This document shows, one piece after another, positions 1-35,275 of a stretch of DNA of 35,275 nucleotides. The translations under genes and the position numbers were made by a program. A model generated the notes under the pieces. The model was given only the letters and a program-made list of their open reading frames with translations. It was not told the origin of the DNA and searched no databases. Source of the DNA: an uncultured marine group I thaumarchaeote (GTDB lineage Archaea > Thermoproteota > Nitrososphaeria > Nitrososphaerales > Nitrosopumilaceae). Each line of letters starts with the position of its first letter. Position 1 is the first letter of the stretch. Where the stretch lies: positions 1 through 35,275 of the forward strand of contig CABXQD010000007.1 in assembly GCA_902514275.1 (NCBI GenBank), read 5' to 3'.

Positions 1-501
1 TTCGATAACTACTTTTTTTGCATCCTTTGCATCCTTCCATCCTATTATTTCCACTTTTTTCCCTTCTAATTCTTTGTAAACTTGGAAAAAGTGAGCAATT
101 TCTGAACGATAGTGATCTTCAATATTTTCAATATCTGAAGTATGTAAATATCTAGGATCATTAGTTGAAACACAAATTATTTTATCGTCCGGTTCACCAT
201 CATCCTTCATTTCAAGTAATCCTATTGGTCTTGATTCTATTAAAATTCCTGGATATGTTGGGTTGGTTACTAAAACTAATGCATCTAATGGATCTCCGTC
301 TTCAGACAATGTTTGTGGGATTAATCCATAGTCTCCTGGATAGTGAAATGGTGAGAATAATACTCTGTCTAATTTTATCATGTTGTGTTTTTTATCGTAT
401 TCATATTTGTTCATTGAACCTTTTGGAATTTCAACTATCACGTTGATTATTTCAGGAACATCTCCTCCTGTTTCAATATCATGCCAAAAATTTTTACTCA
501 T
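1..501 (-). CDS. ppa: Inorganic pyrophosphatase, 3' end beyond window
   Basis: Soluble family I inorganic pyrophosphatase, which hydrolyses the PPi released by biosynthetic reactions in the cytoplasm. Reading from the ATG complementary to 499-501, the protein begins MSKNFWHDIETGGDVPEIIN and carries the family core: the substrate-binding EIPKGSMNKYEYD stretch, the FHYPGDYGLIPQT segment and the metal-binding SEDGDPLDALVLV signature (the D-x-D-P-x-D aspartates). The frame stays open to base 1 after 167 codons, so only the last few residues of a usual ~175-residue protein are missing. An A/T-rich TATA-like stretch lies about 25-30 bases upstream. Identity is secure; only the stop is unseen. Confidence 0.95.
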   Translation of the reverse strand, partial: MSKNFWHDIETGGDVPEIINVIVEIPKGSMNKYEYDKKHNMIKLDRVLFSPFHYPGDYGLIPQTLSEDGDPLDALVLVTNPTYPGILIESRPIGLLEMKDDGEPDDKIICVSTNDPRYLHTSDIENIEDHYRSEIAHFFQVYKELEGKKVEIIGWKDAKDAKKVVIE

Positions 502-576
502 TTTCTAGCAGTTTTGATAAATACTTAGTATATGATTCTATGGAATATTTCTATTTTTTAAAAGTAAGATTTCACT

Positions 577-1005
577 TTAGACTAATGGATTGTTATTTGG
601 GATGACTTTGAATATTTTTACAGTATAGTCTCCATAAAATATGTCTGTAGCCTCACCACTGCTATGATCAATCGTTCTTGCCCTGAATTTGTATTCGTAT
701 GACCCATCCCCTTTCACATCAACTTGTGCAATATGTACTGGCATATTTTCTTTATAAAATTGAATTATTACTGGATATCTTTCTGCTACATCTGAGGCTG
801 TTCCCCACACTGTTCCCCATGGGAGTTTATTGTTTTCTGGAACACTCATTGTAATGATAGTTGTTTCTAAACTAAATTTTTCATTTATTGGTTTTACATT
901 AATGGTATTTTGAATTGGTTCGGCAATTGCATTGTTTGGAATCATCATTATTGCAGATAGGACTATGATTGATGCAATTGTTAGTAAGCTTATTTTTTTA
1001 TTCAT
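577..1005 (-). CDS. Secreted protein of unknown function
   Basis: A 142-residue protein with a clear Sec-type signal peptide: positively charged start (MNKK), a hydrophobic core to about residue 22 and an A-I-A/E cleavage-like site near residue 28. The mature part (~114 residues) is rich in beta-prone stretches, such as GSYEYKFRAR and YGDYTVKIFKV, and looks like one extracellular beta-sandwich (Ig-like) domain. There are no cysteines and no C-terminal anchor. I do not recognise a specific family. It follows ppa on the same strand after a 75-base gap, but nothing links the two functionally. The start is the only ATG ahead of the signal peptide. Confidence 0.75.
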   Translation of the reverse strand: MNKKISLLTIASIIVLSAIMMIPNNAIAEPIQNTINVKPINEKFSLETTIITMSVPENNKLPWGTVWGTASDVAERYPVIIQFYKENMPVHIAQVDVKGDGSYEYKFRARTIDHSSGEATDIFYGDYTVKIFKVIPNNNPLV

Positions 1006-1069
1006 ATTGAAATAATTACTTTCAACGTTCTTTAAATAATTTATTATTCTTTCATACTAGTTCTTCTAG

Positions 1070-1735
1070 TTATTCTAAAATCTCATAATATTGGTTCAAT
1101 CTTTGAGTCAGTAAATCTTTGTAATCTTCAGTATTTTTTACAAATTCCATTCTTGCATTTTTTTCACTACTCACTAAAATAACCACTTGTTTTGCTTCTA
1201 TCCCTGTCAATTCTTTAAACATTTGTGCATATGCTGTACCTTGAATAAAATGATCAGTCATCCATTCTTCTTTTTGATTACTTCTTTTTGTTTTGTAATC
1301 TATTATTGATAATTCTCCATCATAGTTTGCTATACAATCTGATGTTCCTGCTAATTTCATTGCATTGCTATACAATCTTAGTTCTGTACCGTGTACATCA
1401 TTAATTTTTTGTAAAAAAGGAATTAGGTTGTTAAAATGTGCTACTGAAAGTAGTCTAACATCATCTGTTTGTCTTACTTCATTGATGTGATTTTCAATTA
1501 ATTTGTGAGTTTCTGTGCCTATGGTTGCTGCTTCTTGAGTGATGTAGTCTGCAGCAACTTCTTGGTCTTTCCAATTTTGTAAACTTTCTTTTTTTTCCAT
1601 AGACATTGTTGCATGTAATATTGTTGTAATTGATGGATATGTTTCCCCAGTTGGTGTTTGGTAAAAATGTGCATTATCCCTTTCAATTAATTCAGCTTGT
1701 TTGAAATTAATTGGAATGTGATTGTATAGTGACAT
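1070..1735 (-). CDS. PD-(D/E)XK nuclease, MGME1/RecB-like
   Basis: A 221-residue stand-alone nuclease of the PD-(D/E)XK superfamily, closest in layout to the MGME1/phage exonuclease group that degrades or trims single-stranded DNA ends. Visible motifs are IGTETH with His77, a Glu at 118 (GTELRLYS), Asp133 in AGTSDCIA, the core IIDYKTK with Asp146 and Lys148, and a QGTAY motif (Gln165, Tyr169) as in RecB-type enzymes. There is no helicase domain and no cas gene nearby, so a Cas4 role is unlikely. It has its own upstream region (1736-1821) and sits between the secreted protein and tRNA-Val. The fold assignment is firm; the substrate is inferred. Confidence 0.8.
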   Translation of the reverse strand: MSLYNHIPINFKQAELIERDNAHFYQTPTGETYPSITTILHATMSMEKKESLQNWKDQEVAADYITQEAATIGTETHKLIENHINEVRQTDDVRLLSVAHFNNLIPFLQKINDVHGTELRLYSNAMKLAGTSDCIANYDGELSIIDYKTKRSNQKEEWMTDHFIQGTAYAQMFKELTGIEAKQVVILVSSEKNARMEFVKNTEDYKDLLTQRLNQYYEILE

Positions 1736-1821
1736 TTTTTTAAATAATTAATCATGTCATATAGTTATTTTGAATTTCAATTATTTCAAAATATCTGTCT
1801 AATAAAATGAATTAATTTGAA

Positions 1822-1915
1822 TGGACCGGATGGGATTTGAACCCACGACCTTTGCGGGAATTTCTTCCTTACGCAGTGTGAGTGCGTCATCCAAACCAAA
1901 CTAGACGACCAGTCC
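1822..1915 (-). tRNA. trnV: tRNA-Val (anticodon CAC) with a 19-nt intron
   Basis: The minus strand folds into a full cloverleaf. Acceptor GGACTGG pairs with CCGGTCC, with discriminator A at 1822. The anticodon stem ACGCA/TGCGT encloses loop CTCACAC, with anticodon CAC at 1878-1880 (Val, codon GUG). The T arm is GTGGG-TTCAAAT-CCCAT. Between the anticodon stem and the T stem there are 24 nt instead of about 5. These resolve as a bulge-helix-bulge intron at 1851-1869 (separate entry), and removal leaves the usual AGGTC variable loop and a 75-nt tRNA. CCA is not encoded. The D stem needs two G-U pairs, a mild weakness. The identity is strong because both end stems, the T loop and the anticodon stem all fit. 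Confidence 0.93.
1851..1869 (-). other. tRNA-Val intron, non-canonical site 44/45
   Basis: A 19-nt archaeal tRNA intron in the variable region. On the minus strand the order is TGCG (exon, 39-42), bulge TAA, hairpin GGAA-GAAA-TTCC, CGCA, bulge AAG. TGCG pairs with CGCA as the 4-bp central helix, and the two 3-nt bulges lie on opposite strands, which is the bulge-helix-bulge substrate of the archaeal splicing endonuclease. Cutting after the second bulge nucleotide on each side (TA/A and AA/G) joins exons into the standard 5-nt variable loop. The structure is read directly; splicing itself is inferred. Confidence 0.8.
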
Positions 1916-2045
1916 AAATTATTTATGAAAAGACATGGTTTTCTATCTTTACTTTATTGTTATTTTGTAATTACCTAACCTTTTTCTATTGTTCATGCAA
2001 ATTTGATTCATATCTTTAAAAGAATTTGATACCATAATTGATAGG

Positions 2046-2258
2046 ATGACTTTAGCATTTGATTCTGCGAATAATCTTGGTCAGTATACTGCTGCAGGTA
2101 GAATATTATTTCAAATGAATGAAGAATTACCTAATGATCTACAATTATCTCTTGAAGAAATAGATGATCCTAATGATGCTAAATCCTTTATTCAAAATAA
2201 TGAATCTGCTTTAAAATATGCAATTCGAGAATATCGTGAAAGATTAATGCTTTCTTAA
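2046..2258 (+). CDS. Small conserved-looking hypothetical protein
   Basis: A 70-residue acidic protein, probably all-helical, ending in a charged helix (ALKYAIREYRERLML). There are no cysteines, signal peptide or recognised domain. The ATG at 2046 lies about 30 bases after a TATA-like stretch (CTTTAAAAG near 2012-2021), which suits a nearly leaderless archaeal mRNA and supports this start. It is convergent with rpl40e, with only two bases between the stops. Function unknown. Confidence 0.7.
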   Translation: MTLAFDSANNLGQYTAAGRILFQMNEELPNDLQLSLEEIDDPNDAKSFIQNNESALKYAIREYRERLMLS

Positions 2259-2260
2259 TT

Positions 2261-2428
2261 CTATTTCTTTACGCCGAGATTTCTGTTCTTTAGTCTCAAG
2301 TATGGGTTTCTACATTTTCTACATCTTGTTGCGCCAACATCATTTCTACATCCACATTTGAAGCAGATTCGCATAACTAATCGTGCTTGTTGTGCAATTC
2401 GTTTCTTTTCAGGGTCTGTAATTGGCAT
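2261..2428 (-). CDS. rpl40e: 50S ribosomal protein L40e
   Basis: A 55-residue basic zinc-ribbon protein starting MPITDPEKKRIAQQARLVMR. It has four cysteines in two pairs (C22-x2-C25 and C36-x2-C39, within ICFKCGC and TRCRKC) and ends KNRNLGVKK. This matches archaeal/eukaryotic ribosomal protein L40e, a component of the large subunit; in eukaryotes the same protein is made as a ubiquitin fusion, here it stands alone. It lies 36 bases downstream of sucD on the same strand and may share its transcript. Length and Cys spacing match the family. Confidence 0.93.
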   Translation of the reverse strand: MPITDPEKKRIAQQARLVMRICFKCGCRNDVGATRCRKCRNPYLRLKNRNLGVKK

Positions 2429-2464
2429 TTGATTCTCTCCTCAATCTCTTCCTTTTATTCTAAT

Positions 2465-3376
2465 CTATTTTTCCATTTTTCCTGCTAGTAAAACTGGTAC
2501 TTCCGCTGGTCTTTTGGCTACTGGGATGTTTGCTTTATTGAACATTGACACTTTTGATTCTGCTGATCCATAAGTTCCCATTACTATTGCACCTGCATGG
2601 CCCATTCGTTTTTCTTTTGGTGCAGCTCTTCCTGCAATATATGCAACAGCTGGTTTGTTAAATCCTGAATCAATGATTTGTTGAGCTAGCATTTCTTCTG
2701 AATCTCCACCAATTTCTCCTACAATTACTACACCTTCTAAATCTGAAATATTCTTAATCATTTCAAATGCATCAATTAATCTTGTACCGTTTACTGGATC
2801 TCCTCCAATTCCAATTGTAATTGATTGTCCAAAACCTGCATTGGTTAATGCATCAGAAATTTCATAAAGTAAAGTTCCACTTTTTGACAATACTGCAATT
2901 TTACCTGCTTTGAAAGGCATTGGTGGCATAATTCCAATTTTAATTAATTCTGGAATCATTATTCCTGGAGTATTAGGTCCAATAATCACTGCACCTTTTT
3001 GTTTTGCTAAATCTAATGCTTCCATTGTGTCTCTAATTGGTACGTGTTCTGGAATTGCAACTAGTAATTTAATTCCAGAATTTAATGCGTCTTTTGCTGC
3101 TGTTAAGAAGAATTTTGCTGGAACAAAAATGATTGAAATTTTAGCATTTGTTGCGTCAACTGCTTCTTGCATTGAGTTGTATATTGGAATTGTTTCTTCA
3201 AATTTTTGTCCGCCTTTGCCTGGAGTTACTCCTGCTACTACATTGGTCCCATAGGCTATCATTTGTTTTGCATGTAGTGAACCATATGCGCCTGTGATTC
3301 CTTGAACAATTACTCCTTTGTTTTCATAATCTGAATCTTCAGGTTTTCCTTTTAATAATTCAAAAATATCTGTCAT
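2465..3376 (-). CDS. sucD: Succinyl-CoA ligase (ADP/GDP-forming), alpha subunit
   Basis: The 303-residue alpha subunit of succinyl-CoA synthetase, which interconverts succinyl-CoA and succinate with nucleoside-diphosphate phosphorylation. An N-terminal CoA-binding Rossmann domain has GITGAYGSLHAKQM and GVTPGKGGQKF. A ligase domain has GIGGDPVNGTRLIDAFE and the active-site histidine in MGHAGAIVMGTYG, which is phosphorylated in this family. The start ATG overlaps the sucC stop by 4 bases, indicating translational coupling and a common heterodimer. In autotrophic thaumarchaea this enzyme serves succinyl-CoA turnover next to the 3HP/4HB cycle (family knowledge, not seen here). Confidence 0.96.
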   Translation of the reverse strand: MTDIFELLKGKPEDSDYENKGVIVQGITGAYGSLHAKQMIAYGTNVVAGVTPGKGGQKFEETIPIYNSMQEAVDATNAKISIIFVPAKFFLTAAKDALNSGIKLLVAIPEHVPIRDTMEALDLAKQKGAVIIGPNTPGIMIPELIKIGIMPPMPFKAGKIAVLSKSGTLLYEISDALTNAGFGQSITIGIGGDPVNGTRLIDAFEMIKNISDLEGVVIVGEIGGDSEEMLAQQIIDSGFNKPAVAYIAGRAAPKEKRMGHAGAIVMGTYGSAESKVSMFNKANIPVAKRPAEVPVLLAGKMEK

Positions 3377-4480
3377 TTTTTTACTCCCATAACTGCTGCA
3401 TTAATTGCTTCTTCAACAGAATCAAATATGTTGGTTCTAGAACCTTGGAGCATTTCTTTTGCTTTTTCTGATTCTGTACCTTTTAATCTTGAGAATACTG
3501 GTAAGTCAATTAAATTATTTTCATATGCTTTAAGAAATGCTTCTGCTACTACTGTGGTTTTTACAATCCCTCCGTAGAGATTTACTAAGATTCCTTTTAC
3601 TCTGTCTAATTTACTAATCAAAGTTAGTGCTTCATAAACAGATTCTGTAGTGGCACCACCACCAACATCTAAGAAACATGCTGGTTTTCCTCCATTATCT
3701 GATAACATATCTAATGTAGACATTACGAGTCCTGCACCGTTACCTACAACAGCTATGTCTCCATCTAATTCTACTAATGAAAATCCACTTTTTTCTGCTT
3801 GCTCTTCTATCTCTGTTTTTTCTTGATATTTTTGTAATTCATCATGTCTGAAATTTGCATTATCGTCTGTTACAAATTTACCATCTAATGCCATCACTGT
3901 ATCGTCCTGCATAATTGCAAGTGGGTTGATTTCTACTAATTCTGCTTCTTTTTCAATTGTTAATTTTGATAATTTTTTTAGTGTATCTACAACTCCTTGA
4001 GCTGTAATTCCTTCTAATCCCATTTCTTTTGCAACTTCGTTTGCAATTTCATCTGAGACATCTCCTAATCCAATTTCTTTAATGATTTGACTTTTAACTG
4101 ATTCAATTTCAACTCCTCCTTCTGCAGATGCAATGATTGTGTAACATCTTTTTGAACGATTTAGAAAAATGGATAAGTATAATTCTTTTTTGATATCTGC
4201 CATCTTTTCTAGTAAAATTGCTCTTGCTTTTTCACCTTTAATTTCTAAATCCATTACTTGTGGATACTTGATGTCAAATTCATCATCATTTTGACATTTT
4301 TTGAATACCTCCTGCTTTACCTCTGCCCCCTACTGGAACTTGAATTTTAATCACAAATGGGTATCCTAGTTGTTTTGCATGCTTTCTGCCATCTTCAATA
4401 TTAGTTGAAGATATGCTGTCTAGTAGGCTGATTCCATATTCTCTAAAAAGCTCTTTTGCTTGAAATTCTAATAATTGCAT
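3373..4480 (-). pseudogene. sucC: Succinyl-CoA ligase beta subunit, one-base frameshift
   Basis: The beta (ATP-grasp) subunit, read in two frames. Bases 4480-4286 encode the N-terminal 64 residues (MQLLEFQAKELFREYGISLL to GGRGKAGGIQKMSK, then a stop). Bases 4254-3373 encode the rest (293 residues from an internal Met), with FLDVGGGATTESVYEAL and VNLYGGIVKTTVVAEAF, the usual ligase-domain motifs. Dropping one base from the six-A run (T6 at 4297-4302 on the plus strand) gives a continuous 368-residue protein with GGIQKCQNDDEFDIKYPQVM across the joint, close to normal family length. The cause may be a homopolymer sequencing error, a recent mutation or slippage on A6. The downstream partner sucD is intact, so I favour a sequence error or a functional bypass over true loss. 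Confidence 0.85.
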
Positions 4481-4520
4481 GCAAGTGAGATGAATTTTAC
4501 GGTCTTTATTAACTATGAGG

Positions 4521-4850
4521 CTATTTTAATTGCTCTTGAAGAAAATCAATCATTTCTAAAAAGCGATCTTTACTTTTTCTCAATAATTCTTGTGGATATT
4601 CTTCTATCCTAAAAACAAATTGTTGATGGAAACTTGGGACTAATATTCCTCCTGATGTTACCATTTGCTCAATTACATATCCGTTAGTAAGACTACAGAC
4701 AATCTCTTCATAGGATTCTTCTTCTTCATCTAGTGTTTGTCTATACAAAATAATTGGTCTGTTTGTTTTAGCTACAATTTCTGATCCTTTCTTTAATAGA
4801 TCTACTAATTGTTGAATTTGCCAAGCATCCAAACTAATCTGTTTTACCAT
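4521..4850 (-). CDS. Hypothetical protein
   Basis: A 109-residue soluble protein with a helical N-terminus (DAWQIQQLVDLLKKGSEIVA), a central beta-rich part with an acidic EEEESYEE turn, and a C-terminal helix with alternating charges (KDRFLEMIDFLQEQLK). There is no recognised domain, signal peptide or metal motif. It lies 40 bases upstream of sucC on the same strand and may be co-transcribed with sucCD. Function unknown. Confidence 0.7.
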   Translation of the reverse strand: MVKQISLDAWQIQQLVDLLKKGSEIVAKTNRPIILYRQTLDEEEESYEEIVCSLTNGYVIEQMVTSGGILVPSFHQQFVFRIEEYPQELLRKSKDRFLEMIDFLQEQLK

Positions 4851-4961
4851 GTTTTAACTATGCAATTTTCTATTTAACCGTAATAAAACAAAGCTTCTTC
4901 ACACATTGTCATGAATAAAATCAACTAAATTTTGGTTAAAATAAAGAAAATGATTTGGCAT

Positions 4962-5546
4962 TTATGCCATATCTAATGCTCTAGAATGTTTTCCAGTATG
5001 TGGTCTTTCTCCTGAATATTTTCTTCGCATGTGTCCTGATGGTCTTCCATAGATTAACTCAAGGAACCAAGACTCGTGTTCGATTTCTTCAGCAAGAATA
5101 TCTTTTGCAATATCATATGTAACTGGATCTTTTCCAAATGTCATTTGACAAATTTTATTCCAATTGACAATTGCACCTTGTTCTGCTTTTAGACATTTTT
5201 CTAGAATTGCTTTATGATCTGTTGGATTTGTAGGAAGTTGTAAGAATTCACAACCTGAAATTTTGATAAATTCAGTTGCATCATTTGGAAGAATTCCCCC
5301 TAATTGATAGATTCTTTCAAGACATGATTCAAAGTGACTGAGATCTTCTAGTCTGGCATCCTCAATAATTCCTTTGAGCCCTTCTCCTTCCATACCTGTA
5401 CAATGTGCTCTGAGATTGGTAAAGTAGTAGTATGCTGTAAATTCAACTGCAGCATTTTGAATTAATTCCTTTACTAACTCATCAACATCTAGTCCGTTTT
5501 GTTTTAGAACGTTAATTCCAACAACATGTGGGTTTGAATCAGACAT
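4962..5546 (-). CDS. Dps-like ferritin-fold protein (DPSL type)
   Basis: A 194-residue four-helix-bundle ferritin-like protein, expected to oxidise and store iron and to protect DNA from peroxide in the cytoplasm. The di-iron ligand pattern is visible: Glu35 (AAVEFTAYYYF), Glu67 and His71 (ARLEDLSHFE), Glu122 (KAEQG), and Glu154 with His157 (AEEIEHESWF). Extra cysteines (C49, C75, C99, C118, C133) fit the archaeal DPSL/thioferritin branch, in which two cysteines lie near the metal site. The C-terminal tail is basic and His-rich (GRPSGHMRRKYSGERPHTGKH), possibly for DNA contact. The family is clear; peroxide defence is inferred from relatives. Confidence 0.85.
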   Translation of the reverse strand: MSDSNPHVVGINVLKQNGLDVDELVKELIQNAAVEFTAYYYFTNLRAHCTGMEGEGLKGIIEDARLEDLSHFESCLERIYQLGGILPNDATEFIKISGCEFLQLPTNPTDHKAILEKCLKAEQGAIVNWNKICQMTFGKDPVTYDIAKDILAEEIEHESWFLELIYGRPSGHMRRKYSGERPHTGKHSRALDMA

Positions 5547-5595
5547 TTCTTTGTATAGAAAATGATTGTAATAAAAATATTACATTAAATCTTAT

Positions 5596-8500
5596 TCAAC
5601 TGAAATTTTGATTTTTTTGACCGTCAATGTCATCTTCTTTGTATTCTTTACATGATTTTTCAAAATCCACTTTTTTTACTCTTACTAAAAATGCTAATTC
5701 CTCGTCTCTTTCTTTGATCATTTCTAACGATTCTTCATCTAAGTCTAAAATTGATGCCACTTCTAAAACATCTGTTGGATTGTATCCTCTTTCTTTTCGT
5801 AATGTTTGTAACCTTCTTGCAATATCTTTTACTAATCCTTTTGCCATCATTTCTTTATTCCTTGATGTTGAAATGAACACTACAAATCCATCTCTTTTTG
5901 CTACTGCAAAATCTTCTTTTGAATCAAAATCTACGGTGAAGTCTTCTTTGTCTAAAGAAATAATTTCACTATCAATTTTAAAATCATATTTTCCATCTTT
6001 TTGTATTGATGAAATAATTTCATCTGGATTTGTTTCAGAAAATATACTTACTAGTTTTCCCATGTGTTGTTTTGCTTTTGGACCTATTTTCTTTCTCTCT
6101 AATTCTAATGTTGATTTTACTGGCAATCCTAATTTTTTTAATTCAAGTAATTGTTCTAAACCCTCTTCTATTTCTGTTTCAACAATATTGCATTTTTCAA
6201 CATTAAGTTGTGATTTTAATAAACTTGATAATGATTCGAGTTTGCTTTTTTGATCTTTCTTTACACAAATTTGTGCTTCATTTAATGGCCATCTTCTTTT
6301 TAATTTCCCTTTCATTCTTGCTGCTGATGAAATTGATACTACGTCTTTCATAATGTCAAATGATTCTTCAATTTCTTCATTTACTAGAGATTCTTGGTAT
6401 TGGGGCCATTTGTCTAATAGAATACTTTGTTTTCCTTCAAATACTGTTTGATATAGATGCTCACTTGTGTATGGACAAAATGGGTGGATCAAAATATCTA
6501 ATGTTTTGAGTACCTCGTTTAGAACTGCATAAATTGCAAGACGTCTGTTTTTCTTTTCTTCAGACTCATCCCATAACTCTCCTCTAGTAATTGGAATGTA
6601 AATTTGGCTGAGGTTATTTATTATGAAATCATCTACTGCTTTTGCTCCCTCATGGAATTTACATGTCTGATTTTTTTCTGTAATTTTTTGAATTAATTTT
6701 TGAAGTTTTGAAAGTAGCCAAATGTCTGGTGATGTTAGAGAGTTGTTGTCTTTGGCCCATTCAATTGTATTTGTATTATCAAAATTATCATATTGACTAT
6801 TTTGCTTAAAGTATAGGTGTAGATTGAATAGTGTATTGATTACTTGGTATGGTCTTGACATTAATTCATCTGTACTGAAACTAAGTGGTTCAATTGGACT
6901 TGCTTTCCACATGAAATAGAATCGTATCAAATCTACTGGGTATTTTTTTAATAGTTCTGCACCTTCCAAAACATTTCCTTTACTTTTACTCATTTTTCCA
7001 CCCTTCTCATCTAGTACGTGACCTTGAAACAGAAATGATTTGTATGGTGGTGTGGCACTGTTGTTAAGAATCACATTTTCAATTAATAGTGTGTATGCCC
7101 AACCTCTTGTTTGATCAATTCCTTCTGTAAAAAATGGGGCTGGAATTTCTTTTTCATATTCTTCATTTGTCAGTGATGAATATGGGGCAGAACCACTATT
7201 GTGCCATGTATCTAAAACATATTCTTCTCTTTTTGTTTTTACGCTGTTACATTTCTTACATTTGATTGTAATGTTATCGATCCATGGTCTGTGTAATTCA
7301 AAGTTTGGTCCGTCTGGTAGTTTATCTGCAGAATCTACGATTTCTTTTCTTGTGAAAAACCAATTTTTTTCACCACAATCCTCACAATTCCATACTGGTA
7401 ATGGACACCCCCAAATTCTTTCTCGTGAAATGCACCATGGGTGTCTTTCTTTGATAATTCCTAAAAATCGATTTTTTGGTTGCTCAAAAAAGTATTCTAC
7501 ACTTTCTGCTGCATCAATTGCTTTGTTGTCTAATCTATCTAATTTGTAAAACCATCCTCTTCTTGCAAGCCATACAATTGGATGATGTGACCTCCAACAA
7601 AGTGGATATTTGTGCTTAATTTTTCCAATTTTTACTAATGCGTTGCATTCTTTTAGATCCTCTACAATTGGTCTGTCTGCATCTCTAACAAATAGGCCCT
7701 CATATTTTCCTGCTTGGTTTGTAAATTTCACTTCATCATTTATTGGACTAAAAATTTTCACTTTTCTTTTATTTGCAATTTTGATATCTTCTTCTCCGTT
7801 TGCTGGTGAAAGGTGAACTAGTCCACTACCAGTACTTGCATCAACAAATGGTTCTGATACTGCAATGTGATAATTATCTAATTTTGAACATTCATTTAAT
7901 TCCGGAATTAAATCTAATAATGGATGAATATACTTTTTTCCTTCAAATTCAAAACCCTTAACTGTTTTTTGAATTTCATATTTTTCAATTTTTACTTCTG
8001 ACATGAATTCCTCTAATCTTGTTTTTCCAACTACCCATGTTTCATTTTCTACTTTGACATATGCATAATCTTCATCTGGATTTAATCCTACCATTGCATC
8101 TGTAACAAGTGTAAATGGCATTGTTGTCCAAACAATCAACAATGCATCTTCATTCACTAGTTTTACTTTATAGTATAATGATGGATCTTTAACTTCCTCA
8201 TATCCTTGATTTACTTCTGCATGACTTAGTGATGTTTGGCAACTTGGACAATAGGCAATAACTGTAAAATCTTCTTCTAAAATTTTATTTTCATATGCTT
8301 TTTTGAGAACTTGCCATTCTCTTTCTATGAATTCATCTTTAAACGTCCAATATGCTTTTTCATGATTAAATGACATTCCAAGTAATTCATCTACCTCTAC
8401 CCATGTTTTGTTAAATTTTTCTACTACTTTTTTGCATTCTGAAACTATTCTTTCTACTCCAAATTCTTTGATTGCTTCTGTTTTTCCACCAGAAACTCCT

Positions 8501-8802
8501 AATTCTTTTTCAACTTGTAATTCTACTGGAAGTCCTTGAGTATCCCATCCTCCATTGAATTCAATTTTTTTACCTTGTAATGTGTTAAATCTATACCATA
8601 AATCCTTGATTACTCTGCCTCTGAGATGACCTGCATGTGGAATTCCATTCATTGTAGGTGGACCTTCAATAAATCTAATTTTTTCTGGTTTGTCTGATGC
8701 AAAAATTAATTTTTCAATGTCTATAGATTTAACATATTCTTTAATCTCTGATTCTATTGCTTTCGCATCAAATTTTGAATTTAATTCCATCTGGATTTTC
8801 AT
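5596..8802 (-). CDS. ileS: Isoleucyl-tRNA synthetase
   Basis: A 1068-residue class I aminoacyl-tRNA synthetase charging tRNA-Ile. The HIGH motif appears as HAGH (residues 56-59, GPPTMNGIPHAGHLRG) and the second catalytic loop as KMSKS (603-607). The inserted editing domain is present, with the W-T-T-M-P-F-T-L stretch typical of IleRS. Zinc-type Cys pairs occur at CPSCQ in the N-terminal half, then CEDCG and CKKC before KMSKS. Length and order match the archaeal/eukaryotic-type enzyme. It has its own promoter space facing purD (8803-8876). Nothing is missing. Confidence 0.97.
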   Translation of the reverse strand: MKIQMELNSKFDAKAIESEIKEYVKSIDIEKLIFASDKPEKIRFIEGPPTMNGIPHAGHLRGRVIKDLWYRFNTLQGKKIEFNGGWDTQGLPVELQVEKELGVSGGKTEAIKEFGVERIVSECKKVVEKFNKTWVEVDELLGMSFNHEKAYWTFKDEFIEREWQVLKKAYENKILEEDFTVIAYCPSCQTSLSHAEVNQGYEEVKDPSLYYKVKLVNEDALLIVWTTMPFTLVTDAMVGLNPDEDYAYVKVENETWVVGKTRLEEFMSEVKIEKYEIQKTVKGFEFEGKKYIHPLLDLIPELNECSKLDNYHIAVSEPFVDASTGSGLVHLSPANGEEDIKIANKRKVKIFSPINDEVKFTNQAGKYEGLFVRDADRPIVEDLKECNALVKIGKIKHKYPLCWRSHHPIVWLARRGWFYKLDRLDNKAIDAAESVEYFFEQPKNRFLGIIKERHPWCISRERIWGCPLPVWNCEDCGEKNWFFTRKEIVDSADKLPDGPNFELHRPWIDNITIKCKKCNSVKTKREEYVLDTWHNSGSAPYSSLTNEEYEKEIPAPFFTEGIDQTRGWAYTLLIENVILNNSATPPYKSFLFQGHVLDEKGGKMSKSKGNVLEGAELLKKYPVDLIRFYFMWKASPIEPLSFSTDELMSRPYQVINTLFNLHLYFKQNSQYDNFDNTNTIEWAKDNNSLTSPDIWLLSKLQKLIQKITEKNQTCKFHEGAKAVDDFIINNLSQIYIPITRGELWDESEEKKNRRLAIYAVLNEVLKTLDILIHPFCPYTSEHLYQTVFEGKQSILLDKWPQYQESLVNEEIEESFDIMKDVVSISSAARMKGKLKRRWPLNEAQICVKKDQKSKLESLSSLLKSQLNVEKCNIVETEIEEGLEQLLELKKLGLPVKSTLELERKKIGPKAKQHMGKLVSIFSETNPDEIISSIQKDGKYDFKIDSEIISLDKEDFTVDFDSKEDFAVAKRDGFVVFISTSRNKEMMAKGLVKDIARRLQTLRKERGYNPTDVLEVASILDLDEESLEMIKERDEELAFLVRVKKVDFEKSCKEYKEDDIDGQKNQNFS

Positions 8803-8847
8803 ATGTGTGTGGCATTATAAAGATAAACAGATGTTCTGAGAATTGGA

Positions 8848-8854
8848 TTATATT
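8848..8854 (+). promoter_or_regulatory. TATA box of purD
   Basis: TTATATT lies so that the usual archaeal start site, about 26 bases downstream of the box centre, falls at the purD TTG codon (8877). This suggests a leaderless transcript and supports the TTG start. Confidence 0.55.
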
Positions 8855-8876
8855 GTTGGGTGGCTAGTATTTTTTA

Positions 8877-10145
8877 TTGGTAAATATTCTTGTAATTGGT
8901 TCTGGTGGAAGAGAGCATGCATTATCATGGAAATTATCTCAAAGTAGTAAAGTTGAAACTGTTTTCACTGCTCCTGGAAATGGTGGCACTTCAGTCAATA
9001 TTCCTATAGCAGTTGATGATTTAGATGGATTAGCTGAATTTGCACAAAAAAATAATTGTTTTACTGTAGTTGGACCTGAAGATCCATTAGCTGCTGGAAT
9101 TGTTGATAAATTTAATCAATTGAATCTCAAAGTTTTTGGCCCTTCACAAGCAGCTGCACAACTTGAATCAAGTAAAATTTGGGCAAAAAATTTCATGAAG
9201 CGAAACAATATCCCTACTGCACGTTTTGAAATATTTGATGATCCTCAAAAAGCAGAAGAATATGTAAAATCTATTGATTATAATGTTGTAGTAAAAGCTG
9301 ATGGACTTGCTGCTGGAAAAGGTGTAATTGTTTGCAATAGTTCTGATGAAGCAATTTCAGCTATACAGACAATTTTGGTAAAAAAAACATTTGGTGATGC
9401 TGGAAATAAAATAATTGTTGAAGAAAGAATTGATGGCATTGAAGCCTCATACATTGCTCTATCTGATGGGGATGTGGCACTTCCAATGGCCTCCAGTCAA
9501 GATCATAAGCGAATTTTTGATGATGACAAAGGTCCCAACACAGGTGGAATGGGTGCTTATTCTCCAACTCCAATTGTAACTGATGTTTTGGCAAAAAAAA
9601 TTCAGAAGGAAGTAATTGAAAAAACTATACATGCAATGAAAAATGAGGGAATTTCTTTCAAGGGATTCTTGTATGCTGGAATAATGATTAAAGATGATAA
9701 ACCGTATGTCTTGGAGTATAATGTCCGTATGGGAGATCCTGAATGTCAGCCAATTACGATGAGAATGAATTTTGATTTATATGATTATTTTGTTGCAAGT
9801 GTTGATGGAACATTGTCTTCGATGCCTTCACTTTCTTGGAAAGATCAATTTGCTGTATGTGTTGTTTTAGCATCTAATGGATATCCTGGTTCATATCAGA
9901 CTAATGATGAAATTACTGGATTTGATTCTATTCCAAATAACACTAATGTTTTTCATGCTGGAACCAAAAAATCCTGTGACGATGGAAAAATTTTTTCTAA
10001 TGGTGGACGTGTTTTGGGAGTTACTTCTTTAGGTGATTCTTTAAATTCTGCAATTGACAATGCCTATTCTGCAATTGAAAAAATCAGTTGGTCTAACAAG
10101 TATTGTAGAACTGATATTGGAAAAAAAGGCCTATCTTATTTTTGA
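8877..10145 (+). CDS. purD: Phosphoribosylamine-glycine ligase (GAR synthetase)
   Basis: A 422-residue ATP-grasp enzyme that joins glycine to phosphoribosylamine, the second step of de novo purine synthesis. The N-terminal domain starts VNILVIGSGGREHALSWKL. The ATP-grasp domain has VVKADGLAAGKGVIV, DHKRIFDDDKGPNTGGMGAY and VLEYNVRMGDPECQ. The C-terminal domain has HAGTKK and GGRVLGVTSLG. Length is normal. The start is TTG, chosen because the homology begins there and a TATA box lies 26 bases before it. It is convergent with the cyclo-ligase gene and their ends overlap by 10 bases. PurN, the next enzyme but one, is encoded 2.1 kb away. Confidence 0.95.
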   Translation: MVNILVIGSGGREHALSWKLSQSSKVETVFTAPGNGGTSVNIPIAVDDLDGLAEFAQKNNCFTVVGPEDPLAAGIVDKFNQLNLKVFGPSQAAAQLESSKIWAKNFMKRNNIPTARFEIFDDPQKAEEYVKSIDYNVVVKADGLAAGKGVIVCNSSDEAISAIQTILVKKTFGDAGNKIIVEERIDGIEASYIALSDGDVALPMASSQDHKRIFDDDKGPNTGGMGAYSPTPIVTDVLAKKIQKEVIEKTIHAMKNEGISFKGFLYAGIMIKDDKPYVLEYNVRMGDPECQPITMRMNFDLYDYFVASVDGTLSSMPSLSWKDQFAVCVVLASNGYPGSYQTNDEITGFDSIPNNTNVFHAGTKKSCDDGKIFSNGGRVLGVTSLGDSLNSAIDNAYSAIEKISWSNKYCRTDIGKKGLSYF

Positions 10146-10708
10146 GTTTGAAACATTCTATCTTCAGTAATGATCCAATCCATGTTTATGTCGTGGTCTG
10201 ATTTTGGAATATTTTTGATGATTTGTTTTTCTAATACTAGTGAAATTGTTGTAGTGTTTTTCCCCTCTAAAAATTTATCATAAAATCCATGACCATATCC
10301 TAATCTAACTCCTGTAGGTGAAATTCCTACAGTTGGAACAACTATGATGTCCAAATTATTTTCTACTTTGCAATCCTCTTTAGGTTCCATGATGTCGAAA
10401 TTTCCAATTTCTAGACTGCCAAAATCTTCAATTTTTCTAAATTCCATATTTTCCCCTGTCACTTTTGGTAAAAATACCTCTTTTCCCTTACTGATTAACT
10501 CTTGAATGATGTCTTGAGTTAGAATTTCACTACCTATTGGATAGTAGAGTCCTATTTTTTGTGCATCTTTGAATGCATATACTTTGTTGATTCTTTTCTG
10601 CATTTTTTTACTTGCAATTTTTAATAAATCAAAAGATGTGTTATCTCTTCTTTCTAAAAGAAGTTCTCTTAGTGATTTCTTATTGTTGTCTTCCAATTTG
10701 AATTCCAA
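10136..10708 (-). CDS. 5-formyltetrahydrofolate cyclo-ligase
   Basis: A 190-residue MTHFS-family enzyme converting 5-formyl-THF to 5,10-methenyl-THF with ATP. Visible are the N-terminal K-K-S-L-R-E-L-L-L-E-R-R basic helix, IGLYYPIGSEILTQ in the middle, and the signature GVRLGYGHGFYDKFL (residues 133-147) that forms the ATP and folate site. It starts inside the end of folD (29-base overlap, another frame), so the two are translationally linked. Together they recycle one-carbon folates that PurN can use. The C-terminus overlaps purD on the opposite strand by 10 bases. The family is certain from the signature. Confidence 0.93.
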   Translation of the reverse strand: MEFKLEDNNKKSLRELLLERRDNTSFDLLKIASKKMQKRINKVYAFKDAQKIGLYYPIGSEILTQDIIQELISKGKEVFLPKVTGENMEFRKIEDFGSLEIGNFDIMEPKEDCKVENNLDIIVVPTVGISPTGVRLGYGHGFYDKFLEGKNTTTISLVLEKQIIKNIPKSDHDINMDWIITEDRMFQTQK

Positions 10709-11549
10709 GAGATGTGGCAGTAATTGTATTTTTTAGTAGCATTGCAACTGTCATTGGACCTACTCCTCCTGGAACTGGAGTTGCAAATGATGCTTTTTCA
10801 ATAATCTTATCATAATCACAATCTCCTACTAACTTATCTTCAAATCTTGATATTGCAACATCGATAACAATTGATTTTTCTTTAATCATTTCTGGGGTGA
10901 GGATAAATTTTGTTCTATCCCCAACTGCTGTGATTATGATGTCTGCTGATTGACAAAATTTCTCAATATCTTTTGTCCTTGAATGACATGTTATCACAGT
11001 TGCATTTTTTTCTAACAACAAATGATAGAGTGGTTTTCCAACAAGATTACTTCTGTTTATCAATACAATGTTTTTACCTTCCAAATCAATATTGTGATAA
11101 TCAAACATTTCCATAACTCCTGATGGAGTACATGCTACAAGAGCTGCTTTTTTCATTGCTAATAGCCCTGCATTATGTGGGGTAAGACCATCAACATCTT
11201 TTATTGGTGAAATACGTGATGTGGTGGCAAATTCATTGAGATGTTTTGGTAATGGTAACTGAACTAAAATTCCATGTACTGATACATCTGCATTTAATTC
11301 ATCTATTATTTCACTAAGTTGTTGCTGTGTGATATTTTCGTCTAGTTTGTGATCTTTGGTACTGATTCCGACTTCTTCACATGCTTTGTGTTTATTTTTT
11401 ACATATGTGGCAGATGCTGGATTATTTCCAATCAGAACTGTGGCTAAGCATGGGTTGATTCCTTGTGATTTTAGCTCAGTTGTTGCTTTTTTGACTCTAT
11501 CTTTGACTGTTTGAGCAATTATTTTTCCATCAATTTTAATTCCAGTCAT
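10680..11549 (-). CDS. folD: Methylene-THF dehydrogenase/methenyl-THF cyclohydrolase
   Basis: A 289-residue bifunctional FolD, interconverting methylene-, methenyl- and 10-formyl-tetrahydrofolate. The catalytic Y-x3-K is present (Tyr49, Lys53 in SATYVKNKHKACEE), with VDGLTPHNAG, CTPSGVMEMF, the NAD(P) loop INRSNLVGKPL and the end signature ATPVPGGVGPMTVAMLLKNT. Length is typical. Its end overlaps the cyclo-ligase start. The group folD, cyclo-ligase, purN and purD shows that this organism uses tetrahydrofolate for purine synthesis. Confidence 0.96.
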   Translation of the reverse strand: MTGIKIDGKIIAQTVKDRVKKATTELKSQGINPCLATVLIGNNPASATYVKNKHKACEEVGISTKDHKLDENITQQQLSEIIDELNADVSVHGILVQLPLPKHLNEFATTSRISPIKDVDGLTPHNAGLLAMKKAALVACTPSGVMEMFDYHNIDLEGKNIVLINRSNLVGKPLYHLLLEKNATVITCHSRTKDIEKFCQSADIIITAVGDRTKFILTPEMIKEKSIVIDVAISRFEDKLVGDCDYDKIIEKASFATPVPGGVGPMTVAMLLKNTITATSLGIQIGRQQ

Positions 11550-11641
11550 ACTATTTTTTTTGAGTTATTGATATTTAATTCTTGGAATATTACGTGAAAA
11601 TCTTAGAAAAGAAATTAAATGGCAATTTTCTCAATTATGAT

Positions 11642-11926
11642 ATGTTTGTAATGATCGCTGACGTTCAACTCAAAGATGGTGCAGAAGATGATTTCAAAAG
11701 TTGGTTTTCAGAATCAAATAAGGTCTTATCTGGGTTTCCTGGATTTGTATCTAGAAAATTTCTAAAATCTACTGATGGAAGTTATAGAATTGTTGTGGAG
11801 CATGAAAGCAAAGAAACTTTTGTAAAAATGCATAACAGTCCTGAACATGAAAAAGTTCATCCTGCTGGACATGCTTTTATGAGTGGACCTCCTCAAAGAA
11901 AAACCTACACTGTAGCTGCTGAATAA
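11642..11926 (+). CDS. Antibiotic biosynthesis monooxygenase (ABM) domain protein
   Basis: A 94-residue single-domain ABM/dimeric alpha-beta barrel protein: MFVMIADVQLKDGAEDDF, then FPGFVSRKFLKS, YRIVVEHESKETF and HNSPEHEKVHPAG. Members are small cofactor-free oxygenases, haem-handling proteins or structural relatives, so the exact reaction is open. The frame is open from a TTG at 11582, which would add 20 residues with no family counterpart; I chose the ATG at 11642 because the domain's first beta strand begins there. The cupin gene follows after two bases, suggesting one operon and a shared role in small-molecule oxidation or sensing. Confidence 0.75.
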   Translation: MFVMIADVQLKDGAEDDFKSWFSESNKVLSGFPGFVSRKFLKSTDGSYRIVVEHESKETFVKMHNSPEHEKVHPAGHAFMSGPPQRKTYTVAAE

Positions 11927-11928
11927 AA

Positions 11929-12249
11929 TTGAAACTAGATTTTGATTTATCTTCTTATTTGAAGAAAATTGAAAAAAGCAGTTCATATTTTCATACTTTT
12001 ATTAATCGAGATAGCCTGGCTGTGGGTCTCTTAGTTTTACAATCTGGAGAAGAAGATACTCAAATTCCTCATACTAGTGATGAGGTTTATTATGTTATTT
12101 CGGGTGATGGGTTCTTAAAAATAAAAAATAAAGATTATCCTGTTTCTCAAGATAAATTATTTTTTGTCGCAAAAAATGTTGAACATCATTTTCATAGTAA
12201 TACCAAAGAACTAAAGGTGTTGTATTTTTTTGGTGGACCTGATAATTAA
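11929..12249 (+). CDS. Cupin-domain protein
   Basis: A 106-residue single cupin barrel. Motif 1 is recognisable (IPHTSDEVYYVISGDGFL, with the His, Glu and Gly pattern) and motif 2 near the end (VAKNVEHHFHSNTKELKVLYFFG, with the His). The metal ligands are therefore largely present and a metal-dependent oxygenase, isomerase or ligand sensor is possible. The start is TTG two bases after the ABM stop (TAAAATTG), a tight operon arrangement. The end overlaps the purN stop on the other strand by 4 bases. The substrate is unknown. Confidence 0.82.
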   Translation: MKLDFDLSSYLKKIEKSSSYFHTFINRDSLAVGLLVLQSGEEDTQIPHTSDEVYYVISGDGFLKIKNKDYPVSQDKLFFVAKNVEHHFHSNTKELKVLYFFGGPDN

Positions 12250-12863
12250 CTAATGATTGTTTTTCTTCCTGAAACTTTGATTTTTTTCTTTGCAAACAAA
12301 TTTACTGCTTCAGAATAAATTCTATGTTCTTCTTTTAGAATTTTTTTTGACAATGATTTTTCGGTATCTTTTCCTTTGATTTCTACTACTGCTTGAATTA
12401 TCACTGGACCCGTATCCATTCCTGCATCCACAAAATGAACTGTACATCCTGTATATTTTGCACCATACTCTAATGCTTGTTTTTGTGAATTTAATCCTGG
12501 AAATGCAGGTAACAGTGCTGGGTGAATGTTGATAATTCTATTTTTATATTTTTTTACAAACTCTGAACTAATTATTCTCATAAATCCTGCAAGACACACA
12601 AGTCCGTTTTTTGGAGTAACTCCATTTTTTACAAGCATGTCTATGATTTTTTTATCATATTCTGCTCTACTCCCTTTGAAATTTTTGCTTTCAATAACTT
12701 CTATATTGATTCCCATTTTTTTTGCTATTGCCAATCCTTTTGCATCTGATTTATTTGAAATTACTACTGCTGGATTAATTGGAATTTTTTTTGTTTTAAT
12801 TGATTTTAAAATGGATTCCATATTGCTTCCACGTCCTGAGATTAGAATTCCGAGATTTAGCAA
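12246..12863 (-). CDS. purN: Phosphoribosylglycinamide formyltransferase
   Basis: A 205-residue GAR transformylase that moves the formyl group from 10-formyl-THF to GAR, the third step of purine synthesis. The phosphate-binding loop ISGRGSNMESIL is at residues 8-19. The catalytic triad Asn112, His114 and Asp150 is intact in NIHPALLPAFPG and DAGMDTGPVI. The length is normal. Start is TTG at 12863 directly before the first beta strand (LNLGILISG). It takes its cofactor from the FolD/cyclo-ligase pool and its substrate from PurD, all within 4 kb. Confidence 0.95.
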   Translation of the reverse strand: MLNLGILISGRGSNMESILKSIKTKKIPINPAVVISNKSDAKGLAIAKKMGINIEVIESKNFKGSRAEYDKKIIDMLVKNGVTPKNGLVCLAGFMRIISSEFVKKYKNRIINIHPALLPAFPGLNSQKQALEYGAKYTGCTVHFVDAGMDTGPVIIQAVVEIKGKDTEKSLSKKILKEEHRIYSEAVNLFAKKKIKVSGRKTIIS

Positions 12864-12890
12864 CTAGTCAATGATGGATCAAACCTGCAA

Positions 12891-12898
12891 TTTATATC
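12891..12898 (+). promoter_or_regulatory. TATA box of the beta-CASP gene
   Basis: TTTATATC is a good archaeal TATA box. It predicts a start near 12920, leaving a leader of about 20 bases before the ATG at 12940. It lies inside the longer open frame from 12871, which argues against that longer start. Confidence 0.55.
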
Positions 12899-12939
12899 AA
12901 ATCCAATATTTTTTCTTTTTATTGCCTAGTAAAGTCAGG

Positions 12940-13902
12940 ATGACTAAAAACGGAATTCTTTGTGAATCTGAAACTGGACATGTTTACTTGGATCCAAAAA
13001 AAACTGATTTGGATGGAATAAATTTTGTTTCTCATGCTCATTCTGATCATTTACCTTCAAAAAATGGTGGCACTATTTTATCCTCAATTGAAACAAATGA
13101 AATTTCTGGAATTCGTGGATTTACAATGGAAAATCATATTGAATCCCTTGATGGCTTTTCCTTAATTGACAGTGGTCATGTTTTAGGTTCTAAGGGGCTG
13201 TTGTTTGATGATATTTTCTATACTGGGGATATTTGTACTCGTGATAGAGGATTTCTAAAAGCTGCAAAAATTCCTAAATGTAAAACCCTCATAACTGAAT
13301 GTACTTTTGGTTTACCTGAATTTTCATTTCCAAAAATGGATGAAATTCAAAATCAAGTTAATCAATTAATTGGTGATTTGTATGCCAAAGGAATACCTGT
13401 AATTTTAATGGGTTATCAACTTGGAAAGGCTCAAACTTTAACACAAATGTTTGGTCATTGGGATCCTCTTTATGTTCATGACTCAATTAGAGAAATGAAT
13501 ACTCTTCATCAAAAATTTGGTGTATCTCTTAAGGACTGTATGGGTCATTCTGAAGCTCAAGAAAATGGTTCATTGGATAAAAAACCATGGGTAATGATTA
13601 CCCCTGTTTTATCTGCAAAAAATAAATTTCTTCAAGAAATGAAATCAAAATATGGTGCTGTAACAATTGGTTTTAGTGGATGGGCACAATCAACAAAATT
13701 TTCTTTTGGCCGTCGCGCTGATTATTCTGTAACTATGAGTGATCATTGTGATTTTAATGAACTTGTGGATATGGTAGTGAAATCTGGTGCAGAACAAGTT
13801 TACACTATACATGGTTTTGTTGAAGAGTTTGCATCACATTTGAATAAAATGGGAATTAATGCTCAACCCTTGATTAAAAATTCTTTAGATAATTTTACTT
13901 AG
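12940..13902 (+). CDS. Metallo-beta-lactamase fold nuclease, beta-CASP type
   Basis: A 320-residue metallo-hydrolase of the COG1236-like group (archaeal mRNA 3'-end processing factor or ligase-associated exonuclease relatives). The two-metal site shows as SHAHSDH (residues 31-37), His80 in IDSGHVLGS and Asp97 in YTGDICT. A beta-CASP-like middle follows (VILMGYQLGKAQTLTQMFG), with SGW and MSDHCDF near the end and a late His in YTIHGF. A single-strand nucleic-acid nuclease role is likely, in DNA repair or RNA processing; no ligase gene is adjacent to decide. Start 12940 was chosen over 12871 because the family begins MTKNGILCES-like and a TATA box lies between. Confidence 0.85.
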   Translation: MTKNGILCESETGHVYLDPKKTDLDGINFVSHAHSDHLPSKNGGTILSSIETNEISGIRGFTMENHIESLDGFSLIDSGHVLGSKGLLFDDIFYTGDICTRDRGFLKAAKIPKCKTLITECTFGLPEFSFPKMDEIQNQVNQLIGDLYAKGIPVILMGYQLGKAQTLTQMFGHWDPLYVHDSIREMNTLHQKFGVSLKDCMGHSEAQENGSLDKKPWVMITPVLSAKNKFLQEMKSKYGAVTIGFSGWAQSTKFSFGRRADYSVTMSDHCDFNELVDMVVKSGAEQVYTIHGFVEEFASHLNKMGINAQPLIKNSLDNFT

Positions 13903-13947
13903 AAAGTTAGACAAAAATTACGAATTTACTCTTTTTCGTGCCTATTT

Positions 13948-14196
13948 TCAAGAATTACGTTCTAAACACATTGGTTTTTCATATTCGGAACATGCCATTT
14001 TTGTGCATGCAAAATCTTCGATACCGTCTGGATTTGTCATAACCGTACATGTGTTACATCCGTCATACCACACTGAACAGTTTTCAGGTGCAGGAAAAGG
14101 TACTGATTTTGGATTTTCTGTCTCTATTACATTACTTAGTAACATACCAACAGTAAAGAGAATTCCAAATATGATTAATGGAAATATTATTTTCAT
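13948..14196 (-). CDS. Small membrane-anchored Cys-rich protein
   Basis: An 82-residue protein with one N-terminal hydrophobic segment (residues 3-22, anchor or uncleaved signal) and an outside part with six cysteines (C40, C47, C50, C64, C69, C77). The core reads NCSVWYDGCNTCTV then DFACTKMACSEYEKPMC. A Trp-Tyr-Asp-Gly-Cys-x2-Cys pattern with an even number of cysteines suggests a small disulfide- or metal-stabilised extracytoplasmic domain, perhaps of protease-inhibitor-like build. Function is unknown. It faces the end of the beta-CASP gene. Confidence 0.75.
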   Translation of the reverse strand: MKIIFPLIIFGILFTVGMLLSNVIETENPKSVPFPAPENCSVWYDGCNTCTVMTNPDGIEDFACTKMACSEYEKPMCLERNS

Positions 14197-14318
14197 GTTT
14201 TACCAAGTAAATTGTTCTTGATATTGATTTCTAATCTTTTTTAGATTTTTTTTGGTTTTCAAAAATGCCTTTTCTTTTGAAGTGCAAGGGTTCAGGGTGT
14301 GAAGTCTTTTTTTGTAGG

Positions 14319-14468
14319 TCATTCTTCCTCTTCTTCAATTCCTTGTTTTGATATCTTTTCTATGGTTGCAAGGATATCCTCTTGTGACATGCCTTGTTCT
14401 TTCATTCTTGCCATAATTTCAGTCACAATTCCCTCCATCATTTCTTTTTTCTTTTCAGGATCTAGCAT
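14319..14468 (-). CDS. 49-residue hypothetical protein
   Basis: A short frame starting MLDPEKKKEMMEGIVTEIMA and ending in five glutamates. It is strongly helical and charged: KMKEQ-like heptads, a short loop at GMSQEDI that resembles the turn between two helices, then ATIEKISKQG. An AT-rich TATA-like stretch (CTAAATAAT on the minus strand) lies about 35-40 bases before the start. It has no recognised family. The consistent amphipathic pattern and acidic tail argue for a real gene; length keeps confidence moderate. Confidence 0.5.
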   Translation of the reverse strand: MLDPEKKKEMMEGIVTEIMARMKEQGMSQEDILATIEKISKQGIEEEEE

Positions 14469-14607
14469 ATCATGTCTATTCTAAGCCAATATTTCAATCA
14501 TTATTTAGAAAGAAAGGAAAGCCCTACTTAGTATTCATTAAGTGATGGAAGTAATTTGTTTTAGAGAAAAAAAAAGAAAGCGTGTTGATAGAATATCATT
14601 TCCTATA

Positions 14608-14847
14608 TTATGACTTAGTAAATTCTCTACATCTGCAATCTGCAACTAAGCAAATTTCATCATTTCTAATATGATCATGGGCAAAATGCTTACATGACTC
14701 ATTTTTACAAATTCTTCTTTGTATCTCTCTTTTTACAATTGCCTGAGCGATCTGATTGGCTTTTTCTTTGGAATGGCCTTTCTTATCAATGTAAAAGTGA
14801 ACAATTCCATTATATAGCAGATTTGGATTGAATTGCTTTTCTAGCAA
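14608..14847 (-). CDS. Small Cys/His-rich protein, putative zinc binding
   Basis: A 79-residue protein. The first 45 residues form a helical part (KEKANQIAQAIVKREIQRR). The second half holds C47, C52, H54, H57, H59, C66, C71 and C73 in CKNESCKHFAHDH...CLVADCRCREF, enough for one or two zinc sites. The start is TTG, immediately after the TAA of the 31-residue gene upstream (TAATTG), so the two look translationally coupled. The upstream peptide carries the same C-K-x3-C-x-[CH]-x2-H-D pattern. A small zinc-finger regulator or RNA/DNA-binding protein is possible; I recognise no named family. Confidence 0.65.
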   Translation of the reverse strand: MLEKQFNPNLLYNGIVHFYIDKKGHSKEKANQIAQAIVKREIQRRICKNESCKHFAHDHIRNDEICLVADCRCREFTKS

Positions 14848-14943
14848 TTATTTTCGCCTATTTCCACGCCTAAAAGTTGGTTTGTCATGATCTTTACAAC
14901 CACATTTTCTCTCTTTACATAATTCTTGGACTTGAAATATCAT
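14848..14943 (-). CDS. 31-residue Cys-rich microprotein
   Basis: A short frame beginning MIFQVQELCKERKCGCKDHD and ending with a basic tail (TFRRGNRRK). C9, C14, C16 and H19 follow C-K-x3-C-x-[CH]-x2-H-D, the same spacing as residues 47-58 of the next gene, to which its stop codon is directly joined. That repeated motif and the zero-base spacing are the evidence that it is translated. It could bind zinc alone, or with its partner. Function unknown. Confidence 0.45.
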   Translation of the reverse strand: MIFQVQELCKERKCGCKDHDKPTFRRGNRRK

Positions 14944-15020
14944 CTACTTTGAATATGTGATTATCTTATTTCAAATTCTCTTGAATCTATCTTTCCAATT
15001 GTTTATTTTTTTATAATTTT

Positions 15021-15152
15021 TTAAATATTATTTAATTGAAATATGGAAAACGTAGTTACTTTTTCACATTTCTGTGCAACCACGTCTTCCTGCGTGTATT
15101 GTCTTTCACCATCAATGTCCTCACATCTTAATGGATTGGTAGACGTTACCAT
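15021..15152 (-). CDS. 43-residue hypothetical protein
   Basis: A frame starting MVTSTNPLRCEDIDGERQYT and continuing QEDVVAQKCEKVTTF. It is hydrophilic, with two cysteines 18 residues apart (C10, C29). It coincides exactly with a GC-richer island (about 15060-15150) in an otherwise very AT-rich 500-base stretch. A TTAAATTT box on the minus strand lies about 30 bases upstream. An opposite-strand frame (15043-15261) covers the same bases, but its second half is AT-rich nonsense, so I prefer this one. It might also be a non-coding RNA locus. Confidence 0.4.
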   Translation of the reverse strand: MVTSTNPLRCEDIDGERQYTQEDVVAQKCEKVTTFSIFQLNNI

Positions 15153-15466
15153 AAATAATGTCTTAAAATCAAATTTAACTAACTCTATTTATTTATCTTA
15201 TATTCATTTAAAATATTATAATTTTTTTGACAGATATTCATTATTTTTTGATAACCTGTAATCGTCATAAGATAGATAATTTAAATTGAAATTATTGTGG
15301 ATTGGAACTTATTTCAATTTTGATTATCCATCTGAGGTTTTCAAATGATTGATTGTTGTATTTAATATTAAAATTAATTGTAAAAAATTGTTTAAATTCA
15401 TTTGTATTTTTTTTGAATTATTAACAAAACAAAAATCGGAATTAATTATTTCCCTTTTGTTGGAAT
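15153..15466. other. AT-rich gene-free stretch
   Basis: About 310 bases of low-complexity A/T sequence between two small minus-strand genes. I see no convincing frame, tRNA or strong hairpin. Frames on the plus strand translate to Ile/Phe/Tyr/Asn-rich strings typical of non-coding AT-rich DNA. Promoter elements for the 43-residue gene are expected at its left end. Confidence 0.4.
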
Positions 15467-15601
15467 TTATCCCCCAGTCATCGAATCTGATAACACACAG
15501 TCACATGAATCTCTTTGATCACAATAACTGCATTTACAAATACATTGATCAAATGATGTTTTACAAAATGTGCATTTGGTGAATTTTAAATTGTTATTCA
15601 T
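15467..15601 (-). CDS. 44-residue zinc-finger-like microprotein
   Basis: A frame starting MNNNLKFTKCTFCKTSFDQC with eight cysteines in 44 residues: C10-x2-C13, C20-x-C22-x-C24-x2-C27, C33-x-C35. This is enough for two tetra-cysteine zinc sites. It ends SDSMTGG. The dense, regular Cys pattern would be lost in any other frame and is very unlikely by chance in AT-rich DNA. It sits 41 bases downstream of the stand-alone Lrp-type sensor gene on the same strand. A small nucleic-acid-binding or metal-handling protein is likely; the family is unknown to me. Confidence 0.65.
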   Translation of the reverse strand: MNNNLKFTKCTFCKTSFDQCICKCSYCDQRDSCDCVLSDSMTGG

Positions 15602-15642
15602 AAAATCACTTTTTGAAATGTATTTTTTGTAATATCATTTTA

Positions 15643-15882
15643 CTATTCTTGTCCTTGGATTCCCATTAATGTTAATGTTGATCTAATGTTGGCAATTTTT
15701 CTAATTTTCCATGTAATGGTTTCACGTAATTTTTCAACTAATTCTGCTTTTACTTTTGCTAAAATATCATATGCGCCAAATGTACCGTGTACTTCAACAA
15801 CCCCTTCAATTGATTTTAGTTCTGAAATCACTTTTTCTTCTGAACCAAGATCACAGTTTATGAGAACATATGCTGTAGACAA
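15643..15882 (-). CDS. Stand-alone Lrp/AsnC ligand-binding (RAM) domain
   Basis: A 79-residue protein consisting only of the alpha-beta RAM/AsnC_trans_reg domain (AYVLINCDLGSEEKVISELKS, then VHGTFGAYDILAKVK and TITWKIRKIANIRSTLTL). The DNA-binding helix-turn-helix is absent. Such short proteins bind amino acids or related effectors and can assemble with full-length Lrp proteins. Start is TTG, with GGAG 13 bases before it. It diverges from a complete Lrp/AsnC regulator across 160 bases, which suggests that the two work together (inference). Confidence 0.85.
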   Translation of the reverse strand: MSTAYVLINCDLGSEEKVISELKSIEGVVEVHGTFGAYDILAKVKAELVEKLRETITWKIRKIANIRSTLTLMGIQGQE

Positions 15883-16008
15883 TTAAATTTCAACTCCTAA
15901 CATACTATAATTATCATTTTAACATATTTAACTTATAATCATTTTTAATTAATTAATTGTAACTATTTTACTTATTTTCATGAAATTCATTTGAATTTAT
16001 GATATATT

Positions 16009-16018
16009 TTTAAATATA
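16009..16018 (+). promoter_or_regulatory. TATA box of the Lrp/AsnC gene
   Basis: TTTAAATATA is a near-ideal archaeal TATA box with a T-rich flank. It predicts transcription starting at about 16039, right at the ATG (16043), so the mRNA should be leaderless or nearly so. Confidence 0.65.
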
Positions 16019-16023
16019 TGTTT

Positions 16024-16038
16024 AACTATAATATAGTT
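16024..16038. promoter_or_regulatory. Perfect 15-bp palindrome, probable Lrp operator
   Basis: AACTATA-A-TATAGTT is a perfect inverted repeat with a one-base centre. It lies between the TATA box and the start codon of the Lrp/AsnC gene, where bound protein would block transcription initiation. Lrp-family regulators bind short AT-rich palindromes of about this size and commonly repress their own gene, so autoregulation is the natural reading. Confidence 0.55.
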
Positions 16039-16042
16039 GAAT

Positions 16043-16483
16043 ATGGATGATAAAGATATTGAAATTCTAAAACATCTTTCCGTAGATGGTAGACAATCTG
16101 CACGACAATTGTCACATAGACTGGGAGTATCCACTGTAACGATTTTATCTAGAATAAAAAAACTTGAAGAACAAAATATTATTCAAGGGTATTCTGTTCG
16201 TTTGAATCATGAATTACTTGGATTTGATATTACTGCAATAATTGAAATAAAAAGTAACAAGGGTAAAATGTTAGAAATTGAAAGTGAAATTGCAAAATAT
16301 GATAGTATCATTGCAGTTTATGATATAACTGGTGATGCTGATATGGTAATTATTGCAAAGTTCAAAACTCGTGAATTATTGAGTGATTTTGTGAAAAAAG
16401 TATCTGCTATACCTAATGTTGAAAATACGTTAACTCATCTTGTATTGAATACCATAAAAGAAGATAATAGATTGATCGAATAA
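16043..16483 (+). CDS. Lrp/AsnC-family transcriptional regulator
   Basis: A 146-residue protein with the standard two domains. Residues 1-60 form the winged helix-turn-helix (IEILKHLSVDGRQSARQLSH, RLGVSTVTILSRIKKLEEQNII). Residues ~65-140 form the RAM effector and oligomerisation domain (ITAIIEIK..., DITGDADMVIIAKFKTRELL, VENTLTHLVL). The ATG at 16043 is preferred over the TTG at 16037 because the predicted transcript starts near 16039 and the family begins MDDKDIEIL. It probably represses itself through the palindrome at 16024-16038 and may share control with the divergent RAM-domain gene. Confidence 0.93.
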   Translation: MDDKDIEILKHLSVDGRQSARQLSHRLGVSTVTILSRIKKLEEQNIIQGYSVRLNHELLGFDITAIIEIKSNKGKMLEIESEIAKYDSIIAVYDITGDADMVIIAKFKTRELLSDFVKKVSAIPNVENTLTHLVLNTIKEDNRLIE

Positions 16484-16528
16484 CCTGCCTATCATAATCT
16501 TTTTTAAAAAAAACTTTCTAGTTTAGAT

Positions 16529-16828
16529 ATGGGATTTTTATCAAATTTTAAAAAAGATTTAGACAATGCAAAAAAAAACAAAGCTGCCAATATTAATGGA
16601 AAAAATCTTAAAGGTTTACTCAAAAAATTCAAAGAGGAACGTGATAGAATTGAACATAATACTGGAGTTAGACCGCAAATAGACAACACTACTCAAATGT
16701 TTATGCAAAAAATACTAAATGTCTGGATTTCAGAAGGCAAGGAAATTGATGAAGAAAAATTTTGGTTTGAAGTTGATTATAACCGTCAATTCAATCACCC
16801 TGTAGAGTATTATGAAATCAACCGCTAA
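16529..16828 (+). CDS. Hypothetical protein
   Basis: A 99-residue soluble protein. The N-terminal half is very Lys/Asn-rich and helical (FKKDLDNAKKNKAANINGKN). The second half is aromatic and better ordered (MFMQKILNVWISEGKEIDEEKFWFEVDYNRQF). There are no cysteines, signal or known domain. Transcribed like the Lrp gene 45 bases before it, but preceded by its own T/A-rich box. It ends three bases before the glycerate kinase stop on the other strand. Function unknown. Confidence 0.7.
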   Translation: MGFLSNFKKDLDNAKKNKAANINGKNLKGLLKKFKEERDRIEHNTGVRPQIDNTTQMFMQKILNVWISEGKEIDEEKFWFEVDYNRQFNHPVEYYEINR

Positions 16829-16831
16829 AAT

Positions 16832-18109
16832 TTATTTCAAAATTATGCCTATATCCATCAAATTTGTATGTGTAAAATCTGTTTTTATATTACCTTTTTG
16901 TTTTTGAAAGAATCTTGCTGAATCACTATTCTTCAAAAACTCTTTCATGGTGTTTAAATCTACTTTGATGTTTTCTATAATTGCCCCTGCAAAATTTGAA
17001 TTTCCATCTATTCCGTCTGTTCCCATAGATGCAATTGTTATCTTTTTTAATTTTTGAGTATTTTTTAAAATTCTTAAAACCAATTCTTGATTTCTTCCTC
17101 CTTGACCTTTTCCTAATACTTTGACTGTTGGTTCTCCTCCTAAAATTAAACATGTTTTTTGTGTTGCAGGAATTTTTTCTAGAATATTTTTTACTACTTC
17201 TTTAATATCTCCAAAAATTTTCATTTTAATTACCTTGTATCCTTTTTTCTTTGCTGTTTCCTCCATTGCTTGTAAACAATTATTGTTATTTGCTATGATG
17301 TAATTTTCTATTTTTGCATGTTTTGGCGTTTCTGTTTTTTGATTATGCAATCCATTTCCTAAGATTTGTAAAACCTCGATTGGAATTCTTCTTTTTAATT
17401 TGTATTTCTCTATTATGTCCATTGCATCTTGATATGTTGTATCATCCATGTATGTGGTACCTGATGCAATTGATGATAGATCATCATTTTCAACATCTGA
17501 CATTATCAAACTTACTCCATTACATTTCATATTCTCCACTAATTTTCCTCCTTTGATTTTTGATAGGTGTTTTCTAATACAATTAAATTCTTGAATTGTC
17601 GCCCCTGATTTTAATAGTAAATCTGTGACGTGCACTTTATCACTAAGCGTTATTTCATCTGGCATTGCAATTAATGCTGAACCTCCTCCTGAGACAAGAA
17701 AAATAATTAATTCATCATTTTTTTTGTTATGAACAAATTTCATTACTTCTTTTGCTGCTTTTACACTTGTTTTATCTGGTTTTGGGTGACCTGAATTAAA
17801 AATCTGAAATTTTTTACTCTTGATTTTTGCTTTTGAGCCTTTTGGAATGACAATAATTCCACTTTTTATTGTGATAATTGAATTAATTGCTCTAGTCATA
17901 GAATCTGCTGCTTTTCCAAAAGCTACTGTGTAAATATTGGAATATTTTGAAATATTGAATATTTTCCCATTAATTTTGATTTCATTTGGTGTTACATACT
18001 TTGATACTATGTTTTCTGGATTTGCTGCTTGAAGTCCTGACTCTAAAATTTCTAAACACTCTTTTTTCTTTTCAGTAATTGCTAATTCATCAAAATTTTG
18101 AATAATCAT
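16832..18109 (-). CDS. Glycerate 2-kinase (MOFRL family)
   Basis: A 425-residue kinase converting glycerate to 2-phosphoglycerate with ATP. The N-terminal DUF4147 domain shows VAFGKAADSMTRAI and FLVSGGGSALIAMP. The C-terminal MOFRL domain has LILGGEPTVKVLGKGQGGRN and ASMGTDGIDGNSNFAGAI. The frame is open to 18142, adding 11 residues. I chose the ATG at 18109 because a TATTATATC box on the minus strand (about 18124-18135) would start transcription there. It diverges from the iron-type ADH with only about 50 bases between, so a shared bidirectional promoter is likely. Product enters lower glycolysis/gluconeogenesis. Confidence 0.9.
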   Translation of the reverse strand: MIIQNFDELAITEKKKECLEILESGLQAANPENIVSKYVTPNEIKINGKIFNISKYSNIYTVAFGKAADSMTRAINSIITIKSGIIVIPKGSKAKIKSKKFQIFNSGHPKPDKTSVKAAKEVMKFVHNKKNDELIIFLVSGGGSALIAMPDEITLSDKVHVTDLLLKSGATIQEFNCIRKHLSKIKGGKLVENMKCNGVSLIMSDVENDDLSSIASGTTYMDDTTYQDAMDIIEKYKLKRRIPIEVLQILGNGLHNQKTETPKHAKIENYIIANNNNCLQAMEETAKKKGYKVIKMKIFGDIKEVVKNILEKIPATQKTCLILGGEPTVKVLGKGQGGRNQELVLRILKNTQKLKKITIASMGTDGIDGNSNFAGAIIENIKVDLNTMKEFLKNSDSARFFQKQKGNIKTDFTHTNLMDIGIILK

Positions 18110-18159
18110 ATGATCTACATCACTGTAAGATATAATAAACAAACCAATGATGTTTTTTT

Positions 18160-19104
18160 ATGCACACAGTACGCATTCCAAAAGTTATTAATTTTGGAGA
18201 AAACGCACTTGGTGAAACAGAATATCCAAAAAATGCCCTAGTTGTTACCACCGTTCCGCCAGCATTGTCTGACAAATGGTTAGCAAAAATGGGAATTCAG
18301 GATTATATGTTATATGACCAAGTAAAACCTGAACCATCAATTGATGATGTCAATACTGTCATTTCTCAATTCAAAGACAAAAACCCTTCAGTTCTAATCG
18401 GATTGGGTGGTGGAAGTTCAATGGATGTAGTAAAATATGCTGCACCTGAATTGAAAAAAGAAAAAATTCTAATTCCAACTACATTTGGAACTGGAGCTGA
18501 AATGACAACTTATTGTGTTCTCAAATTTGATGGAAAAAAGAAATTGTTACGTGAAGATAGATTCTTAGCTGACATGGCTGTAGTTGATTCATACTTTATG
18601 GATGGAACTCCAGAACAAGTCATCAAAAGTTCTGTCTGTGATGCATGTGCTCAAGCTACTGAAGGCTATGATAGCAAACTCGGTAATGACTTGACTAGAA
18701 CATTATGTAAACAAGCATTTGAGATTCTTTATGATGCAATCATGAATGATAAACCAGAAAACTATCCATATGGTTCAATGTTATCTGGAATGGGATTCGG
18801 AAATTGCTCTACAACATTAGGACATGCATTGTCTTATGTCTTCTCAAATGAAGGTGTACCCCACGGTTACTCCTTGTCATCTTGTACTACAGTTGCACAT
18901 AAGCATAACAAATCAATCTTCTATGATAGATTCAAAGAAGCAATGGATAAACTTGGCTTTGATAAATTAGAGCTCAAAGCTGATGTTTCTGAAGCTGCTG
19001 ATACTGTCATGACAGATAGAGGTCATTTGGATCCAAATCCAATTCCTATATCTAAAGATGATGTCGTAAAATGTCTTAATGATATCAAAGCAGGTAACCT
19101 GTAA
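18160..19104 (+). CDS. Iron-type alcohol dehydrogenase, probable semialdehyde reductase
   Basis: A 314-residue member of the iron-containing (group III) ADH family. The nucleotide-binding loop is IGLGGGSSMDVVKYAA (80-95), followed by IPTTFGTGAEMT. Metal-ligand positions are Asp161, His222 (TLGHALSYVF) and His235 (GVPHGYS). The second usual His (D-x3-H) is Gln165 (DACAQATEGY). It is about 60-70 residues shorter than common family members, with a trimmed C-terminal domain. Enzymes of this kind in Nitrosopumilus have been assigned to malonic/succinic semialdehyde reduction in the 3HP/4HB cycle; I apply that by resemblance only. It is divergent from glycerate kinase. Confidence 0.82.
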   Translation: MHTVRIPKVINFGENALGETEYPKNALVVTTVPPALSDKWLAKMGIQDYMLYDQVKPEPSIDDVNTVISQFKDKNPSVLIGLGGGSSMDVVKYAAPELKKEKILIPTTFGTGAEMTTYCVLKFDGKKKLLREDRFLADMAVVDSYFMDGTPEQVIKSSVCDACAQATEGYDSKLGNDLTRTLCKQAFEILYDAIMNDKPENYPYGSMLSGMGFGNCSTTLGHALSYVFSNEGVPHGYSLSSCTTVAHKHNKSIFYDRFKEAMDKLGFDKLELKADVSEAADTVMTDRGHLDPNPIPISKDDVVKCLNDIKAGNL

Positions 19105-19107
19105 AAA

Positions 19108-19136
19108 TTTTATTTTTACCTCTTTTTCTTTTATTT
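19108..19136 (+). terminator. T-rich terminator after the ADH gene
   Basis: Directly after the ADH stop there are three T-runs (TTTTATTTTTACC, TCTTTTTCTTTTATTT). Archaeal transcription ends mainly at such T-rich stretches without a hairpin, so this is a likely terminator ahead of the next promoter. Confidence 0.45.
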
Positions 19137-19198
19137 AGTGTCTGCGAAATTGGCAGCTTAATCAAACTTTTTATTATAATGATTTGGAATCATATCTA

Positions 19199-20308
19199 TT
19201 GGCAAGTAAAAAACTAAAGTTTGGTATTCAAAATGGACTAAATGTTGCTAGAGCCGGATATACTGAAGATCAGATACTTACTGCTTGTCAACTTGCCGAT
19301 AGAACTGGTTATGACTCAATTTTCTATATGGACCATACAAATGTCCCACAATGGAAAAATGCAACTGTTTTAGATCCATGGGTTATGTTATCTGCAATTG
19401 CTTCTGTAACACAAAATGTTGAATTAGGAACTTGTGTTACTGATGCTATTAGAAGACATCCATCGAATATTGCATTAGCTGCAATTACACTTGATAGGGT
19501 TTCTAAAGGTCGAGCAATTCTTGGTATTGGTGCTGGAGAGGCACAAAATCTTAAAGAATTTTGTATACCATTTGAAAAACCTGTTTCTAAATGGGCAGAA
19601 CAAATTGAAGTCATTAAAACATTATACCATTCAGATCCTGATAACACTGTAGATTATGAAGGCAAATATTACAAATTAGAAAAAGCCTGTTTACAAGCTG
19701 CTCCAATAAGAAAGCCACATCCTCCAACTTACATGGCATCTGGCGGTAAGCGTACTTTAGAGTTAACAGGAAAACTTGGTGAAGGTTGGTTACCAATTGG
19801 TTATACTCCTGAATTATTTGAAGATCATCGTAAACAAATTGAAGTTGCTATGGATAAACATGGAAGAAGTCAAGAAGACAAAGATAATTTTGAAATGGCA
19901 TTGGATATTGATGTATACTTTTCTGAAGATGCAGAAGCTTCATGGGCAAAAATGAAAGAAGCTGTTAAAGTTAGTTTGTTTAAACCTGAAATTTTGAGAG
20001 TACATGGATTAAAAGAAATTGAAGGATTTGATTTCGTAAAATACTTCACAGAATATTCCATGTCTGATCAAAGTTGGATTGTTAAAATGCGAGAGGCTGC
20101 AACAAAAATTCCAGATGCTATTGCAAGATCATCTACTGCAGTTGGTACTCCTGAAGATATCATCCCTGTCTTTGAAAGATTTATGGATGCTGGTGTAAAT
20201 CACTTTGTTATTCGATTCTGGGGTAAGAATTACTTTGGTTCAATTGACAAGTTTGCTAGTCATGTCATGCCTAAATTACGTGAAAAACACAAACAAAAAC
20301 AAGGTTAA
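19199..20308 (+). CDS. F420-dependent LLM-class oxidoreductase (Mer-like)
   Basis: A 369-residue luciferase-like (beta/alpha)8 barrel enzyme related to methylene-tetrahydromethanopterin reductase and other coenzyme F420 enzymes. Family signs are FGIQNGLNVARAGYTEDQIL at the start, YDSIFYMDHTNVPQW, VELGTCVTDAIRRHPSNIAL, RAILGIGAGEAQNL, PPTYMASGGKRTLELTGKLGEGWLP, and a late GTPEDIIPVFERFMDAGV. The substrate is not fixed by the sequence. The frame opens at a TTG at 19184, but a TTATTATAAT box (19171-19180) predicts transcription from about 19200, so I prefer the TTG at 19199 (MASKKLKFG). It stands alone after the ADH terminator. Confidence 0.87.
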   Translation: MASKKLKFGIQNGLNVARAGYTEDQILTACQLADRTGYDSIFYMDHTNVPQWKNATVLDPWVMLSAIASVTQNVELGTCVTDAIRRHPSNIALAAITLDRVSKGRAILGIGAGEAQNLKEFCIPFEKPVSKWAEQIEVIKTLYHSDPDNTVDYEGKYYKLEKACLQAAPIRKPHPPTYMASGGKRTLELTGKLGEGWLPIGYTPELFEDHRKQIEVAMDKHGRSQEDKDNFEMALDIDVYFSEDAEASWAKMKEAVKVSLFKPEILRVHGLKEIEGFDFVKYFTEYSMSDQSWIVKMREAATKIPDAIARSSTAVGTPEDIIPVFERFMDAGVNHFVIRFWGKNYFGSIDKFASHVMPKLREKHKQKQG

Positions 20309-20357
20309 TTCAAATTAATAGAACATTATTTACTGTGTTAATATTTTAGATATTATT

Positions 20358-20582
20358 ATGGATGATCTACCTGATACTGTAAAAAAATGTCTTGATATTT
20401 TAGATGAAAACTTAGAAATTTTATCTAATATTGAATTTGATTTAAATGATGAAAAAAATGATGAATTAGTTCCAGATATGAAACTTCATTATCTGTACGA
20501 TATGACTGAGGATGTTGCAGAATCTGAGAAAGTTAAACGTGCTGAATCTAAATTTATGAAACGGCAATCTGATTCTTTTTAG
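20358..20582 (+). CDS. Small acidic hypothetical protein
   Basis: A 74-residue acidic protein (MDDLPDTVKKCLDILDENLE) with one cysteine, helical throughout, ending in a short basic patch (KRAESKFMKRQSDSF). It follows a TATTTTAGATATT promoter-like stretch. Its end overlaps the wHTH gene on the opposite strand by 4 bases. No known domain; function unknown. Confidence 0.65.
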   Translation: MDDLPDTVKKCLDILDENLEILSNIEFDLNDEKNDELVPDMKLHYLYDMTEDVAESEKVKRAESKFMKRQSDSF

Positions 20583-20998
20583 TGATTTCGTGAATTATGT
20601 TGATGTTTCTTTTTTGAAGATTGTTTTAATTTTCTTTTAGTTTGTTGTTTGAGTAATCTTTTTCTTGTTCTTTCTGTTCCACTTGTGGAACCTTGAATTA
20701 CTTTTGTTTTACTCCCATCTCTTAACATTATTTCTTTTCCTTTGAATCTAAATTCTACATCCCTACATTTGATGTAATATCTTCTAAGACAAAAAAATAT
20801 TCTATTGTTGGTTCCATGTGTTTCTTTAACCTCTTTTGTTTTTTTTAATTCATTGAGAATATTACGAAGTAACCCTTTATCGATATCTGTAATTCTATGT
20901 AATTCTCTAAACCACATAAATTTTGATTGTGAGCCCCACTCTTCTAATAGATCTATGACTTCTTTAGTGGCCTCTTCTGTCTCTTCATTTGGCTTCAT
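20579..20998 (-). CDS. Winged-helix-like protein with a basic tail
   Basis: A 139-residue protein. Residues ~8-75 look like a winged helix-turn-helix: VIDLLEEWGSQSKFMWFREL, then ITDIDKGLLRNILNELKKT, a recognition-helix-like stretch, followed by a NRIFFCLRRYY wing. After a short beta part (VEFRFKGKEIMLRDGSKTKV) it ends in about 35 residues rich in Arg, Lys, Gln and His (RTRKRLLKQQTKRKLKQ...). The tail should bind nucleic acid nonspecifically. The role could be transcription regulation or chromatin. No named family is recognised. Confidence 0.7.
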   Translation of the reverse strand: MKPNEETEEATKEVIDLLEEWGSQSKFMWFRELHRITDIDKGLLRNILNELKKTKEVKETHGTNNRIFFCLRRYYIKCRDVEFRFKGKEIMLRDGSKTKVIQGSTSGTERTRKRLLKQQTKRKLKQSSKKKHQHNSRNH

Positions 20999-21114
20999 TA
21001 TTTTTTCATTAAATTATTCCTAAATTTAGCAATTTACATTAATGAAAAGTTTGAATCAATAAAGTCAATTTTTAGAATGTTTTGTATTTTTGATTATTTT
21101 TGTAATTAGTTAGT

Positions 21115-21204
21115 ATGACTAATGAATTAGAGGCTGAATGTACTGAATTAGGTTGTAAGATATTACAAATTAAAGAATTAGCAAAAGAATTAGATGCAGA
21201 ATAA
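21115..21204 (+). CDS. 29-residue hypothetical peptide
   Basis: A short frame, MTNELEAECTELGCKILQIK then ELAKELDAE, which forms one charged amphipathic helix with C9 and C14 four residues apart. T/A-rich promoter-like sequence precedes it. It ends two bases before the stop of the convergent coiled-coil gene. It could be a real microprotein or a chance frame. Confidence 0.38.
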   Translation: MTNELEAECTELGCKILQIKELAKELDAE

Positions 21205-21206
21205 TT

Positions 21207-21431
21207 CTATTTTTTTGATTTTTTCTTTCTTTCTTTTAATCTAGATTTTGTTACTTTAACTGATTGTTTTTGATTATTTTCCATTTTTTTAGCTATTGAA
21301 TCGATTTGCTTAATAATTTTTGATTGTTCTTCTATAGAATTTGTTTTTAGAAGTTTCTTTTTTAATTTTTTTAATTGATTTGAATAACTGTTGAATTCTC
21401 CTCTTAAATCGTTTAGATATGGATCATCCAT
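21207..21431 (-). CDS. Small coiled-coil, basic protein
   Basis: A 74-residue protein dominated by a long Lys-rich helix with heptad-like leucine/isoleucine spacing (LKKLKKKLLKTNSIEEQSKI, IKQIDSIAKKM). It ends in a strongly basic tail (RLKERKKKSKK). It probably dimerises and may contact nucleic acid. There is no known domain. It sits head-to-head with the FMN-binding gene (85 bases apart). Confidence 0.6.
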   Translation of the reverse strand: MDDPYLNDLRGEFNSYSNQLKKLKKKLLKTNSIEEQSKIIKQIDSIAKKMENNQKQSVKVTKSRLKERKKKSKK

Positions 21432-21516
21432 AATGCTTTTGATTTCTTCTTATATTTTAGGTATTTATTTTGATAATTTGAACTAAATTTATAATCTAAT
21501 TTTTAACAATTATTTT

Positions 21517-22149
21517 ATGCAACTTGTTGGAATCCTTGAAATTAAATCATATGAAAAAATTAAACAATTTCTTAATGAAGAACATGTTGGAAGAATTTCT
21601 AGTATTGATGTAGATGGGTTTCCTCAAATTATTCCGATGAATTTTGTTTTTCGAAATGATGCTGTCTATATGCATTCACATGTAAAAGGTGAAAAATTAG
21701 ATAATATTTCTCAAAATAACAAAGTTGGTTTTGAAGCTGATAGAGAATTGGAATTTTTACCTTCTTATTTTGAGGATCCTCATAATGCTGCTTTAGCTGA
21801 TACTTTGTACATTAGTATTGTAATCAAAGGAACTGCTTCTTTTGTTTCTAGTAGGGAAGAAAAAACCATGGCTCTAAATGGATTAATGGAGAAATATCAA
21901 CCTGAAGGATTCTATGATCCACTAAAATCTGATATGCGTGTTTTAGATGCAGTTAGTGTCATCAAAATTATCCCTCAAAAACTTCATGGGAAATATAAGA
22001 TTGGTCAACATATGAATTCTAATGATCGAATGGTTTTAGCAAAAAAAATTCTTGAAAAGAATTCTGCTACTGCAAAAACTACTCTAAAAATTATGGGTTT
22101 TGAAGAAATTAATGGTGGATTACGAATGATTGATGAACCTAAGTGGTAA
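21517..22149 (+). CDS. Pyridoxamine-5'-phosphate-oxidase-like FMN-binding protein
   Basis: A 210-residue split-barrel flavin protein. The N-terminal core shows GRISSIDVDGFPQIIPMNFV, then VYMHSHVKGEKLDNI and KVGFEADRELEF, the usual FMN-binding strands. The middle has the SIVIKGTASFV strand and the C-terminus an extra helical part. Such proteins can be flavin reductases, F420 enzymes or haem-related; the sequence does not decide. It lies 48 bases before uvrB on the same strand, so a role linked to DNA damage or oxidative stress is possible but unproven. Confidence 0.83.
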   Translation: MQLVGILEIKSYEKIKQFLNEEHVGRISSIDVDGFPQIIPMNFVFRNDAVYMHSHVKGEKLDNISQNNKVGFEADRELEFLPSYFEDPHNAALADTLYISIVIKGTASFVSSREEKTMALNGLMEKYQPEGFYDPLKSDMRVLDAVSVIKIIPQKLHGKYKIGQHMNSNDRMVLAKKILEKNSATAKTTLKIMGFEEINGGLRMIDEPKW

Positions 22150-22197
22150 TTATCCTGATATCACCATTGCTTTAAATTCAGTTTTTAGTGATTGTAG

Positions 22198-24150
22198 ATG
22201 TTGGAACAAATTTCTAAATTTGACTTAGTATCTGATTATGCTCCTACTGGTGATCAACCCCAAGCTATTGATGCTCTAGTTGAAGGAGTAGATAAAAAGT
22301 CTGTTCAAACTTTACTTGGTGTTACTGGAAGTGGAAAGACTTTTTCAGTTGCTAATGTAATTGCTAGAACTGGTAAAAACACACTTGTAATTTCTCATAA
22401 CAAAACTCTCGCTGCGCAATTATATTCTGAATTAAAACAATTTTTTCCTAACAATAATGTTGGATATTTTGTTTCGTACTATGATTATTATCAACCTGAA
22501 AGTTATCTTCCTCAGACTGATACTTACATTGAAAAAGATACTCAAATTAATGAAAAAATTGAAAAATTACGATTAGAAGCGACTGCCATGTTGTTATCTG
22601 GGGAACCTACAATTATTGTTTCAACTGTATCTTGTATCTATTCTCTTGGTAATCCTCAGGAATGGAAGGATTCTTCAATTCTAGTTGGTTCTGGAGATGA
22701 AATTAAACGAACTGAATTAATTAGAAAATTAGTTGATGCTCGATATGAACGAAATGATCTTGAAGTATCTCCTGGGAATTTTAGAGTAAAAGGGGATACT
22801 ATTGATATTACCCCTGCCTACTCTGAAGACATCATTCGAATTTCTATGTTTGGTGATGAGATTGAAAAAATAACATTGCTAGATCATGTTTCATTAAAAG
22901 AAAAAAAGAAAATAACTCAAATGACTATTTTTCCCGCAAAACATTATCTGATTGCTAAAGATGTAACTAAAAGAGCTGTTAAATCCATTAGAGATGAATT
23001 AAAACAACATTTACCGAAATTAAATGAACTAGAAAAACAACGACTTGAAATGAGAACAAAGTATGATTTAGAAATGATAGAAGAATTAGGATATTGTTCT
23101 GGCATTGAAAATTATTCTAGACATTTTGATGGACGTAATGAGGGTGATAAAGCATATTGCTTAATGGATTTTTTTGGTGATGATTATCTTTTGGTAATTG
23201 ATGAATCTCATGTTACATTACCTCAATTACATGGAATGTACAAAGGTGATTATTCTAGAAAAGATAAACTTGTAACATATGGATTTAGGTTACCTAGTGC
23301 ATATGATAATCGACCATTAAAATTTGAAGAATTTGAGGAATATATTCAAAATACTATTTTTGTTTCAGCTACCCCTTCTGAATATGAAAAGAAAATATCT
23401 GCAAAAATTGTTGAACAATTAGTTCGTCCTACGGGTTTACTTGATCCTCAAATTGAAATTAGGCCTACTAAAGACCAAATGGATAATTTAATTTCTGAAA
23501 TCCATAAAAGATCAAAAAATTCTGAGCGTGTTTTGGTTACTACTTTGACTAAAAGAATGGCTGAGGATTTAGCTGAATATCTGTCCAAAAAAGATGTTAA
23601 AGTTCGATACATGCATTCTGAAATTGATGGGTTGCAGAGAACTGAAATTATTCGACAATTGCGACTAGGTGAATTTGATGTTTTAGTTGGAATTAATCTT
23701 TTACGTGAGGGTTTGGATATTCCTGAAGTTTCACTTGTGGCGATTTTGGATGCTGACAAGGAAGGTTTTTTGAGGAATTTTACTAGTTTAATACAAACTT
23801 GTGGTAGAGCTGCAAGAAATGTAACTGGAACTGTAATAATGTATGCTGATACAAACACAAAATCTATGAAAAATACTGTTGATGAAACTAATCGTCGTAG
23901 AAAAAAACAAATTTTATACAATAAAGAAAATGGGATTGTTCCTAAAACAATTATGAAAACTGTTCCAGATCAAGAGATTGTATTAGATGAATCAAAACTA
24001 AAATCAATACATGATCTTAGAAATGATGTTATTGATTTAGATGCTCAAATGAAAAAATATTCTGAAGAATTAGATTTTGAACAAGCAATCTCTTGTAGAG
24101 ATAGAATCAAAAGATTGGAAAAGGAGATTGAATATAGAAATGATAGATAA
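22198..24150 (+). CDS. uvrB: Excinuclease ABC subunit B
   Basis: A 650-residue damage-verifying helicase of bacterial-type nucleotide excision repair. The Walker A loop is GVTGSGKT (41-48). The beta-hairpin that probes DNA is YYDYYQPESYLPQTDTYIE (~94-112), and the DEAD-like box is VIDESH. Helicase motifs V-VI appear in GINLLREGLDIPEVSLVAIL and TCGRAARN. The C-terminal UVR motif, which contacts UvrC, is LDFEQAISCRDRIKRLEKEIE. Length matches bacterial UvrB. Its last 11 bases overlap uvrA, so the set is one operon. Confidence 0.97.
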   Translation: MLEQISKFDLVSDYAPTGDQPQAIDALVEGVDKKSVQTLLGVTGSGKTFSVANVIARTGKNTLVISHNKTLAAQLYSELKQFFPNNNVGYFVSYYDYYQPESYLPQTDTYIEKDTQINEKIEKLRLEATAMLLSGEPTIIVSTVSCIYSLGNPQEWKDSSILVGSGDEIKRTELIRKLVDARYERNDLEVSPGNFRVKGDTIDITPAYSEDIIRISMFGDEIEKITLLDHVSLKEKKKITQMTIFPAKHYLIAKDVTKRAVKSIRDELKQHLPKLNELEKQRLEMRTKYDLEMIEELGYCSGIENYSRHFDGRNEGDKAYCLMDFFGDDYLLVIDESHVTLPQLHGMYKGDYSRKDKLVTYGFRLPSAYDNRPLKFEEFEEYIQNTIFVSATPSEYEKKISAKIVEQLVRPTGLLDPQIEIRPTKDQMDNLISEIHKRSKNSERVLVTTLTKRMAEDLAEYLSKKDVKVRYMHSEIDGLQRTEIIRQLRLGEFDVLVGINLLREGLDIPEVSLVAILDADKEGFLRNFTSLIQTCGRAARNVTGTVIMYADTNTKSMKNTVDETNRRRKKQILYNKENGIVPKTIMKTVPDQEIVLDESKLKSIHDLRNDVIDLDAQMKKYSEELDFEQAISCRDRIKRLEKEIEYRNDR

Positions 24151-26959
24151 TAAATTAAAAATCAGAGGAGCACGTCATCATAATTTAAAAAATATTGATG
24201 TTGACATTCCAAAAAACCAATTAGTTGTAATTAGTGGTTTGTCTGGTTCTGGAAAATCTACTTTGGCTTTTGATACTATCTATGCTGAGGGGCAACGAAG
24301 ATATGTTGAATCCCTTTCTTCCTATGCTCGTCAATTTTTGGAGATGATGGATAAACCTGATGTTGATTCAATTGAAGGACTATCTCCTGCAATTGCAATT
24401 CAACAAAAGACTACTAGTAAAAATCCCCGTTCTACTGTTGGTACTACAACTGAAATTTATGATTACATGCGTTTACTTTATGCTAGAATTGGAATTCCTC
24501 ATTGTACAAATTGTAAAAGGAAAATTTCTACACAATCCGTTGAAAGAATCTGTGATTCTGTACTCAAGGATTTTTTGGGACAAAAAATATTGATTTTATC
24601 TCCTCTTATCCAAAGAAAAAAGGGGACTTATGAGAAACTTTTTGAACAAATCAAAAAGGATGGATATTCTCGAATACGATTGAATGGTGAAATTTTGAGC
24701 CTAGATGATGGTATTCCGCCATTAGATCGACAAAAATGGCATAATATTGAAATTGTTGTGGATAGAATATCTACAAGTAAATCTGAACGATCTCGAATTT
24801 TTGAGGCCATTCAAACTGCAATTAAAGCATCAAAAGGTGATGTGATGATTTCATCTGATAAATCTGAAAAAATCTTCTCTCAAAATAATGCGTGCCCTCA
24901 TTGTGGATTAACCATTGGTGAATTGGAACCTAGAAATTTTTCATTCAACTCTCCATTTGGATTATGTAAAACATGTAATGGATTGGGAGTTAAAATGGAA
25001 TTTGATGCTGATTTAGTAATTCCTGATAAATCTAAATCTATTTTGGATGGTGCTATTGTTCCTTGGAGTGGAAGATTTTCTGCATTTAGAAGACAAGCCT
25101 TGAGAACTGTTGGTGAGAAATTTGGATTTGATCTTATGACTCCAATTGAAAAAATCAAACCAAAACATCTTAAAATTATTTTAAATGGAACATCTGATTT
25201 AATTGATTTTCAATATAATTCTAAATCTGGAGATTCTTCATGGAAATACACTAATGCATTTGAAGGTGTACTTGTAAATCTTCAACGTGTTTTTTTAGAA
25301 ACTGATTCTGAATCAAAACGTGAATGGCTTAAACAATTTATGCGTGATACTCATTGTACTACATGCAATGGTAAAAAACTAAAACCTGAATCTCTTGCAG
25401 TCACCATTAATGATTTGGGAATAATGGATGTTTGTGATTTGTCTATTACTAATTGTTTTGATTTTTTTTCTAATTTGAAATTAACCGAAACTGAACAACA
25501 TATCGGAAGAGATATTCTTAAGGAAATTAAAGAACGCTTAGAATTTTTAATTAATGTTGGATTAAATTATCTTACCTTAAATCGTCTTAGTTCTACATTA
25601 TCTGGTGGAGAATCTCAACGAATTAGATTGGCTACTCAAATTGGTTCTAATCTTACTGGTGTTTTGTATGTACTTGACGAACCTACAATTGGGTTACATC
25701 AACGTGATAATGCTAGACTGATTAAAACGCTAAATAAGCTACGAAATCTTGGTAATACAATCATTGTTGTGGAGCATGACGAGGAAGTTATACGAAATTC
25801 AGATTGGATAATTGATCTGGGTCCTGGTGCTGGGGTGCATGGGGGTAATATTGTTTTTGAAGGTACAATTAAAAAAATTCTACAGTCAAACACATCTGTT
25901 ACTGGAACTTATCTTAAAGATGATTCCTTGATTGTATTGGAAAATAAAATTCGTAAACCTGAAGGATCATTAATTATTAAAGATGCATCTGAAAATAATT
26001 TAAAAAACCTTGATGTTGAAATTCCTTTAGGACTTTTTGTATCTGTAACTGGAGTGTCTGGATCTGGAAAATCTACTTTGATAAATGATATTTTACTTAA
26101 AAGTTTGGAAAATCATTTTTCTAAAACACATATTAGTTCTGGAGCTCATAAAGATATTTCTGGTATAGATAATATTGATAAAGTAATTGCTATTGATCAA
26201 TCTCCTATAGGTAGAACTCCTCGTTCAAACCCTGCAACATACATAGGTGCTTTTACTCCTATCCGAGAATTATATTCTAATACTGCATTATCAAAAGAAC
26301 GTGGATATGCACCAGGACAATTCTCATTTAATGTTGCTGATGGAAGATGTTTTGCATGTGAAGGTGATGGTGTTAAACAAATTGAAATGCAATTCTTATC
26401 TGATGTTTATGTAAAATGTGATGAATGTAAAGGAAAACGATACAATTCTGAAACATTATCTGTATTGTATAAAGGAAAGAATGTTTCTGATGTTCTACAA
26501 ATGACAGTTTATGAGGCATTAAATTTCTTTGAAAATGTTCCATCTATTCAAAGAAAATTACAAACTGTCAATGATGTGGGTTTAGGATATATCAAACTTG
26601 GACAATCTTCTACTACATTATCTGGTGGTGAGGCTCAACGAGTTAAACTTGCTTCAGAATTATCTAAACGTGGTACTGGCAAGACTCTCTATATTTTGGA
26701 TGAGCCTACAACTGGTTTACATTTTGCAGATGTTCAAAAATTATTAGATGTTCTAAATAGATTGGTGAATTTAGGTAATACTGTTGTTGTAATTGAGCAT
26801 AATATGGATATTATTAAAAATTCTGATTGGTTGATTGATCTGGGTCCTGAAGGTGGAGATGAAGGTGGTCGAATTGTGACTGTTGGTACTCCACTTGATG
26901 TTTCAAAATCTCCTGGCAGTTATACTGGAAAATATTTGAAAAAATTAATAAAAAAATGA
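24140..26959 (+). CDS. uvrA: Excinuclease ABC subunit A
   Basis: The 939-residue DNA damage-sensing ATPase. Two ABC modules are visible: GLSGSGKST near the start and GVSGSGKST in the second half, with signatures TLSGGESQRIRLATQ and TLSGGEAQRVKLASEL and Walker B boxes YVLDEPTIGLH and YILDEPTTGLH. Zinc-module Cys pairs occur at CTNCK, CPHCG...CKTCNG, CTTCNG, and CFACEGDG...CDECKG. The open frame reaches back to 24077, but I chose the ATG at 24140 because the family starts IKIRGARHHNLKN-like. It overlaps uvrB by 11 bases and uvrC by 4. Confidence 0.97.
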   Translation: MIDNKLKIRGARHHNLKNIDVDIPKNQLVVISGLSGSGKSTLAFDTIYAEGQRRYVESLSSYARQFLEMMDKPDVDSIEGLSPAIAIQQKTTSKNPRSTVGTTTEIYDYMRLLYARIGIPHCTNCKRKISTQSVERICDSVLKDFLGQKILILSPLIQRKKGTYEKLFEQIKKDGYSRIRLNGEILSLDDGIPPLDRQKWHNIEIVVDRISTSKSERSRIFEAIQTAIKASKGDVMISSDKSEKIFSQNNACPHCGLTIGELEPRNFSFNSPFGLCKTCNGLGVKMEFDADLVIPDKSKSILDGAIVPWSGRFSAFRRQALRTVGEKFGFDLMTPIEKIKPKHLKIILNGTSDLIDFQYNSKSGDSSWKYTNAFEGVLVNLQRVFLETDSESKREWLKQFMRDTHCTTCNGKKLKPESLAVTINDLGIMDVCDLSITNCFDFFSNLKLTETEQHIGRDILKEIKERLEFLINVGLNYLTLNRLSSTLSGGESQRIRLATQIGSNLTGVLYVLDEPTIGLHQRDNARLIKTLNKLRNLGNTIIVVEHDEEVIRNSDWIIDLGPGAGVHGGNIVFEGTIKKILQSNTSVTGTYLKDDSLIVLENKIRKPEGSLIIKDASENNLKNLDVEIPLGLFVSVTGVSGSGKSTLINDILLKSLENHFSKTHISSGAHKDISGIDNIDKVIAIDQSPIGRTPRSNPATYIGAFTPIRELYSNTALSKERGYAPGQFSFNVADGRCFACEGDGVKQIEMQFLSDVYVKCDECKGKRYNSETLSVLYKGKNVSDVLQMTVYEALNFFENVPSIQRKLQTVNDVGLGYIKLGQSSTTLSGGEAQRVKLASELSKRGTGKTLYILDEPTTGLHFADVQKLLDVLNRLVNLGNTVVVIEHNMDIIKNSDWLIDLGPEGGDEGGRIVTVGTPLDVSKSPGSYTGKYLKKLIKK

Positions 26960-28542
26960 CTTTTGATATTTCTAAAATTACTATTCCAACAAATCCTGGC
27001 ATTTATTTAATGAAAGATGATGCTGAAAAAATTATTTACATTGGAAAAGCAAAAAATCTTAAAAATCGTGTACGCTCTTATTTTAATAAAAATCAAAATT
27101 ACAAAACTCAAAAATTAGTTGAAAATATTTTTGATATTGAATTTGTTTTAACTGATAATGAGAGTGAAGCTTTTCTTTTAGAATCTAATATGATTAAAAA
27201 ATACCGTCCTAGATTTAATATTGAATTAAAGGATCAACAACGATATACCTATTTGCGATTATCTGATGAAAAATATCCTCGATTACTAGTTGCTCGACGA
27301 ACGAGAGATGGAAAATTCTTAGGTAAAGGAAAATTTTATGGTCCCTTTACTCAAGGTAGTTCTAAATTACTTACTATTGGAACCTTGAGAAAGTCTTTTC
27401 AAATAAGAATTTGTAAAACTCTTCCAAAAAAAGTATGTCTTGAATATCATTTAGGTAATTGTGAGGCTCCCTGTGAATTTAAGGATGCTCAAGAAAAATA
27501 TCCTGAACATGTAAAAAAATTAGAAGACGTTCTTAAGGGAAAAAATGACACTAAAATTTTTACAAAAAAATTAGAAGATGAAATGCATCAGGCAGCTGAA
27601 TCTCAACAATTTGAGCGTGCAAAAGATATTCGTGATACTTTGATCAGACTTGGTAGTCTTCAAACCAAACAAAAAATGGAATATGTGGAAAATTCAGATG
27701 AAGAATATTTTGGTATTGGAATTCAAGAACAAACTGCAACAATTATGAATTTTCGAATGATTAATGGTGTAATTAGAGATAGTGACAAATTCTTTTTTGA
27801 TTTAGTTGGTGATAATTCTTTTTCAAATTTCCTTTATCAGTACTATTCTACACATAAAATTCCTAAATTTGTTGTTGTTAGCGAAATTCCTGAAAATCAA
27901 AAATTATTGGAATCTTTGCTATCTGAGCAATCTGGATTTGATGTAAAAATAATGACTCCTACCCGAGGTAAGAAAAATGATATAATGAATTTAATTTTAA
28001 AAAACATTCAATTAATTCATTCTAAAGGTGCAAATCCTGCATTAGTTGAGTTACAAGAACTTTTACATTTGCCTACCTTACCAAACACCATTGAATGTTT
28101 TGATATTTCTAACCATGGTGCAGAATTTGCAGTTGGTTCAATGTCTAGCTTTGTAGGTGGAATTCCAAATAAATCTGGATATAGAAAATTCAAAATTAAA
28201 ACAATCAAAGGTAGAGATGATTTTGCCATGATTGGTGAAATTATTAAAAGACGTTACTATAGGTTATTGGAAGAAAATTCTGAATTACCTGATTTAATTT
28301 TAATTGATGGTGGTAAAGGCCAATTAAATGCAGCTCTTAAATCCCTAGAGTCTCTTGGATTAAAATTACCTTGTGTTTCTTTAGCAAAAGAAAATGAAGA
28401 AGTATATGTTCCAAAAACAAAAGATCCTATTGTAATTCCTAAACATAAAGAATCTTTGAAAATTTTACAATTTGCAAGAGATGAAACTCATAGATTTGGT
28501 GTTGCGTATAATAGAACTATACGTAAAAATAAAATAAAATAG
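26956..28542 (+). CDS. uvrC: Excinuclease ABC subunit C, no HhH domain
   Basis: A 528-residue dual nuclease. The GIY-YIG domain (G15-I-Y, Y28-I-G, Arg39, Glu76) makes the 3' cut. Four cysteines, C153, C161, C169 and C173, match the iron-sulfur site of bacterial UvrC. A UVR motif is at ~203-231. The RNase H-like domain has Asp383 (ECFDISN), Asp451 (LIDGGKGQL) and His512 (ETHRFGV) for the 5' cut. The protein stops at RKNKIK just after that domain, so the tandem helix-hairpin-helix of bacterial UvrC (roughly 60-80 residues) is absent. Start overlaps the uvrA stop (ATGA). Confidence 0.96.
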   Translation: MTFDISKITIPTNPGIYLMKDDAEKIIYIGKAKNLKNRVRSYFNKNQNYKTQKLVENIFDIEFVLTDNESEAFLLESNMIKKYRPRFNIELKDQQRYTYLRLSDEKYPRLLVARRTRDGKFLGKGKFYGPFTQGSSKLLTIGTLRKSFQIRICKTLPKKVCLEYHLGNCEAPCEFKDAQEKYPEHVKKLEDVLKGKNDTKIFTKKLEDEMHQAAESQQFERAKDIRDTLIRLGSLQTKQKMEYVENSDEEYFGIGIQEQTATIMNFRMINGVIRDSDKFFFDLVGDNSFSNFLYQYYSTHKIPKFVVVSEIPENQKLLESLLSEQSGFDVKIMTPTRGKKNDIMNLILKNIQLIHSKGANPALVELQELLHLPTLPNTIECFDISNHGAEFAVGSMSSFVGGIPNKSGYRKFKIKTIKGRDDFAMIGEIIKRRYYRLLEENSELPDLILIDGGKGQLNAALKSLESLGLKLPCVSLAKENEEVYVPKTKDPIVIPKHKESLKILQFARDETHRFGVAYNRTIRKNKIK

Positions 28543-28561
28543 AAAAAAGGAAATTTTTTGG

Positions 28562-29296
28562 TTAGTTCACTGTAACACTACCGACCATCCAAGGATGGAC
28601 CATACAGAAGTAATCGTAATTACCTGCATCATTGAATGTGAATGAATAATCCAAACCTGCCATTAGTAGACTGCTGTCAAATACTCCAGATGGACCATCT
28701 GCTGGGCTTCCACCTGTTACAGTATGTGCTGCGGTGTCTACGTTATCCCATAGTACTGTATCTCCAATACTAATGGTGATGTCTTGTGGTAGGTAACATG
28801 CATTAGATGTTTCACATCCTGGTGCTCCACTTCCCATTGCAGTTTCCACAATGTGTGTTTGTGGAACTGCTGCTGCGGCTTCTGCTGCTGCGGCTTCTGC
28901 TGCTGCGGCTTCTGCTTTCTCAGCTGCTGCGGCTTCTGCTGTTGCTTTCTCAGCTGCTGCATCTGCTGCTGCTGCCTTAGCTGCGGCTTCTGCTTTCTCA
29001 GCTGCATCTGCTGCTGCTGCCTTAGCTGCTGCGGCTTCTGCTTTCTCAGCTGCTGCTGCATCTGCTGCTGCTGCCTTAGCTGCTGCTTTCTCAGCTGCGG
29101 CTTCTGCTGCTGCTGCCTTAGCTGCTGCTTTCTCAGCTGCTGCTTTCTCAGCTGCATCTGTATCTATTGCAGAACTCATTTGTTGAGTAGGTGCTGCTGG
29201 TGAGTTATCTATTGAACCTCCCATTGCTGCAATTCCGACACCAACTAATGTGATTGCAATTGAAAATACAATTGCTGCTTTGTCTATACTTGCCAT
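28562..29296 (-). CDS. Membrane-anchored blue-copper (plastocyanin-like) protein
   Basis: A 244-residue protein with an N-terminal hydrophobic anchor (residues 7-26), an Ala-rich linker (about 48-143) and a type I copper domain (~148-244). The copper ligands are His191 (AAHTV), Cys231, His234 and Met237 in YFCMVHPWM. C161 and C167 could form a disulfide. The cupredoxin should face outside the membrane and carry electrons; thaumarchaea use many such proteins in ammonia oxidation. The linker is built of A, E, K and D repeats and should be a stiff helix. It ends 19 bases after uvrC on the opposite strand. Confidence 0.93.
   Translation of the reverse strand: MASIDKAAIVFSIAITLVGVGIAAMGGSIDNSPAAPTQQMSSAIDTDAAEKAAAEKAAAKAAAAEAAAEKAAAKAAAADAAAAEKAEAAAAKAAAADAAEKAEAAAKAAAADAAAEKATAEAAAAEKAEAAAAEAAAAEAAAAVPQTHIVETAMGSGAPGCETSNACYLPQDITISIGDTVLWDNVDTAAHTVTGGSPADGPSGVFDSSLLMAGLDYSFTFNDAGNYDYFCMVHPWMVGSVTVN
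28868..29155 (-). repeat. Ala-rich linker repeat in the cupredoxin
   Basis: Low-complexity, GC-richer DNA made of imperfect tandem copies of units such as GCTGCTGCCTTAGCTGC and CTTTCTCAGCTGC (plus strand). It encodes roughly 96 residues of A/E/K/D repeats (AAEKAAAKAAAAEAA). Because the units lack stops, long frames open in several other phases; they are not genes. Unit number may vary between strains by slippage. Confidence 0.85.
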
Positions 29297-29376
29297 AATT
29301 GATCCATGTCTCAGTATATAGTAAATAAATCTAATCGTCTGTTTTCAACTAATACTAACAAATTGACTCTAATAAT

Positions 29377-29448
29377 TTACTTTGAAGTCTGTTTTTGAAT
29401 ATTGTTGAAATTTTTAGTGAATTTTTCAACATCTTTTGTAAATCTCAT
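29377..29448 (-). CDS. Possible 23-residue peptide
   Basis: A short frame (MRFTKDVEKFTKNFNNIQKQ then TSK), one basic amphipathic helix. A TTAATTTAC box on the minus strand lies about 20 bases ahead. It is too short to judge by composition and may be a chance frame in the spacer. Confidence 0.22.
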   Translation of the reverse strand: MRFTKDVEKFTKNFNNIQKQTSK

Positions 29449-29543
29449 ATGATCGCTGTAAATTAACATTTAGTGTTGTTAATGATGTTCAACAATTACT
29501 GGTTTTATCGTTTATTGGATTGATGATTATTGTAATTACAATT

Positions 29544-29588
29544 AAGAGATCTCACCGAGTAACTTTCCGTTTTCGGTCTTAATCTCTT
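29544..29588 (-). terminator. Two-stem hairpin after the 127-residue gene
   Basis: AAGAGAT (29544-29550) pairs with ATCTCTT (29582-29588). Inside it, ACCGA (29554-29558) pairs with TCGGT (29573-29577) around a 14-base loop. It begins one base after the stop of the 29589-29972 gene. It could end or protect that mRNA, or be a small structured RNA in its own right. Archaeal terminators seldom need hairpins, which makes this one unusual. Confidence 0.4.
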
Positions 29589-29972
29589 TTATTGTAATAT
29601 TTTTGATGCTAAGTTTTTTTCAAAATTTATTATCTCAAATTCAACTTTTAATTTTCGTTGTTTAATAAAATTTTCAATAAATTTTATTTTATTTTTAATA
29701 AATTCATCTTGTATGGGAATTTTCATTTTTAATTGCTGATACATTATTTCTTCATGTAATTTTATTTTGATTGTATCTTCGTTTTTAATATTGAATGTTC
29801 CAATTCCCCAAAATAATGCAACATGTAATGCTACGTATTTTGATTGTATATTTGTAATTTTATCTTTGTAATTTTCTGTATGTTTTCGATTTTGAGAAAT
29901 TATTGTTTGGCTTGTTTGAATAATCCATGAAATTTTTCTCAAATCTCCATCTGAATATAGAATTCGTTCCAA
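29589..29972 (-). CDS. Hypothetical protein
   Basis: A 127-residue soluble protein, rich in Ile and Lys. The N-terminal half is helical (DLRKISWIIQTSQTIISQNR), the middle has a hydrophobic patch (YVALHVALFWGIGTFNI), then an acidic-basic helical end (QDEFIKNKIKFIENFIKQRK). There is no signal, cysteine or known motif. Start is TTG (MERILYSDG). It is head-to-head with the 30049 gene over about 75 bases. Confidence 0.6.
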   Translation of the reverse strand: MERILYSDGDLRKISWIIQTSQTIISQNRKHTENYKDKITNIQSKYVALHVALFWGIGTFNIKNEDTIKIKLHEEIMYQQLKMKIPIQDEFIKNKIKFIENFIKQRKLKVEFEIINFEKNLASKILQ

Positions 29973-30048
29973 TTGTCAACCAAAAAATGGTCTTTTGTCT
30001 ATATATTTCGAATACTCAATTTATGATCATAGTTTGAAAGGTGTACAT

Positions 30049-30255
30049 ATGATCGAATCTCAGGCGTTCTTTTCAAAAATGGTTGATGAATTGGTGGAAT
30101 TTTCAGAATTTGATCCTGAATTATCTGATGGGATAAAATGGTTAGATGATCAGGCTCAGAAAAAGGGTATCACATTTTATGATATGGTTTTTGAAGTTTT
30201 GTACAAGCATGATGTAAATTCTAAAGCAAAAGATTGGCTTAATACACGAAATTAA
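30049..30255 (+). CDS. Small hypothetical protein
   Basis: A 68-residue acidic protein (MIESQAFFSKMVDELVEFSE) with a compact helical look and a WLDDQAQKKGITFYDMVFEV core. The frame opens upstream at 29995, but I chose the ATG at 30049 because an AAAGGTG ribosome-binding site lies 6-8 bases before it and a TCTATATATTT box (29998-30008) predicts transcription from about 30028. It ends three bases before the citrate synthase stop on the opposite strand. Function unknown. Confidence 0.68.
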   Translation: MIESQAFFSKMVDELVEFSEFDPELSDGIKWLDDQAQKKGITFYDMVFEVLYKHDVNSKAKDWLNTRN

Positions 30256-30258
30256 AAA

Positions 30259-31422
30259 TTATTTTCTCAAGTCTAATGTCTTGTATTCACATCCTTGAGG
30301 CCCACAATATTTTCCTACATAGACTGCTTTAGGTCTGTACAATGCAGTTTTTGGTGCTGCTTCGGCAAACTTTTCTTCAATAATATGTGCTGCCCAGCCT
30401 GCAACTCTGGAAATTGCAAAAATCGGTGTGTTAAGATCTACTGGAATTTTTAACATGTAGTAAATTGATGCACTATACAAATCCACATTTGGATAGATGT
30501 CTTTTCCTTTTTGTAATTTCATTTCTGCAATTGTTGCTGTTTCAATTTTTTCAGTCATTTCAAACCATTGATCATCACTTTTAGTAGCTAATTTTCTAGA
30601 TAATTCTTTGAGAACTTGAGCTCGAGGGTCATATGTTTTGTATACTGCATGACCCATCCCCATAACTTTTTCACCTTGAGTAAGTTTTTCCTTAATCCAA
30701 GATTCTACTTTATTGATTTCAGAAATTTCTAATAACATTTTCATTACTTCTGTATTTGCTCCTCCATGTAATTCTCCACTTAATGCCCCTATAGCTGCAC
30801 TTGCTGCTGAATACATGTGTGCTCTTGTGGATGCAACTTGTCTTGCAGTAAATGTTGATGCATTAAATGTATGATCTGCATGAAGGATAAGACAAACGTC
30901 GAAAATCTTTTCAACTTCTGAATCTGGTTTTTCTCCTGACATCATGTATAAGAAATTTGCAGCATGGCTTAATGATGCATCTGGATTAATTATTTCCAAA
31001 CCGTTTCTAATTCTTTGCCAACTTGCGATAATTGTTGGAACTTTTGCAATTAAATTGATTGCTTTCTCATAGCTTGCATCTTTGTTGGAAAATTCTTCAT
31101 CATAATATCCTGCAAGTGCTGATACAAATGCTTGAAGCATATCCATGGGATCTGCATCCCCTCTCCAATTTGCCATGTTTTTTTGCATTTGTTTTGGAAT
31201 GTATCTTGCTTCCACCAATTTTGTATTAAATTCACTTAATTCTTGTTTAGTAGGTAATTTGTCATAAAGTAGGAGATATGCTGTTTCTTCAAAAGTTGAA
31301 TTTTTTGTGAGATCTAGTATGTCAAAACCTCTGTAGATTAATTTGCCCTTTTCTCCATCAATATTGGATATTTTGGTATCTGCTACTTCTATGCCTCTAA
31401 GTCCGATATTTTTTGTCTCCAT
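30259..31422 (-). CDS. gltA: Citrate synthase
   Basis: A 387-residue enzyme condensing acetyl-CoA and oxaloacetate to citrate. The catalytic triad is present: His219 (SGELHGGAN), His258 (GMGHAVYKTYDPRA) and Asp314 (PNVDLYSAS). The N-terminus shows IDGEKGKLIYRGFDILDL and the end SRVAGWAAHIIEE and LYRPKAVYVG, all family standard. Length matches archaeal/Gram-positive-type citrate synthase. With sucCD in the window it supports an oxidative or partial TCA route feeding biosynthesis beside CO2 fixation. Confidence 0.97.
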   Translation of the reverse strand: METKNIGLRGIEVADTKISNIDGEKGKLIYRGFDILDLTKNSTFEETAYLLLYDKLPTKQELSEFNTKLVEARYIPKQMQKNMANWRGDADPMDMLQAFVSALAGYYDEEFSNKDASYEKAINLIAKVPTIIASWQRIRNGLEIINPDASLSHAANFLYMMSGEKPDSEVEKIFDVCLILHADHTFNASTFTARQVASTRAHMYSAASAAIGALSGELHGGANTEVMKMLLEISEINKVESWIKEKLTQGEKVMGMGHAVYKTYDPRAQVLKELSRKLATKSDDQWFEMTEKIETATIAEMKLQKGKDIYPNVDLYSASIYYMLKIPVDLNTPIFAISRVAGWAAHIIEEKFAEAAPKTALYRPKAVYVGKYCGPQGCEYKTLDLRK

Positions 31423-31514
31423 GATGTGCCTATCAGATTTCTTCTATTATATTTTCTCTAAAATTGTGATAGTAAATTTAGTAATTAGTCTAATATGGCA
31501 ACTTTTACTCATAA

Positions 31515-31718
31515 ATGAAAATTTCTAATCAAAAATTAATGAATGCTGAAGAGCGTAAAAATTTACAACAATTAGATGAATTGGTCTTAAATGCTTCTAC
31601 TGAGGAATTAGAAAAAATTCAAGAAATTGATTATCAGACTCAACTTGATGGTGAATCCTTTTATCATATTTATGTAAATTCTGATTCCATAATTCCACCT
31701 AGAATAAAAAAATCTTAA
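31515..31718 (+). CDS. Small hypothetical protein
   Basis: A 67-residue protein with an N-terminal charged helix (NAEERKNLQQLDELVLNAST) and a more beta-like end (DGESFYHIYVNSDSIIPPRI). It is acidic overall with a basic tip and has no known domain. The ATG follows a typical T/A-rich stretch and the gene is divergent from gltA, 92 bases away. Function unknown. Confidence 0.65.
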   Translation: MKISNQKLMNAEERKNLQQLDELVLNASTEELEKIQEIDYQTQLDGESFYHIYVNSDSIIPPRIKKS

Positions 31719-31732
31719 TTTAACTTTCTTCA

Positions 31733-31740
31733 TTTAAATG
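31733..31740 (+). promoter_or_regulatory. TATA box of the DHH gene
   Basis: TTTAAATG predicts a start at about 31762-31766, which coincides with the TTG codon of the DHH-family gene. This supports a leaderless TTG start. Confidence 0.5.
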
Positions 31741-31765
31741 AGGGTCTATCCAATTTGATTCCATA

Positions 31766-32803
31766 TTGGTAACAGCAGCAAAAAAAGTAACTAAAAAAAC
31801 AGCAGCAAAAAAAGTAACTAAATCACAACGAAATAAAATAATTTGTATTTCTCATAAAGAAGATTGTGATGGAATTAGCTCTGCTGCATTAATTCGACAG
31901 GCTTTTGGTGGTGATGCTATGTTAGTAGATTACCCTGGTCAAATGGAAGCATTAAACCAAGTTGTTTTAGATGAAAAATTAAAATCTTTATTCATTTGTG
32001 ATTTAGGATTAAGTAAGAAAACCCAAGATGAATTTATTGATATTATGAGTAGACTAAGAAAAAATAAAGTTTCAGTAACTTACATTGATCATCATGATAT
32101 TGATCCAAACGTTGTAACTGCTTTGGAAAAACTCAAAGTTAAGGTAATTCATGATATTAACGAGTGTACTACTGTTCAGGTTTATCATGCATACAAATCA
32201 AAATTAAATGATCATGCCTCTTTTGTTGCAACCTGTGCTGCTATTACTGATTATATGGAAGATAGACCTCTAGGTTCCAAATTACTTCAAATTTATGATA
32301 GGCAATTTGCTTTGATTAGTGCAACTGTAATGACTTACAATATTGTTGGACATCAAAGAGAGCCTGATTATCTTCAATACTTAGTTGAAGAATTAGCTGA
32401 TTCCAAATTCCCACATGATATTCCAAATACTTTTGAATTTGCTCAAATTCAAGTAGAAAAACTATCTCAAATAATTGCTAAAGTGAAAAAAGGTATGAAA
32501 ACTATGACTAATCTTGGACATATGGAAATTTTAGATTCTGGTGCTAGTGGTGCAGTTAATTTTGTTATGGGTTTGTCTGGGAAAGATGTTGGTGTTGCAT
32601 ACAAAGAAAGAGTTGATCATGGAATTTATGCTGTCTCAGTTAGAGGTTCTAAAAATTGTAAAGTTCATTTGGGTAAAATTGTAAATCTATTGGCTACTAG
32701 TCTTGGTGGTTCTGGTGGTGGTCATGATAAAGCATGTGGTGCTGTTGTTCCAAAACCAAAAATTAAGAAATTCATTACTGAATTAAATAAAAAAATAAAA
32801 TAG
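31766..32803 (+). CDS. DHH-family phosphoesterase with Lys-rich N-terminal tail
   Basis: A 345-residue DHH/DHHA1 protein. The metal site shows as SHKEDCDGISS (Asp33, Asp35), ICDLG (Asp79) and YIDHHD (108-111). The DHHA1 substrate loop is GGSGGGHDKACGA near the end. Archaeal members include RecJ/GAN-type exonucleases and nanoRNases or cyclic-dinucleotide hydrolases, so nucleic-acid or nucleotide hydrolysis is likely but the substrate is unsettled. The first ~20 residues are a repeated Ala/Lys/Thr tail (TAAKKVTKK twice), like a histone tail. Start is TTG, backed by the TATA box 26-30 bases before it. Confidence 0.88.
   Translation: MVTAAKKVTKKTAAKKVTKSQRNKIICISHKEDCDGISSAALIRQAFGGDAMLVDYPGQMEALNQVVLDEKLKSLFICDLGLSKKTQDEFIDIMSRLRKNKVSVTYIDHHDIDPNVVTALEKLKVKVIHDINECTTVQVYHAYKSKLNDHASFVATCAAITDYMEDRPLGSKLLQIYDRQFALISATVMTYNIVGHQREPDYLQYLVEELADSKFPHDIPNTFEFAQIQVEKLSQIIAKVKKGMKTMTNLGHMEILDSGASGAVNFVMGLSGKDVGVAYKERVDHGIYAVSVRGSKNCKVHLGKIVNLLATSLGGSGGGHDKACGAVVPKPKIKKFITELNKKIK
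31772..31822 (+). repeat. 24-bp direct repeat, period 27
   Basis: ACAGCAGCAAAAAAAGTAAC plus TAAA occurs at 31772-31795 and again, identically, at 31799-31822. It encodes two copies of T-A-A-K-K-V-T-K-(K/S). Perfect identity suggests a recent duplication. Confidence 0.85.
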
Positions 32804-32820
32804 ATTTACTTCTATTCTTT

Positions 32821-34101
32821 TCATGTACTTTTTTTCTGTGTTATTTTATCAAATACGCAACAAGCTGTAAGATCCCCTGTGACATTGACCATGGTTCTTA
32901 TCATATCTAAAATTCTGTCTACTGAAAGTAATAACAAAATTCCAACTGGTGGAATACCTACTGTAATCAGTATTGTGGATAAGACAATTGTACCTGCTCC
33001 TGGTACTGCAGGTGTACCAATTGATGCCAAAAGGGAAGTAATTATGATTACAAGAATGGCAATAGGACTTAATTCAATTGAAAATAACTGTGCTAAAAAG
33101 AATACAGCTATTACTTGATACAATGCAGTACCATCCATATTCACAGTAGTTCCAAATGGAATTACAAATTTTGAAACTCTGGAATCTATTTTTAGATTTT
33201 CTTCTGCGGTCTTTAGTGTTACAGGCATTGTTGCCATTGAACTAGCTGTTGAAAAAGAAACTGTTTGTGGATTACGGAATTTTGAAAATGTGGATGATAT
33301 TGGCCTCCTTGCTACAAATTTTAAGATTAAGGCATAGACTGATAACATGATTGCAAGACCTATTACAACAGTTATCATGTATACTCCTAAACCTGCCATT
33401 GATTCTAAACCAATTTTAGAAACCATGCCCACAATCAAACCAAAAACTGCAAACGGTACAATCTTCATGGAGAACAATAGGATGTGCAATGTTATTTTTT
33501 GAACTGATTCAAGTATGTCTAAAAGTGGCTTAGATGATTCTTTTGGAAGTGCAGCCATTGATAGTCCTATGATCAAAGCAAATATCAAAATGCTTAGCAT
33601 TTGCCCTTCAAGATATGATGTAATTGGATTTTTTGGAATAATTGTAGACACTGCATTTGGAATATCATCTAAAGAGAACCCTTCATTGATCTTTGTGTCA
33701 TTGTTTGCAAGATCATATGACTCTTGTAGTGCAGAAATATCTAGAAGATTGCCTGGAGCTATTAATGATGCAAGAAATACTGCTACAAGTATTGCAATTG
33801 TTGTAGTAATTACAAAATATACTCCTACTCCTAATCCTAAAGTTTTCAATTTTTCTGTAGTTCCTAATGAATTAATTGCTACAACAATTGAAGAGAAAAT
33901 TAATGGAACGATAATCATGTAAATTAGACTTACAAATATGCTGGCTGGAATTTTAAGATATGACGTGATGAAATCAAGACTTTCATCATCTACACTTACT
34001 CCTACATCGTCTCCTAAAATTAAGCCTACAGTTAATCCTATGATTAAAGAAATTACAACTTGAAACCACAAGTTTTTAAAAATATAATTTTTTAATGTCA
34101 T
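32821..34101 (-). CDS. Dicarboxylate/glutamate:cation symporter (DAACS)
   Basis: A 426-residue membrane transporter of the GltP/DctA family, importing glutamate, aspartate or C4-dicarboxylates with Na+ or H+. Multiple hydrophobic segments are visible. Family signatures are the serine-rich hairpin SFSTASSMATMP, the cation- and substrate-site NMDGT (321-325) in FGTTVNMDGTALYQ, and the second hairpin region IGTPAVPGAGTIVLSTIL, followed by DRILDMIRTMVNVTGD. Length is normal. The substrate is not decided by sequence. Uptake of organic acids by a presumed autotroph would suit mixotrophy or nitrogen recycling. Confidence 0.93.
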   Translation of the reverse strand: MTLKNYIFKNLWFQVVISLIIGLTVGLILGDDVGVSVDDESLDFITSYLKIPASIFVSLIYMIIVPLIFSSIVVAINSLGTTEKLKTLGLGVGVYFVITTTIAILVAVFLASLIAPGNLLDISALQESYDLANNDTKINEGFSLDDIPNAVSTIIPKNPITSYLEGQMLSILIFALIIGLSMAALPKESSKPLLDILESVQKITLHILLFSMKIVPFAVFGLIVGMVSKIGLESMAGLGVYMITVVIGLAIMLSVYALILKFVARRPISSTFSKFRNPQTVSFSTASSMATMPVTLKTAEENLKIDSRVSKFVIPFGTTVNMDGTALYQVIAVFFLAQLFSIELSPIAILVIIITSLLASIGTPAVPGAGTIVLSTILITVGIPPVGILLLLSVDRILDMIRTMVNVTGDLTACCVFDKITQKKST

Positions 34102-34214
34102 TTTGTATACTCTTAGATTTTGATTGTTCTTCTTTTACATAAGAACTACTCAATCCATTCAAGTGTATGTTTGATTTTCTAATCTAATTTTTTAAATTGT
34201 TATATGTTTGGATT

Positions 34215-34670
34215 TTATTCTGAAAACTCTACAATTGCATCAATTTCAGTCATTGAATTCAATGGTAAACATGCAACTCCTACTGCAATTCTTGAATGTT
34301 TTCCCTTATCTCCAAATATTTCAAATATTAGATCTGATGCTGCATTAATCACTTTGGGGTGTTGATAAAATTCTGGATCTGAATTTACGAATCCTGACAA
34401 TCTTACGATTCTTGTAACTTTATCCAGATTTCCTAATTCTCTTTTCATTTGAGCTAAAAGGTTGATTGCACACATTTTTGCTGATTTTTGAGCTGTTTCT
34501 AAATTGTCATCTGTAACTTTTCCTGTAAACTTTACTTTTCCTTCTTCCATCGGAATTTGACCTGAAATGAATAGTAAATTTCCTGTTTTTACTGCTGGGA
34601 TGTATGATCCTGCTGGAGTGGGTGGGGTTGGTAGTGTTATTTCTAATGAACTTATTTTTTCTTCAATCAT
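34215..34670 (-). CDS. RidA-family (YjgF/UK114) protein
   Basis: A 151-residue member of the longer RidA-like clade. The fold shows as NLLFISGQIPMEEGKVKFTG, NLETAQKSAKMCAINLLAQM, RLSGFVNSDPEFYQHPKVIN and HSRIAVGVACLPLNSMTEID. The Arg (127) that binds the substrate carboxylate in active RidA proteins and a late Glu142 are present. RidA deaminates reactive enamine/imine intermediates from PLP enzymes; the clade's exact activity varies. It follows the symporter in the same direction after about 110 bases but need not be linked. Confidence 0.87.
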   Translation of the reverse strand: MIEEKISSLEITLPTPPTPAGSYIPAVKTGNLLFISGQIPMEEGKVKFTGKVTDDNLETAQKSAKMCAINLLAQMKRELGNLDKVTRIVRLSGFVNSDPEFYQHPKVINAASDLIFEIFGDKGKHSRIAVGVACLPLNSMTEIDAIVEFSE

Positions 34671-34696
34671 TCTATTGCGTTTTTTTGAACCTGATT

Positions 34697-35275
34697 TTAG
34701 TTTTTACTTATTTTAATGTGAACTTTTTCTCCTTTGTTGGAGTTATTTTGATACACTGTTCTTGTTTTGTAACCTTGTTTTTGTAAATATCCATCTAAAA
34801 TTGAAACCCATGGTAATGAATGTCCGCTATTTAGTTTTGAATCTATTGTAATGTTTTTAGTATTTGCTTCAAAATTAACATGTCCTGAACATGTAATTTG
34901 TATAATTGCATCAATTATTTCAATCACATCGTCTAAGGATTTTGTTTTTAAATTAATTCCATTTTTTTCTAATAGTTTTATCATTTCTAATTCTGGTTTT
35001 TTTGAAATCATTGTTGAATTTAGAATATGCATTAATCCGGATTCATTAATAATTTTGATAATTTTATAAATTTCATGTGCTTCTGCTTTTGTCATATCTG
35101 CAACTACTTTTGTTTTAATTGAATTTTTCCAGATATTTGAAAATACTTTTTCTTGATTGATTCCTAAAATTTCAGTTGATGAGAAAATTGCACCTTTGCC
35201 ATTCTCATTATTTATCATCAATAATTCAGTTTCGTCGAAAATAAAACAATTTTGAGCAATATCTGATGTTTTAAT
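34697..35275 (-). CDS. C-terminal part of a possible transcriptional regulator
   Basis: The frame is open to the right edge, so the listed end is the window limit and the N-terminus is missing. The visible 192 residues start IKTSDIAQNCFIFDETELLM and run to KISKN. The first ~45 (ELLMMINNENGKGAIFSSTE...VFSNIWKNS) resemble the effector/PLD-like end of TrmB-type or related archaeal regulators, in which a short segment ending in LW/IW-K-x-S closes the domain. The rest is helical with DDVIEIIDAIIQI and a final beta part (GYKTRTVYQNNS). The TTG at 35221 is internal and not a start. The assignment is tentative. Confidence 0.55.
   Translation of the reverse strand: MKTSDIAQNCFIFDETELLMINNENGKGAIFSSTEILGINQEKVFSNIWKNSIKTKVVADMTKAEAHEIYKIIKIINESGLMHILNSTMISKKPELEMIKLLEKNGINLKTKSLDDVIEIIDAIIQITCSGHVNFEANTKNITIDSKLNSGHSLPWVSILDGYLQKQGYKTRTVYQNNSNKGEKVHIKISKN

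Follow-up and report, generated by a model that had tools for sequence, protein, structure and literature searches.

A Cys/His-rich microgene abutting the gene of a conserved small protein in Nitrosopumilaceae: a candidate for translational coupling

The nearest described kind of protein to those considered here is the C(P)XCG zinc-finger micro-protein of Haloferax volcanii, of which HVO_0758 and HVO_2753 are presented in the excerpted text of PMC10716476. Like the products discussed below, these proteins are, by that excerpt, archaeal, tens of residues long and equipped with cysteine motifs predicted to hold zinc. The same excerpt gives HVO_0758 a basic helix and a zinc core, and the 79-residue protein at the center of this study, Zn79, may combine the same two elements. 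A small literature search returned nothing that joins Nitrosopumilus or N. maritimus with zinc-finger or cysteine-rich small proteins.

Nitrosopumilaceae are among the most abundant archaea. The DNA analyzed here, called the window throughout, is a stretch of 35,275 nucleotides, contig C7 of a genome that is 63% complete, and the named relatives of that genome belong to this family. The original prediction described four small minus-strand frames within 1 kb as a single zinc-dependent regulatory module of Cys/His-rich genes beside an Lrp-type sensor. All four frames are present with the lengths given (79, 31, 43 and 44 residues, the last with eight cysteines), and the 31- and 79-residue genes do touch, at a TAATTG junction. 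When the peptides were searched against relatives, the 79-residue protein was found in 36 and the 44-residue protein in 45 of 61 genomes (both counts take in the genome of the window), whereas the 43-residue product matched none of the 60 others at E 0.01 (the best match, at E 0.063, has an internal stop). Conservation thus supports the 79-, 31- and 44-residue frames as genes but not the 43-residue one. None of the four matched a Pfam family (E up to 1) or an NCBIfam family (E up to 0.1). The four frames are not one module; they are a pair formed by Zn79 and the 31-residue microgene mic31, a separate unit containing the 44-residue C44, and a frame that is non-coding.

Zn79 (14608..14847, minus strand) starts with TTG and consists of a helical hairpin plus a Cys/His part with C47/C52/H54/H59/C66/C71/C73. 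All of its single-query matches lie in the window's own genus, where it was missing from one member, G003 (82% complete). A Zn79 profile matched 63 of 398 genomes sampled across the phylum, and 62 of these matches are in Nitrosopumilaceae, which contribute at least 63 genomes to that sample; the family member G412 had no match. There was no clear match outside the family in this sample: the sole hit there, in G385 (E 7e-4), covers only the helical residues, within a longer protein that appears membrane-bound by eye. Zn79 is therefore a core protein of Nitrosopumilaceae, and its gene is real and old. No Pfam family (E up to 1) matched more than 5 of 35 members. Zn79 would be a core protein of this family with neither a Pfam nor an NCBIfam model.

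The seven residues Cys47, Cys52, His54, His59, Cys66, Cys71 and Cys73 are invariant among 35 Zn79 sequences, giving the ligand pattern C-x4-C-x-H-x4-H...C-x4-C-x-C, and so are the non-ligand residues K27, A30, N31, R61 and N62. Further counts were made on named loci, the best 80 of 164 loci encoding Zn79 relatives. In these best 80, His57 is kept in 73 and His59 in 79, the 80th being L124, whose Zn79 frame has an internal TAA after residue 42 (the frame of the similar L121 is open). The motif proposed for both small proteins, C-K-x3-C-x-[CH]-x2-H-D, matches both window peptides letter by letter, yet their families do not keep it: it lacks the conserved His59 of Zn79, and its second residue is K, E, V, N, T or D in the mic family. 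The expected protein-level constraint on Zn79 was borne out, with dN/dS of 0.02-0.08 against five near relatives (dS is near saturation in four) and a pooled pN/pS of 0.11 in the clade where mic31 and Zn79 overlap by 7 nt. By these sequence measures, Zn79 is under purifying selection.

AlphaFold2, given 77 of the 80 named loci plus the window (excluding L124 for its internal stop and L145 and L170 as duplicates of other sequences), predicted confident helices at residues 8-22 and 27-45 and modelled the Cys/His part poorly (pLDDT about 65). Comparison of Zn79 with PDB sequences gave nothing better than E 0.48, and a Foldseek comparison of the model with solved structures nothing better than E 2.2. 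The gene's surroundings are well kept, with GlyK upstream in 64 of the best 80 loci, MBL downstream in 76 and both in 61; loci without both flanks include contigs that end early. A viral origin was considered and rejected: two IMG/VR matches to residues 3-23, in a long ORF that by eye resembles a phage portal protein, are attributed to chance, and tblastn against phage records gave nothing at E 0.01. Separately, L078 encodes at 1468-2049 a protein of 194 residues with a Cys/His stretch like the Zn79 C terminus (36% over residues 17-77, E 1.9e-5) and a weak FAM221 match (E 0.009); its gene adjoins one of 452 residues.

Directly upstream, mic31 (14848..14943, minus strand) abuts the Zn79 start and encodes C-x4-C-x-C-x2-H with a basic RRGN tail. 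With a mic31 profile and a cut-off of E 1e-3, 22 of the 397 genomes searched across the phylum gave a match, the window's own among them and every one in Nitrosopumilaceae, a count that may be a lower bound, the model being so short. Many family genomes had no match even at E 0.1, so Zn79 does not depend on mic. Where contact exists (25 of the best 80 of 164 loci), the same Cys/His pattern lies upstream, and the prediction of conserved neighbors with conserved Cys and His holds for this pair, though not for all four frames together. Among the 10 sequences of the 7-nt clade, variable sites are spread 9/7/19 over the three codon positions (permutation p 0.00095); for two clades with five sequences each, the bias falls short of significance (6/7/10, p 0.17; 4/2/5, p 0.28). 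The dN/dS of mic against the window is 0.21-0.57, with a pooled pN/pS of 0.22 in the 7-nt clade. Rows of the mic alignment were chosen by the motif pattern C-x3-5-C-x-C...R[RK]GN, a choice that in part produces the invariant columns of the alignment. On this pattern of sequence conservation, mic31 is a real microgene, one of a kind (31-34 residues) short enough for gene callers to overlook.

A common origin of the motif repeated in the two neighbors found no support: profile comparison gave a probability of 10.7% (E-value 0.0029, for a search of one profile) and aligned mic with a different Cys stretch of Zn79. The two genes do move together: G024 (= L085/L119) and G006 (= L086) have mic31 and Zn79 jointly inverted. 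On the one short contig of L118, opposed MBL-type frames (3-662 and 1675-2709) flank mic31-Zn79, which is possibly an assembly artefact or an inverted duplication, perhaps related to these inversions.

In the window a single TAA separates the two coding stretches, which share one frame, as expected if readthrough of this stop codon yielded a longer Zn79 that begins with the 31 residues. However, the junction takes four forms, with changes of frame: the genes abut in one frame in 10 loci and overlap in other frames by 1 nt in 3, by 7 nt in 11 and by 8 nt in 1, all among the best 80 of 164. These geometries indicate two genes, not one readthrough frame. Zn79 also starts with ATG in 39 of the same 80 loci, and we regard readthrough as extremely improbable.

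The way Zn79 starts differs with its neighbor. It touches an upstream gene in 35 of the best 80 of 164 loci, mic in 25 and, in 10, a gene for a stand-alone Lrp/AsnC ligand-binding (RAM) protein. Among these 35 touching copies the start is TTG in 29 and ATG in 6, and a TATA-like TTTWWAWR box at -48 to -24 is present in none. Among the 45 non-touching copies of the same best 80, in contrast, the start is ATG in 33 and TTG in 12, and the box is present in 37, against a shuffled mean of 3.4. These 45 include L149, whose upstream part is missing and whose remaining end looks touching-like, and L122 (N. limneticus), where mic, judged by eye, looks degraded as far as the junction. Where mic lies farther away (L164, L173, G018, G010), Zn79 starts with ATG. 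Fisher tests gave p 5e-7 for the start codon and 4e-15 for the box, values that overstate the case because the loci are kin. Mapped on a tree of the MBL protein, the touching state and the box show no fewer than 11 changes each and the start codon no fewer than 17; these kinship-corrected counts cover 74 of the 80 loci (the 75 whose MBL match exceeds 400 bits, minus L149). Five well-supported independent pairs scored 3.7 for and 0.0 against the box association and 3.2 for and 0.6 against the start-codon association, and with five such pairs p 0.05 is out of reach for either.

A second box lies upstream of mic itself. In the window it reads TTGAAATA (14967..14974, minus strand), stands 31 nt before mic31 and may serve as a promoter or as a regulatory element. 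A TTGAAATA/TTCAAATA-like box has its first match at -29 to -31 of mic in 31 of 37 loci and occurs anywhere within 70 nt in 33 of the 37, which are from Nitrosopumilus- and Nitrosarchaeum-type genomes; both this pattern and the TATA-like one were picked after viewing the sequences. The position of the mic box suggests that transcription starts at mic. Together with the box and start-codon pattern of Zn79, it supports translational coupling of Zn79 to its upstream neighbor. Zn79 seems, from these sequence features, to alternate between two modes of expression, and this repeated switch of one protein between touching and separate states offers a natural test case for archaeal translational coupling. 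A regulon search in 37 genomes found surroundings like those of the Zn79 box less often than a reversed control (52 versus 86 among the matches listed), and four other sites that were inspected had no common theme.

The neighbor that touches Zn79 is not always mic. The Nitrosarchaeum order is mic - RAM - Zn79, where RAM matches PF01037 (L187). In the best 80 of 164 loci, RAM abuts or overlaps Zn79 by 0-1 nt in 10, and a mic-type frame precedes RAM at all 10 junctions. Two more genera of the family (L257, L258) likewise have RAM adjoining or overlapping Zn79. In a tree that carries a long-branch warning for L136, the Zn79-linked RAMs form a clade of 20 rows (support 95/94) that leaves the window RAM outside. 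Orthology of the window RAM with the Zn79-linked RAM is accordingly not supported; within the window genus, the closest matches to a RAM of the linked kind reach at most 58% identity. The proposed association of an Lrp-type sensor with Cys-rich microgenes therefore stands in that the two are linked in two settings, but the sensor in the window is not of the Zn79-linked clade.

We put slightly better than an even chance on the reading that mic31 and Zn79 form a translationally coupled operon of Cys/His microproteins with metal-bound folds, in which Zn79 acts as an adaptor. One mRNA would begin just upstream of mic31, and a ribosome finishing mic31 would restart at the abutting or overlapping Zn79 start. 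Mic and Zn79 would then be produced in a fixed ratio, as would mic, RAM and Zn79 in Nitrosarchaeum. Each of mic31 and Zn79 would most likely fold around Zn2+ or another thiophilic metal. Zn79 would most likely be a small adaptor, built from a helical hairpin and a zinc domain, whose binding partner is either a nucleic acid or a protein. Its co-subunit would be RAM or mic31, the latter as a small Zn-knuckle protein.

In the main rival to the adaptor reading, the Cys/His microproteins serve as buffers or chaperones of metal, handling the Zn or Cu that ammonia-oxidising archaea need. Short chains dense in Cys and His, with CKCDCH-like and eight-cysteine patterns, would suit such a role, as would the several C44-type copies found in many genomes. 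However, Zn79 has a long, conserved, ligand-free helical part and the invariant K27, A30, N31, R61 and N62, which would be unusual for a buffer. Mic has a basic RRGN tail, and no metal transporter was seen among the window ORFs in a check by eye. On balance, we consider buffering unlikely.

C44 (15467..15601, minus strand) has eight cysteines, ends in -TGG and shows a dN/dS of 0.06 (30 codons, one pair). Upstream of it lies a 41-nt apparently decayed remnant of another Cys-rich microgene, Cys47 (15602..15642, minus strand), recognized by eye from DNA and three-frame comparison. Next comes the gene for the stand-alone RAM protein (15643..15882, minus strand), which matches PF01037 alone (E 2e-12) and no HTH family. 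Divergent from it is a full-length Lrp/AsnC regulator (16037..16483, plus strand) with HTH and RAM parts (PF13404 E 1.3e-12, PF01037 E 1.9e-14). C44 adjoins RAM/Lrp also in L115-L117, L119 and L032, and in these loci Cys47 is open between RAM and C44; RAM adjoins C44-type genes in other Nitrosopumilus as well (L036, L043, L048, L055, L223). C44, with another RAM clade and Lrp, is a second and different unit that lies alongside mic31-Zn79 in the window clade.

The original prediction would instead place all the small frames and the Lrp-type genes in one zinc-dependent regulatory module. They do lie on one strand within 1.3 kb in the window, and pairing of RAM with Cys-rich microgenes occurs in two distinct groups of RAM. 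However, the 43-residue frame is non-coding, the RAM-Cys47-C44 unit and mic-Zn79 are on separate contigs in G014 and G017, and mic-Zn79 is inverted relative to RAM in G024 and G006. Moreover, C44 or Cys47 lies nearby in 4 of the 25 loci retrieved with the window RAM (L289-L313) and is missing near the other 21. A single module is improbable on this evidence.

C44 also has wider relatives. A widespread eight-cysteine paralogue has two CXXCG motifs and ends in -ATGG. In 23 of 30 loci it lies beside an ORF of 483-494 residues, which runs off the end of the locus, likewise in L054 and L040. By eye, the neighboring ORFs in L038 and L088 resemble the alpha part of 2-oxoacid:ferredoxin oxidoreductase, and the outgroup counterpart of this oxidoreductase-type ORF in L235 matches PF01855 and PF01558. 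Two deep lineages encode fusions of a NifU-like domain with a C44-type end (L240, PF01106 E 6e-7; L238, by eye). In L119/L085 (G024), C44 lacks the -TGG end and its C terminus reads on differently.

The 43-residue frame (15021..15152, minus strand) was rejected as a gene because it has no homologue at E 0.01 among the 60 other genomes and indels in L115-L117 break it. The spacer DNA beneath it is 68-72% identical between the window and aligned relatives, and the frame overlaps R1, an RNA-like element of 110 nt (15043..15152, minus strand). By Blast among the fetched loci, the R1 block occurs in the window, L115-L119, L121, L124, G006 and L205, several of which are the same genomes. It lies 91-100 nt upstream of mic, a place kept where mic-Zn79 is inverted. 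On the mic strand R1 folds into two stem domains with 23 pairs; folding z-scores are -3.65 and -4.14 for the window, -3.48 for L115, -3.26 for L124, -0.95 for L116 and +0.25 for L119, and the window plus strand gives -1.39. Across nine distinct sequences, few and related, 96.6% of cells are paired versus at most 51.5% when the structure is slid, a control that favors the structure because it was derived from the same sequences. Five pairs changed on both sides, which 2 of 500 shuffles reach, and the covariation score exceeds all 500; the count of further pair types is unremarkable (158 of 500). Of 207 cells, 32 are G-U on the mic strand; read from the opposite strand, they would be mismatched.

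A covariance model of R1 matched 4 of 41 genomes under strict filters and 11 of 74 sources, with the next match at E 1.1; the matches are confined to the window clade, once per genome, and R1 was not found in other clades of either set. About 25 nt before R1 is an invariant AGTTAAAT stretch, which, from what is known of archaeal promoters, would fit a TATA box of its own. Since mic has its own upstream box after R1, an independent small RNA is favored over a leader, and R1 is probably such an RNA, judging from these features of the DNA. Noncoding RNAs of marine microbes are reported in the excerpted part of PMC5069720, and R1 is possibly among them. If it is transcribed, marine ammonia oxidisers would have in R1 a new structured RNA.

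R1 lies next to the putatively coupled zinc-microprotein pair and moves with it, and in sister genera a RAM sensor joins the pair. It is tempting to read these as a control unit of RNA and microproteins, an idea that we hold to be rather doubtful. If true, ammonia-oxidising archaea would adjust the ratio within a heteromeric zinc adaptor to metal or metabolite status.

Three further features of the window deserve mention. An 82-residue frame (13948-14196, minus strand) has a start that looks signal-like by eye, several cysteines and a weak Pacifastin match below the cut-off; no homologue was found among 83 loci scanned at E 1e-4. The product of 28562-29296 (minus strand) has, by eye, a plastocyanin-like C terminus behind a long Ala/Glu/Lys repeat stalk. 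A tRNA-Val (cac) at 1821-1916 (minus strand) spans 96 nt against a 71-position model, perhaps because of an intron.

How close, then, are these genes to known systems? The C(P)XCG micro-proteins have fewer than 70 residues and two C(P)XCG motifs. The 31- and 44-residue products are within that length and Zn79, with 79 residues, exceeds it. Unlike the Haloferax micro-proteins, none of the four window frames carries the motif pair: mic and Zn79 have different patterns, and in the window C44 the G is absent after CTFC and CSYC. C44 paralogues do carry two motifs of the C(P)XCG type, as in L038 (CVECG and CPYCG), which would belong to the class by its motifs. The genes of mic31 and Zn79 also overlap or abut, unlike those of the Haloferax micro-proteins, and zinc is predicted here. 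A phage family of 59 positions, phrog_6114, weakly matches the Cys/His residues 45-74 of Zn79 (E 5e-4) and leaves the helical part unmatched. R1 is compact, with two stem domains like known structured RNAs, although none of the 4227 covariance models of Rfam 15 matched 14900-15500 up to E 1. Finally, the proteins encoded at 15643-15882 and before the Nitrosarchaeum Zn79 resemble known stand-alone Lrp/AsnC RAM proteins in consisting of RAM alone (PF01037), and differ from them in that their genes adjoin Cys-rich microgenes.
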